Source: Lawsonibacter sp.
Lineage (GTDB): Bacteria; Bacillota; Clostridia; Oscillospirales; Oscillospiraceae
Assembly: GCA_022796195.1 (NCBI GenBank)
Contig: JAAWIE010000010.1
Location: 1 to 39,427 of the forward strand
DNA length: 39,427 bases
Direction of reading: 5' to 3'
Part shown: in pieces, positions 1-39,427 of the stretch
Numbering within the stretch: the stretch's first letter is position 1
Layout of the letters: the number at the start of each line of letters is the position of its first letter
Translations under genes and position numbers: made by a program
Notes under the pieces: model-generated
The model's database searches: none
What the model was told of the DNA's origin: nothing
Seen by the model: only the letters and a program-made list of their open reading frames with translations

Positions 1-64
1 CCCATTGGCTGTCGCTTAAATCACTCGCATACCTGCGTCTCTCATTTTTCTGTATCATACCCTC

Positions 65-70
65 ATTATA
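65..70 (-). promoter_or_regulatory. possible -10 element reading out of the window
   Basis: On the minus strand this reads TATAAT. The hexamer 17 bp upstream matches a -35 poorly. It could serve a minus-strand gene lying left of position 1. Bases 1-97 hold no other recognisable feature. Confidence 0.25.
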
Positions 71-147
71 GCACCTTTTTATCTATTGGTACAGCTTCTA
101 AGATGAACTTGGAAGAAAAACGAAGTTTTTCGCCAAAGTTCTTTTCG

Positions 148-173
148 GTTCCTTTTCTTTCAAGAAAAGGAAC
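148..173. repeat. palindromic repeat with 12-bp perfect arms
   Basis: GTTCCTTTTCTT and its exact complement are separated by two bases (160-161), inside a longer stretch of roughly 108-186 that is AT-richer than its surroundings. In the minus-strand frame it reads as lysine/glutamate-rich nonsense ending in KNFVFLP. From memory, strings of this kind recur at many loci in related gut Clostridia, which would make it a dispersed REP- or MITE-like element; this window cannot confirm that. It lies exactly where the neighbouring ATPase fragment loses its coding sequence. Confidence 0.6.
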
Positions 174-191
174 AAAACCCCCGCAATGTAC

Positions 192-491
192 TTACGGAAC
201 CACCACATGGGGCGCGGTGCCGTCCACGATGGCAACGCCCCGGCCTGGCAGGACCAGTGCGTCCAGGGAGTCCGGGTCTCCGGAGCAAACAATGTACTCA
301 GTCTCCAAACCTGCATCCTCGGCCCAGGCGCCGACCCGGCGCATAAGAGTAGATTTTCCACAGCCGGGCCCACCCTTCAAAATGTAGATGGCTCTAGCTT
401 GTTCCGGGGGCAGCAGATGGTCATACAGTGAATAGAACCCAGCGGGGGAATTGGCTCCCAAAAAATATTGGATATGTGGCAAAGTAGTCAT
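192..491 (-). pseudogene. 3'-truncated P-loop ATPase (PRK06851-like), 99 codons left
   Basis: Only the N-terminal quarter of a P-loop ATPase survives. A Walker A motif GGPGCGKSTL sits near residues 40-49, followed by a CSGDPDSLD segment and VDGTAPHVV, all typical of the PRK06851-like ATPase family, whose members are several hundred residues long as I recall them. The frame stops right after HVVVP, where the family would continue with a proline/tyrosine-rich segment, and the DNA beyond is the palindromic repeat at 148-173. The start has a good ribosome site (GGAGGG six bases before ATG), so this was once an expressed gene. It could still make a 99-aa product, but one without a Walker B region. 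The cause, repeat insertion or deletion, cannot be told from this window. Confidence 0.7.
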
Positions 492-579
492 AAGCGACCC
501 TCCATATTAACGATTTTACGTTTTAGACTATGTTTGGAGCGCCCGGTTGGTGAAAATATGAGAAACCGCAAAACAGGGA

Positions 580-609
580 TTGAAGAAAACCGCTGATTTG
601 TGGTATACT
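580..609 (+). promoter_or_regulatory. sigma-A promoter of the nitrite/sulfite reductase gene
   Basis: TTGAAG at 580-585 and TATACT at 604-609 are separated by 18 bp. The inferred start near 616 leaves a leader of about 58 nt with GGGAAAGG before the ATG at 675. Confidence 0.6.
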
Positions 610-674
610 GAAAAAAAGAAAGTACGATATTCGTCCAGTCATCTATTTTATATAAGGGAAAGGTTGAGAACAAC

Positions 675-2219
675 ATGAACGACCAATGGACCAGCACGTT
701 CCGGACAGAAATTGAGTCCTTTCAAGAGACCATCGGCGCTTTTGACCGGGGCGAGCTCGACCGGAAAGCCTATAAGGGCATATCCGGGGGCCTGGGTTCC
801 TATGCACAGCGGGACCCCTCCCGGCACATGCTGCGCCTGCGTATGCCGGGAGGCCGGCTGACCCTGGAGCGGCTGAAATTTTTGGCCGAGACAGTGGAGC
901 GTGAGAAGGTAGACCGGATAAAACTGACCACCTGCGAGACCATCCAGCTCCACGACCTGACGGCAGGCCAGGTGCCCGAAATCATGAAAGCGGCAATTGA
1001 CAGCACCATTCTCACCAAGGGCGGCGGCGGCGACAATCCCCGGAACGTGATGGCCAGCCCGCTCAGCGGTGTGCAGTCGGGGGAGGCGTTTGACGTTATG
1101 CCCTACGCCGAGGCAGTAACCGAATACCTGCTGTCCATCTGCCGGGATATCCACATGCCCCGTAAGCTGAAAATCGCGTTCTGCAATGGGGCGGACGACT
1201 GTGTTCACAGCGCCTTCCGGGACATGGGCTTCCTGGCCCAGACGGACGGCACCTTTGCCCTGCGCATTGCCGGGGGACTGGGGGCAGCCCGGCCCTCCAT
1301 GGGCGTGCTGGTGGACGAGGCGGTGAACCCCAAAGAGATCCTCTACTACGTCCGAGCCATGGTGGATACCTTCTGCGCCCACGGCGACTATGAGAACCGG
1401 GCCAGGGCCCGTACCCGCTATATGCAGGACACCCTGGGGCCTGACGGTCTAAAAGATGCTTTCCTGAAAAACGCCGCCGCCCGCAAGGCGGAGGGTGGTC
1501 TGGACATTACCGGCCTGGAGGCCCCCGCCGGTATCGCCCGAGACAACACCGGCACGGTGAAACACCCCCGGGCCATCCCTCAGAAACAGCCCGGCCTCTA
1601 CGCTGTGCAGTACCACCCCATTGGCGGTCTCCTGCCCATAGAAAAACCCCGGCAGCTGTACGAACTGCTCAAGGACATTCCTGGAGCCGAAGTCCGCATC
1701 GCCCCCAACGAAACCCTGTATCTGATTAACCTCACCGCCGCCGAGGCAGAGAAAGCACTTGCTGTCACCAGCGACAGCGCGCAAACCGAGTTTGAGTGCA
1801 GCGTAGCCTGCATCGGCGCAACCACCTGCCAGCAGGGCGTGCGGGACAGCCAAGGTGTACTTCAGGCTGTGGTGAACGCCGTTCGCGCGGCGGGCATCCC
1901 CGACGGCGCTCTGCCCAAGATCTGCATCTCCGGCTGTCCCTCCAGCTGCGCCGCCCATCAGGCTGGGGCCATGGGGTTCCAGGGAGGCGTGAAGCTGGTG
2001 GATAAAAAACCGGAACCCGCCTTCAAAATGACCCTCGGAGGGAGTGACCAGCTGGGTGCGGCCCGATTTGGAGAAGGCTCCGCTGCCATTCTGGAGACCG
2101 ACCTGCCTGCCCTTCTGGTGGAACTGGGCCAAGCCGCCGCAGCCGCCGGCCAGAACTGGGCACAGTGGTCGCAGGATCACGCGCAAGAGCGGGACAGCAT
2201 TATCGCCAAATACGCATAA
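675..2219 (+). CDS. nitrite/sulfite reductase, siroheme [4Fe-4S] hemoprotein
   Basis: A 514-residue member of the siroheme nitrite/sulfite reductase family, which reduces nitrite to ammonia or sulfite to sulfide with six electrons from ferredoxin or a partner flavoprotein. Two ferredoxin-like halves are visible (about 40-130 and 305-370). The [4Fe-4S]-siroheme cysteines are C379 and C385 (CIGATTC) and C421 and C425 (SGCPSSC), matching the family CX5C...CX3C signature. The length is normal for single-chain NirA/Sir types. It stands alone between its own promoter and a convergent hairpin, with no flavoprotein subunit or nitrate reductase nearby, so nitrite versus sulfite cannot be decided. The ferredoxin at 35.9 kb is one possible donor, by inference only. 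Confidence 0.88.
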   Translation: MNDQWTSTFRTEIESFQETIGAFDRGELDRKAYKGISGGLGSYAQRDPSRHMLRLRMPGGRLTLERLKFLAETVEREKVDRIKLTTCETIQLHDLTAGQVPEIMKAAIDSTILTKGGGGDNPRNVMASPLSGVQSGEAFDVMPYAEAVTEYLLSICRDIHMPRKLKIAFCNGADDCVHSAFRDMGFLAQTDGTFALRIAGGLGAARPSMGVLVDEAVNPKEILYYVRAMVDTFCAHGDYENRARARTRYMQDTLGPDGLKDAFLKNAAARKAEGGLDITGLEAPAGIARDNTGTVKHPRAIPQKQPGLYAVQYHPIGGLLPIEKPRQLYELLKDIPGAEVRIAPNETLYLINLTAAEAEKALAVTSDSAQTEFECSVACIGATTCQQGVRDSQGVLQAVVNAVRAAGIPDGALPKICISGCPSSCAAHQAGAMGFQGGVKLVDKKPEPAFKMTLGGSDQLGAARFGEGSAAILETDLPALLVELGQAAAAAGQNWAQWSQDHAQERDSIIAKYA

Positions 2220-2228
2220 AACGCGCAA

Positions 2229-2250
2229 GAGCGGCCCGAAAGGGCCGCTC
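2229..2250. terminator. convergent hairpin between reductase and ABC operon
   Basis: GAGCGGCCC-GAAA-GGGCCGCTC forms a perfect 9-bp stem with a GNRA-type tetraloop. No strong T-run follows on the plus strand. On the minus strand a weak TTGCGCGTTTT follows, which suits the end of the six-gene minus operon. Confidence 0.6.
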
Positions 2251-2312
2251 TCAGACTATCAAAACCGCAAGAAACGCAGGAATCACCGCCGGAAGGCTTT
2301 CGAAATCCCCGG

Positions 2313-3068
2313 TCATTTATAAAAATACCGCAGGCCCTCCGGGGTTTCCACCCGTCCCAGACAGACCCCCATAACCTGTTCCAAATTGGGGCCTTCGTAG
2401 AGCTGCTGGGGCGTTCCCACTTGGCAGACCCGCCCGCCGGAGAGCAGAACTGCCCGGTGGGCGTACCGCAGGGCGAGGGTCAGATCATGGAGTACCATCA
2501 CCACCGCCCGTCCCTCCTCCGCCAGACGTCGGGCCAGCGCCATCACTTCCAGCTGACAGCTCACATCCAAATAAGTGGTGGGCTCGTCCATCAAGACGGC
2601 GGCGGTATCCTGCGCCAGCGCCATAGCTAAATAGACCTTCTGCCGCTGTCCGCCGGACAGTTCGGGCAGAAGCCGGGAAGCCAGCTCCCCCGCCCCCACC
2701 CAGTCCAATGCCCGGCGCACCATTTCGTGGTCCTCCCGCCGGTAGCGCCGCGGATAGGACAGATGAGGAAAGCGCCCATGAAGAACCATGCGTCCCGCCG
2801 TGATGCTGGGTACAGAGCGGGACTGGGGGAGGTAGGCCACTTTTTGGGCGATTTCTTTGGCTGAAAAGCGGGTAATGGAGACGCCGTCCAGCCGGACTTC
2901 TCCGCCAGACCGGGCCAGCAGACCGCAGGCGGTACGCAGCAGGGTGCTTTTTCCACAGCCGTTGGGTCCCAGAACCGCCAGCACCTCGCCGGGCCGGAAC
3001 TCCAAATTGATTCCCTCCAGCACAGTTCGGCCTGGGTAGCCCGCCTGGAGGTTTTGCAGCTCCATCAT
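2313..3068 (-). CDS. ABC transporter ATPase, iron-siderophore/cobalamin type
   Basis: A 251-residue cytoplasmic ATPase that powers a FecCD-type importer. Walker A is GPNGCGKST (34-42), the Q-loop glutamine is Q82, the signature is LSGGQ (137-141), Walker B is VLMDEP (158-163) and the switch histidine is H194. Length and motifs match FecE/FhuC/BtuD-type subunits. The start overlaps the end of the permease gene by 4 bases, so the two are translationally coupled. It is the last gene of the minus operon. The substrate could be a ferric siderophore, heme or cobalamin, and nothing in this chain decides. Confidence 0.92.
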   Translation of the reverse strand: MMELQNLQAGYPGRTVLEGINLEFRPGEVLAVLGPNGCGKSTLLRTACGLLARSGGEVRLDGVSITRFSAKEIAQKVAYLPQSRSVPSITAGRMVLHGRFPHLSYPRRYRREDHEMVRRALDWVGAGELASRLLPELSGGQRQKVYLAMALAQDTAAVLMDEPTTYLDVSCQLEVMALARRLAEEGRAVVMVLHDLTLALRYAHRAVLLSGGRVCQVGTPQQLYEGPNLEQVMGVCLGRVETPEGLRYFYK

Positions 3069-4081
3069 GTTCCACCCCCCCTTCTCTGCCGGAACAGGAG
3101 CCAGAGAAAGAAGGGGCCTCCCGCCAGAGAGAGCACCACCCCGAGCGGGAGCTCAAAGGGAGCGAACACAAGCCGGGATACCAAATCACACACCGTAAGC
3201 AGGAGCGCCCCCCCCAGCGCGGAGGACAGCAGAAGGGGAAAGCTCTCCTCGCCCACCAGGCGGCGCATAATGTGGGGGGTCAACAGACCCACAAAGCCCA
3301 GCAGTCCGGCAAAACTCACTGCCGCCCCAGCCAGAGCGGCTGCAAGCATCAGCAGGACCAGCCGCAGACGCTTGGCGGGCAGACCCAGGCTCTGGGCGGT
3401 CTCCCGGCCCAGCAGAAGCAGGTCCAGTTCATTGGACAGGGAGAGGGCTGCGGTCAGAGCAATCAAAATGACCCAGAAAGCGGGGGCCAGACGGGCCATG
3501 GACAGGTTCCTCACCCCACCGATGCGAAAGTCGGTGTAACCGCTGAGGGCGTCGGGGAAGAAGGTCACCACCGCGTCAATGCCCGCACTGAACATGCTGG
3601 ACAGCGCCACCCCGGCCAGCACCAGAGTAATCCGGGCCGCTCCGGCCCGCTCCGAGATAAACAGCACCAGCATGACCCCCGCCAATGCCCCCAGAAAGGC
3701 GGCGGCGGGGGTCCAGCGTACCGCCTCGGGGGCGATGGCACAGCAGATTGCGGTCGCCAGTCCCGCTCCGGAGTTGACCCCGATAATATTGGGCGCGGCC
3801 AGGGGATTGTTCAGCACGCCCTGAATCATTACGCCTGCACAGGCCAGCGCGGCCCCAGCCAGCAGACAGCCGCACAGCCGGGGCAGGCGGGCATAGAGGA
3901 TAATAGCCGTTTGGGTGCCGCCCCCCCGGCCCATCAGAACGGCCAAAACCTCCCCCGGAGGGATGGGCGCCGCCCCGAAGGTCAGATTGCCCAGACAGGA
4001 TAACAGCACCAGCCCAAGCAGGAGGGCCATCAGCCCAAGCCGCCCCCTATTCCCCGCACAGAATATCGGACAGCTTCTCAT
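3065..4081 (-). CDS. FecCD-family ABC transporter permease
   Basis: A 338-residue integral membrane subunit of an iron-siderophore or cobalamin importer, with many hydrophobic helices and the family segments PLAAPNIIGVNSGAG and GLLGFVGLLTPHIMRR, the latter near the cytoplasmic coupling helix. The given start at 4081 has a G-run ribosome site and overlaps the upstream lipoprotein gene by 35 bases. An internal ATG at 4030, just after the lipoprotein stop, is also plausible and would give a protein 17 residues shorter. It forms a complete importer with the binding protein before it and the ATPase after it. Confidence 0.92.
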   Translation of the reverse strand: MRSCPIFCAGNRGRLGLMALLLGLVLLSCLGNLTFGAAPIPPGEVLAVLMGRGGGTQTAIILYARLPRLCGCLLAGAALACAGVMIQGVLNNPLAAPNIIGVNSGAGLATAICCAIAPEAVRWTPAAAFLGALAGVMLVLFISERAGAARITLVLAGVALSSMFSAGIDAVVTFFPDALSGYTDFRIGGVRNLSMARLAPAFWVILIALTAALSLSNELDLLLLGRETAQSLGLPAKRLRLVLLMLAAALAGAAVSFAGLLGFVGLLTPHIMRRLVGEESFPLLLSSALGGALLLTVCDLVSRLVFAPFELPLGVVLSLAGGPFFLWLLFRQRRGGGT

Positions 4082-5018
4082 AGGAATCCCCCCACAGGGC
4101 GTTGGGCTTCAGGCTGAACATCCGCCGGTCCAGAAGATGAAACCGTCCCCCCTGCACCGCCTGCAAGCTAGACCATGCGGGGTTGGACAGCAGGGTATCC
4201 TCCAGATTGGCCTGGGCCGCCGCCTCGTCGGTGCCGTGGTAGACCGCAAAAATATAGTCCGGGTTAGCCTGAAGAATCGCCTCCAAGCTCAGCTCCTCCA
4301 ACCGCGCACCGTCCTGGTCGGCGATGTTGATGCAGCCCAGTTCCTTCAACATGGGGCCCAGCACGTTATCTTCGCTGTTTTTCACCTTCACACTGCTCCC
4401 CGACACTTGAAGCGTCAGAACCGTGGGAGAAAAGCTGTACACTGCCCTGCGGCTCACCGCCTCGTCCACCTGAACCTTGACCTGCGTGCCGTATGTTTCA
4501 AAATTCTCCGGATGTCCGGTGAGCTGGGTGAACAGCTCCAGCAGGTCCAGATAGTCCTGGAAGGAGGACACGTCAAAATAAGCGGCGGGGATGCCGGAGC
4601 GTTGGAAGGTCTCTTGCAGCTCCAGATTGGAGGGAGAAAGACTGCTGGCAATAATCAGTTCTGGTTCCGCCGCCAGTACCAGTTCGGCGTTGGGCTTCAT
4701 AGGGGAACCGATGTTGGCGGTCTCCCCCAGCTCCAGCCCGTAGGACTCCCATGCGTCGTTAGCGGTAGCGGCTAACTGGGGCGCTCCCCCCGCCAGCACC
4801 CAGACGTCGGCAAAGCTGCCAATCATCACCACCACCCGCTCCGGCTGCTCCAGGTTAAATTCCTGCCCCAAATCGTCGGTAAAGGCGATGGTTTCCACCC
4901 CGGCCGCAGTCGGAAGGGAGCTGGAGAGTCCGCCGGAAGTCTGATGGGCAGTTTGCCCTCCACAGGCGGTCAAAAGAAGCGCCGCACACAGCAGCGAGCT
5001 AAAAATGTGTCGTTTCAT
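4047..5018 (-). CDS. iron/cobalamin ABC transporter substrate-binding lipoprotein
   Basis: A 323-residue extracytoplasmic lipoprotein that delivers ligand to the FecCD permease. The N-terminus is a lipoprotein signal peptide with lipobox LTAC and lipidated C19. The mature part has the BtuF/FepB-type fold: ERVVVMIGSFADVWVLAGG opens the first lobe, a long linking helix runs through the middle, and LLDRRMFSLKPN lies in the second lobe. The start is supported by AAAGGAAA before the ATG. There is no riboswitch in the 35-base gap to the upstream MBL gene, so any metal control would have to act at the distant operon promoter. The cargo is unknown. Confidence 0.9.
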   Translation of the reverse strand: MKRHIFSSLLCAALLLTACGGQTAHQTSGGLSSSLPTAAGVETIAFTDDLGQEFNLEQPERVVVMIGSFADVWVLAGGAPQLAATANDAWESYGLELGETANIGSPMKPNAELVLAAEPELIIASSLSPSNLELQETFQRSGIPAAYFDVSSFQDYLDLLELFTQLTGHPENFETYGTQVKVQVDEAVSRRAVYSFSPTVLTLQVSGSSVKVKNSEDNVLGPMLKELGCINIADQDGARLEELSLEAILQANPDYIFAVYHGTDEAAAQANLEDTLLSNPAWSSLQAVQGGRFHLLDRRMFSLKPNALWGDSYEKLSDILCGE

Positions 5019-5053
5019 TGGTTTCCTTTCTCGGTCAGGTCAGCATTGATCGA

Positions 5054-5896
5054 TTAAAAATTCAAACTCTGTCCGGTGGACAGGGCGCTGCATTGGGGCC
5101 CGAAGCAGTTCTGAAGCAGAGCGAAGGCGGGCTCTCCAGTGCAGTGCCCAGTGTAGAGCTGCTCCACACCCAGCTCGCGCAAAGCGCCGGCCACCTGGAA
5201 GACATATGCCTGGGTGCAGTTCATCCCGCTCTCTCCCTTGCCGAACATGTGAAAGCCGCCCACCACAGCAAAGACCCGTTTGCCGGGAAATTGATCCAGC
5301 ACACTCCGGACAATATTGACAATTCCCCCATGACTGCAAGAATTCAGGACCACCAGTCCTCGCTCTCCCTCCAGCACCAGAGACTGTTCGTGGCGGTAGT
5401 CGTCGGGGATAAAGTCATCCTCTCCCCGTTTAAACAGCAGGTCGGCGGCTTGGCCGGCGAATACCGGGTCATGGACGGTCTCCCCCGCCAGCCAGACCCC
5501 TTCTGCCAGGGAGTACAGCCCAGTGATTTCCACAAACCGGTTTTGATACTCCCGCCAGAGCGCCCGGTGTACGCCGATATACCGCGGCCCCTCCGGACCG
5601 GCGCCGAAGTAGGCCCCCGCCGCCCCAGGGCGGACATAGACCGGGGCACGGCTGTTGCACTGAAAGAACCGGCGCAGGCCGTCGCCGTGGTCGAAGTGGC
5701 CGTGGGACAGCACCGCCGCCTCTACTGCGGACAGGTCTACGCCCAGAACCTGGGCATTGTCCGCAAATTTGCCCGAGGCCCCAGCGTCCAGCAGAAGAAC
5801 CCGGTCCCGGTATTCAATATACAGCGACAGGCCGTGTTCCGGAGTCAGTCCGCATCCCTCCGGGGCGGTGTTTTCCATCAGTACTGTGATTTTCAT
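5054..5896 (-). CDS. MBL-fold metallo-hydrolase
   Basis: A 280-residue soluble metallo-beta-lactamase-fold protein. The metal-binding HGHFDH motif occupies residues 65-70, further ligands lie in SCSHGG and YTGHCTG, and the N-terminal segment MKITVLMENT is typical of the subgroup annotated as dihydropterin-aminobenzene phosphate synthase-like, after the methanopterin enzyme. Clostridia do not make methanopterin, so that name should not be taken as function; a phosphoester or cyclic-nucleotide substrate is possible. It is 16 bases downstream of the MATE gene and 35 bases upstream of the binding-protein gene, within the minus operon. Confidence 0.85.
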   Translation of the reverse strand: MKITVLMENTAPEGCGLTPEHGLSLYIEYRDRVLLLDAGASGKFADNAQVLGVDLSAVEAAVLSHGHFDHGDGLRRFFQCNSRAPVYVRPGAAGAYFGAGPEGPRYIGVHRALWREYQNRFVEITGLYSLAEGVWLAGETVHDPVFAGQAADLLFKRGEDDFIPDDYRHEQSLVLEGERGLVVLNSCSHGGIVNIVRSVLDQFPGKRVFAVVGGFHMFGKGESGMNCTQAYVFQVAGALRELGVEQLYTGHCTGEPAFALLQNCFGPQCSALSTGQSLNF

Positions 5897-5912
5897 AGAA
5901 GTACCTCCTCGG

Positions 5913-7289
5913 TCACGCCCGCGTCAGGTCCCGAACCCAGCGGCCGGAGCGCAGGCGGTGGATACCGGCGAAGAATTTGACCGCCTGTTCCAAAGGAAAG
6001 GCCAGATAGACCCAGAAAACACTGGTTTTCAGCACCAATCCGCACAGGGCGGCAAAGGGGATCGCCACCCCCCACAGCGGGCCGATGTCCACAAGGGTAG
6101 CGGCTTTCACGTCGCCTCCGCCCCGAAGAACTCCGGTGATATTCACACTGTTGAAGTCCTTCAAGGGCATGGCAAGGGCCATCATCACCATCATCATAGA
6201 CGCCACCCCGGCAGAACCGGGGGACAGCTTGAACAGCGGGTAGACCCATGCCGGTGCAGCAAATTGGACAAAGGCCAGCAGCAGCACCCCTAACACCACG
6301 CCTCCGGCGCACGCCAAGGTGTTCAGAGCCTTACCCACGTCCAGCACTTTGTCCGGGCGGCCCGCACCGATCTCCCGGCCAATGATAATGGAGGCTGTGG
6401 AAGCTAAGCCAAAGGACACAACCATAGTGATCTTTTCCATGTTTCCAGCGATGGTGTACGCGGCCAGAATCTCAGTGCTATTTGCCATGTGCCCCATGAT
6501 GGTGGGAAAAACGGAGGTGCCCATCCCCCACATGGTCTCGTTGCATACCACAAGCCCGCCATATTTCAGGAAACGGCGGGTCATATCCATTCCAGGCCGG
6601 AGCAGAAGATGGAGATGGACCCGAAAAAACCGGTTTTTCATCATGTGAAGGACCACAATGGTGACCTCCAGCAGGCGGGCCGTCAGGGTAGCCACCGCCG
6701 CCCCCCGAACGCCCATGGCGGGTGCACCCAGCTTACCAAAGATAAACACCCAGTTCAGGAAGGTGTTGACCGTCATTGAGGCCACCAGAATATACAGTCC
6801 CAGCTGGGGGCGCTCCATACTGCGGTAGGCGGCCACATACATCATGGTAAAGGCGTTGCACACATAAGACATCCCGGCGATGGAGCCATACTGCGCAGCC
6901 ATCTCAATCACTTCCGGCTCGTTGCCGAACAGGCTGAGAAACTCTACCGGACAGACCAGAAGAATCGCCGCAAAGAGGGAGGACACCAGCAGAACCACCC
7001 ACAGGGCCACCCCCAGAACACGATTGATCGACTCCATCTCCTGTTTGCCCCAGTACTGGCTGACCAGCACCGAGGACCCGCTCTGCACGCCAAAAATGAA
7101 CATTTGCACCGCGAACAGCGGAATATTAGCCAGCGTCACCGCCGCCATCGGCACTTCCCCCAGCATGCCCACCATAAAGGTATCCGCCATGCCCAAGGCG
7201 CTGGTAATCAGGTTTTGCAGTACAATCGGCATGGCCAGCAATACCACCTGCTTATAAAATCCAGGTTTTTGCTTCAAGAATGCGAACAT
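5913..7289 (-). CDS. MATE-family multidrug/cation exporter
   Basis: A 458-residue membrane protein with about 12 predicted helices in two similar halves. The first opens with KQVVLLAMPIVLQNLI and GMADTFMVG, and the second with a comparable segment near residue 240. These are classic MATE (MatE Pfam) features: sodium- or proton-coupled export of drugs or metabolites. Its position between a cysteine desulfurase and an MBL hydrolase, ahead of an iron-type importer, would suit export of a small metabolite or siderophore-like compound, but that is inference. It starts 19 bases after the desulfurase stop. Confidence 0.93.
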   Translation of the reverse strand: MFAFLKQKPGFYKQVVLLAMPIVLQNLITSALGMADTFMVGMLGEVPMAAVTLANIPLFAVQMFIFGVQSGSSVLVSQYWGKQEMESINRVLGVALWVVLLVSSLFAAILLVCPVEFLSLFGNEPEVIEMAAQYGSIAGMSYVCNAFTMMYVAAYRSMERPQLGLYILVASMTVNTFLNWVFIFGKLGAPAMGVRGAAVATLTARLLEVTIVVLHMMKNRFFRVHLHLLLRPGMDMTRRFLKYGGLVVCNETMWGMGTSVFPTIMGHMANSTEILAAYTIAGNMEKITMVVSFGLASTASIIIGREIGAGRPDKVLDVGKALNTLACAGGVVLGVLLLAFVQFAAPAWVYPLFKLSPGSAGVASMMMVMMALAMPLKDFNSVNITGVLRGGGDVKAATLVDIGPLWGVAIPFAALCGLVLKTSVFWVYLAFPLEQAVKFFAGIHRLRSGRWVRDLTRA

Positions 7290-7308
7290 GAAAATTGGCT
7301 CCTTCGTA

Positions 7309-8448
7309 TCATGATAACGTGGGAAAATAGGCGTTCTGAGCCGCTTTCAGCCCCTGGATCAGCGCGTCCACATCCGCGCGGGTGCTGTCATAGGAAAAAC
7401 TGATCCGTAAGGCGCCGTCCAGCTGCGGTTTGGGCAGTTTCAAAGCCGCAAAGACATGGCTGAGCGTTCCCTTGTGGCAGGCAGACCCAGACGAAATATA
7501 GATCCCACGGTCGCTGAGCACCCGTACAATGACCTCGCTCTTGCAGGCGGGCAGGGAGATAGGCAGAATATGGGGCGCTCCCTCCGGGACAAGAACCACC
7601 GCCTCGGGAAGTTCCCAAGCCAGCCGGTCAACCGTATAGGCTTTCAGGCTGGACATGCGGGCGGTATCCACATCCATGGCGGCCGCGCCCAGGCGGGCGG
7701 CGGCGGCAAAGGCGGCAATCTGGGCGGTGGCCTCCGTGCCGGAGCGCAGGCCAGACTCCTGTCCACCCCCCCGGATAAGCGGCGGGAGATTCACCCCCTC
7801 ACGGATATACAGCGCCCCAATTCCCTTAGGTGCATGAATCTTGTGCCCGCTGACGGACAGCAGGTCCACCCCCAGCTCCTTGGGGGTAAAAGGCACCTTT
7901 AAAAAGCCCTGGACCGCATCACAGTGGACCAGCGCGGGACAGCCCGCTGCCTTGACCGCCTGAACGGCCTCCTTGACTGGGAGAATGGTTCCCAGTTCGT
8001 TATTCACCAGCATCATGGACACCAGAACTGTGTCCGGGCGGAGGGCGGCGGTAATCTGGGCGGGGTCAATGCGGCCCTTGCGGTCCGGCTGGAGGTATGT
8101 CACCTCATACCCCTTCTGTTCCAGCGCCTTGCAGGGCTCCAGCACGGCGGCATGTTCCACGGCAGTAGTCACAATATGCTTGCCCTGCCGGCGGTTCAGT
8201 TCCAGTGCGCCGGAGATCGCCCAGTTATCGCTCTCAGAACCGCAGGATGTGAAATGGACCTCATCCGCTTGACAGCCCAGCGCCCCAGACAGGGATTCCC
8301 GGCAAGTTTGCACCAGTCCGGCGGCCTTTTTTCCGAAGGCATACTGGGAAGAGGGGTTCCCCCACTCCTTTGTCATAGCCTCCCAGGCCGCTTGTGCCGC
8401 CTCCGGCCGCACCGGCGTAGTGGCGGCATTATCCAAGTAGTGAAACAT
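7309..8448 (-). CDS. cysteine desulfurase (NifS/IscS family)
   Basis: A 379-residue PLP enzyme that takes sulfur from cysteine as a persulfide for Fe-S clusters, thiamine or tRNA thiolation. The PLP lysine is K203 (SGHKIHAPKG), H99 lies in the VEHA motif, and the catalytic cysteine is C324 in SSGSACHKG. Length and motifs match class V NifS-like desulfurases. No iscU or mnmA follows; it is the first gene of the six-gene minus operon. The start carries a good site (AGGAGG) and its promoter lies at 8485-8513. The co-transcribed iron-type importer fits Fe-S supply, by inference. Confidence 0.92.
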   Translation of the reverse strand: MFHYLDNAATTPVRPEAAQAAWEAMTKEWGNPSSQYAFGKKAAGLVQTCRESLSGALGCQADEVHFTSCGSESDNWAISGALELNRRQGKHIVTTAVEHAAVLEPCKALEQKGYEVTYLQPDRKGRIDPAQITAALRPDTVLVSMMLVNNELGTILPVKEAVQAVKAAGCPALVHCDAVQGFLKVPFTPKELGVDLLSVSGHKIHAPKGIGALYIREGVNLPPLIRGGGQESGLRSGTEATAQIAAFAAAARLGAAAMDVDTARMSSLKAYTVDRLAWELPEAVVLVPEGAPHILPISLPACKSEVIVRVLSDRGIYISSGSACHKGTLSHVFAALKLPKPQLDGALRISFSYDSTRADVDALIQGLKAAQNAYFPTLS

Positions 8449-8484
8449 CGTATTTGCCTCCTGAAATCGAAATCAGTACGGGGT

Positions 8485-8513
8485 ATTTTATGCTGTTTTG
8501 CAGGGAAAGTCAA
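8485..8513 (-). promoter_or_regulatory. sigma-A promoter of the six-gene desulfurase-to-ABC operon
   Basis: On the minus strand TTGACT (8513-8508) and TAAAAT (8490-8485) have a 17-bp spacer. No other convincing promoter was seen in the short gaps down to 2313. Confidence 0.7.
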
Positions 8514-8561
8514 GAGGCGTTTGAGGCGGGTCGTGAAATCAAATTTGCGGGGCGGTTTATC

Positions 8562-8590
8562 TTGCAAAGTGGAAGGGTTTTGTATATAAT
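8562..8590 (+). promoter_or_regulatory. sigma-A promoter of thiamine diphosphokinase
   Basis: TTGCAA at 8562-8567 and a perfect TATAAT at 8585-8590 with a 17-bp spacer, divergent from the desulfurase promoter. The leader is about 32 nt, too short for a TPP riboswitch. Confidence 0.75.
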
Positions 8591-8628
8591 GGAACCAGAA
8601 AAACAGCTCGAGAAAGGAGCGGTGCGCT

Positions 8629-9300
8629 ATGGACCCTGCGTCTAATATTTGTTACATCGTGGGAGCAATGTCGCTGACCCCCGATCTGCGTCCCTACCCC
8701 GTCTCCGGGGACTACGTCATCGCCGCCGACCGGGGGTTCGATTCCTTGATGGCCTACGGCGTCCCACCGGACCTGGCGGTGGGGGATTTTGATTCTCTGG
8801 GCCATCGGCCCAACCACCCCAATGTGATCCAGCTCCCCGCCGAGAAGGATGACACCGATATGGTCTACGCCATCCGAAAGGGCTTGGAGCTGGGCTACCG
8901 CCGGTTCATTCTGTTGGGCGGCGTGGGGGGACGGCTGGAACATACCCTGGGGAATCTTCAGCTGCTGGACTGGCTGGCGCTCCATGGGGCGCAGGGATTT
9001 TTGGCCGGAGAGAAAACCGCTGCCACCTGCATCCGCGACGGCGGAAAGATTATCTTTCCGCCCTCCATGTCCGGCTACCTGTCCGTATTCTGCAACAGCG
9101 GCAAGGCAGAGGGCGTGGAACTGTCCGGACTGAAATATCCGCTGGAAGACTTCACCCTAACCGGAGATTTCCCCTTGGGTGTGAGCAACCAGTTTTTGGC
9201 GCAGGAGGCCCCTGTGTCGGTCCAGTCGGGCAGTCTGCTCCTGATTTGGGAGGACCGGGGGGACTTCTACTCCCAGCTGCCCCAGCTTTGGGCGCGTTAA
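8629..9300 (+). CDS. thiamine diphosphokinase
   Basis: A 223-residue enzyme that transfers diphosphate from ATP to thiamine, giving the TPP cofactor. The catalytic N-domain has the signature ADRGFDSLMAYGVPPDLAVGDFDSL, with the acidic metal-binding DFDS and later EKDDTDM. The C-terminal beta-domain that binds thiamine follows from about residue 140 (PLEDFTLTGDFPLGVSNQF, the family P-L...GvSN element). Length is normal. The start has AAAGGAG ten bases before the ATG. It is a single-gene unit with its own promoter and a strong terminator at 9321-9344. Confidence 0.92.
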   Translation: MDPASNICYIVGAMSLTPDLRPYPVSGDYVIAADRGFDSLMAYGVPPDLAVGDFDSLGHRPNHPNVIQLPAEKDDTDMVYAIRKGLELGYRRFILLGGVGGRLEHTLGNLQLLDWLALHGAQGFLAGEKTAATCIRDGGKIIFPPSMSGYLSVFCNSGKAEGVELSGLKYPLEDFTLTGDFPLGVSNQFLAQEAPVSVQSGSLLLIWEDRGDFYSQLPQLWAR

Positions 9301-9320
9301 CCTTCTTCCCACCAGCTCTG

Positions 9321-9344
9321 GAGGCAGTGGAAAACCACTGCCTC
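9321..9344 (+). terminator. intrinsic terminator of thiamine diphosphokinase
   Basis: GAGGCAGTGG-AAAA-CCACTGCCTC is a perfect 10-bp stem followed by TTTTTCTC, starting 20 bases after the stop codon. Confidence 0.9.
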
Positions 9345-9444
9345 TTTTTCTCTGCTGTAAGCTGGTGACAAATCGCACCGGATGCCGCCGGCGGGCGTCT
9401 TTTCTACTGGCATCTTTCCATCAAGTACTTTCAAAAATGAAGTA

Positions 9445-9464
9445 TTCGACGTTTTTCGACAAAA
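9445..9464 (-). promoter_or_regulatory. tandem Spo0A-type (0A) boxes upstream of the integrase
   Basis: Read on the minus strand, 9464-9455 is TTTTGTCGAA, a perfect match to the Spo0A box core TGTCGAA, and 9451-9445 is CGTCGAA, one mismatch away. The two cores are offset by exactly 10 bp, one helical turn. They end 4 bp upstream of a possible -35 (9469). Confidence 0.5.
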
Positions 9465-9468
9465 TATC

Positions 9469-9497
9469 TTGTCCTCTCGCTGTTTTTGTTCCATAGT
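9469..9497 (+). promoter_or_regulatory. weak sigma-A-like promoter of the integrase
   Basis: TTGTCC at 9469-9474 and CATAGT at 9492-9497, spacer 17 bp. Each hexamer matches four of six positions, the kind of promoter expected to need an activator. The inferred start near 9504 leaves a leader of about 70 nt. Confidence 0.4.
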
Positions 9498-9573
9498 TTA
9501 AATCAGGGTGAATTTTCCATCGCATACTGGGAAAACTAGCCTGAAAGAGAAAAAGATATGGAGGTCAAAAACT

Positions 9574-10704
9574 ATGGCAAGAAAGACAGTGGAGCGCAAT
9601 ATTTCCTATGATGAGACCCGAAAAATCTATTATGTCAGCATGGACCTGGGCAAAGACAAAGACGGAAAGCGGGTCAAGCGGTACCAAACCTACCGCACTC
9701 TCTATGCCGCCCGCATGGGTCTGCGGGATTTTCTCACCCACCGGGAGCAGGAACTTCGCACCCCTAAGCACGACCTGACTCTGGCCGACTGGCTGGAGAG
9801 CTGGCTGGACAACATTGTCCGGCCCACCCGGGCGGAGACCACCGTGTACGGCTATCAAAAGATTATTGAAAATCATGTTCTTCCCGCGCTGGGCCACATT
9901 CCCCTACTGAAGCTCACGCCTATGGACATTCAGCAGTACTATATCCATATCCAGCAGGAGACCGGCCTGTGTTCCAACACCCTGCGGCGGCACCACGACC
10001 TGCTCTCTTCCGCACTGCGTTCGGCAGTGCGTCAGGACAAACTGCTCACATCCCCTATGGACCGGGTGGAACCGCCCCGTGCCAAGCAGAAGGAGGCGTC
10101 CTACCTCCGGCCCGAGGAGCTGAAACAGCTCTATGCCCTTCTGGAGGGGCACACACTGGAGATCCCCGCCAAGCTGGCTGGCAGCCTGGGGATGCGCCGG
10201 GAGGAAATCTGTGGTCTGAAATGGGACTGTATTGATTTCCAGCGCCAGCTGCTGTCCATCAAAGAGGCCCGCACCGCCTTTGGGGCCATGGTGGTCCAAA
10301 AGGAGACCAAAACCCGTTCCTCCGTGCGTACCCTGTTCATGCCCGATGACGTGGCCCAGCTGCTTTACACCGAACAAGAGCGCCAGAAGCAGCTGTATCG
10401 GGAGGGGCGGCTGGAGGAACCCAGCCAATTTGTGGTCCTGGACCACAAGTTTCTGCCTTACTCCCCCAACGCCCTCTCTCTGGCCTTCACCCGCTTTGTC
10501 CGCAAGCACAATCTGCCCCGAGTCACCCTTCACGGCCTTCGCCACTCCTTCGCCACTGTGGCTTCCTTCCAGGGCGTCCCGCTGTTCGACATCGGCAAAG
10601 CTCTGGGCCATGCCACGCCCGCCACGACCGGCAAAATCTACACCCATTTGGTGGACCACACCCATGAGGATACCCTCTTAAAGGTTTCTGACGCATTGAA
10701 ATAA
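9574..10704 (+). CDS. site-specific tyrosine recombinase/integrase
   Basis: A 376-residue phage-type integrase when started at the ATG at 9574, which has GGAGGT eight bases upstream; the longer frame from 9508 lacks such a site. Residues 1-60 form an AP2-like or arm-binding N-terminus (KIYYVSMDLGKDKDGKRVKR), 65-165 the SAM-like core-binding domain, and 175-376 the catalytic domain with R208, H320-x-x-R323, H346 and nucleophile Y356 (GKIYTHL). All catalytic residues are present, so it should be active. No excisionase, phage gene or att-like direct repeat was found around it. It sits between thiamine diphosphokinase and the ribosomal rplJL genes. Its upstream region has Spo0A-type boxes. Confidence 0.9.
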   Translation: MARKTVERNISYDETRKIYYVSMDLGKDKDGKRVKRYQTYRTLYAARMGLRDFLTHREQELRTPKHDLTLADWLESWLDNIVRPTRAETTVYGYQKIIENHVLPALGHIPLLKLTPMDIQQYYIHIQQETGLCSNTLRRHHDLLSSALRSAVRQDKLLTSPMDRVEPPRAKQKEASYLRPEELKQLYALLEGHTLEIPAKLAGSLGMRREEICGLKWDCIDFQRQLLSIKEARTAFGAMVVQKETKTRSSVRTLFMPDDVAQLLYTEQERQKQLYREGRLEEPSQFVVLDHKFLPYSPNALSLAFTRFVRKHNLPRVTLHGLRHSFATVASFQGVPLFDIGKALGHATPATTGKIYTHLVDHTHEDTLLKVSDALK

Positions 10705-10710
10705 AATACA

Positions 10711-10744
10711 GCAGGAGCGGGGACCAATCGGTCCTCGCTCCTGC
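10711..10744. terminator. convergent terminator between integrase and rplL
   Basis: A 15-bp stem with one G·T pair and an AATC loop. The minus side runs into TGTATTTTATTTC, so termination should be strongest for rplJL, which ends 43 bases away. The integrase ends just before it on the other side. Confidence 0.8.
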
Positions 10745-10786
10745 TTATCATACCTTGGAATCGGGTATCCAGCTGAACGGGGGAAC

Positions 10787-11164
10787 TTACTTCAGCTCCA
10801 CCTTGGCGCCGGACTCCTCCAGCTTCTTCTTCAGCTCCTCGGCCTCGTCCTTGGAGACGGCCTCTTTCAGGGTCTTGGGAGCGCCCTCAACGGCGGCCTT
10901 GGCCTCAGCCAGACCCAGACCGGTGATCTCACGGACAGCCTTGATGACCTTGATCTTGGCAGCAGCATCAAAGCCGGCCAGAACCACGTCAAACTCGGTT
11001 TTCTCCGCAGCGGCCTCAGCGGCTCCGCCGCCAGCGGCGGGCGCAGCCATAGCGGCGGCGGACACGCCGAACTCTTCCTCCAGAGCCTTCACCAGCTCAG
11101 ACAGCTCCAGAACGGTCAGAGCCTTAACTTCCTCGATCAGAGCAGTAATTTTCTCACTAGCCAT
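10787..11164 (-). CDS. rplL: 50S ribosomal protein L7/L12
   Basis: A 125-residue ribosomal stalk protein that recruits translational GTPases. The N-terminal dimerisation helices ([19 protein letters not shown]) are followed by an alanine/glycine-rich hinge (about 38-53) and the C-terminal factor-binding domain with [20 protein letters not shown]. Length and sequence are standard. It follows rplJ in the usual order, with a 68-base gap and a strong ribosome site (TAGGAGG). Confidence 0.98.
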
Positions 11165-11232
11165 GATAAATTAACCTCCTAATTGTGTAAGATCAAATTT
11201 TATTCCGCTCCCTGCCGGGAGCATTCTGCCGC

Positions 11233-11784
11233 TTATTCTGCGGCGGGAGCCTCGGCTTCTTCTGCTCCCTCCTTGGCGGCGGGCTGGCCGCCCTGCTCGG
11301 CGATGGCTTTCAGCACGATAGCCAGGCTGGTAATGGGAGCCAGCATCATACCCAGAGCCTGGGCCTGAAGAACGTCCTTAGCAGGCAGTTCCGCCAGAGC
11401 CATGATCTCGTCCAGGGAAAGCACCTTGCCGTCCATAAAGCCGCCCTTGATGGTAAACTTGCCGTCGCCCAGCTTCTTGGCGTGCTTGTTGACCACGCGC
11501 ATGGGGGCGATGGGGTCGCCGGCGCTGGTGGCCAGAGAAGTGGTGCCGTTGAGCACCCCGTCCAGCTCCTTCAAGCCGGCATCGTCCAGAGCGAAGCGGA
11601 CCAGCGTGTTTTTCACTACGCTGTACTTCACATCGTTCTGCCGCAGCTCAGCGCGCAGAGCGGTGTCCTCCGCCACGGTGATGCCCTTGTAGTCCACCAG
11701 CACGCCGCTGGCGGCGCCCTTCAGCTGCTCTTCCAGAGCGGCCACAATAGCCTTTTTTTCAGAAAGGACCTTTGCGTTAGGCAT
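11233..11784 (-). CDS. rplJ: 50S ribosomal protein L10
   Basis: A 183-residue protein that anchors L7/L12 dimers to the ribosome and binds its own mRNA leader. The true start is the ATG at 11784 (MPNAKVLSEKK), with GGAGGT upstream; an in-frame extension to 11934 would run through the L10 leader and is not real. The rRNA-binding N-domain contains VLVDYKGITV and YSVVKNTLV, and the C-terminus is the acidic/alanine-rich tail that carries L7/L12. It is normally cotranscribed with rplK and rplA in many bacteria, but here it has its own promoter and leader. Confidence 0.97.
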   Translation of the reverse strand: MPNAKVLSEKKAIVAALEEQLKGAASGVLVDYKGITVAEDTALRAELRQNDVKYSVVKNTLVRFALDDAGLKELDGVLNGTTSLATSAGDPIAPMRVVNKHAKKLGDGKFTIKGGFMDGKVLSLDEIMALAELPAKDVLQAQALGMMLAPITSLAIVLKAIAEQGGQPAAKEGAEEAEAPAAE

Positions 11785-11799
11785 TTTGGTTTCACCTCC

Positions 11800-11933
11800 A
11801 GAAAGTTGTTCACGCGCAACAAAAAACCTCCCGCCGGAAGACAGGAGGACAGCACAAACAAAGTTGATCATTCCTTTGTATGCACTCTCGGCAGGAATTA
11901 CGCCCTTCCGGGCCCCTGCTGTCTTTGAACGCA
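11800..11933 (-). ncRNA. ribosomal protein L10 leader
   Basis: The transcribed strand carries GACAGCAGGGGCC, then GCGTAATTCCTGCCGAGAG, the conserved L10-leader kink-turn and stem segments, followed by a terminator hairpin (11848-11821) and the rplJ ribosome site. In this family excess L10 or L10(L12)4 binds the leader and favours termination or blocks translation. Confidence 0.9.
11821..11848 (-). terminator. attenuator hairpin in the L10 leader
   Basis: CCTCCTGTC-TTCC-GGCGGGAGG (with two G·U pairs) followed by TTTTTTG lies 37 nt upstream of the rplJ start, inside the transcript. This indicates control by premature termination. Confidence 0.85.
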
Positions 11934-11939
11934 AGGGGG

Positions 11940-11968
11940 ATTATACCCCAATTTGGGACAAATGTCAA
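11940..11968 (-). promoter_or_regulatory. consensus sigma-A promoter of rplJL
   Basis: On the minus strand a perfect TTGACA (11968-11963) and a perfect TATAAT (11945-11940), spacer 17 bp. One of the strongest promoters in the window. Confidence 0.9.
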
Positions 11969-12047
11969 GGGATTCTTTCCAAATTTCCGCAAAAGGCGGC
12001 GTTCCCATTTCGACGCCGTTAAGATTTTCCATTCCGCCGGTCCGGCC

Positions 12048-12076
12048 TTTACCTTTGCCCGGATTTTTGATATAAT
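12048..12076 (+). promoter_or_regulatory. promoter of the KdpDE-like pair
   Basis: TTTACC at 12048-12053 and a perfect TATAAT at 12071-12076, spacer 17 bp. The leader is only about 18 nt and includes the TTAGGAGG ribosome site. Confidence 0.65.
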
Positions 12077-12100
12077 TGTAGAACTTTAGGAGGTGCCGCC

Positions 12101-13306
12101 ATGTCCCAGCGCGTCAACGAACTGTATCACTGGCTGGATGTACAGGCCCACCGCGTCCCGGCGGTCCCCCGGAATCTGGGGGTAACGGCGCTGTTTCTGT
12201 GCGCCGCTTACTACGCCAGCAGCATCCTCATAACCCACACGGGCGGAGAGAACAACTCCGCCCTGGTCTTCGTGCTGGCTGTGGCCCTGATCTCCCTGCT
12301 CACCTCCGGCTATGCCTATGGCATCGCCGCCTCGATTGTCGGGGCGCTGTTCATCAACATCTACTTTATGGAGCCTTACGATGCCTTCTCCCTCAGCCGC
12401 ACAGGCTACCCGGTAACGATGCTGTCCATGGTAGCTGTGTCCTGCATGGTGTGCGCCCTGACGGCCCGGGTAAAAAAACAGGCCACCGAGGCCGTCCGCC
12501 GGGAAAAGCGGACCAAGGCCCTGTACGAACAAAACGAGAAACTCAACGCGGAAAAGACGGCCATTCAGCTCCAGTCTGACCGCATCTCCATCCGAGAAAA
12601 CATTCTGCGGGCGGTGTCCCACGACCTGCGCACCCCGCTTACCTCCATCTCGGGGGCGGTGTCGGTGCTTCTGTCCAGCCCGGAAGTCTCGCCCAAAAAT
12701 CTGGCCATGCTCTCCGACATCAAACAGGATGCAGACAGCCTGATCGTTATGGTCGAAAACCTGTTGTCCGTTACCCGGGTACAGGACGGCACCATGCCGC
12801 TGAAAAAGCGGGAGGAGATGCTGGAGGAGGTGGCGGGAGACGCCCTGCTCACCACCCGGCGGCGTTTTCCTGACTGCTGCATTGAACTGGACCTGTCAGA
12901 GGACATCCTCTATCTGCCCATGGACACACTGCTGGTAAAACAGGTCATTGTTAACCTGTTGGAAAACGCAATCCGCCACTCGGGCGACACAGAACACATC
13001 ACCCTGCGCCTGTACCGCCAGGAGGACTGGGCTGTGGTGGAGGTGCGGGACCGGGGCCGGGGGCTGTCTGCGGAGGTGTGTCAGGCCGTCCGTACCGGCC
13101 AGCCCATGCCCCGCTCTCTGTCCGGCGATTCTACCCGAGGTATGGGCATCGGCCTGTCCGTGTGTCAGAGCATTATCAAAGCCCACGGCGGCTTCTTTAC
13201 CGCCGGGAACCATCCCGGCGGCGGCGCGGTATTCCGCTTTGGACTGCCCGCCGAACCGGCCGGCCTCCCCGCAGAGCCGCATCAACGAACGGAGGGTTTC
13301 CCATGA
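12101..13306 (+). CDS. membrane sensor histidine kinase, DUF4118/KdpD C-terminal type
   Basis: A 401-residue kinase matching the C-terminal half of KdpD. Three or four membrane helices lie in 25-125 (DUF4118-like, with the FINIYFMEPYDAF segment), then a coiled coil, a HisKA domain with H174 (VSHDLRTPL) and an HATPase with NLLENAIRHS, DRGRGL and GMGIGLSVC. The large N-terminal KdpD and USP domains are missing, and no kdpFABC potassium pump is in the window. It is therefore a KdpD-like kinase whose signal is unknown; potassium, turgor or envelope stress are guesses. Its stop overlaps the regulator start as ATGA. Confidence 0.88.
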   Translation: MSQRVNELYHWLDVQAHRVPAVPRNLGVTALFLCAAYYASSILITHTGGENNSALVFVLAVALISLLTSGYAYGIAASIVGALFINIYFMEPYDAFSLSRTGYPVTMLSMVAVSCMVCALTARVKKQATEAVRREKRTKALYEQNEKLNAEKTAIQLQSDRISIRENILRAVSHDLRTPLTSISGAVSVLLSSPEVSPKNLAMLSDIKQDADSLIVMVENLLSVTRVQDGTMPLKKREEMLEEVAGDALLTTRRRFPDCCIELDLSEDILYLPMDTLLVKQVIVNLLENAIRHSGDTEHITLRLYRQEDWAVVEVRDRGRGLSAEVCQAVRTGQPMPRSLSGDSTRGMGIGLSVCQSIIKAHGGFFTAGNHPGGGAVFRFGLPAEPAGLPAEPHQRTEGFP

Positions 13307-14010
13307 GCGAAAAACAGACCATTCTGATTATTGAGGATGAGCGGGCCATCAGCAACTTTATCAGCCGCGCCCTGTCCGCCAACGACTACCGCACCATCCC
13401 CGCCTACACAGGTAAGGAGGGGCTGTCCCTGTTCTTCTCCCACGGCCCCGACCTGGTGCTGCTGGACCTGGGGCTTCCCGACATGGATGGACTGGAGATT
13501 CTGGCCCAGTTCCGGGGCCTGCCCCGGGAGATTCCGGTTATCATCATCTCCGCCCGGGATCGGGAGGCGGAAAAGGTTCGCGCTCTGGACATGGGGGCGG
13601 ACGACTATGTCGTAAAACCCTTTGGCGTGTCTGAACTGCTGGCCCGGATTCGCTCCGCCCTTCGCCGTGCAGACCGGATCAAGCTGAGCCAGGGGATTCA
13701 GCGCGACGTATACCAGATTAAGGACCTGACCATTGATCTGGCAAAGCATCAGGTGCTTCTGGCTGGGGAGGAGATTCACTTCACCCAAAACGAATTTAAA
13801 ATTTTGGAACTGCTTGCCATTCACGCTGGAAAAGTGCTTACCTACGACTTTATTTTAGAGCATATTTGGGGCCCCTACGGCGGCAGCGGCAGCAACCAAA
13901 TCCTGCGGGTCAACATGGCGAATATCCGCCGGAAGTTAAAGGAAAATCCCTCAGACCCCAGGTACATTCACACCGAACTGGGCATCGGATACCGTATGCT
14001 GGATGACTAA
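13303..14010 (+). CDS. OmpR/KdpE-family response regulator
   Basis: A 235-residue transcription factor paired with the upstream kinase. The receiver domain spans 1-120, with the acid pair E11-D12, phospho-acceptor D55 (LLDLGLPD) and the conserved lysine in VVKPF. The winged-helix DNA-binding domain spans about 140-232 (LTYDFILEHIWG and YIHTELGIGYRM). It starts at the ATG overlapping the kinase stop codon, so the two are translationally coupled; the much longer in-frame extension from 13078 lies inside the kinase gene and is not real. Similarity to KdpE is clear, but no obvious target operon is adjacent. Confidence 0.92.
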   Translation: MSEKQTILIIEDERAISNFISRALSANDYRTIPAYTGKEGLSLFFSHGPDLVLLDLGLPDMDGLEILAQFRGLPREIPVIIISARDREAEKVRALDMGADDYVVKPFGVSELLARIRSALRRADRIKLSQGIQRDVYQIKDLTIDLAKHQVLLAGEEIHFTQNEFKILELLAIHAGKVLTYDFILEHIWGPYGGSGSNQILRVNMANIRRKLKENPSDPRYIHTELGIGYRMLDD

Positions 14011-14111
14011 GGTTTATCAAAATGCCGGAACGACGGCTAATTTAACAGCTTTTTTACAGCCGTTCCCCCTTCATTGATACCCATTTTATCCCAAATCCAC
14101 TATAATCAACT

Positions 14112-14216
14112 TGTAGACCGGGCGGCCAGTCCGCCTCTCTCCTGGACGGGCCCCTCTCTCCCCGGTATGCAAATGACCGCCCCCCTTCCGCCAAAGGGGG
14201 GCGGCTGCTTTTTCTT
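14112..14216 (+). ncRNA. candidate small RNA with CU-rich loops and strong terminator
   Basis: No gene fits 14011-14280. A perfect TATAAT (14101-14106) is followed by a foldable segment. ACCGGG (14117-14122) pairs with CCCGGT (14161-14166), and inside it GGCCAGTCC (14124-14132) pairs with GGACGGGCC (14144-14152) with one mismatch. The hairpin loop and the following linker both carry CCTCTCT, and the segment ends in a strong terminator (14177-14204). CU-rich single-stranded runs are typical of Gram-positive small RNAs that pair with ribosome sites. The -35 is poor: TTGATA lies 21 bp upstream. The identity is unknown. Confidence 0.4.
14177..14204 (+). terminator. intrinsic terminator after KdpE-like gene / candidate sRNA
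   Basis: CCGCCCCCC and GGGGGGCGG pair perfectly, extended by TT/AA, and are followed by CTGCTTTTTCTT. It lies 167 bases beyond the response-regulator stop, so it may end that mRNA or an independent small RNA. Confidence 0.8.
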
Positions 14217-14280
14217 GTCTTTGGTCCCAGCGCCGGACAAAGTGTTCCCATGACGCCAAACGCTGGATTCGACCGGCGCA

Positions 14281-14502
14281 TCAGGCCATCTTCGTAACCA
14301 TACGCTGGAAGGCGCTGTGAGGGACGTCGTCTTCCACCACCACGCTGGCCTTTTTACCCACCAAGGCGAACAGACCCAGCAGAGACCGGGCGTCCAACAT
14401 CATATCTTTGGTAAACAGCCACACCTCATAGGGGGCCTCACAGGCCAGACGGTTGATTTTCTCCACCTGGGCCTCGTCTTTAATCTCAATTTCTTTCAGC
14501 AT
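14281..14502 (-). CDS. HPr-like protein lacking the phosphorylatable histidine
   Basis: A 73-residue protein with the size and secondary-structure order of an HPr-fold phosphocarrier. The beta-strand KEIEIKDEAQVEKINRLA is followed by VWLFTKDMMLDARSLLGLFAL, corresponding to the HPr segment with the regulatory serine (here DARSLLGLF). The N-terminal GLHARPA motif with the active-site histidine is absent, so it cannot act as a PTS phosphocarrier. A regulatory role by analogy with Crh is possible but unproven. The start has AAAAAGGAGG before the ATG and its own promoter at 14587-14616. Confidence 0.7.
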   Translation of the reverse strand: MLKEIEIKDEAQVEKINRLACEAPYEVWLFTKDMMLDARSLLGLFALVGKKASVVVEDDVPHSAFQRMVTKMA

Positions 14503-14586
14503 AGAGGGAACCTCCTTTTTAAACGCGATACATTACATACGCCCATCGGGCAGGGGTTTCAGGCCGCATATCTCAGCGGCAACCCT

Positions 14587-14616
14587 ATTTTAACCGGAAA
14601 AACCTGCCTGCGTCAA
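14587..14616 (-). promoter_or_regulatory. sigma-A promoter of the HPr-like gene
   Basis: On the minus strand TTGACG (14616-14611) and TAAAAT (14592-14587), spacer 18 bp. The roughly 75-nt leader contains a GCCGC...GCGGC hairpin. Confidence 0.6.
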
Positions 14617-14698
14617 GACCGTATCTGTTTAAATTGCATAAATATATATATCAAATTTTGTTTAATATAAACAAAGACTTCCTTCTTTGCTTTAGCCA

Positions 14699-14727
14699 TT
14701 GACACCCCATTTTTCTCGGATTATAAT
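14699..14727 (+). promoter_or_regulatory. consensus sigma-A promoter of the serC operon
   Basis: A perfect TTGACA at 14699-14704 and a perfect TATAAT at 14722-14727, spacer 17 bp. No T-box or serine-responsive leader fits in the roughly 47-nt untranslated region. Confidence 0.88.
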
Positions 14728-14780
14728 TAGACACTGTTACCGTGATCGAATGATTTTGAATCCAGAAAGGGGCTTTTCCC

Positions 14781-15869
14781 ATGAGTCACACCCGTGTTTA
14801 CAATTTTGCCGCCGGTCCGTCCGTGCTCCCGCTGTCCGTACTGGAGCGCGCCGGGGCGGAACTTACCAACTACCGAAATTCCGGCATGTCCGTGATGGAG
14901 ATGAGCCACCGGTCCAAGATGTTTATGGACATCTTTCAGGAGACAAAGGATAAGCTGCGCAGGCTGATGAACATTCCTCAGGACTACCATATCCTCTTCC
15001 TCCAGACCGGAGCTTCGGGCCAGTTCTCTGCCATTCCGCTGAACCTTATCAGCCGGACCGGCAAGGCGGACTATGCGGTTACTGGCAACTTCTCCAATCT
15101 GGCCTGCCAGGAGGCAAAGAAGTACGGCCAAATCAGTCTGGCCTGCGACACCAGCAGCCGCAACCACAGCTGCATCCCCAGACAGACGGACCTGAAGCGG
15201 GACCCGGAGGCGGGATACTTCTACTACTGTGCCAATAACACCATCTATGGCACGGAATGGGACTACATCCCCGAAACTGGAGCCGTACCACTGGTGTGCG
15301 ATATGTCCTCCAACATTCTGTCTATGCCGGTGGATGTTTCTAAGTTCGGCTTGATCTACGCCGGGGCCCAGAAGAATATGGCCCCCGCCGGACTGACTGT
15401 GGTAATCCTTAAAGACGGTCTGGCCGGCTGTGAACTGCCCCTTACCCCGCTGATGATGAACTACAAGATCATGATTGAAAAGGACTCCATGTACAATACG
15501 CCCCCCTGCTGGTGCATCTACATGCTGGGCTTAATGCTGGACTGGGTGGCGGAGCACGGCGGGACAGAGGGGATGGAGAAGTTGAAATGGCAGCGGGCCA
15601 ATATGCTCTATGATCTGCTGGACTCCTCCCGCCTGTTCACCTGCCATGCGGAACCGGGCTCCCGTTCCGGGATGAATGTCACCTTCCGCACCGGAGACGA
15701 GACGCTGGACGCAAAATTTGTTCAACAGGCGGAGGAGGCCGGATTGGTCAACCTGAAAGGCCACCGGAAAACCGGCGGCATGCGGGCCTCCATCTACAAC
15801 GCCATGCCGTTGGAGGGCGTTGAGAAGCTGTGTGATTTTATCCGGGCCTTTGACAAAGAGAACGGATAG
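14781..15869 (+). CDS. serC: phosphoserine aminotransferase
   Basis: A 362-residue PLP enzyme that converts 3-phosphohydroxypyruvate and glutamate to phosphoserine in serine synthesis, and can act on the vitamin B6 precursor phosphohydroxythreonine. The N-terminal signature is NFAAGPSVLP (8-17), MSHRSKMF (41-48) follows, and the PLP lysine is K198 in AGAQKNMAPAG. The C-terminal HRKTGGMRASIYNAMP substrate-binding segment is complete. The start has AGAAAGGGG before the ATG. It heads an operon with an ECF S component and serA; a phosphoserine phosphatase is not present. Confidence 0.96.
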   Translation: MSHTRVYNFAAGPSVLPLSVLERAGAELTNYRNSGMSVMEMSHRSKMFMDIFQETKDKLRRLMNIPQDYHILFLQTGASGQFSAIPLNLISRTGKADYAVTGNFSNLACQEAKKYGQISLACDTSSRNHSCIPRQTDLKRDPEAGYFYYCANNTIYGTEWDYIPETGAVPLVCDMSSNILSMPVDVSKFGLIYAGAQKNMAPAGLTVVILKDGLAGCELPLTPLMMNYKIMIEKDSMYNTPPCWCIYMLGLMLDWVAEHGGTEGMEKLKWQRANMLYDLLDSSRLFTCHAEPGSRSGMNVTFRTGDETLDAKFVQQAEEAGLVNLKGHRKTGGMRASIYNAMPLEGVEKLCDFIRAFDKENG

Positions 15870-15882
15870 AAAGGAGGAGCCT

Positions 15883-16386
15883 ATGTCCCGAAAAAGTCAT
15901 CTCCATTGGCTGACAACCGCGGCCCTGTTTGCCGCCGCGATTGCGGTTATGACCGCCTATATGTTCCATATTCCAATTCCAACTGGGGGCTACATCCATT
16001 TGGGAGACGCCCTGATCTACTTGGCCGCCTGTCTGCTCCCCGCCCCCTACGCCGCCGCTGCGGCGGCGGCCGGCGCAGGGCTGGCTGATCTGTTGACTGC
16101 ACCGATGTGGGTTCTGCCCACCTTAATCATTAAGCCGCTGGTGGCGCTGTTCTTCACCAGCCGTCAGGCGCGCATCCTGTGCCGCCGGAACTGCGCCGCC
16201 GTGGCACTGGCCGGACTGCTTTCCCCCACCGCATATGCCCTGGCTGGCTGTGCCATGGCCGGGACTATGGCCGCGTTTCTGCCCCAGTTTTTGGGAACTC
16301 TGGCCCAGGGCGCCGGCAGCGCCGCGCTGTTTTTCACAATAGCCCCGGCACTGGACGGAGTAAACCTGAAAGAGCGCCTGGCCTGA
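15883..16386 (+). CDS. ECF transporter S component (vitamin-uptake type)
   Basis: A 167-residue, highly hydrophobic protein with five or six helices and the S-component hallmark GGYIHLGDALIYLAACLLP (roughly residues 29-48), followed by an alanine-rich helix AAAAAAAGAGLADLL. S components capture a vitamin or small molecule and pair with a shared EcfAA'T module encoded elsewhere. It starts at the ATG at 15883 with AAGGAGGAG upstream and lies 13 bases after serC, so it is in the serine operon. The substrate is unknown. Proximity to the PLP-dependent SerC would allow a B6 vitamer, but this is a guess. Confidence 0.8.
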   Translation: MSRKSHLHWLTTAALFAAAIAVMTAYMFHIPIPTGGYIHLGDALIYLAACLLPAPYAAAAAAAGAGLADLLTAPMWVLPTLIIKPLVALFFTSRQARILCRRNCAAVALAGLLSPTAYALAGCAMAGTMAAFLPQFLGTLAQGAGSAALFFTIAPALDGVNLKERLA

Positions 16387-16441
16387 CGCAGGGACCTTCC
16401 GTTCCCGTGTCGCAACATCAAACGAACACGAGGTAATTTCC

Positions 16442-17614
16442 ATGTACCGTATCAAAACTTTGAACAAAATATCCTCCGTGGGTCTGTCCCGACTGGACCG
16501 GGACCGCTTTCAGGTGGGGAGCGAGGTGGAAAATGAGGATGGGATCTTGGTCCGCTCCGCCCCTATGCACGACTATGTGTTTTCGGAATCCCTCCGGGCC
16601 ATTGCCCGGGCCGGGGCTGGAACCAACAACATCCCCATCGACCGCTGTTCGGAAAACGGAATAGTGGTGTTCAACACCCCCGGAGCCAACGCCAACGCGG
16701 TGAAGGAACTGGTCATAGCCGCCATGCTGATTGCCTCCCGGGATATTTTGGGCGGAGCCGACTGGGTCCAGGAGCAGGCCCACACGCCAAAGGTGGATGT
16801 TGCCGCCGCCGTGGAAAAGGGCAAATCCGCCTTTGCCGGACCGGAGCTGTACCGTAAGACCCTGGGTGTAATCGGCCTGGGTGCCATTGGCGCATTGGTG
16901 TGCAACACCGCGCTGGACCTGGGGATGGACGTCTACGGTTACGACCCCTTCCTGTCGGTGGACGCCGCTCTACGCCTGGACCGTCACGTCCATGTGGTAA
17001 AGGATGTAGACGAACTCTATAAGGTATCCGACTATGTCACCCTCCATATTCCCTACAGCGGCACAACCAAAGACTTTATCAACGCCGATGCCATTGCCAA
17101 GATGAAGGGACAGGTCCGGATTTTGAACCTGGCCCGGGGCGGGCTGGTCAACGAGGATGATCTGATTGCTGCGCTGGAGTCGGGCCGGGTGGCCAAATAC
17201 GTCACCGATTTCCCCGACCACCGGATCACCACCGTAAAAAATGTGATTGCCCTTCCCCATCTGGGAGCCTCCACCCCAGAGAGCGAGGAGAACTGCGCCG
17301 TGATGGCGGCCCGCCAGCTTCAGGACTATCTGCTCAACGGCAACGTTACCAACTCGGTCAATCTGCCCAACGTAGCCCAGGATTGGAGCGGCATTGCCCG
17401 TATCTGCCTCATCCACAAAAACGTGCCCGCCATGCTGACCCAAATCATGACCACCCTGTCAGACGACCACATCAATGTAGAGAACATGACCAACAAGTCC
17501 AAGAAGGACTATGCCTACACCATGGTAGATGTGAACACCCGTCTCACCGAGGAGGCGGTAGAGGAACTGCGGGCGATTCCGAATATGATCCGGGTTCGGG
17601 TACTGAACCACTGA
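16442..17614 (+). CDS. serA: D-3-phosphoglycerate dehydrogenase with ACT domain
   Basis: A 390-residue NAD-dependent enzyme that starts serine synthesis. The Rossmann motif is GLGAIG (145-150), the catalytic arginine is R232 (NLARGGLV) and the histidine is H273 (ALPHLGAST). A C-terminal ACT domain (about 318-390, with ARICLIHKNVPAMLTQIM) probably binds serine for feedback control. It lacks the extra intervening domain of long SerA forms. It is the last gene of the serC operon, 55 bases after the S component, and ends before a strong terminator. Confidence 0.94.
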   Translation: MYRIKTLNKISSVGLSRLDRDRFQVGSEVENEDGILVRSAPMHDYVFSESLRAIARAGAGTNNIPIDRCSENGIVVFNTPGANANAVKELVIAAMLIASRDILGGADWVQEQAHTPKVDVAAAVEKGKSAFAGPELYRKTLGVIGLGAIGALVCNTALDLGMDVYGYDPFLSVDAALRLDRHVHVVKDVDELYKVSDYVTLHIPYSGTTKDFINADAIAKMKGQVRILNLARGGLVNEDDLIAALESGRVAKYVTDFPDHRITTVKNVIALPHLGASTPESEENCAVMAARQLQDYLLNGNVTNSVNLPNVAQDWSGIARICLIHKNVPAMLTQIMTTLSDDHINVENMTNKSKKDYAYTMVDVNTRLTEEAVEELRAIPNMIRVRVLNH

Positions 17615-17622
17615 GCGGACAA

Positions 17623-17649
17623 AACCGGCGGCGCAAAATGCCGCCGGTT
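17623..17649 (+). terminator. intrinsic terminator of the serC operon
   Basis: AACCGGCGGC and GCCGCCGGTT, loop GCAAAAT, followed by a run of T to 17653; it starts nine bases after the serA stop. Confidence 0.92.
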
Positions 17650-17684
17650 TTTTGGGAATGTTTCCTGCCGGACGGGGCACACTA

Positions 17685-17719
17685 AGAACCTGTATTCCCC
17701 GGCTGTGAATACAGGTTCT
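17685..17719. repeat. 13-bp perfect inverted repeat
   Basis: AGAACCTGTATTC and its exact complement are separated by nine bases (17698-17706). No T-run follows on either side, so it is unlikely to be a terminator. It lies just upstream of the small 55-aa gene. Its outer AACCTGT ends match those of the inverted repeat at 29319-29361. Confidence 0.7.
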
Positions 17720-17749
17720 CAGGACATCTCAAATAAGGAGGAATCACCC

Positions 17750-17917
17750 ATGCGCAAGCAGAAAAATCCGAAGAGCCGGGACCCCCGTACAGGCTGGAGC
17801 CTGCTGGGCAGCGCCCCCATCGCCGGACAAAACCGCACAGATACTGCAGCCAATGCCCAGGACCCTATGGCAGACCCGCTGGAAATGCGGATGAAGCGGG
17901 AAGGACACGATATGTGA
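17750..17917 (+). CDS. small basic protein of unknown function, 55 aa
   Basis: Starting at the ATG at 17750, which has a strong AAGGAGG site, this encodes 55 residues (MRKQKNPKSRDPRTGWSLLG...). It is rich in lysine, arginine and proline at the N-terminus and acidic/methionine-rich at the end (DPLEMRMKREGHDM), with no membrane segment and no cysteine. A perfect 12-bp terminator follows five bases after the stop. Its isolation between two hairpins, with its own ribosome site and terminator, argues for a real gene. I do not recognise a family. Confidence 0.6.
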   Translation: MRKQKNPKSRDPRTGWSLLGSAPIAGQNRTDTAANAQDPMADPLEMRMKREGHDM

Positions 17918-17921
17918 AAAT

Positions 17922-17948
17922 GACCGGGACAGCTTTGCTGTCCCGGTC
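17922..17948 (+). terminator. intrinsic terminator of the 55-aa gene
   Basis: GACCGGGACAGC-TTT-GCTGTCCCGGTC is a perfect 12-bp stem followed by TTCTTC. Confidence 0.85.
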
Positions 17949-18010
17949 TTCTTCACACATTCTTCACAAAAAGTTCCAAGTCTGGTGAAGATTGCCCAGG
18001 GGTATTGTGG

Positions 18011-18272
18011 TATTCTATGGGCAGATCAAGGGACTGATCCAAAGTTCAGCGGGGCGGCAGAAGCTGCCCCATGGTCTGGCAGACTGCGCAGAAGCCGGAC
18101 ATATTTGGCAATTCTCTCAAATTGTCAAAGCCTCCCGGCGCGAGGTATGCGCCCCACTGCCGCCCCGCAGGCAGCTGCTTCCGGCGCGGCAGACCAAAAA
18201 TTCCCGTCTTTGACGGTTCTATATAATTCCTCTCTCTTTTTCATCCGAAAGCCCGCCGTTTTCCCGGCGGGC
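18011..18272 (+). ncRNA. structured intergenic region, candidate ncRNA
   Basis: The roughly 330 bases between the 55-aa gene and the sulfatase hold no convincing protein gene. An extended -10 (TGGTATTCT, TATTCT at 18011-18016) precedes a segment where GCGGGGCGGCAG (18049-18060) pairs perfectly with CTGCCGCCCCGC (18157-18168). Within the loop TTTGGCAATT (18104-18113) pairs with AATTGTCAAA (18120-18129). Alternative local hairpins compete, for example CTGCCGC (18157-18163) with GCGGCAG (18186-18192). The segment ends at the hairpin 18251-18272. I cannot match it to 6S, tmRNA, SRP RNA, RNase P or a known riboswitch by eye, and strand is uncertain. Confidence 0.4.
18251..18272. terminator. terminator-like hairpin
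   Basis: GCCCGCCG-TTTTCC-CGGCGGGC forms an 8-bp perfect stem. It follows the sulfatase stop on the minus strand with only a TTT tail, and on the plus strand it is followed by TTCCTTAC. It can serve either side. Confidence 0.65.
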
Positions 18273-18276
18273 TTCC

Positions 18277-20352
18277 TTACGTTTCATGGTCCGGACCCGC
18301 TGCCATGCCAGCCCAATCCAGAACGAGCCGGTAGTAGTCACAGTCCAGAATGGCGCCGGAGTAGGCCACCCGGTTCTGGACATCGGCCACCATCTCGGCC
18401 ACTTCGTCCAGATTGGGTTCTGCCCCATCCCAGCGGGTAAACTGGTCCTGAATGGAGTTGTAGTACCCATCCTGATTAATAAAACTGTAATTGGCGAAGA
18501 TGACCAGCGGAGGGGTGGAAGAGAGGATATCCGAGCCCATGATGAGCCGGGAGTCGTAATCCAGGCCAAACAGGTTGGAGAGGGTGGGCATCACGTCCAG
18601 GCTGGAACAGTACTTGTCCACCTTGACGGCGGTGCCCTCCATGTCGCCGCTCCAGAGGATGAGGGTATTTTGATAAATTTCAAACACCGGGTCCACCTCA
18701 TGGCCCAGCAGTTCGCTGTACTGTTCGTCGGTGAGGCCGTAGGGATAGTGGTCGGCGGACAGGACAATGACGGTATCCTTCAATTTGCCCGCCGCTTCCA
18801 GCTGGTCCACCAGACTTTCCAGCGCCAGCTCCAGTTCCATCTGGCAGGCCAGATAACACCGCACCTCTTCGCTGTAAGGCAGGTCCGCCACGGCGTCCCA
18901 GTGGCGGGCGGACATAGCGTTGGTCTCCAGGTTATAGTTCAAATGGCCGCTGACGGTGAGGCAGTAGACCATAAACTGGTCCTCATTGGCAAACATGGGG
19001 ACGATTTTTTCCATCATCTCCAGGTCAGAGGGGGGCCAGATCTCTTCCAGCTCCAGTCCCTGCCCCAGGGCATAATACTCATACCCCATATTGGGGTGGG
19101 ACCGATCCCGGTCATAGTAATTGTAGAGATAGTTATGAAAGGCGAAGGTTTGGTAGCCCTTCCGGCGGAACTGGTTGCCCAGCGCAAAGGGCATTTCATT
19201 CTCCGAAGACAGCGAGTAGCTCCATACTCCGGATTTGGGGATCAGGCCGGTGGTCGTGACATACTCCCCGTCTGAGGTAGATACTCCCCACAGAGGCGTA
19301 TAGAAGTGATCAAAGACGAAGCCCTGGTGGGAAAGCTTCCAGAGGGTAGGGGTGCGTTCCGGGTCCATCGCCAGGGTAGAGAAGCCCTCTGCCACAATCC
19401 AGACCAAGTTCTTCCCCTCAAAATATCCGGTCCACAGATTTTCCGGCGTGGGTTCCCGCTGAGCAAACCACTGGTGGGCGCTTTTCAGTCCTTCGTCCTC
19501 CTCCCGCTCGATCAGGGTTTCAAAATCGATGGGCAGGGTGTGGAAACCGGAAACTGTTTCGGGCCGGAAAACGCTGTCCGGCGCAGGAGGGTCCTCCTCC
19601 GGAGGGAGGGTGGGCTCCAGGTCAGGGGGCGCTTTGTCCGGTTCTGGCTCTGGCTCCATATAGGGCTCATCCGGCTTGATGCCGAACAGCACCCGGCCCA
19701 GCTCCAGCCCAGTCTGTGTGAACACCCCAAAATTCTGCACCTCCAGTTCGGGGGTGGCTGTGCGGTAGTAGATGTACCGCAGAGACAGCACACCGCCGCC
19801 GCACAGCAGCACCAGACCCATCGCGGTGAGCTGGACGGCGGCGGCCATGGCCGCCCATCTCAGACGTTGGCCTCTGCCAGCGTCTAAATGTTCAGTAAGG
19901 ATTCTTTTCCGCAATGTCCATGCAAGCACAGTGGGAACAACCATCATCAGAATCGGGAACCAGTTGCGCAGCACGTTGCCCACCGCCATCTCCCCGAAAG
20001 ACTGCGCAACCATCGCCATTTTGGTCACGGAGAAGATGGTTAAAAAGGCTTTAAACATGTGGTAGTAGACCACCTGCGAGCCAATCCACACAGAGACCAG
20101 GGCGGCGCACACCGCCAGCAGAATCCGTCCCCGGCGGGGCGGGACGCTTCCACACAGAAGCCCCAGCAGCAGGGCAGGAGGAAGGGTGAACAAAAACGTG
20201 AACACCACGCCCTCCATGGTGAGAGTGCGGAAGCAGTAGAGCTTTAAAAACAGCTCCTCATAGTAGATAACCGCCAGCAGAAAAAAAGAGGGTGCCGCCA
20301 GCTGCCGCCAGCGATCCCACAGCGCGGTAAGAGCACTTTTTTCGTCGTTCAA
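18277..20352 (-). CDS. LTA synthase-like membrane sulfatase
   Basis: A 691-residue membrane enzyme of the LtaS/alkaline phosphatase superfamily, which transfers phosphoglycerol or similar units onto cell-surface polymers. Roughly five N-terminal helices occupy residues 15-200, a proline/glutamate-rich linker follows (PEPEPDKAPPDLEPTLPPEEDPP, in pieces), then the extracellular catalytic domain with VWIVAEGFS, the nucleophile-region threonine in GVSTSDGEY and the metal-binding VLSADHYPYG. I chose the TTG at 20352 because GGAGGT lies seven bases upstream; the upstream in-frame ATG at 20460 overlaps the promoter. It is a single-gene unit, and the donor lipid or acceptor polymer is unknown. Confidence 0.85.
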   Translation of the reverse strand: MNDEKSALTALWDRWRQLAAPSFFLLAVIYYEELFLKLYCFRTLTMEGVVFTFLFTLPPALLLGLLCGSVPPRRGRILLAVCAALVSVWIGSQVVYYHMFKAFLTIFSVTKMAMVAQSFGEMAVGNVLRNWFPILMMVVPTVLAWTLRKRILTEHLDAGRGQRLRWAAMAAAVQLTAMGLVLLCGGGVLSLRYIYYRTATPELEVQNFGVFTQTGLELGRVLFGIKPDEPYMEPEPEPDKAPPDLEPTLPPEEDPPAPDSVFRPETVSGFHTLPIDFETLIEREEDEGLKSAHQWFAQREPTPENLWTGYFEGKNLVWIVAEGFSTLAMDPERTPTLWKLSHQGFVFDHFYTPLWGVSTSDGEYVTTTGLIPKSGVWSYSLSSENEMPFALGNQFRRKGYQTFAFHNYLYNYYDRDRSHPNMGYEYYALGQGLELEEIWPPSDLEMMEKIVPMFANEDQFMVYCLTVSGHLNYNLETNAMSARHWDAVADLPYSEEVRCYLACQMELELALESLVDQLEAAGKLKDTVIVLSADHYPYGLTDEQYSELLGHEVDPVFEIYQNTLILWSGDMEGTAVKVDKYCSSLDVMPTLSNLFGLDYDSRLIMGSDILSSTPPLVIFANYSFINQDGYYNSIQDQFTRWDGAEPNLDEVAEMVADVQNRVAYSGAILDCDYYRLVLDWAGMAAGPDHET

Positions 20353-20431
20353 AGGGGGTACCTCCGTATGATTGAGGGGCGTCGCACAGGCGAAGACCCG
20401 CCGCTTGGGCGTTTTGACATTATTCAGTCCT

Positions 20432-20460
20432 ATTGTACTGGATTGTCTCACACTTGTCAA
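20432..20460 (-). promoter_or_regulatory. sigma-A promoter of the LTA synthase-like gene
   Basis: On the minus strand TTGACA (20460-20455) and TACAAT (20437-20432), spacer 17 bp. The leader is about 73 nt to the TTG start at 20352. Confidence 0.8.
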
Positions 20461-20565
20461 CGGCAGCCCGTTTGGAGAACGCCCCGCTGCAGTGGTGCTA
20501 TATATTTAATCAAAAAAGTACTATTCTAGCCGTCCTATTTTGTGGATTAGCACCAGAGAATTTAC

Positions 20566-20594
20566 TTGAAAAAAGTGCTCAGATCTGTTATGAT
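20566..20594 (+). promoter_or_regulatory. sigma-A promoter of the cstA operon
   Basis: TTGAAA at 20566-20571 and TATGAT at 20589-20594, spacer 17 bp, divergent from the sulfatase promoter. Confidence 0.75.
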
Positions 20595-20656
20595 ATCTCT
20601 GCTTCATAGTTTGTTCATAAAGTTTACCCAAGCGGATGAGGAAAAGGAGGGAAACT

Positions 20657-21196
20657 GTGTCTCAGCTGAGCCAAGCGGTGATGCAGGGACTGATCAAGTC
20701 CTACCGCGCCTATTACGATGTGGAAGAAATCCACGACGGCACACCGATGAAAGCCCTGTGCGCCTACCATAACCGGAACAGTCAATATGTATTGGTGAAA
20801 GAGGCGGAACTGTGGGCGGCGGAGAACCACGAGTACCTCTACCTTTGGGATGCGGGCTGTCTGGACGAGGAACTGGTGGACGAGATGGTTCGCCGGACCC
20901 TGGCTGACGGAGAACCCCGCGTCAGGCCCCATTCCCAGCATATGTACACCTATCTTACCGTTGTGACGCTGTACGACAGCGTCCGGCCGGAGGCTCTGAA
21001 CAAGCTGAAAAAGCAGAAGAGACGCCGGGAGTATAAGCTATCGCTCCATGGATGGATGGAGTTTCGAATAGCCGCCGTGGATCTTTCCACGGCTGAAATT
21101 ACCACTAACCGGGCCGGGAAGTCCCTGGCAAAGGACCTGAACCGGCTGGTGGGACGTATTCTTGAAGCAAATCATCAAGTAGGAGAGGAGAAATAG
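20657..21196 (+). CDS. conserved protein of unknown function, upstream of cstA
   Basis: A 179-residue soluble protein starting at the GTG at 20657, with AAAAGGAGGG seven bases before. An in-frame ATG at 20636 lies before that site and is unlikely. Recognisable blocks are CAYHNRNSQYVLVKEAELWAA, HSQHMYTYLTVV and LSLHGWMEFRIAAVDL. From memory, similar proteins occur in other Clostridia beside transporters, without a known role. No catalytic motif, membrane segment or signal peptide is visible. It ends six bases before cstA, so the two are probably cotranscribed and it may modulate the transporter. Confidence 0.75.
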   Translation: MSQLSQAVMQGLIKSYRAYYDVEEIHDGTPMKALCAYHNRNSQYVLVKEAELWAAENHEYLYLWDAGCLDEELVDEMVRRTLADGEPRVRPHSQHMYTYLTVVTLYDSVRPEALNKLKKQKRRREYKLSLHGWMEFRIAAVDLSTAEITTNRAGKSLAKDLNRLVGRILEANHQVGEEK

Positions 21197-21202
21197 ACAA
21201 CA

Positions 21203-22963
21203 ATGAATGCAGTTTTGGTACTTCTGGTCGGCTGTGCCATTTTGATTGCCGGTTATATTTTCTACGGAAAATGGCTGAGTGATCAGTGGGGCGTGGACGA
21301 CACCAAGACCACTCCGGCTCATGAGCTGGAGGATGGCATGGACTATGTCCCTGCCAAGGCCCCTGTCCTGATGGGACATCACTTTTCCTCCATCGCCGGC
21401 GCTGGCCCTATCAACGGCCCCATTCAGGCAGCGGTTTTCGGGTGGGTGCCCGTGGTGCTCTGGGTGCTGATTGGCGGCATTTTCTTCGGTGCGGTCCATG
21501 ACTTCGGCGCACTGTTTGCCTCCATCCGCCACAAGGGCCAATCCATTGGCGAGGTCATCTCTGCCAACATTGGCTCCCGGGCCAAAAAGCTGTTCCTGAT
21601 TTTCTCGTACCTGACCCTGATCTTGGTGGTGGCTGCCTTTGCCGCCATCGTGGCGGACACCTTCAAGGCCACCTATGGTGAGGGCGGTGCGCTGAATGTA
21701 GAGGCTTCCGCCGCCAACGCCTCCGTGGCTATGGTCTCCATTCTGTTTATCGTCATGGCCATCCTGTTTGGCATTCTGGTTTACCGCCGCGGCGCACCGC
21801 TGTCTGTGGCAACCGTGGTGGGCGTGGCCGGCATTGTCATCTGTCTGGTCATCGGACTGAACTTCCACCCCATCTACCTGAGCAAGGATGTTTGGATGTG
21901 GATTATCGGCGCGTATATTCTGGTGGCTTCGGTGGCGCCGGTATGGATTCTGCTCCAGCCCCGGGACTACCTCAGCTCCTTCCTGCTCTACGGCATGATG
22001 ATCATTGCTTTCGTGGGCATCCTGGGTGCGGGCGTAATGGGCCAGAATACCAGTCTGGATATGCCCGCCTTTACCGGTTGGAAAGACACGATGACGGTCA
22101 GCGCCACTGGCGCCCCTGCCTCTCTGGGCACCGTGTTCCCCGCCCTGTTCATCACCATCGCCTGCGGCGCCATCTCCGGCTTCCACTCCCTGGTAGGCTC
22201 GGGCACCACCTCCAAGCAGCTGGACCGCGAGCGGGACGCCAAGCCCATCGCCTACGGCGGTATGCTTATTGAGTGCGCCCTGGCCCTCATCTCTCTGTGT
22301 GCGGTGGCCTTTGTGTGGAACCGCTATTCCCTCAACTTCGGCGAGGAGGGCTTCCTCCGGGCTCCCACCCAGGTATTCGCCACCGGCTTGGCCGGTATGG
22401 TGGCCTCCATCCCCGGCCTTGCCGGCGTAGAGAGCATCGTGCGCACCCTGCTGATCCTCACCGTGTCCGCTTTCTGCCTCACCTCTCTGGACACCGCCAC
22501 CCGTCTGGCCCGCTATATGTTCCAGGAGTTCTGGCTGGAGCCTGGTCAGACCTACAAGGACGTCACCGGCATCAAGGCCACACTTGCTAACCCCTATGTG
22601 GCTACCGCGATTACCGTGGCGCTGGGCATTGCCTTGGGCATGAACGGCTACAGCGTGATTTGGCCCCTGTTCGGCGCGGCCAACCAGCTTCTGGCCGGAT
22701 TGGGCCTGCTGGCCGTGTGCGCATGGCTGGGCAACATCGGAAAAAACAATAAGATGTTCTATGTCCCCATGATCTTTATGCTGGTAGTCACTATCTGGTC
22801 CCTATGCCAGACGGTTCAGAGCCGCTTTACGGCCATCTTTGCCGGTACCGCCGCCTTTGCCACTTACATCCAGGGCGTTCTGGCTGTGGTGTTGGTGGTG
22901 TTGGCTGTGGTGCTGGCCATCGAGGGCATCCAAACCATTTTTGGCGGCAAGAAGAGAGCCTGA
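21203..22963 (+). CDS. cstA: carbon starvation protein CstA, peptide/pyruvate transporter
   Basis: A 586-residue membrane protein with about 15-16 helices. The N-terminal CstA signature is present: LVGCAILIAGYIFYGKWLS, then GHHFSSIAGAGPINGPI around residues 55-72, and the mid-protein GFHSLVGSGTTSKQL. CstA/BtsT proteins import peptides or pyruvate when carbon is limiting. The length is in the shorter range of the family (Clostridia type), and the C-terminus is complete. It follows the unknown 179-aa protein by six bases and ends before a strong terminator. No LytS/LytTR-type regulator of the BtsSR kind is adjacent, although one lies at 37-39 kb. Confidence 0.92.
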   Translation: MNAVLVLLVGCAILIAGYIFYGKWLSDQWGVDDTKTTPAHELEDGMDYVPAKAPVLMGHHFSSIAGAGPINGPIQAAVFGWVPVVLWVLIGGIFFGAVHDFGALFASIRHKGQSIGEVISANIGSRAKKLFLIFSYLTLILVVAAFAAIVADTFKATYGEGGALNVEASAANASVAMVSILFIVMAILFGILVYRRGAPLSVATVVGVAGIVICLVIGLNFHPIYLSKDVWMWIIGAYILVASVAPVWILLQPRDYLSSFLLYGMMIIAFVGILGAGVMGQNTSLDMPAFTGWKDTMTVSATGAPASLGTVFPALFITIACGAISGFHSLVGSGTTSKQLDRERDAKPIAYGGMLIECALALISLCAVAFVWNRYSLNFGEEGFLRAPTQVFATGLAGMVASIPGLAGVESIVRTLLILTVSAFCLTSLDTATRLARYMFQEFWLEPGQTYKDVTGIKATLANPYVATAITVALGIALGMNGYSVIWPLFGAANQLLAGLGLLAVCAWLGNIGKNNKMFYVPMIFMLVVTIWSLCQTVQSRFTAIFAGTAAFATYIQGVLAVVLVVLAVVLAIEGIQTIFGGKKRA

Positions 22964-23026
22964 ACTCTTGTTCCATCCAAACAGAGCAAAAAAGGGTCTG
23001 ACACTACAGTTTAAATATTTCTTTGG

Positions 23027-23045
23027 CCGGCAGCAGGGCTGCCGG
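23027..23045 (+). terminator. intrinsic terminator of the cstA operon
   Basis: CCGGCAGC-AGG-GCTGCCGG followed within two bases by GTTTTTTTATTG. Confidence 0.92.
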
Positions 23046-23100
23046 TCGTTTTTTTATTGTCTGCGCCCAAAAACCCGCGAATCTGACATGGGTCCTGCAC

Positions 23101-23106
23101 TATAAT
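23101..23106 (+). promoter_or_regulatory. possible -10 of the spoIIA operon
   Basis: A perfect TATAAT, about 46 bases before the spoIIAA start, with no good -35. In Bacillus this operon uses sigma-H with Spo0A; I could not find a convincing sigma-H promoter or 0A box here, so the true promoter is uncertain. Confidence 0.35.
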
Positions 23107-23152
23107 GGACTGGAAAATAATGGGATATCCCAGAGAGAGGAGCGGGTCAGAC

Positions 23153-23458
23153 ATGCCAGTGACCTGTAAAGAGGACAAGCGCCATCTCATGGCGCGGGTG
23201 GCCGGAGAGCTGGACCACCATGGAGCCAGGGCGGTAATGGAGGAGCTGGACCGCCGCATCGACCAGGCACGGCCCCAGGAGCTGACCTTAGACCTGAGCG
23301 GGCTGACCTTTGCCGACAGTTCCGGCATCGCCGTACTGCTCCGGGCCTACCGGAGAATGGGCCAGGTGCGGGGTTCCATGCGGGTGGTGAATACTCCGGC
23401 CCAGGCGGGTAAGGTATTTAAAGCCGCCGGACTGGAGCGGTTGATCCGGTTTGAATAA
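23153..23458 (+). CDS. spoIIAA: anti-sigma F factor antagonist SpoIIAA
   Basis: A 101-residue STAS-domain protein. Unphosphorylated SpoIIAA binds SpoIIAB and frees sigma F in the forespore. The phosphorylatable serine lies in DSSG at residues 55-58 (LTFADSSGIAVLL), as in the Bacillus protein. I start it at the ATG at 23153, which has GAGAGGAG upstream, rather than 16 codons earlier. It is slightly shorter than the usual 110-118 residues. It heads the standard spoIIAA-spoIIAB-sigF operon, which confirms the role. Confidence 0.93.
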   Translation: MPVTCKEDKRHLMARVAGELDHHGARAVMEELDRRIDQARPQELTLDLSGLTFADSSGIAVLLRAYRRMGQVRGSMRVVNTPAQAGKVFKAAGLERLIRFE

Positions 23459-23504
23459 ACGGCTTCCCCCCAGACGGGGGGAAGGCATAGTAAGGAGCAT
23501 ACAT

Positions 23505-23942
23505 ATGAAAATCGAGAACCAAGTTACTCTGGAATTTCCCAGCCGCTCCGCCAATGAGGGCTTTGCCCGGACGGCGGCGGCCTGCTTCGCCGCTCAGCTG
23601 GACCCCACACTGGAGGAGATCAACGACATCAAGACTGCGGTAAGCGAGGCAGTAACCAACGCCATTGTACACGCTTACCCGGACACCTTGGGCAAAATTC
23701 TCCTGCGTCTGCGCATCCGGGAGGATCATGCGCTGGAAATTATGGTAAAGGACTGGGGGGTGGGCATTGCCGACGTGGAACAGGCCCGCACCCCCCTGTT
23801 TACCACCGGCACAGAGGATCGCTCCGGCATGGGCTTTACCATTATGGAGAGTTTTATGGATACCTTGAAGGTCCGTTCCACCCCAGAGAAGGGCACCACG
23901 GTCACCATGGCCCGGAGAATTGCCCGCCGGGCCGGCCGGTGA
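23505..23942 (+). CDS. spoIIAB: anti-sigma F factor SpoIIAB
   Basis: A 145-residue GHKL-type serine kinase that holds sigma F inactive and phosphorylates SpoIIAA. The N-box is EAVTNAIVHAYP, the G1 box is VKDWGVGI and the G2 region is DRSGMGFTIME. The start at 23505 is chosen for the AAGGAG seven bases upstream; an earlier in-frame ATG overlaps spoIIAA. The end overlaps the sigF start by four bases (GTGA), giving translational coupling that should keep SpoIIAB and sigma F in balance. Confidence 0.94.
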   Translation: MKIENQVTLEFPSRSANEGFARTAAACFAAQLDPTLEEINDIKTAVSEAVTNAIVHAYPDTLGKILLRLRIREDHALEIMVKDWGVGIADVEQARTPLFTTGTEDRSGMGFTIMESFMDTLKVRSTPEKGTTVTMARRIARRAGR

Positions 23943-24652
23943 GCGGCCCGTTCACCGGCTCCGCCCTGTTGGAAGCCGCCCGGGGAGGCGACAGCGCCGC
24001 CTGTGAACAGGTGCTGTTGGAGAACAACGGCCTGATTTGGAGCGTTGTCCGCCGGTACTATGGCCGGGGCGTGGAGCCGGACGACCTGTATCAGCTGGGT
24101 TGTCTGGGGTTCCTCAAGGCGGTCCAGGGGTTCGACCCGGAGTTCGGCACCCAGTTTTCTACCTACGCAGTCCCGAAAATCGCAGGAGAAATCCGGCGTT
24201 TTCTCCGGGATGACGGCCCGGTCAAGGTGAGCCGGGGGCTGAAAGAGCGCGGGACGGCCGTCCGAACCGCCAGGGGCCGGCTGTCCAGCCAGCTGGGCCG
24301 GGAACCTACCCTGTCGGAACTGGCGGAGGAAACCGGCATGACCCCAGAGGACATTGCCTCTGCGGAAACCGCAATCGAGCCGGTCGTCTCCCTCCATGCG
24401 GAGACAGGAGAGGATGGCCTCACCTTGGAAGGAATGCTCACCACCGGGAACGAGGAGGAGGGTATGGTGGAGCGCATTACCCTGCGGGCGGCGCTGTCTG
24501 GACTGCCTGAGCGGGAACGGCAGGTTTTGCTTCTGCGCTACTATCGAGGTATGACCCAGATGAATACTGCCCGGGTGCTGGGGGTGTCTCAGGTGCAGGT
24601 GTCCCGGCTGGAACGCCGGGCTTTAGAGCAGCTGCGGCGGGAATTGATGTAA
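23939..24652 (+). CDS. sigF: RNA polymerase sporulation sigma factor sigma F
   Basis: A 237-residue sigma-70-family factor that directs early forespore transcription. Region 2 contains DDLYQLGCLGFLKAVQGFDPEFG and FSTYAVPKIAGEIRRFLRDDG (in pieces), region 3 contains GREPTLSELAEETGM, and region 4 ends with the helix-turn-helix QMNTARVLGVSQVQVSRLE. The start is a GTG overlapping the spoIIAB stop. Length is close to Bacillus SigF (255). The presence of this operon indicates an endospore-forming lineage, though not that this strain sporulates. Confidence 0.94.
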   Translation: MSGPFTGSALLEAARGGDSAACEQVLLENNGLIWSVVRRYYGRGVEPDDLYQLGCLGFLKAVQGFDPEFGTQFSTYAVPKIAGEIRRFLRDDGPVKVSRGLKERGTAVRTARGRLSSQLGREPTLSELAEETGMTPEDIASAETAIEPVVSLHAETGEDGLTLEGMLTTGNEEEGMVERITLRAALSGLPERERQVLLLRYYRGMTQMNTARVLGVSQVQVSRLERRALEQLRRELM

Positions 24653-24671
24653 ATAATTGATTGCAATCCAA

Positions 24672-24701
24672 AAGGACAAGGCTCAGTTGGGCCTTGTCCT
24701 T
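24672..24701 (+). terminator. intrinsic terminator of the spoIIA operon
   Basis: AAGGACAAGGC and GCCTTGTCCTT, an 11-bp perfect stem with an 8-nt loop, followed by CTGTTTAT, 19 bases after the sigF stop. Confidence 0.85.
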
Positions 24702-24837
24702 CTGTTTATACCGGCGACGCCCGTTCCATATTGTCAAAGCATCCAAAAAAACCAATCGGTATCGACCCAAAAAGCAGCAGGGCGGGCAAGGGTGGTTTGA
24801 ATATGGAACTGCCAGCACAGTTTTCTGCTGTATATGA

Positions 24838-24867
24838 TTGACATGTTTGCAAAAGACATGGTATTAT
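24838..24867 (+). promoter_or_regulatory. sigma-A promoter of the hybrid kinase
   Basis: A perfect TTGACA at 24838-24843 and TATTAT at 24862-24867, spacer 18 bp. The leader is about 128 nt and holds no recognised riboswitch. Confidence 0.75.
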
Positions 24868-25001
24868 GACAAAGATTTTTTGTGTTGGAACTGGGAAGCG
24901 AACGGATACCAGCCTCGTGAAACGGCGTTTCCGGAAGAGCCCCCTCCGGAAATCCGCTGCGGGCGCTGAGATGGGCACCAGCCAATAGGGAGGACATTCA
25001 T

Positions 25002-27578
25002 ATGGATTATTCAGGAGAACGTTTGGACCTGGCGGATGCTTCGGACGCTGGAGCCCATGAGCGGCACAGCGGCATACGCAGTGTGCAGAATCTGGAGGCC
25101 GTCATCAACGAGGGCCTTCGCGTGGCCCTTCTGGAGGAGACGCCGGACCAGTCGCTGGAGGTACTGCTGGAGCATCTGGGAAAAGCGTTGAAGGGAGAAC
25201 GGACCTACATATTTGAGCAGAACGAGTCCGGCTGTGACGACAACACCTATGAATGGGCGGCCGACGGGATAAAACCGGAAAAAGAGAGTCTCCAAAACGT
25301 CCCTGCGGAGGTGTGTGCAAGCTGGTATCGAAAATTCCGTGTCGGCGAGCATATCGTCATTGAAAGCCTGGAGGATATTCGGGAGACGGACCCATTGCAA
25401 TATGAGAACCTAAAACGGCAGGGTATTCATTCTCTTGTGGTGGTCCCCCTGTATGACGGCAAACGAATCATCGGCTTTTACGGTGTGGACAATCCTCCTG
25501 CAAGGTCGTTGGAATACGCGTCGAATATGCTCCAGACTGCGGCATACTTTATCGTATCCTCTCTGAAACGGCGCAACTTGGTCCGGGAGCTTCAAAAGCG
25601 GAGCTATAATGTACTCCACGCGCTCAGTGTGGACTACCTGGGGATCTGCAAGGTGAACTTTGACACGGATGAATGTGAGGTTTACCGCAGCGGCGGACCA
25701 ATGGGCGCGGATTGGGCGGCCTATTTTCAGGATGGCTATGAAGCGGCGCTGGAGCGGTATATTTCCAAGTATGTGGTCCCCCGGGACCAGGAGCGGCTGC
25801 GCACGGTAACCCAGAAAAGCTACGTGCTTGCCCAGCTCAGGACCAAAAAGAAGTTTTCGGTTCGATATCAGATTCAAGACAGTTCCTCCGGCCTAAAGCA
25901 CCTGGAGCTTCATTTTTCTGCCACAGAGACGACCGCGACGGAAAACTGCGCGATTTTCGCCCAGCGGGACGTCAATGCGCTTGTAGAACAGGAGGAGAAG
26001 TATAAGCTGGAGGCCAGACAGAGTTTGGAAGACATTTTGGAGGGCGCCCGAACCGGAATCTGGACCATAGAGCTGGAGGAGGGCTGTCCTCCAAGAATGT
26101 ACGCAGACCGAACCATGCGGATACTGCTGGGTGTACCCGACGAGATTGGACCGGAGGAGTGCTACCAGCACTGGTTCGCGGGCATTGAAGCCGACTATGT
26201 GGGAATGGTAGAGGAAACCGTACAGGACATTCTGAAAAGCGGACGTTCTGAAGTGGTTTACCCCTGGAACCATCCAAATCTAGGGAAGATTTACGTCCGC
26301 TGCGGCGGCGTAACGGACAAAAATTTTAAAAAGTCCGGCGTCAGCCTAAACGGATACCATCAGGACATCACCGAGACCATGGTGACAAGAAAGAAGCAGG
26401 AACAGTCCATTATGGAGCTTCTGGAGCGGGTGAGGCAGGCAAACTCGGCCAAAAGCGAATTTCTTTCCCACATGTCCCACGATCTCCGCACACCTATCAA
26501 CGGGATTCTAGGTATGTTGTCCATTCTGGAAAAAAGCCAGGAGGACCCAGAACGGCAGAAAGAGTGCCGGAATAAAATCCGTGTATCAACCGAGCATCTT
26601 CTGTCCCTGGTGAATGATGTGCTCCAGGTCAGCAAGCTGGAGAGCGGAATGCCCGCGGCAGTGGAAGAACCGTTTGACCTGCGGGATGCGATGGAAGACT
26701 GCATCATGATCCTGTCTCCTCTGGCCGAGGAACGGAGCATCCGGCTGGAACTGGAGAATTCCGGCCTGCGGCACAGCAAAGTGATTGGAAATCCACTGCA
26801 CTTAAAACAAATCCTGACCAATGTCATTGACAATGCGCTGCGGTATAACCGGCCCCACGGCGCGGTCTTTGTCCGGGCGGAGGAAACTGCCTTTCAAGAT
26901 GGAACGGCACACTGCCGGTTTGTCATCGAAGACACCGGAATCGGAATTGGGGAGGAGTTTCAGGAGCACATCTTTGAGCCGTTCACACAGGAGCACCAGG
27001 GCGCAAGGACGAACTATAACGGCGTAGGGCTTGGCATGTCCATTGTCAAAAAGCTGGTCGACCAAATGGAAGGGACGGTTGCGCTCAGCAGCCGGATTGG
27101 CAAGGGGAGCGTGGTGCAGATCACCCTTCCCCTGAAAGCCGATGAGACGAAACAGGCTGAGCCTGCAAACCCAGCTTGGACCATGCCGGACAATCTGGCT
27201 GGGATGCGTGTGCTTCTGGTGGAGGACAACGAAATCAACTGTGAAATTGTGGAGTACATCCTCCGAGATGTGGGCGTGGAGGTCGTGACGGCAAACAACG
27301 GAAAAGCCGCCGTGGACACCTTCTCGGCGGCTGAACCGTGGGCGTTTCACTGTGTCCTCATGGACCTGATGATGCCGGTTATGAGCGGCTACGAGGCGAC
27401 GCGGGTAATTCGCAGCCTGGACCGGAGGGACGCGGAAACCGTGCCGATCATAGCGTTGTCGGCCAATGCCTTTGATGAGGATATTGCGCTGGCAAAGGAC
27501 GCCGGAATGAATGAGCATTTGGCAAAGCCGGTGGACATCCGGAAAATGTTTCAGGTCATGAGCCGGCTGAGAGGATAA
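25002..27578 (+). CDS. hybrid sensor histidine kinase/response regulator
   Basis: An 858-residue cytoplasmic kinase without membrane segments. A GAF-like domain (about 30-185, ending in VPLYDGKRIIGFYGVDNP) is followed by two PAS-like regions (about 205-330 and 340-455), a HisKA domain with H493 (HMSHDLRTPINGILGM), an HATPase (580-715, with GIGIGEEF and GVGLGMSIVKKL) and a C-terminal receiver with D788 (VLMDLMMPVMSG). The phosphate path may need an external Hpt protein, none of which is nearby. It lies alone after the sigF terminator with its own promoter. A link to sporulation entry is suggested only by location; a small-molecule signal at GAF/PAS is the family expectation. Confidence 0.9.
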   Translation: MDYSGERLDLADASDAGAHERHSGIRSVQNLEAVINEGLRVALLEETPDQSLEVLLEHLGKALKGERTYIFEQNESGCDDNTYEWAADGIKPEKESLQNVPAEVCASWYRKFRVGEHIVIESLEDIRETDPLQYENLKRQGIHSLVVVPLYDGKRIIGFYGVDNPPARSLEYASNMLQTAAYFIVSSLKRRNLVRELQKRSYNVLHALSVDYLGICKVNFDTDECEVYRSGGPMGADWAAYFQDGYEAALERYISKYVVPRDQERLRTVTQKSYVLAQLRTKKKFSVRYQIQDSSSGLKHLELHFSATETTATENCAIFAQRDVNALVEQEEKYKLEARQSLEDILEGARTGIWTIELEEGCPPRMYADRTMRILLGVPDEIGPEECYQHWFAGIEADYVGMVEETVQDILKSGRSEVVYPWNHPNLGKIYVRCGGVTDKNFKKSGVSLNGYHQDITETMVTRKKQEQSIMELLERVRQANSAKSEFLSHMSHDLRTPINGILGMLSILEKSQEDPERQKECRNKIRVSTEHLLSLVNDVLQVSKLESGMPAAVEEPFDLRDAMEDCIMILSPLAEERSIRLELENSGLRHSKVIGNPLHLKQILTNVIDNALRYNRPHGAVFVRAEETAFQDGTAHCRFVIEDTGIGIGEEFQEHIFEPFTQEHQGARTNYNGVGLGMSIVKKLVDQMEGTVALSSRIGKGSVVQITLPLKADETKQAEPANPAWTMPDNLAGMRVLLVEDNEINCEIVEYILRDVGVEVVTANNGKAAVDTFSAAEPWAFHCVLMDLMMPVMSGYEATRVIRSLDRRDAETVPIIALSANAFDEDIALAKDAGMNEHLAKPVDIRKMFQVMSRLRG

Positions 27579-27584
27579 CCAAAC

Positions 27585-27619
27585 AGGCACTATGAATCCT
27601 TTTGTGGTTCATGGTGCCT
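27585..27619 (+). terminator. intrinsic terminator of the hybrid kinase
   Basis: AGGCACTATGAA and TTCATGGTGCCT form a 12-bp stem with one G·T pair; TGTTTTGTC follows. Confidence 0.8.
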
Positions 27620-27763
27620 TGTTTTGTCTGCGATTCTCTCCGGCGCATTCATTCCTCCGCTTTCCGTTCAGCACCTGCAAAAACCTGCTGTCAATAATTT
27701 TTCTTTCACGTGTGTAACGAACCGTTCTTTTGTGGGATATACAAAGGGAAAGGAGGGAGCTCC

Positions 27764-28252
27764 ATGGACGATATGGATGCCATTTACCGCAGCCACGCCC
27801 AGACAGTCTACAAATTCCTGCGGGCACAATGCCGGGACCCGGACCTTGCGGAAGAACTGACCCAGGAGACCTTTTACCAAGCGGTCCGCTCAATTGACCG
27901 CTTTGACGGCACCTGCAAACTCTCCGTCTGGCTGTGCCAGATTGCCAAACACCTTTGGTACCAGCATTTGCGAAAGCATCAGCGGGAAACGGCTGCGCTG
28001 GAGACAGCCCTTGAGCACACTGCCTCCTCGGCAGAGGAGGGGGTGTTAGAACAAGAGGGCTGGATCACCCTTCTGCGGCAGATACACAATCTGCCGCAGC
28101 TGTCTCGAGAGGTGGTCTATCTGCGGGCTTTCGGCGGGCTCAGCTTCCGGGAAATCGGGGATGTGCTGGGGAAAACCGAGTCATGGGCTCGGGTAACCTT
28201 TTACCGGAGTAAGGAAAAATTGCGAAATGGAGGGCATGAAGATGAAAAATGA
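27764..28252 (+). CDS. ECF-type RNA polymerase sigma factor
   Basis: A 162-residue sigma-70 family factor with only regions 2 and 4. Region 2 includes DPDLAEELTQETFYQAVRSI and region 4 includes LSREVVYLRAFGGLSFREIG and LGKTESWARVTFYRSKEKL. I start it at the ATG at 27764, after AAAGGAGG, not 18 codons earlier. It overlaps the anti-sigma gene by 11 bases, the usual sigma/anti-sigma coupling. Self-regulated promoters are common for such pairs; TGTAAC at 27713-27718 upstream is a weak candidate -35. The stress it responds to is unknown. Confidence 0.9.
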   Translation: MDDMDAIYRSHAQTVYKFLRAQCRDPDLAEELTQETFYQAVRSIDRFDGTCKLSVWLCQIAKHLWYQHLRKHQRETAALETALEHTASSAEEGVLEQEGWITLLRQIHNLPQLSREVVYLRAFGGLSFREIGDVLGKTESWARVTFYRSKEKLRNGGHEDEK

Positions 28253-29291
28253 TTTGACTTGCGGTGTAGTCTGTGACCTGCTGCCAAACTATGTAGACGG
28301 CCTTTTGTGCGGGGAGTCCCAGCAGGCAGTAAACCGGCATCTGGCGGACTGCTCCCAATGCGCCGCCACTTTGGATGCCATGCGGACACCGGAGCCGGAA
28401 CCGCCAGAAGAATCCCGAGAGGTGGATTATTTAAAACAAGTCAAAAAGCGCAACAACCGGAGAATTGCCGCCGCCGTCTTCTGCACTGCGCTGGTTCTGC
28501 TGTCCGCGTTTTTGCTGAAGCTGTTTGTCATCGGGACCCCCCTCCAGCCTCAAAGCGTAGCCGTCACAAAGGCGGAGGTAAAAGATGGCGTACTCCATCT
28601 GTCTATGTTCTCCGCCTGGTCAAGCAACGCATTCCACGGCTGGCATGTGGAGACAGAAAATGGAATTGCCTCTGTCTACGCAAGAGATGTGCTGGTATCG
28701 CCCCTGTATTCCAGCGGAGACGCTGATCTGGAAATCCCACTGGAGGGGGTGCAGGAGGTGTGGCTGGGCGGCGTCTCCGGGCGGCTGCTCTGGCAGGATG
28801 GTATGGTGATCTCCCCGTTGGTCCTGGAGCTGATGGACGCCCGCGCCCCTTACTGCGGCGACCCCGCCGCTTCGGCCCGTATTGCGGAGATTCTGCGTCT
28901 CCCCGACCGGCTGGGCAGCTATACATTTCGTCTGCAAACCGACAAGCATCCCTACGAAGTCACGCTGGAGTTTGGGGACGAGCCCACAGACGAACAGCTC
29001 AATCTTGTGACCTGCTATAATCTGCTTACCCTGGCGCTGGTGGACAATCTGGAGTCATCCCTGTTCAAGCGCCCCGCTTACGGGGATCCGAGTATGACCG
29101 TCAACGTCGGGATGGAGCTGGACGGCGTGAATGAGACGGTCCTGCCTGCGCTGGTGGAGGAGTACAACACCGCCAACGGCGCTGACTGGGAACCCAAGGC
29201 CAGTATCAAGGACTACACCCGTTCCCCGGCGGACCTCCAGCGGCTGCTGCTGATTTTAGACTCCTTTTATGAGGCCGGTCTTACGAGCTAG
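28242..29291 (+). CDS. transmembrane anti-sigma factor with zinc-finger domain
   Basis: A 349-residue single-pass membrane protein. The cytoplasmic N-terminus is a ZAS/zf-HC2 domain with H33-x3-C37-x2-C40 (HLADCSQC) plus nearby cysteines C7, C11 and C23. A membrane helix lies at about 75-97 (IAAAVFCTALVLLSAFLLKLFV), and the remaining 250 residues are a predicted extracytoplasmic sensor domain that I do not recognise. Of three close ATGs I prefer 28242, which has GGAGGG at proper distance. It should sequester the upstream ECF sigma factor until an envelope signal releases it. Confidence 0.88.
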   Translation: MKNDLTCGVVCDLLPNYVDGLLCGESQQAVNRHLADCSQCAATLDAMRTPEPEPPEESREVDYLKQVKKRNNRRIAAAVFCTALVLLSAFLLKLFVIGTPLQPQSVAVTKAEVKDGVLHLSMFSAWSSNAFHGWHVETENGIASVYARDVLVSPLYSSGDADLEIPLEGVQEVWLGGVSGRLLWQDGMVISPLVLELMDARAPYCGDPAASARIAEILRLPDRLGSYTFRLQTDKHPYEVTLEFGDEPTDEQLNLVTCYNLLTLALVDNLESSLFKRPAYGDPSMTVNVGMELDGVNETVLPALVEEYNTANGADWEPKASIKDYTRSPADLQRLLLILDSFYEAGLTS

Positions 29292-29318
29292 ACCGCACTC
29301 CCCTATTGACAACGGCGA

Positions 29319-29361
29319 AACCTGTTGCAGGGGCGCAAGTCACGCGCCCCTGCAACAGGTT
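29319..29361. repeat. 18-bp perfect inverted repeat between convergent genes
   Basis: AACCTGTTGCAGGGGCGC and its exact complement flank a 7-nt loop (29337-29343). It lies between the anti-sigma stop and the amidase stop and may act as a convergent terminator, though no T-run follows. The TGCAGGGGCGC core resembles short palindromes that, from memory, recur across Oscillospiraceae genomes. Confidence 0.75.
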
Positions 29362-29364
29362 CCA

Positions 29365-30153
29365 TCAGTTTGCCGGTTCCGTCTGGAAAAAGCGGTAGAG
29401 CATTTGCACGGTCTCCTCCCGGGTGGGGAAGGCTTTATAATTTTGCTGTCCATCGTGATCCCCCACCACAATCCCCCGTTGTTCTGCCCATTCTCGGGCG
29501 GGTTCAGACCAGCCGCTGGGGGAAAGCTGAGCCCGGCGGGACAAATAGCTCTCCATCATCTCGTCAAAGCGTTCCTGTGTCATAGTGTCATCCTCCATGG
29601 TCCGGGCCACATCCTCCCGGAACCGATCCATCGTCACCCCGTGTTTCGGCCACCACTGCAACACGTCGCCGTGCTGGCTGGCATTGCCCAAATCGTATCC
29701 CTCCGCATGGCAGATCACCACACCAGGCTCCAGCGGGTCCAAGGAATACATCTGGCACAGCATGGCAGTCAATTCAAGCGCATTGCGGTAGATCGCGTCA
29801 AAATAGGGTTGATTGGCCGTCACATCATAACCCACCATCTCACCGCCCTGGTAGGTATGGCCGGCGGGTTCACAGCACTCGAACGCCAGATGGGTGTCGT
29901 TGGCGCTGCGCCCGCTGGTTCCTGTTCCAGCGTGCCAGCCCCGCACCGTCCACGGCAAAGTTTGAATGACCCTATCCTGTCCCACAAAGGCGTGGACGCA
30001 CTTTTGTACGTCCGGTCCGTTCCAGCGGCGGACAAACACCATAGGGTCCGGCTGAGCCACCCCAGTGGAATGGACCATGACTCCCTTCGGCTTCAGGGGC
30101 CTTTTTTCCTGGTAGCACTCGTTTTGCGTCAAAATTTGCTGTTCAAGTTCCAT
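29365..30153 (-). CDS. N-acetylmuramoyl-L-alanine amidase (Amidase_2/PGRP family)
   Basis: A 262-residue zinc amidase of the T7-lysozyme/PGRP fold, which cuts the lactyl-amide bond of peptidoglycan. Key segments are VMVHSTG (first zinc histidine), the FECCE strand and the CHAEGYDLGNASQHGDV and WWPKHG block near residues 150-175, a pattern I associate with phage-type amidases of gut Firmicutes. Starting at the ATG at 30153, with AAAGGAGG upstream, there is no signal peptide, so export would need a holin or lysis. No phage genes surround it. The C-terminal REWAEQRGIVVGDHDGQ block resembles half of an SLH-like or wall-binding helix pair. Confidence 0.88.
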   Translation of the reverse strand: MELEQQILTQNECYQEKRPLKPKGVMVHSTGVAQPDPMVFVRRWNGPDVQKCVHAFVGQDRVIQTLPWTVRGWHAGTGTSGRSANDTHLAFECCEPAGHTYQGGEMVGYDVTANQPYFDAIYRNALELTAMLCQMYSLDPLEPGVVICHAEGYDLGNASQHGDVLQWWPKHGVTMDRFREDVARTMEDDTMTQERFDEMMESYLSRRAQLSPSGWSEPAREWAEQRGIVVGDHDGQQNYKAFPTREETVQMLYRFFQTEPAN

Positions 30154-30249
30154 AACAGCCTCCTTTGGGCCGGGGGCCTGGAGAGGCCCCTGGTATTCTA
30201 TGCCCCCGAATACAGTTTGGACCACAAATGGGAAGAAGCCCTTGGAGTG

Positions 30250-30918
30250 TCAAAGCTCCGGGGGCTTCTCGTCCCATGGCAGGGTAAATACCGGGCACCC
30301 CTCCGCCGCCGGAGCGGCGGCGCACTGCGGAAGAGAAATCTCCACCCCAGCTTCTGTGAGGCACCAGCCTCGAAATGGGCGAGCCGCCTTGGCTTTCTTG
30401 CGCCAATTGACATCCAGAAAGCAGTCGCCGCTCTGTCGCCGCGCCTCCCCCTGCCGAAAGACGGCCTCCCAGAGCCGGGACCTCCAGCCCCGCTGTGTTC
30501 TAAAAAGACTGTGCAGGGGTTTGGGAGCTCCTTCACCCAGGGTCCAGACGTCCCCCCAGCGTACCCGAGCCGGGCGGCTGTCTCCCCGAATCTCGGAGCC
30601 GTGAAACCGCAGGCTAAGTACCCCGTCCCGGAGCAAAACGGTTTCGCCCCCCAGTTCTCCTCTCCAAGGTACAAAGGGGCGGGCGGATTCCCGGCGGGCA
30701 GCCAGTTCCAGGCAAGCGCACCAGTAGACCTCCCGCTCCCACCGCTGCCGCCAACTCCGGGCCAGATGGGCATAGTACCGGCTGATCCACCTGCCTCCCA
30801 AACCGCCCCCCTCCACCTTGGGCCAGCACAGAACATACTCCAGTACTGTTTCTCCCTCCAGCGTCAAGCAGCGCCGTTCCTCCTGCCAAACAATTTGAAC
30901 CTCTGCCGGTTCCTTCAT
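30250..30918 (-). CDS. DUF3298/RsiV-like protein of unknown function, no signal peptide
   Basis: A 222-residue protein, very rich in tryptophan and arginine, starting at the ATG at 30918 after GAGGAGG. The C-terminal block CFLDVNWRKK...GWCLTEAGVEISLP...VFTLPWDE follows the order of the DUF3298 domain seen in RsiV-type proteins (a 'gl.f.f....i.p' strand pair). The middle WRGELGGETVLLRDGVLSLRFHG also fits. Unlike RsiV it has no membrane segment or signal peptide. It is cotranscribed with the amidase, 96 bases apart, so a role linked to peptidoglycan or amidase control is possible. The domain call is by eye and needs profile searching. Confidence 0.6.
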   Translation of the reverse strand: MKEPAEVQIVWQEERRCLTLEGETVLEYVLCWPKVEGGGLGGRWISRYYAHLARSWRQRWEREVYWCACLELAARRESARPFVPWRGELGGETVLLRDGVLSLRFHGSEIRGDSRPARVRWGDVWTLGEGAPKPLHSLFRTQRGWRSRLWEAVFRQGEARRQSGDCFLDVNWRKKAKAARPFRGWCLTEAGVEISLPQCAAAPAAEGCPVFTLPWDEKPPEL

Positions 30919-31045
30919 GGGACACGCCTCCTCTCCCTGTTTTTCCATTCTATGTCCAGTGTGGAACGGGTGTGATTTGGGAGACCGGAGGCGTTTCGCC
31001 GGTTCTCAGACAGTCGATGCGGCTCTATGTCTTAATATTTTAAAG

Positions 31046-31074
31046 TTTACTTTTCTGATACAGCGTGTTAAAAT
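31046..31074 (+). promoter_or_regulatory. extended -10 promoter of the yerC operon
   Basis: TTTACT at 31046-31051 and TAAAAT at 31069-31074, spacer 17 bp, with TG at 31066-31067 making an extended -10. The transcript should start near 31081, leaving a 180-nt leader. Confidence 0.7.
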
Positions 31075-31080
31075 AAAGAA

Positions 31081-31262
31081 AGCGCCGTTTGAAACCGGGA
31101 AACTGCCCAATGGCAAGGAGTTTGACCACCAGACAAGCACAGTTTTTTACCGGAATTCCAGCCGGATGAGCCGGAACATAGGGGGAGTACAGCGACCCGC
31201 TGTTTAGTCGTGCGGGCCGGTTTCAAGCAAGCCCTAAAATACAGAGAGGCAGGTACGCCATT
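31081..31262 (+). ncRNA. structured 5' leader of the yerC operon, possible riboswitch-like element
   Basis: The leader begins seven or eight bases before a closing stem: TTGAAACCGG (31089-31098) pairs perfectly with CCGGTTTCAA (31217-31226). Inside are TGCC-CAAT-GGCA (31104-31115) and two mutually exclusive stems. CCCGC (31196-31200) can pair with GCGGG (31212-31216), or CAGCG (31190-31194) with CGCTG (31198-31202). The region between the closing stem and the ATG is unstructured and purine-rich. Leader length, closing stem and alternative pairing are typical of regulatory leaders, but I cannot assign it to a known riboswitch class. Confidence 0.5.
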
Positions 31263-31559
31263 ATGTCAAAATTTTTGGACAAGCAGAGCAGCGATGCCCT
31301 GTATCGGGCCATAGTCAGCATTCAAGACGAGGACGAGTGCCGCAAATTTCTGGAGGACCTATGCACCGTCTCCGAGTTGAAGGCCATGGCCCAGCGCATG
31401 GACGTGGCCCTGCTGTTGGACGAAGGACTGATTTACAGCGAAATTCTGGAAAAAACCGGGGCTTCCAGTGCCACAATCAGCCGGGTGAACCGTTGTCTTC
31501 ACTACGGCGCAGGGGGCTATCAGGTCATCGTCCCCCGTCTGAAGGCGGAACAGACATGA
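31263..31559 (+). CDS. YerC/YecD-family TrpR-related DNA-binding protein
   Basis: A 98-residue helical protein of the YerC/TrpR-like superfamily. The TrpR-type helix-turn-helix is LYSEILEKTGASSATISRVNRCLHYG-like in order (written here in short: ILEKTGASSATISRV at about 63-77), preceded by FLEDLCTVSELKAMAQRMDVA, the family-defining block. In Bacillus YerC is a small repressor-type protein of uncertain target. It heads a three-gene operon and overlaps the methyltransferase start by ATGA. The structured leader before it suggests an additional RNA-level control. Confidence 0.9.
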   Translation: MSKFLDKQSSDALYRAIVSIQDEDECRKFLEDLCTVSELKAMAQRMDVALLLDEGLIYSEILEKTGASSATISRVNRCLHYGAGGYQVIVPRLKAEQT

Positions 31560-32308
31560 GCAGCTACGACTTTCTGGCCGGTTGTTACGACCGCCTGACC
31601 TACGATGTCCACTATTCCGTCTGGGCAGATTATATCGAAAAGCACTTTGCCAAACGTCCCCTGCCTGGGAAGACGGTTTTGGACTTAGCCTGCGGCACCG
31701 GCTCCCTCACCCGTGAACTGGCACTGCGGGGATACGAGATGATCGGCGTGGACCAGTCGCCGGAAATGCTGGCGGAGGCAGCGGAGAAGAATCGCGGCAT
31801 TGCCCCGGTCGCACCCATTTTCCTGTGCCAGCCCATGGAACATCTGGACCTCTACGGCACTATCGACGCCTGCGTCTGCTGTCTGGACAGCGTTAATTAT
31901 GTCACGGAACCCAAAAAGCTGGCCCAAGCCTTTGCGCGGGTCCATCTGTTTCTCATGCCGGGGGGCCTGTTCCTCTTTGATATCAACACACCGGAAAAGC
32001 TGGAGAGCCTGGACGGACAGGTATTTCTGGATGAGACAGAGGATACCTACTGCGTCTGGCGCGCGGAGTTCTCACACAGAAGCCGGATATGCTCCTATTT
32101 TATGGACCTCTTTCGCCTGGACGAGAAGACCGGGCAGTGGAACCGTGGCGAGGAACTCCATCGGGAGCGGGCCTATACCACCGCTGAGCTTACCGCCATG
32201 CTGGAGGAAGCCGGGTTTCATGAGATCAAACTGTTTGGCGAATTAAAAATGCGTCCGCCCAAACCGAGCGAAGCGCGCATTTTCTTTACTGCAAGAAAGG
32301 ATCATTAA
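31556..32308 (+). CDS. class I SAM-dependent methyltransferase
   Basis: A 250-residue Rossmann-fold methyltransferase. Motif I is LDLACGTGSL (about 41-50), motif II is MIGVDQSPEML (about 60-70), and the acidic motif is IDACVCCLDSVNYV. It matches the small-molecule or rRNA-type methyltransferases often found beside YerC in Clostridia, as I recall. The true start is the ATG at 31556 that overlaps the yerC stop; a longer in-frame extension inside yerC is not real. It ends four bases before the Hsp33 gene. The substrate is unknown. Confidence 0.88.
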   Translation: MSSYDFLAGCYDRLTYDVHYSVWADYIEKHFAKRPLPGKTVLDLACGTGSLTRELALRGYEMIGVDQSPEMLAEAAEKNRGIAPVAPIFLCQPMEHLDLYGTIDACVCCLDSVNYVTEPKKLAQAFARVHLFLMPGGLFLFDINTPEKLESLDGQVFLDETEDTYCVWRAEFSHRSRICSYFMDLFRLDEKTGQWNRGEELHRERAYTTAELTAMLEEAGFHEIKLFGELKMRPPKPSEARIFFTARKDH

Positions 32309-32312
32309 ATCT

Positions 32313-33191
32313 ATGACCAACGAGATTGTAAGAGCCATGACAGGCGACGGTTTTGTAAAAGCCGCCGCCATTACCGGCCGCGACATTGTAGAGCGGGCAC
32401 GAAATATCCACCAGCTCCTGCCTATGGGCACCGCCGCCCTAGGCCGGACGCTAATGGGGGCCTCCCTCATGGGGGATATGCTGAAGGAGCAAAAGGGGGC
32501 GCTCACCCTCCAAATCAAAGGCGGCGGCCCGCTGGGCACCCTTCTTGCCGTCTCTGACTACCAGGGCAATGTGAGAGGTTATGTCCAAAATCCGCAGGTG
32601 GAACTGATGGAACAGCGTCCTGGCAAACTGGATGTCGGAGCCGCCGTCGGGGTGGATGGAACGCTCACGGTCATCAAGGATATCGGTTTAAAAGAGCCTT
32701 ATGTCGGGTCTATCGGCCTGTTTTCCGGGGAGATTGCCGAAGATCTGGCCATGTATTTTGTGGAAAGCGAGCAAATTCCCACCGCCTGCGCCCTAGGCGT
32801 GCTGGTTGGTCTGGACCAGTCCGTCACTGCGGCCGGGGGTTACATCATCCAACTTTTGCCCGGGGCCGGCGAGGATCTCATCACTAAAATCGAGCGCGGT
32901 GTCCGGGCGCTCGGCTCGGTCAGCACCGCTCTGGCTGGCGGACTGGACGGCGAGGGGCTTCTGCGGGCTGTTCTGACCGATTTCGACTTGGAGATTTTGG
33001 AGAAGCACCCCGTAGAATACCGGTGCTACTGCTCGCGGGAGCGAGTAAGCCGCGCCCTGATCAGCATGGGCAGAGAGGAACTGTCCGACCTGATTGCGGA
33101 ACAGGGACAGGCCGAGCTCACTTGCCAGTTCTGCGACCAGGTGTACCACTTCTCCAAAGATGAGCTGGAAACCCTTTTTGCGGAGATGTAA
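32313..33191 (+). CDS. hslO: redox-regulated chaperone Hsp33
   Basis: A 292-residue chaperone that binds unfolded proteins during oxidative stress. The zinc switch uses four cysteines: CYC (CYCSRERVSRAL) near residue 235 and CQFC (CQFCDQVYHF) near residue 268. Zinc loss and disulfide formation in oxidant turn the protein on. The N-terminal domain includes LLPMGTAALGRTLMGASLMG and the linker VEYRC. Length is standard. It is the last gene of the yerC operon, ending before a hairpin shared with the convergent HARE-HTH gene. Confidence 0.95.
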   Translation: MTNEIVRAMTGDGFVKAAAITGRDIVERARNIHQLLPMGTAALGRTLMGASLMGDMLKEQKGALTLQIKGGGPLGTLLAVSDYQGNVRGYVQNPQVELMEQRPGKLDVGAAVGVDGTLTVIKDIGLKEPYVGSIGLFSGEIAEDLAMYFVESEQIPTACALGVLVGLDQSVTAAGGYIIQLLPGAGEDLITKIERGVRALGSVSTALAGGLDGEGLLRAVLTDFDLEILEKHPVEYRCYCSRERVSRALISMGREELSDLIAEQGQAELTCQFCDQVYHFSKDELETLFAEM

Positions 33192-33212
33192 CACATGTTC
33201 CCCCAACGCAAA

Positions 33213-33254
33213 CGCCCCTCTCGGTTACGGTCTGTATCGGACCCGAGAGGGGCG
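33213..33254. terminator. convergent terminator between hslO and the HARE-HTH gene
   Basis: CGCCCCTCTCGG (33213-33224) and CCGAGAGGGGCG (33243-33254) form a perfect 12-bp stem with an 18-nt loop. T-tracts are weak on both sides (TTTGCG on minus, TGGTTATT on plus). Confidence 0.75.
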
Positions 33255-33258
33255 CTGG

Positions 33259-33642
33259 TTATTCATCGAATAAATCTGCGTCGTAATGGACCTTTTCCTT
33301 CTCCCAGTGGTCGGCATACGCAGAGTGTTTCACTGCTTCGGGCAGTTTTTCCCTGCCCGGCCTTGGAACCATCCGCCTTGCCGCCGGTTTGCTTCCATCC
33401 ATCCGCTTGTAGGTGGTCTTCCCGCGCTTTGCCCGTACAATTTGAAAGTGCTTTGTGGAGCTGGACGTGGGAAAATCCAACCCTAGACAGTGCCGCCGTA
33501 GAGCAGACCGAACAATATTCGACGGGTTCTTGGCCTTGAACTGGTACAAGTCTTGGGCACAAATCTGTTGATAAATCTCCTGTATCGTCATACCCTCCTG
33601 GGACTGGGACAGAACCATTTCAATCGCTTCCACTACAGTCAC
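33259..33642 (-). CDS. HARE-HTH domain protein
   Basis: A 127-residue protein whose first 70 residues form a HARE-HTH winged-helix domain: TVVEAIEMVLSQSQEGMTIQEIYQQI, then NPSNIVRSALRRH and STKHFQIV. This domain is known in the RNA polymerase delta subunit, in restriction enzymes and chromatin proteins, and is thought to read modified DNA. The C-terminal 55 residues are basic then acidic (KPAARRMVPRPGREK...YDADLFDE), with no nuclease motif. The start is a GTG with GGGAG nine bases upstream. It lies 60 bases after the GHKL ATPase gene on the same strand, so the two probably form one unit. Confidence 0.8.
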   Translation of the reverse strand: MTVVEAIEMVLSQSQEGMTIQEIYQQICAQDLYQFKAKNPSNIVRSALRRHCLGLDFPTSSSTKHFQIVRAKRGKTTYKRMDGSKPAARRMVPRPGREKLPEAVKHSAYADHWEKEKVHYDADLFDE

Positions 33643-33702
33643 AGAGATACACTCCCTTTCTCAGGCATCGCCGCCGGCGTGCAGTCGGGTAAACGGCATT
33701 TT

Positions 33703-35418
33703 TTATCCATTGTGCTCCTCCCGCTGATACTCTCCAATCGCCGTAGCCAAGGCGGCCCCCCACTGTAGGCGCAGGTGATTGAACAGCTCCTCATGTTCCG
33801 GTTTGTCAAACATAGATTCGGCTTTGGCATAGGAGAACAGCAGAAGCAGAATTGCGTTTTTGATGGTTTCCTGCTTATGATCAAAGCTGGACTCCTCTTC
33901 AAAATTCCCGCAAAGCGGTGCTAAAATGGCCTTATAAAAGGGGTGTGCAACGTTAAGTTTTATCACAATCTTGTTAATTAGATGGACCGTCTCAAACAGG
34001 CTGGCAGGCGGCAGGAGCACTGGCTTGATAATATAGGGCTTACCGCTCATCGCCTCTTTCACCGCCGCCTTTTCCTCTTGCGTGGCGCGGCTTCCGTCCA
34101 TCTCGGTAGAGGCCAGCTGGTCCAATTTGCTCTCATGCTCCGCCGGGGTCAGGCTGCGGCCCTTCTGGCTCCGGGGAAGAATGTACTCGGCCTTGGCCAT
34201 GGTCCGCTCAGCGGCGCCGTAGGCGCCCTGTTCCAAAGCCCGCGCCGCATGGGCGCCCTCTCGGTCTCTGCGGATCTCGGCCTGCGCGTCTCTGACCGCA
34301 TTGCTGATCTCCGCTCGAATTTTGTCTCGCAGAGACTCCACCGGTTCCGCCCCCCGCTTGATGTAGCGGATACGGAAATAGTCATCCAGTTCCGGCGGGA
34401 AGGAAATTTCCAGGCCCCACCAGCGGTCGATCCGCTCTGTTTTCCCCCGGCCCTTGGGGCCGATGATATAGGGAACGATACCGTACAAAACTTCGCGGTC
34501 TGCCCGCAAAATAGATATGCCTTCGTTCTGGTCAATTTTCCGTTCTTTGGCAAATTTGCTGCCGCCGTCCCCACTTGCGGTCCGCCACTCCTTCGGAAGA
34601 ATGGACATGCGGATGATCACATCCGCCGTTTCCCCTTCCCGGTCCGGCACAGGCAGGGAGATCCGTTTCTCTTCCCCAAAGGGCTTGGCCTTCCGGTCCG
34701 GGATTCCCTCTCGTTCCATCTGTTCCACATCAAACCGGGTGGGCCCCGCCATGTACAGCGGGTCGTGGAGGTAGACCGGCCTGCCATCCAGAAAGATTTT
34801 TACGCCCCGCTCAATAAATTTTCGGTAGGTGCGGCCCAGATAGTTGGCGAACCCCTCGCTGGTCCCGTCCAACCGGTCGCATCGCGCCATAACGACCACC
34901 GTACCGCTTTTCCCCTTCAGCCGTTCCGCGCCGGGCGGGTCTTTCTCAACCGGAGCGGGTATTATTTTCATATCCTCATTCTGGATATCATCCAGGTCAA
35001 TAAAAGTATACAAAAAGGGCTGGTCCCCGCTGGGGCGGGAATATACCTCAACACGCCGGGCCAGAGAGATACTTCCCAGAGTCATTCCTACGCCAAAACG
35101 TCCAATCCGTCCCACTCCAGCCTGGGGCGTGCGGATGGATTCACCCAAAACAAGACAGCGGTGCAGAACGTTGCGGTCCATGCCGTCGCCGTCGTCGGTA
35201 ACGATGACCTTCGTAATGCTGTCCACTGGCCTTTTTTTCTTCTCTTTCTTGACCTTCTCTACGACCAGGTCCACATGGATGTTTGCGGCACGGGCCTCCA
35301 CCGAGTTATCAATGATTTCTCCCAGCCCGTTTTCTGCCGAGTAGTCATTGTAGCGCAGAGACTCATAAATCTTCGAGACACGAATGAGGGCGCTGGGCGA
35401 TTTTGCTTGCTCTTCCAT
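33703..35418 (-). CDS. MORC/Hsp90-like GHKL ATPase
   Basis: A 571-residue ATPase of the GHKL (gyrase, Hsp90, kinase, MutL) superfamily. The Bergerat fold lies at residues 10-200: N-box GLGEIIDNSVEA with E34 and N38, G1 DDGDGM (75-80), G2 GRIGRFGVGM (103-112). An S5-like second domain follows to about 350, with the segment IDRWWGLEISFPPELDD, then a charged helical region (REISNAVRDAQAEIRRDRE-like, about 370-430) that could dimerise. GVGM followed by GSISLARRVEVYS resembles bacterial MORC and MutL-type proteins tied to restriction systems. I chose the ATG at 35418 with GGAGGT seven bases before. It is preceded by a structured, terminator-bearing leader and followed by a HARE-HTH gene. Confidence 0.82.
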   Translation of the reverse strand: MEEQAKSPSALIRVSKIYESLRYNDYSAENGLGEIIDNSVEARAANIHVDLVVEKVKKEKKKRPVDSITKVIVTDDGDGMDRNVLHRCLVLGESIRTPQAGVGRIGRFGVGMTLGSISLARRVEVYSRPSGDQPFLYTFIDLDDIQNEDMKIIPAPVEKDPPGAERLKGKSGTVVVMARCDRLDGTSEGFANYLGRTYRKFIERGVKIFLDGRPVYLHDPLYMAGPTRFDVEQMEREGIPDRKAKPFGEEKRISLPVPDREGETADVIIRMSILPKEWRTASGDGGSKFAKERKIDQNEGISILRADREVLYGIVPYIIGPKGRGKTERIDRWWGLEISFPPELDDYFRIRYIKRGAEPVESLRDKIRAEISNAVRDAQAEIRRDREGAHAARALEQGAYGAAERTMAKAEYILPRSQKGRSLTPAEHESKLDQLASTEMDGSRATQEEKAAVKEAMSGKPYIIKPVLLPPASLFETVHLINKIVIKLNVAHPFYKAILAPLCGNFEEESSFDHKQETIKNAILLLLFSYAKAESMFDKPEHEELFNHLRLQWGAALATAIGEYQREEHNG

Positions 35419-35480
35419 AATCGTTACCTCCAATGATCCGCCCTTGTTTGAACCATTGTGCGTCAAACGGGGCAAAAGTT

Positions 35481-35658
35481 CGAGTTTTGAAAAAAAGGCC
35501 CCTTACAGTCTGTAAGGGCCCTAAAAAACTCAACCATCGGATGGTAACACAAAATAACACAGCCCCAAAGCTGTATTTTTCTTGACTTACGATCGACAGC
35601 TTTGCTCTTTTGTTCCTACAGTCGATGCCGTAAGACCGTTACAAAACTCGATGAAACT
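35481..35658 (-). ncRNA. structured RNA with terminator upstream of the MORC-like gene
   Basis: A minus-strand transcript from near 35652 would be about 170 nt. CGAGTTTTG (35650-35642) at its 5' end pairs perfectly with CAAAACTCG (35489-35481). Inside lie CTTACG..ATCGAC (35634-35621) with GTCGATCGTAAG (35597-35586), a 12-bp stem with a 2-nt bulge; ACAGC/GCTGT (35574-35570/35563-35559); ACCAT/ATGGT (35545-35541/35537-35533); and the terminator hairpin 35521-35497 with six Ts. The internal GAGTTTT (35531-35525) can compete for the 3' closing strand. No known family was recognised. It is either an attenuator leader or a stable small RNA. Confidence 0.6.
35491..35521 (-). terminator. intrinsic terminator/attenuator upstream of the MORC-like gene
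   Basis: On the minus strand GGGCCCTTAC and GTAAGGGGCC pair (one G·G mismatch, 5-nt loop) and run directly into TTTTTTC. It lies 73 nt upstream of the ATG, so the ATPase gene is expressed only when the polymerase reads through. Confidence 0.85.
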
Positions 35659-35686
35659 ATTATATACCATTTCCACCATATGTCAA
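35659..35686 (-). promoter_or_regulatory. sigma-A promoter of the RNA-MORC-HARE unit
   Basis: On the minus strand a perfect TTGACA (35686-35681) and a perfect TATAAT (35664-35659) with a 16-bp spacer, preceded by an AT-rich tract that may act as an UP element. Confidence 0.85.
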
Positions 35687-35691
35687 GAAAT

Positions 35692-35701
35692 TTCGACAAA
35701 A
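35692..35701 (-). promoter_or_regulatory. Spo0A-type box next to the -35
   Basis: On the minus strand TTTTGTCGAA, a perfect 0A-box core (TGTCGAA), lies five bases upstream of the -35, about -40 to -49 from the inferred start. It is part of a 15-bp palindrome GACAAAA-T-TTTTGTC (35695-35709). Confidence 0.5.
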
Positions 35702-35776
35702 TTTTTGTCTGTTTCCCTGGTATTTTCGTGAAAACCGGTTTCATTAAGCTTCGGTTCTGGAAATAATACCCAGGGA

Positions 35777-35807
35777 CGCCGTCCGCTTCCAGAATAACGG
35801 ACAGGCG
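35777..35807. repeat. hairpin upstream of the ferredoxin gene
   Basis: CGCC-GTCCG pairs with CGGAC-(A)-GGCG around a 12-nt loop. No T-run follows. The 35710-35896 stretch has no gene, and no confident promoter for the ferredoxin was found in it. Confidence 0.45.
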
Positions 35808-35896
35808 CAGCTGGTACGGAAACGAGCCTGCCGGTATAGGTCCTTCCAGCGTGGACATACTAGGGGAGCACCGCTTTATGTAAGGAGGTATCCCTC

Positions 35897-36082
35897 ATGC
35901 AGGTCCATGTCAACGGCAGCTGTATTGGCTGCGGCCTTTGCGCCAGTACCTGCCCCAACGAATTTTTTATCACCGACGGCGGCACCGCGGCCGCCTATTC
36001 CCCAGAGGTCGGCCCCGACTTGGCAGACCAAGTTCAAGCCGCGGCGGACAGCTGTCCGGTAAGCGCAATTGAAGTTCGCTGA
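35897..36082 (+). CDS. small [4Fe-4S] ferredoxin
   Basis: A 61-residue electron carrier. C9, C12, C15 and C19 (CIGCGLCASTCP) and C53 (DSCPVSAI) are present, the pattern of single-cluster ferredoxins in which C9, C12, C15 and C53 bind the cluster. The second full CxxCxxC motif of clostridial 2[4Fe-4S] ferredoxins is absent. The start has TAAGGAGG upstream and a bidirectional terminator follows directly. It stands alone, so its partners (for example the nitrite/sulfite reductase at 0.7 kb) cannot be deduced. Confidence 0.92.
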   Translation: MQVHVNGSCIGCGLCASTCPNEFFITDGGTAAAYSPEVGPDLADQVQAAADSCPVSAIEVR

Positions 36083-36084
36083 AA

Positions 36085-36112
36085 AATCCCGCCGGATAAA
36101 ACCGGCGGGATT
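36085..36112. terminator. bidirectional terminator, ferredoxin / CorC-like gene
   Basis: AATCCCGCCGG and CCGGCGGGATT form an 11-bp perfect stem with a 6-nt loop. CTTTC follows on plus and TTTTTC on minus, so it ends both convergent genes. Confidence 0.88.
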
Positions 36113-36123
36113 CTTTCATGTAC

Positions 36124-37026
36124 TTATTCCGTTTCCTGCTCCGATTCGGGGGGCAGCTTTTCCACCAGAGCCCACTCCACCCGGCGGTCGCACAGCTCTT
36201 CCACCTGAATGCGCAGCCCCAGTCCCTCCACCACCGGACGGCTCCCGTCCTCAGGGATAACGGACAGCTTGGAAAAGACCAGACCGCCCAGCGTATCATA
36301 GTCCCGCTCCTCGTCCTCCGGAAGCGCAAACTCCATCGCCTCCGCCAATTCGTCCAGGTCCGCAGAACCGGACACCCGCCAGCGGGCCTTGTCCAGCTGA
36401 ATAATCTCCAGTTCCTCCTGGGGATCAAACTCGTCATAGATGTTGCCCACCAGCTCTTCCAGCAAATCTTCCAGAGTGACCAGCCCGCTGGTTCCGCCAT
36501 ACTCGTCCACTACCATGGCCATGTGGGTCTTTTTGCCCTGCATGTCCCGAAACAATACGTCGGCGGATACCGTCTCCGGGACAAAGTAGGCGGGACGGAG
36601 CAGCTCCTTCAGCGGCAGAGGCGACGGCTGATGAAAATTAAGAAGGTAGTCTCGGGTGGACAACACCCCCAAAACATCATCGACATCATCCCCGTACACC
36701 GGGAAGCGGGACAGACCGGACTGCCGGATGGTGTCCAGTATGGATTCCTCCTCCGCACTGGCCGGGAGGGTGACCATGTCGGTGCGGTGAATCATCACAT
36801 CCCGGGCGGTAATGTTGTCAAAGTCCAGAACGTTTTCGATGAATTCTTTCTCGTTGGTCTGGATGGCACCGGACTCTTCTCCCTCCTCTACAATCGCCAT
36901 GATGTTGTCCTCAGACACCTGCTCCTTGCGGTGCAGAAGTCTTAAAATGGGGCGCCACAACAGCTGGACAATGTTTACACTCAGGCTGACCGAAAAAAGC
37001 ATCAGCCATATATGGCCCTCGGGCAC
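36124..37026 (-). CDS. CorC/HlyC-type CBS-domain protein with one membrane helix
   Basis: A 300-residue protein with the cytoplasmic part of the CNNM/CorC (hemolysin-related) family. One N-terminal helix ([20 protein letters not shown]) is followed by [21 protein letters not shown], the entry to two CBS domains (about 70-190, with [17 protein letters not shown] and [21 protein letters not shown]) and the C-terminal CorC_HlyC domain from about 205. The usual DUF21 transporter domain with three or four helices is missing, so transport itself is unlikely. I place the start at the GTG at 37026 because GGAGGT lies seven bases upstream and the promoter overlaps the earlier in-frame ATG. Confidence 0.85.
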
Positions 37027-37071
37027 GGGAATGACCTCCTTTGAAAGGTAAAAATTCATGGATACGCTCGC

Positions 37072-37100
37072 ATCATAACACAAAAATCCGGCTCTGGCAA
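37072..37100 (-). promoter_or_regulatory. sigma-A promoter of the CorC-like gene
   Basis: On the minus strand TTGCCA (37100-37095) and TATGAT (37077-37072), spacer 17 bp, with TG before the -10. A second, weaker TCGACT-17-TATACT promoter lies at 37245-37217. Confidence 0.7.
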
Positions 37101-37161
37101 GAGGTCCGCCCGGTTTTCCCGAATCGCTGCCCCCATCCTAGCGGCATAGATTACCATGGCA

Positions 37162-37180
37162 GACAAAAAATATTTTTGTC
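37162..37180. repeat. 19-bp AT-rich palindrome, possible operator
   Basis: GACAAAAA-ATA-TTTTTGTC with 8-bp perfect arms lies upstream of the CorC-like promoter. The rest of 37101-37347 shows only a weak GCCGC...GCGGC hairpin near the end of the LytTR gene. Confidence 0.4.
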
Positions 37181-37347
37181 ATTGTTTTTACACTCCATAT
37201 CCATATGCTTTTTCTCAGTATAGCACACTTCTGCCACGAAGTCGAGGACTGATTCCAAAAGGAAAAAACTCAGCCGCGCTCAGCCTGCTACGGAAGAAAT
37301 CCTGCGGGCCGAGGGCGGCTTGTATTGATTCCGTTCAGCCGCATGGA

Positions 37348-38082
37348 CTATAAGCGGCAGTTTGTTAAAAAGAGAAAATCCATATAGGCTTTTTTCAGAG
37401 CGGCAAGTTTTGGGCGGGACACCGGCACGCACCGGCCCGTGGACAGAGTCACACTGGGGCCGTTGAGGGCGGTGATATGTTCCAGATTGATGATATAGGC
37501 CCGGTGGGGTGAGAAAAAGCGATGGTCGAAGGAGAGCCGCTCCATAAGGGAGGAGAGCGTATCGGCGGTGACCGCTTTGGAGTGGTCCGACAGCGTGCAG
37601 ACCCGGTCATGGTCGAAGCTCTCCACCATCACCAGCTCCCGAAACAGAATCTTTCTCAGTCCAGCTTTGGTCCTGAGCAGGAAGGAAGGCACTTCGGCTC
37701 CGCCCAGCCGGTGGACGGAGGCCAACAGCGCCCGCTGAAATTTTTCCCATCCCACGGGTTTAACCAGATAGCCGGAGGCATCCACCTCAAAGGCATCCAG
37801 GGCGTATTCCCGGGAGATCGTGAGGAAGATGAGCTCTGCCGGCTCTCCCCGTTCCCGGATCCGCCGGGCCAGTTCAATTCCCTTCATGTGGGGCATGAGT
37901 ATGTCCAGCAGGTAGAGATCGAAGCCGCCCTTTTCATCCAGATGCTCCAGCAGATCAAAGGGGGAGGAAAAGAATTCCGTGCGCAGGCCGAGTTCCGGGT
38001 GTTCCTGAACAAAACGGTCCGCCAGGGCACGGATCTGCGTGGTGTCCTCTGGACTGTCGTCGCAGATGCAAAGTGTCAGCAA
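37348..38082 (-). CDS. LytTR-family response regulator
   Basis: A 244-residue regulator of the AgrA/LytR type. The receiver domain (1-125) has acidic residues D8-D9 (CICDDSPED) and phospho-acceptor D60 (LYLLDILMPHMKGIEL). The LytTR DNA-binding domain spans about 140-235, with FFSPHRAYIINLEHI and the final VPVSRPKLAALKKAY. It starts 13 bases after the GHKL kinase gene, so the two form a two-component pair. Such pairs commonly control peptide signalling, bacteriocins or cell-wall functions; no peptide precursor is visible here. Confidence 0.93.
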   Translation of the reverse strand: MLTLCICDDSPEDTTQIRALADRFVQEHPELGLRTEFFSSPFDLLEHLDEKGGFDLYLLDILMPHMKGIELARRIRERGEPAELIFLTISREYALDAFEVDASGYLVKPVGWEKFQRALLASVHRLGGAEVPSFLLRTKAGLRKILFRELVMVESFDHDRVCTLSDHSKAVTADTLSSLMERLSFDHRFFSPHRAYIINLEHITALNGPSVTLSTGRCVPVSRPKLAALKKAYMDFLFLTNCRL

Positions 38083-38095
38083 ACTCTAAACCTCC

Positions 38096-39427
38096 TCATC
38101 GTAAAACAGACGGCTGCGCCAGCAGACCATTCAGCAGTTCGGTGGGGATGACGAATTCCGGCGTACCCATACTGCCGGGGGCCACCTCATACTCGTCAAA
38201 GACAATCACAAGCTGATTTTCATCGTTGATATAGAAGTTCTGGTCAATGGCAATGGACTTGAAACACTCCTCATCGGACCAGATCCCGCCGGGGAGGAAA
38301 AAAGCAGCCTTTCCAGCGTTGTTCTGCTCCTCCATTTGGGCCCTGATCTCCCGGCTGATGGGGAACACATAGTTGGCCTCCAGCTGGAAGAGATCGGGCA
38401 GCTCCAGCACCTTGCCAGTCTCCTTGTCCAGGGTGAGATACCGGCTGTAGTCTACCGATCCGCCCATGTTGATGACCGTGTGGAAGCAGAGGGTAAACAG
38501 GGCGCTGTCGTCCCGGATTACCTCATAGGAGATGTCCTCTGCCGCATAGCCCTGATACTTTCGGGCGGCATACCAGCGGAACTGCTCCTTCATCTCCTGG
38601 ATCAGTTCTTCCATTTCAGCATCCAGGGCGTCCACCGCGCCAGGGTCGCCCTCCAGTACTGGGGTCTGGACCGTTTCACCGGTACCGCCCCAGTTCCAGG
38701 TGTAGGTGCGCAGGTCCACAACCCGCACCACCGAACCCAAAACGGGAATGGACTCCAGCGCCTGAGCCAGCGTGGGCGTGGCGTTGATTAGGAAACAAAA
38801 CAGCAGTCCGGCCAGAAGCACTTCTGCGGTCCTCGAAGGGGTCTGGGGCTGGCTGGCGGTGTCCAGCAAAACCACCCGCAGGGTGAAAACTCCGTCCTCA
38901 CAAACGCATTGAAACATCCCGTGATATTTTTCCGCCACAGCCGCAATACTCCGCAGACCTTGACCATGACCCTCCCGGTAGGGGACGATGGGGAATCCGT
39001 TTCCGTCAAACTCCAAATGCTCGGAGCAGGAGTTCTCCACGCTGACCGCCAGACTCCGCCCGCTGGCGAGGGAGGCGGAGATACGGAGCTGCCGGGGGGC
39101 TCCCTCAGGCAGCTTCTCGCAGGCATAAATGGCGTTTTCCAGGGCATTGGCCAGCACCACACATAAGTCCATCTCCTCAAAGGGCATTTCCCCTGGCAGG
39201 AAGATTTTTGTATCCAGGGTGCAGCCGGACTCCCTCGCATGGGTCAGGTAGACGGAGAGAACGGCATTGACCGCAGCATTCCGGCACCAGGTCTCCGCCT
39301 CCGCCCCGGCGAGCTGGCTTTGCCACTGGTTTACATAGTGTTGGGCGTTCTCCGCGTCCCCCTGCTGGAGCAGGGTGGATAGGACGTTGATGTGGTGGCG
39401 CATATCGTGGCGGTAGCTCCGGCCCAG
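38096..39427 (-). CDS. GHKL sensor kinase with C-terminal DUF3298-like domain (partial)
   Basis: The 5' end is beyond the right edge; the visible 443 codons start in the H-box region (YRHDMRHHINVL, the phospho-histidine of AgrC-type kinases). An HATPase_c_5/GHKL domain follows, with NALENAIYACEKL and GHGQGLRSIAAVAEKYHG. The chain then continues into a second membrane helix (codons at about 38824-38756, LLAGLLFCFLINATP) and about 210 residues with DUF3298/RsiV features: YSRYLTLDKETGKVLELPDLF, FKSIAIDQNFYINDENQLVIVF and DEYEVAPGSMGTPEFVIPTE. The kinase would be cytoplasmic and the extra domain outside. It is cotranscribed with the LytTR regulator. Confidence 0.85.
   Translation of the reverse strand: MGRSYRHDMRHHINVLSTLLQQGDAENAQHYVNQWQSQLAGAEAETWCRNAAVNAVLSVYLTHARESGCTLDTKIFLPGEMPFEEMDLCVVLANALENAIYACEKLPEGAPRQLRISASLASGRSLAVSVENSCSEHLEFDGNGFPIVPYREGHGQGLRSIAAVAEKYHGMFQCVCEDGVFTLRVVLLDTASQPQTPSRTAEVLLAGLLFCFLINATPTLAQALESIPVLGSVVRVVDLRTYTWNWGGTGETVQTPVLEGDPGAVDALDAEMEELIQEMKEQFRWYAARKYQGYAAEDISYEVIRDDSALFTLCFHTVINMGGSVDYSRYLTLDKETGKVLELPDLFQLEANYVFPISREIRAQMEEQNNAGKAAFFLPGGIWSDEECFKSIAIDQNFYINDENQLVIVFDEYEVAPGSMGTPEFVIPTELLNGLLAQPSVLR

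Follow-up and report, generated by a model that had tools for sequence, protein, structure and literature searches.

A leader RNA that is genuinely conserved precedes a MORC-like ATPase gene of Lawsonibacter sp., and the genes found around members of the ATPase family support an apparent tie to the phosphorothioate (PT) systems Dnd, Ssp, BREX type 4 and Pbe. PT systems put sulfur into DNA and thereby resist viruses. Tentatively, and at somewhat short of an even chance, we read the cassette as a PT-linked anti-invader ATPase under RNA-based attenuation. What the analysis brings to this reading is the anatomy of the locus, the conservation of the RNA, the family-wide link to PT genes and the presence of dndBCDE in the same genome. 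The window is the whole stretch of DNA that was analysed, 39,427 nt of contig JAAWIE010000010.1; positions are given within it, and features are on the minus strand unless stated otherwise.

Anatomy of the cassette and its leader RNA

The first-pass annotation described a tight unit of promoter, folded RNA with terminator, ATPase gene and HARE-HTH gene, and this layout was confirmed. The promoter (TTGACA-16-TATAAT, 35659..35686) agrees with the consensus at 12/12 positions, and promoter-like sites are found at the same place before all 6 other leaders. Downstream is the leader RNA, the 5' untranslated region of the ATPase gene (35419..35658), with the Shine-Dalgarno GGAGG at 35427..35431. The ATPase, P0001, has 571 aa (33703..35418) and, 60 bases after its stop, a GTG start opens the gene for the 127 aa HARE-HTH protein, P0002 (33259..33642). 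An inverted repeat of undefined strand, CGCCCCTCTCGG...CCGAGAGGGGCG (33213..33254), was recognised by eye and is absent from the terminator-scan sites; it is probably a terminator common to the cassette and the convergent hsp33. The other neighbours in the window are a ferredoxin and a CorC/CBS protein and, as had been annotated, no nuclease or methylase stands directly beside the cassette there.

The 172-nt leader stretch 35656..35485 has a predicted folding energy of -56.9 kcal/mol (z -4.4), and 0/200 dinucleotide shuffles were equally stable. Its predicted 5' domain (35592..35652), present in 7/10 loci of the ATPase clade, is comprised of a P1 stem enclosing P2, a hairpin of 7 bp (35614..35635). 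Across the seven leaders compared, two of which are close, all 7 pairs of P2 form in 7/7 sequences, with both-side changes at 3/7 pairs, and pairing over the whole structure is 95.2%, against 32.5–47.6% with slid registers. The outer P1 is paired in 88.6% of cells, most of it being broken in locus L017. Minus the terminator, the leaders of L019 and L020 are no more stable than their shuffles (z -0.7 and -1.0).

A leader model matched 7 distinct loci among 81 sources, all before this ATPase and nowhere else; an eighth row, L010, duplicates L017 and was not counted. Because the model finds the RNA only before this ATPase, their association goes beyond chance. There is at most one copy per genome, and a strict degenerate pattern for the RNA had zero matches in phage contigs. 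Assignment to a known Rfam family was rejected, since neither the window nor the 6 other loci gave a match at gathering score, and even with E values up to 10 allowed, the top match for the leader region of the window fell far short of its family cut-off. A leader peptide was set aside on inspection by eye: M-K-V-S-W frames are present in L020, L021 and L023, and there is no ATG at that place in L017, L018 or the window.

Between the leader and the gene is an intrinsic terminator (35490..35522), for which the scan gave a hairpin at 35518..35500 followed by a T run. Its 5' arm (35511..35523) would form the 3' strand of a candidate antiterminator helix, of which the 5' strand (35631..35643) overlaps the 5' strands of P1 and P2. 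In the window this duplex has an energy of -13.2 kcal/mol and 0/200 shuffles were as good; in L020, 47/200 were. The complementarity is locus-matched, with 8/5040 partner permutations over the 7 leaders as good. When transcripts were cut after the first arm of the terminator, the predicted folds contained the helix complete in L017, L018 and L019, 4/12 of its pairs in L023 and none of it in the window, L020 and L021. The arm instead pairs with other 5' bases in L021 and in the window, where they are leader bases 38-50 (35609..35621). These folds lower the odds for a switch. In full-length folds the terminator prevails in 6/7 leaders.

A segment after the terminator (35480..35489) is complementary to the leader 5' end, giving a candidate pairing of 10 bp, P0. 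As good a pairing arose in 4/500 shuffles in the window and in 12/5040 partner permutations over the 7 leaders; the test on a long stretch was noisy and a narrower one better, with 156/500 shuffles still as good in L018. The window segment can pair alternatively with bases just before the terminator. The RNA had been annotated as a control element or component of the system. Its conservation stands, and from these sequences a role in control, possibly as an on/off switch in gut Clostridia, is plausible.

The ATPase family, its PT neighbours and the HARE-HTH protein

P0001 scores 66.3 bits against Pfam HATPase_c_3 (cut-off 25) and has the N, G1 and G2 motifs and ATPase fold of the GHKL superfamily. 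The three boxes had been annotated as intact, and indeed E34, N38, D75, G77, G79, G106, G109, G111 and K354 are identical in 51/51 aligned rows. The predicted structure (mean pLDDT 86.2, with the minimum at 99-107 beside the G2 box) has a GHKL and then an S5 domain in a MORC-like fold. The MORC S5-domain motif GhXhhpXXRhl is matched at 10/11 positions in 46/51 rows and at 9/11 in 5; E309 is Glu in 51/51 rows where the motif has a hydrophobic residue, and the strict MORC motif sensu Iyer 2008 is not present. With 10/11 positions matched the annotated term 'MORC-like' is right, full MORC membership not being established. Pfam matches up to E 1 are to GHKL families only, with no DUF4263 or C-terminal PD-(D/E)XK nuclease.

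Loci encoding the ATPase were drawn from two motif patterns and are related, many being from Streptomyces. PT genes lie near the ATPase in 44/73 of these loci, a linkage for which the background consists of two markers only; with stricter markers 20/73 loci have none, and in just 24/56 does the closest PT-family gene share the strand of the ATPase. This supports the annotated role in DNA surveillance or defence and narrows it to PT systems. The tree, which includes P0001 and 50/73 loci (the missing rows fall outside 520-660 aa, have no called frame or were omitted by choice), shows a clade that mixes families. The ATPase is present in 2/64 genomes of the genus, its own included, and in 3/397 of a Lachnospiraceae sample. 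None was confirmed in viral contigs; three phage records have partial matches at 22-24% identity.

In its own genome, dndBCDE is located at G000:C162, a separate contig from that of the cassette (C55), a co-occurrence qualified by the 7.9% contamination of this draft. The DndC there scores 395.6 bits (cut-off 290.4), and PAPS reductase matches are on C94 and C162 and not on C55. No restriction part was seen beside the dnd modification genes, the frames past dndE being ordinary by eye. The clade genomes G736 and G737 have no PT-type reductase.

P0002 is a HARE-HTH protein (Pfam PF05066, 31.5 bits, cut-off 25.9). Its alignment with HARE-REase proteins spans their HARE portion and the linker and stops short of the nuclease; the nuclease domain of its HARE-Mrr relatives is absent. 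The HARE-HTH in genome G125 is closely similar, at 53% over 74 residues. Both the HARE-HTH gene and the RNA had been expected to recur with the ATPase. The RNA does, in 6/9 other clade loci, but HARE-HTH is in 0/9 in the examined flanks, or 1/10 clade loci including the window, and was rejected as a conserved partner. In a tblastn search of the locus flanks with P0002, one match was under E 0.01 (L046, outside the ATPase clade). Among 291 genomes of the class 3 match P0002: its own, G125 and one weak (4e-4, with stops in frame).

Possible mechanism and rival readings

Were the cassette an attenuated PT-linked ATPase, transcription from the strong promoter would produce a leader that folds and terminates by default, most transcripts ending at ~170 nt. 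Some cue, such as infection, stress, PT loss or a bound factor, would cause 5' bases of the leader to capture the first arm of the terminator, allowing readthrough and production of the ATPase and HARE-HTH protein. Judging from fold and relatives, the ATPase may form an ATP-dependent dimer that clamps DNA, as MORC, SMCHD1 and MutL do, and the HARE-HTH protein, without the usual Mrr nuclease, may help to discriminate modified from unmodified DNA. Together they would load on DNA that is without the PT marks made by the host Dnd, and might then either obstruct it, through clamping or compaction, or recruit another nuclease.

Or does the leader act mainly as a small RNA bound by the ATPase, which it would hold in check or guide in the manner of type III toxin-antitoxin systems and AbiF/RCd22, the terminator keeping RNA in excess of mRNA? 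The order promoter-RNA-terminator-gene would suit this, as would an RNA found solely beside this ATPase and a terminator that prevails in full folds, and RCd22 of C. difficile is a precedent (PMC12373285, available text). We consider it unlikely, with an appreciable chance nonetheless. The tandem repeats of ToxIN-type RNAs are absent from the 5 leaders tested, 4/5 having 0 direct-repeat families of 14+ nt and the window a single direct-repeat pair, 118 nt apart and not tandem, and the locus-matched complementarity to the terminator arm fits a switch better. A decaying remnant is quite unlikely. In that case the HARE-HTH protein would be the stump of a HARE-Mrr enzyme that has lost its nuclease, consistent with where P0002 stops, and the ATPase a stray from a PT or restriction-modification island. 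L070 is broken and L024 short, both without the leader, and L022 has kept a terminator alone; yet in the window both frames, the catalytic residues, the promoter and P2 are all intact.

That the ATPase is part of an ordinary methylation-based restriction-modification system, or of an MZA- or Shedu-like one with unlinked loci, is improbable. MORC and paraMORC proteins are known restriction-modification parts (PMC2292703, available text), the ATPase has weak MzaB and BbrUII matches, MzaB being its sole match in PADLOC, and close to a second GHKL match in its own genome there is an apparent cytosine methylase frame. However, the scores are 43.2 bits for MzaB (NF041932, cut-off 850) and 32.4 for BbrUII (cut-off 550), PT genes occur in 44/73 loci, and a scan of 92 of the 143 listed neighbours gave 65 Pfam families, with no DNA methylase among the 25 of them that were shown. 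A housekeeping ATPase that organises the chromosome, its leader tuned to growth, is hardly credible: hsp33, ferredoxin and CorC/CBS neighbours would suit it, but not so patchy a distribution in a clade of mixed families.

It is doubtful that MORC-like ATPases are a general, unrecognised PT effector common to Dnd, Ssp and BREX type 4 in bacteria and archaea, which would supply the missing restriction of many 'orphan' PT systems. The gut Clostridia gene would then be under a dedicated new RNA switch opening on infection or failure of PT marking, and a solitary cassette could serve a distant dnd locus. An ATPase recurring beside Dnd, Ssp and BREX type 4 genes is a concrete candidate for the missing partner. 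In the available text of PMC8092258, 2,211/2,678 sspBCD modules are without sspFGH or sspE, which is taken there to suggest either a wider range of restriction partners or genuine orphans, and that of PMC11931770 describes many PT bacteria without restriction genes. If true, this would be a bacterial parallel to eukaryotic MORC silencers, one that operates with a mark in the DNA backbone, and would add a further conserved leader RNA that precedes a defence gene.

Comparison with known systems

The comparisons below draw on the available portions of the cited papers. Prokaryotic MORC and paraMORC1-5 (PMC2292703) likewise have GHKL and S5 domains, full catalytic motifs, a patchy spread and DNA-acting neighbours. 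They differ in the hydrophobic residue that is the invariant E309 here, in neighbours that are methylases and nucleases rather than PT genes, and in the adjoining SFII helicase or nuclease that the window copy does not have. Relatives of the ATPase are within loci of the PT systems Dnd, SspABCD, BREX type 4, PbeABCD and DndI (PMC6459918, PMC8092258, PMC11662687, PMC12839542), of which its own genome has dndBCDE. In what is available of these, MORC and GHKL are unmentioned in the main text of PMC12839542, GHKL in PMC6459918 and MORC in PMC11662687; PMC3506569 and PMC5512222 have MORC in a citation only, and the subscription literature could hold a MORC-PT report. The Dnd-linked HARE-HTH + REase enzymes (Rakesh, Aravind and Krishnan 2024, PMC10853773, with 0 mentions of MORC in the available text) have a closely similar HARE-HTH, but the window protein has no nuclease and travels with a MORC-like ATPase. 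GHKL ATPases also occur in the anti-phage proteins MzaB, from the MZA system, and VcSduA, a GHKL-Shedu of paraMORC3 (PMC12137116); P0001 is far under the MzaB cut-off and is without the DUF4263 nuclease match. The AbiF/RCd22 system of C. difficile (PMC12373285) likewise places a structured RNA before a defence gene in Clostridia, but its protein is unrelated, and in the cassette described here the leader 5' bases are complementary to a terminator arm.

The cassette and the spread of its ATPase

The cassette lies on the minus strand between a ferredoxin gene and hsp33. A promoter found by sequence scan as a perfect consensus match (35686..35659) precedes a 240-nt leader (35658..35419) 5' of the gene for a 571-aa GHKL ATPase (35418..33703), with a terminator (35522..35490) between the leader's 5' domain and that gene. 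Sixty bases 3' of the ATPase is the gene for a 127-aa HARE-HTH protein (33642..33259), which has a HARE part and a linker without a nuclease domain. Both proteins score above the Pfam cut-off. Elsewhere on the minus strand of the window are a ribosomal protein L10 leader (RF00557, 45.9 bits; 11812-11946) and an Amidase_2 (N-acetylmuramoyl-L-alanine amidase) gene (29365-30225, 52.7 bits). The host genome, a 2.68 Mb draft in 197 contigs (90.9% complete, 7.9% contamination), has a second, distant GHKL match (L003, G000:C17:3403; 25.9 bits); by eye, a nearby frame looks like a DNA cytosine methylase.

The ATPase is rare. Within its genus it is present in 2 of 64 genomes (the window's own counted), and its next relative is in a genome of the same genus, G018. 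In the family to which G732 (titled Lachnospiraceae) belongs, 3 of 397 genomes have it, each a carrier already known. Class-wide, 6 of 391 genomes match at E<=0.001, the five other than its own being distant partial matches. The clade of close relatives comprises ten loci in nine genomes, G735 holding both L022 and L024; L024 and L070, which are short or broken, were included by identity and are absent from the tree. That tree has 51 rows, and in it the proteins of the window and L017-L023 fall into a single group (100/100). Since the records in this group are Oscillospiraceae, Lachnospiraceae and Clostridiaceae by title or classification, the ATPase seems to pass between lineages.

Phosphorothioate genes around the ATPase

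A motif-pattern and tblastn scan of 84,980 species, with one genome per species, gave a wide set of 73 loci. A phosphorothioate (PT)-type PAPS reductase (E<=1e-20) is present in 44 of these, a PAPS reductase or cysteine desulfurase in 49, and a PT, BREX type 4 (BREX4) or Pbe marker in 53; the 20 marker-free loci include some short contigs, plus L021, which has a PbeC-type frame. With six plasmid loci added, PT-type PAPS reductases are found in 46 of 79 at E<=1e-5. These counts are raw shares from a two-motif-pattern sample of related loci, without a matched random-locus baseline. The nearest PT-family gene is on the ATPase strand in 24 of 56 loci.

Within the clade, the ATPase of L018 comes after BREX4-type genes (part of BrxC, PglZ, BrxL, a 73-aa frame and a cysteine desulfurase), and that of L017 faces such genes. 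Both contigs also carry long PAPS reductase frames, and the one in G018 is BrxP (883 bits). In L019 the ATPase is preceded by co-directional matches to SspC, a BrxP/SspD-type reductase, SspA, PbeA and PbeC, and in L021 it comes after a Pbe-type part. Ssp-type genes are present in G733 (SspB, 202 bits) and G734, on contigs other than the ATPase's, and G735 has an SspD-like frame, called by PF01507 score, length and neighbours. The PAPS frames of G736 and G737 are only CysD-like or other, with no PT-type reductase. A PT-type reductase is therefore present in 7 of the 9 clade genomes. In the class background, DUF4007 is present in 1 of 236 genomes and DndC in 4 of 231 (the window's own and G125 among them), an indirect comparison because these markers differ from those used for the clade. 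PT genes are reported in 7.7% of 13,000 gut isolates (PMC11931770). The single genome with DUF4007, G118, holds the strongest distant match to the window ATPase in the class as well; the two genes are about 13 kb apart on one contig (C19). There is strong comparative evidence for a link between the ATPase and PT systems.

The window's own genome has four consecutive genes on contig C162 that match DndB, DndC, DndD and DndE models. Contamination is disfavoured as the source of this stretch, as the tetranucleotides of its flanks correlate with those of the window flanks (r 0.972). By eye, the genes 3' of dndBCDE look ordinary, with no DndFGH or nuclease seen. In G125, dndC (353 bits) lies in what reads by eye as a dndB-C-D-E run. 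Next comes a HARE-Mrr enzyme (Mrr_cat 110.8 bits), and its HARE part and the window's HARE-HTH protein share 53% identity. L046 has a HARE-REase frame some 3 kb upstream of a MORC-like gene. PMC10853773, which does not mention MORC, already places HARE-HTH-REase proteins after Dnd genes, with a possible role in telling modified DNA apart.

Other flanking proteins were also seen. The Pbe-type run preceding the L019 ATPase includes two proteins (L125:3462-4469 and 4469-5488): part of one matches Cas9/PtuB models, and the other, of 339 aa, has no PADLOC match. Actinomycete loci have a protein of about 745 aa downstream of the ATPase (L035:9796-12030 and relatives); 11 of the remaining 91 flanking proteins share at least 55% identity with that of L035, which has no Pfam or PADLOC match at E 1e-4. 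Small genes resembling the 139-aa frame of L055 (10357-10776) are found in 16 of 79 MORC-like loci (L046 and others), and relatives of its 176-aa frame, of an unassigned family, in 19 of 79. PC4 domains are present in 7 of 92 flanking proteins, and the neighbour in L012 is a GIY-YIG nuclease per its record annotation.

A conserved leader RNA

Seven of the ten clade loci have a common order of promoter, 219-254 nt leader, terminator, GGAGG and ATG. L022 retains, by eye, the terminator alone, and L024 and L070 have no leader. The inner hairpin P2 (7 pairs) forms in all seven sequences, with three pairs changed on both sides, and the outer stem P1 is paired in 88.6% of cells. Together they are 95.2% paired, versus 32.5-47.6% in slid registers; the margin over shuffled partners is narrower (92.2% expected, 3/500 as high), and for doubly changed pairs 46/500 partner shuffles are as good. 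Folded without the terminator, five of the seven leaders beat shuffles; L019 and L020 do not. Among 81 sources the leader model matches only the leaders of these loci. It has one match in the window's own genome and a single match in each of five of the seven other clade genomes, with none in G735 and G737. Under stricter filters, the window's own genome is the one match among 295 from the order. No Rfam family fits the window and clade-locus leaders. The conserved leader RNA is real. A T-box leader (100.6 bits) lies near one clade locus (L017, 7300-7559, minus strand).

Is the leader a transcription switch? A 5' segment through P1 and P2, the candidate antiterminator, is complementary to the first terminator arm in the seven leaders, with mean duplex energy of -13.0 kcal/mol within loci versus -10.2 between loci. 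Only 8/5040 partner permutations equal the true pairing, and at most 7/200 shuffles are as good in six loci (L020, 47/200). A second complementarity joins the leader 5' end and bases 3' of the terminator (12/5040 permutations as good; four of seven loci at <=11/500 shuffles, the others at 32, 43 and 156). In the window this 3' segment can alternatively pair beside the terminator. When transcripts were ended after the first terminator arm and folded, the antiterminator helix was complete in L017, L018 and L019, had 4 of 12 pairs in L023, and was absent in the window, L020 and L021; the arm paired instead with leader bases 38-50 in the window, and with bases 1-6 in L021. In the full-length folds compared, the terminator prevails in six of seven leaders, the antiterminator helix in L019. 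The simplest reading of the leader is a transcription switch, which is plausible; a small RNA partner of the ATPase protein is a possible alternative.

Comparison with known systems

A joint mechanism of PT-linked ATPase and RNA switch has, in our judgement, somewhat less than an even chance, lowered from one half because of the helix recount in shortened and full folds. MORC2 is described as a DNA-compacting ATPase (PMC12216690), and this analogy suggests that the ATPase may act by blocking, not cutting. Among the literature matches listed, there is no report of a MORC-like ATPase as a regular PT-system companion or of a conserved leader RNA for one. Already known are MORC-like ATPases in restriction systems, PT defence, and HARE-REases with Dnd.
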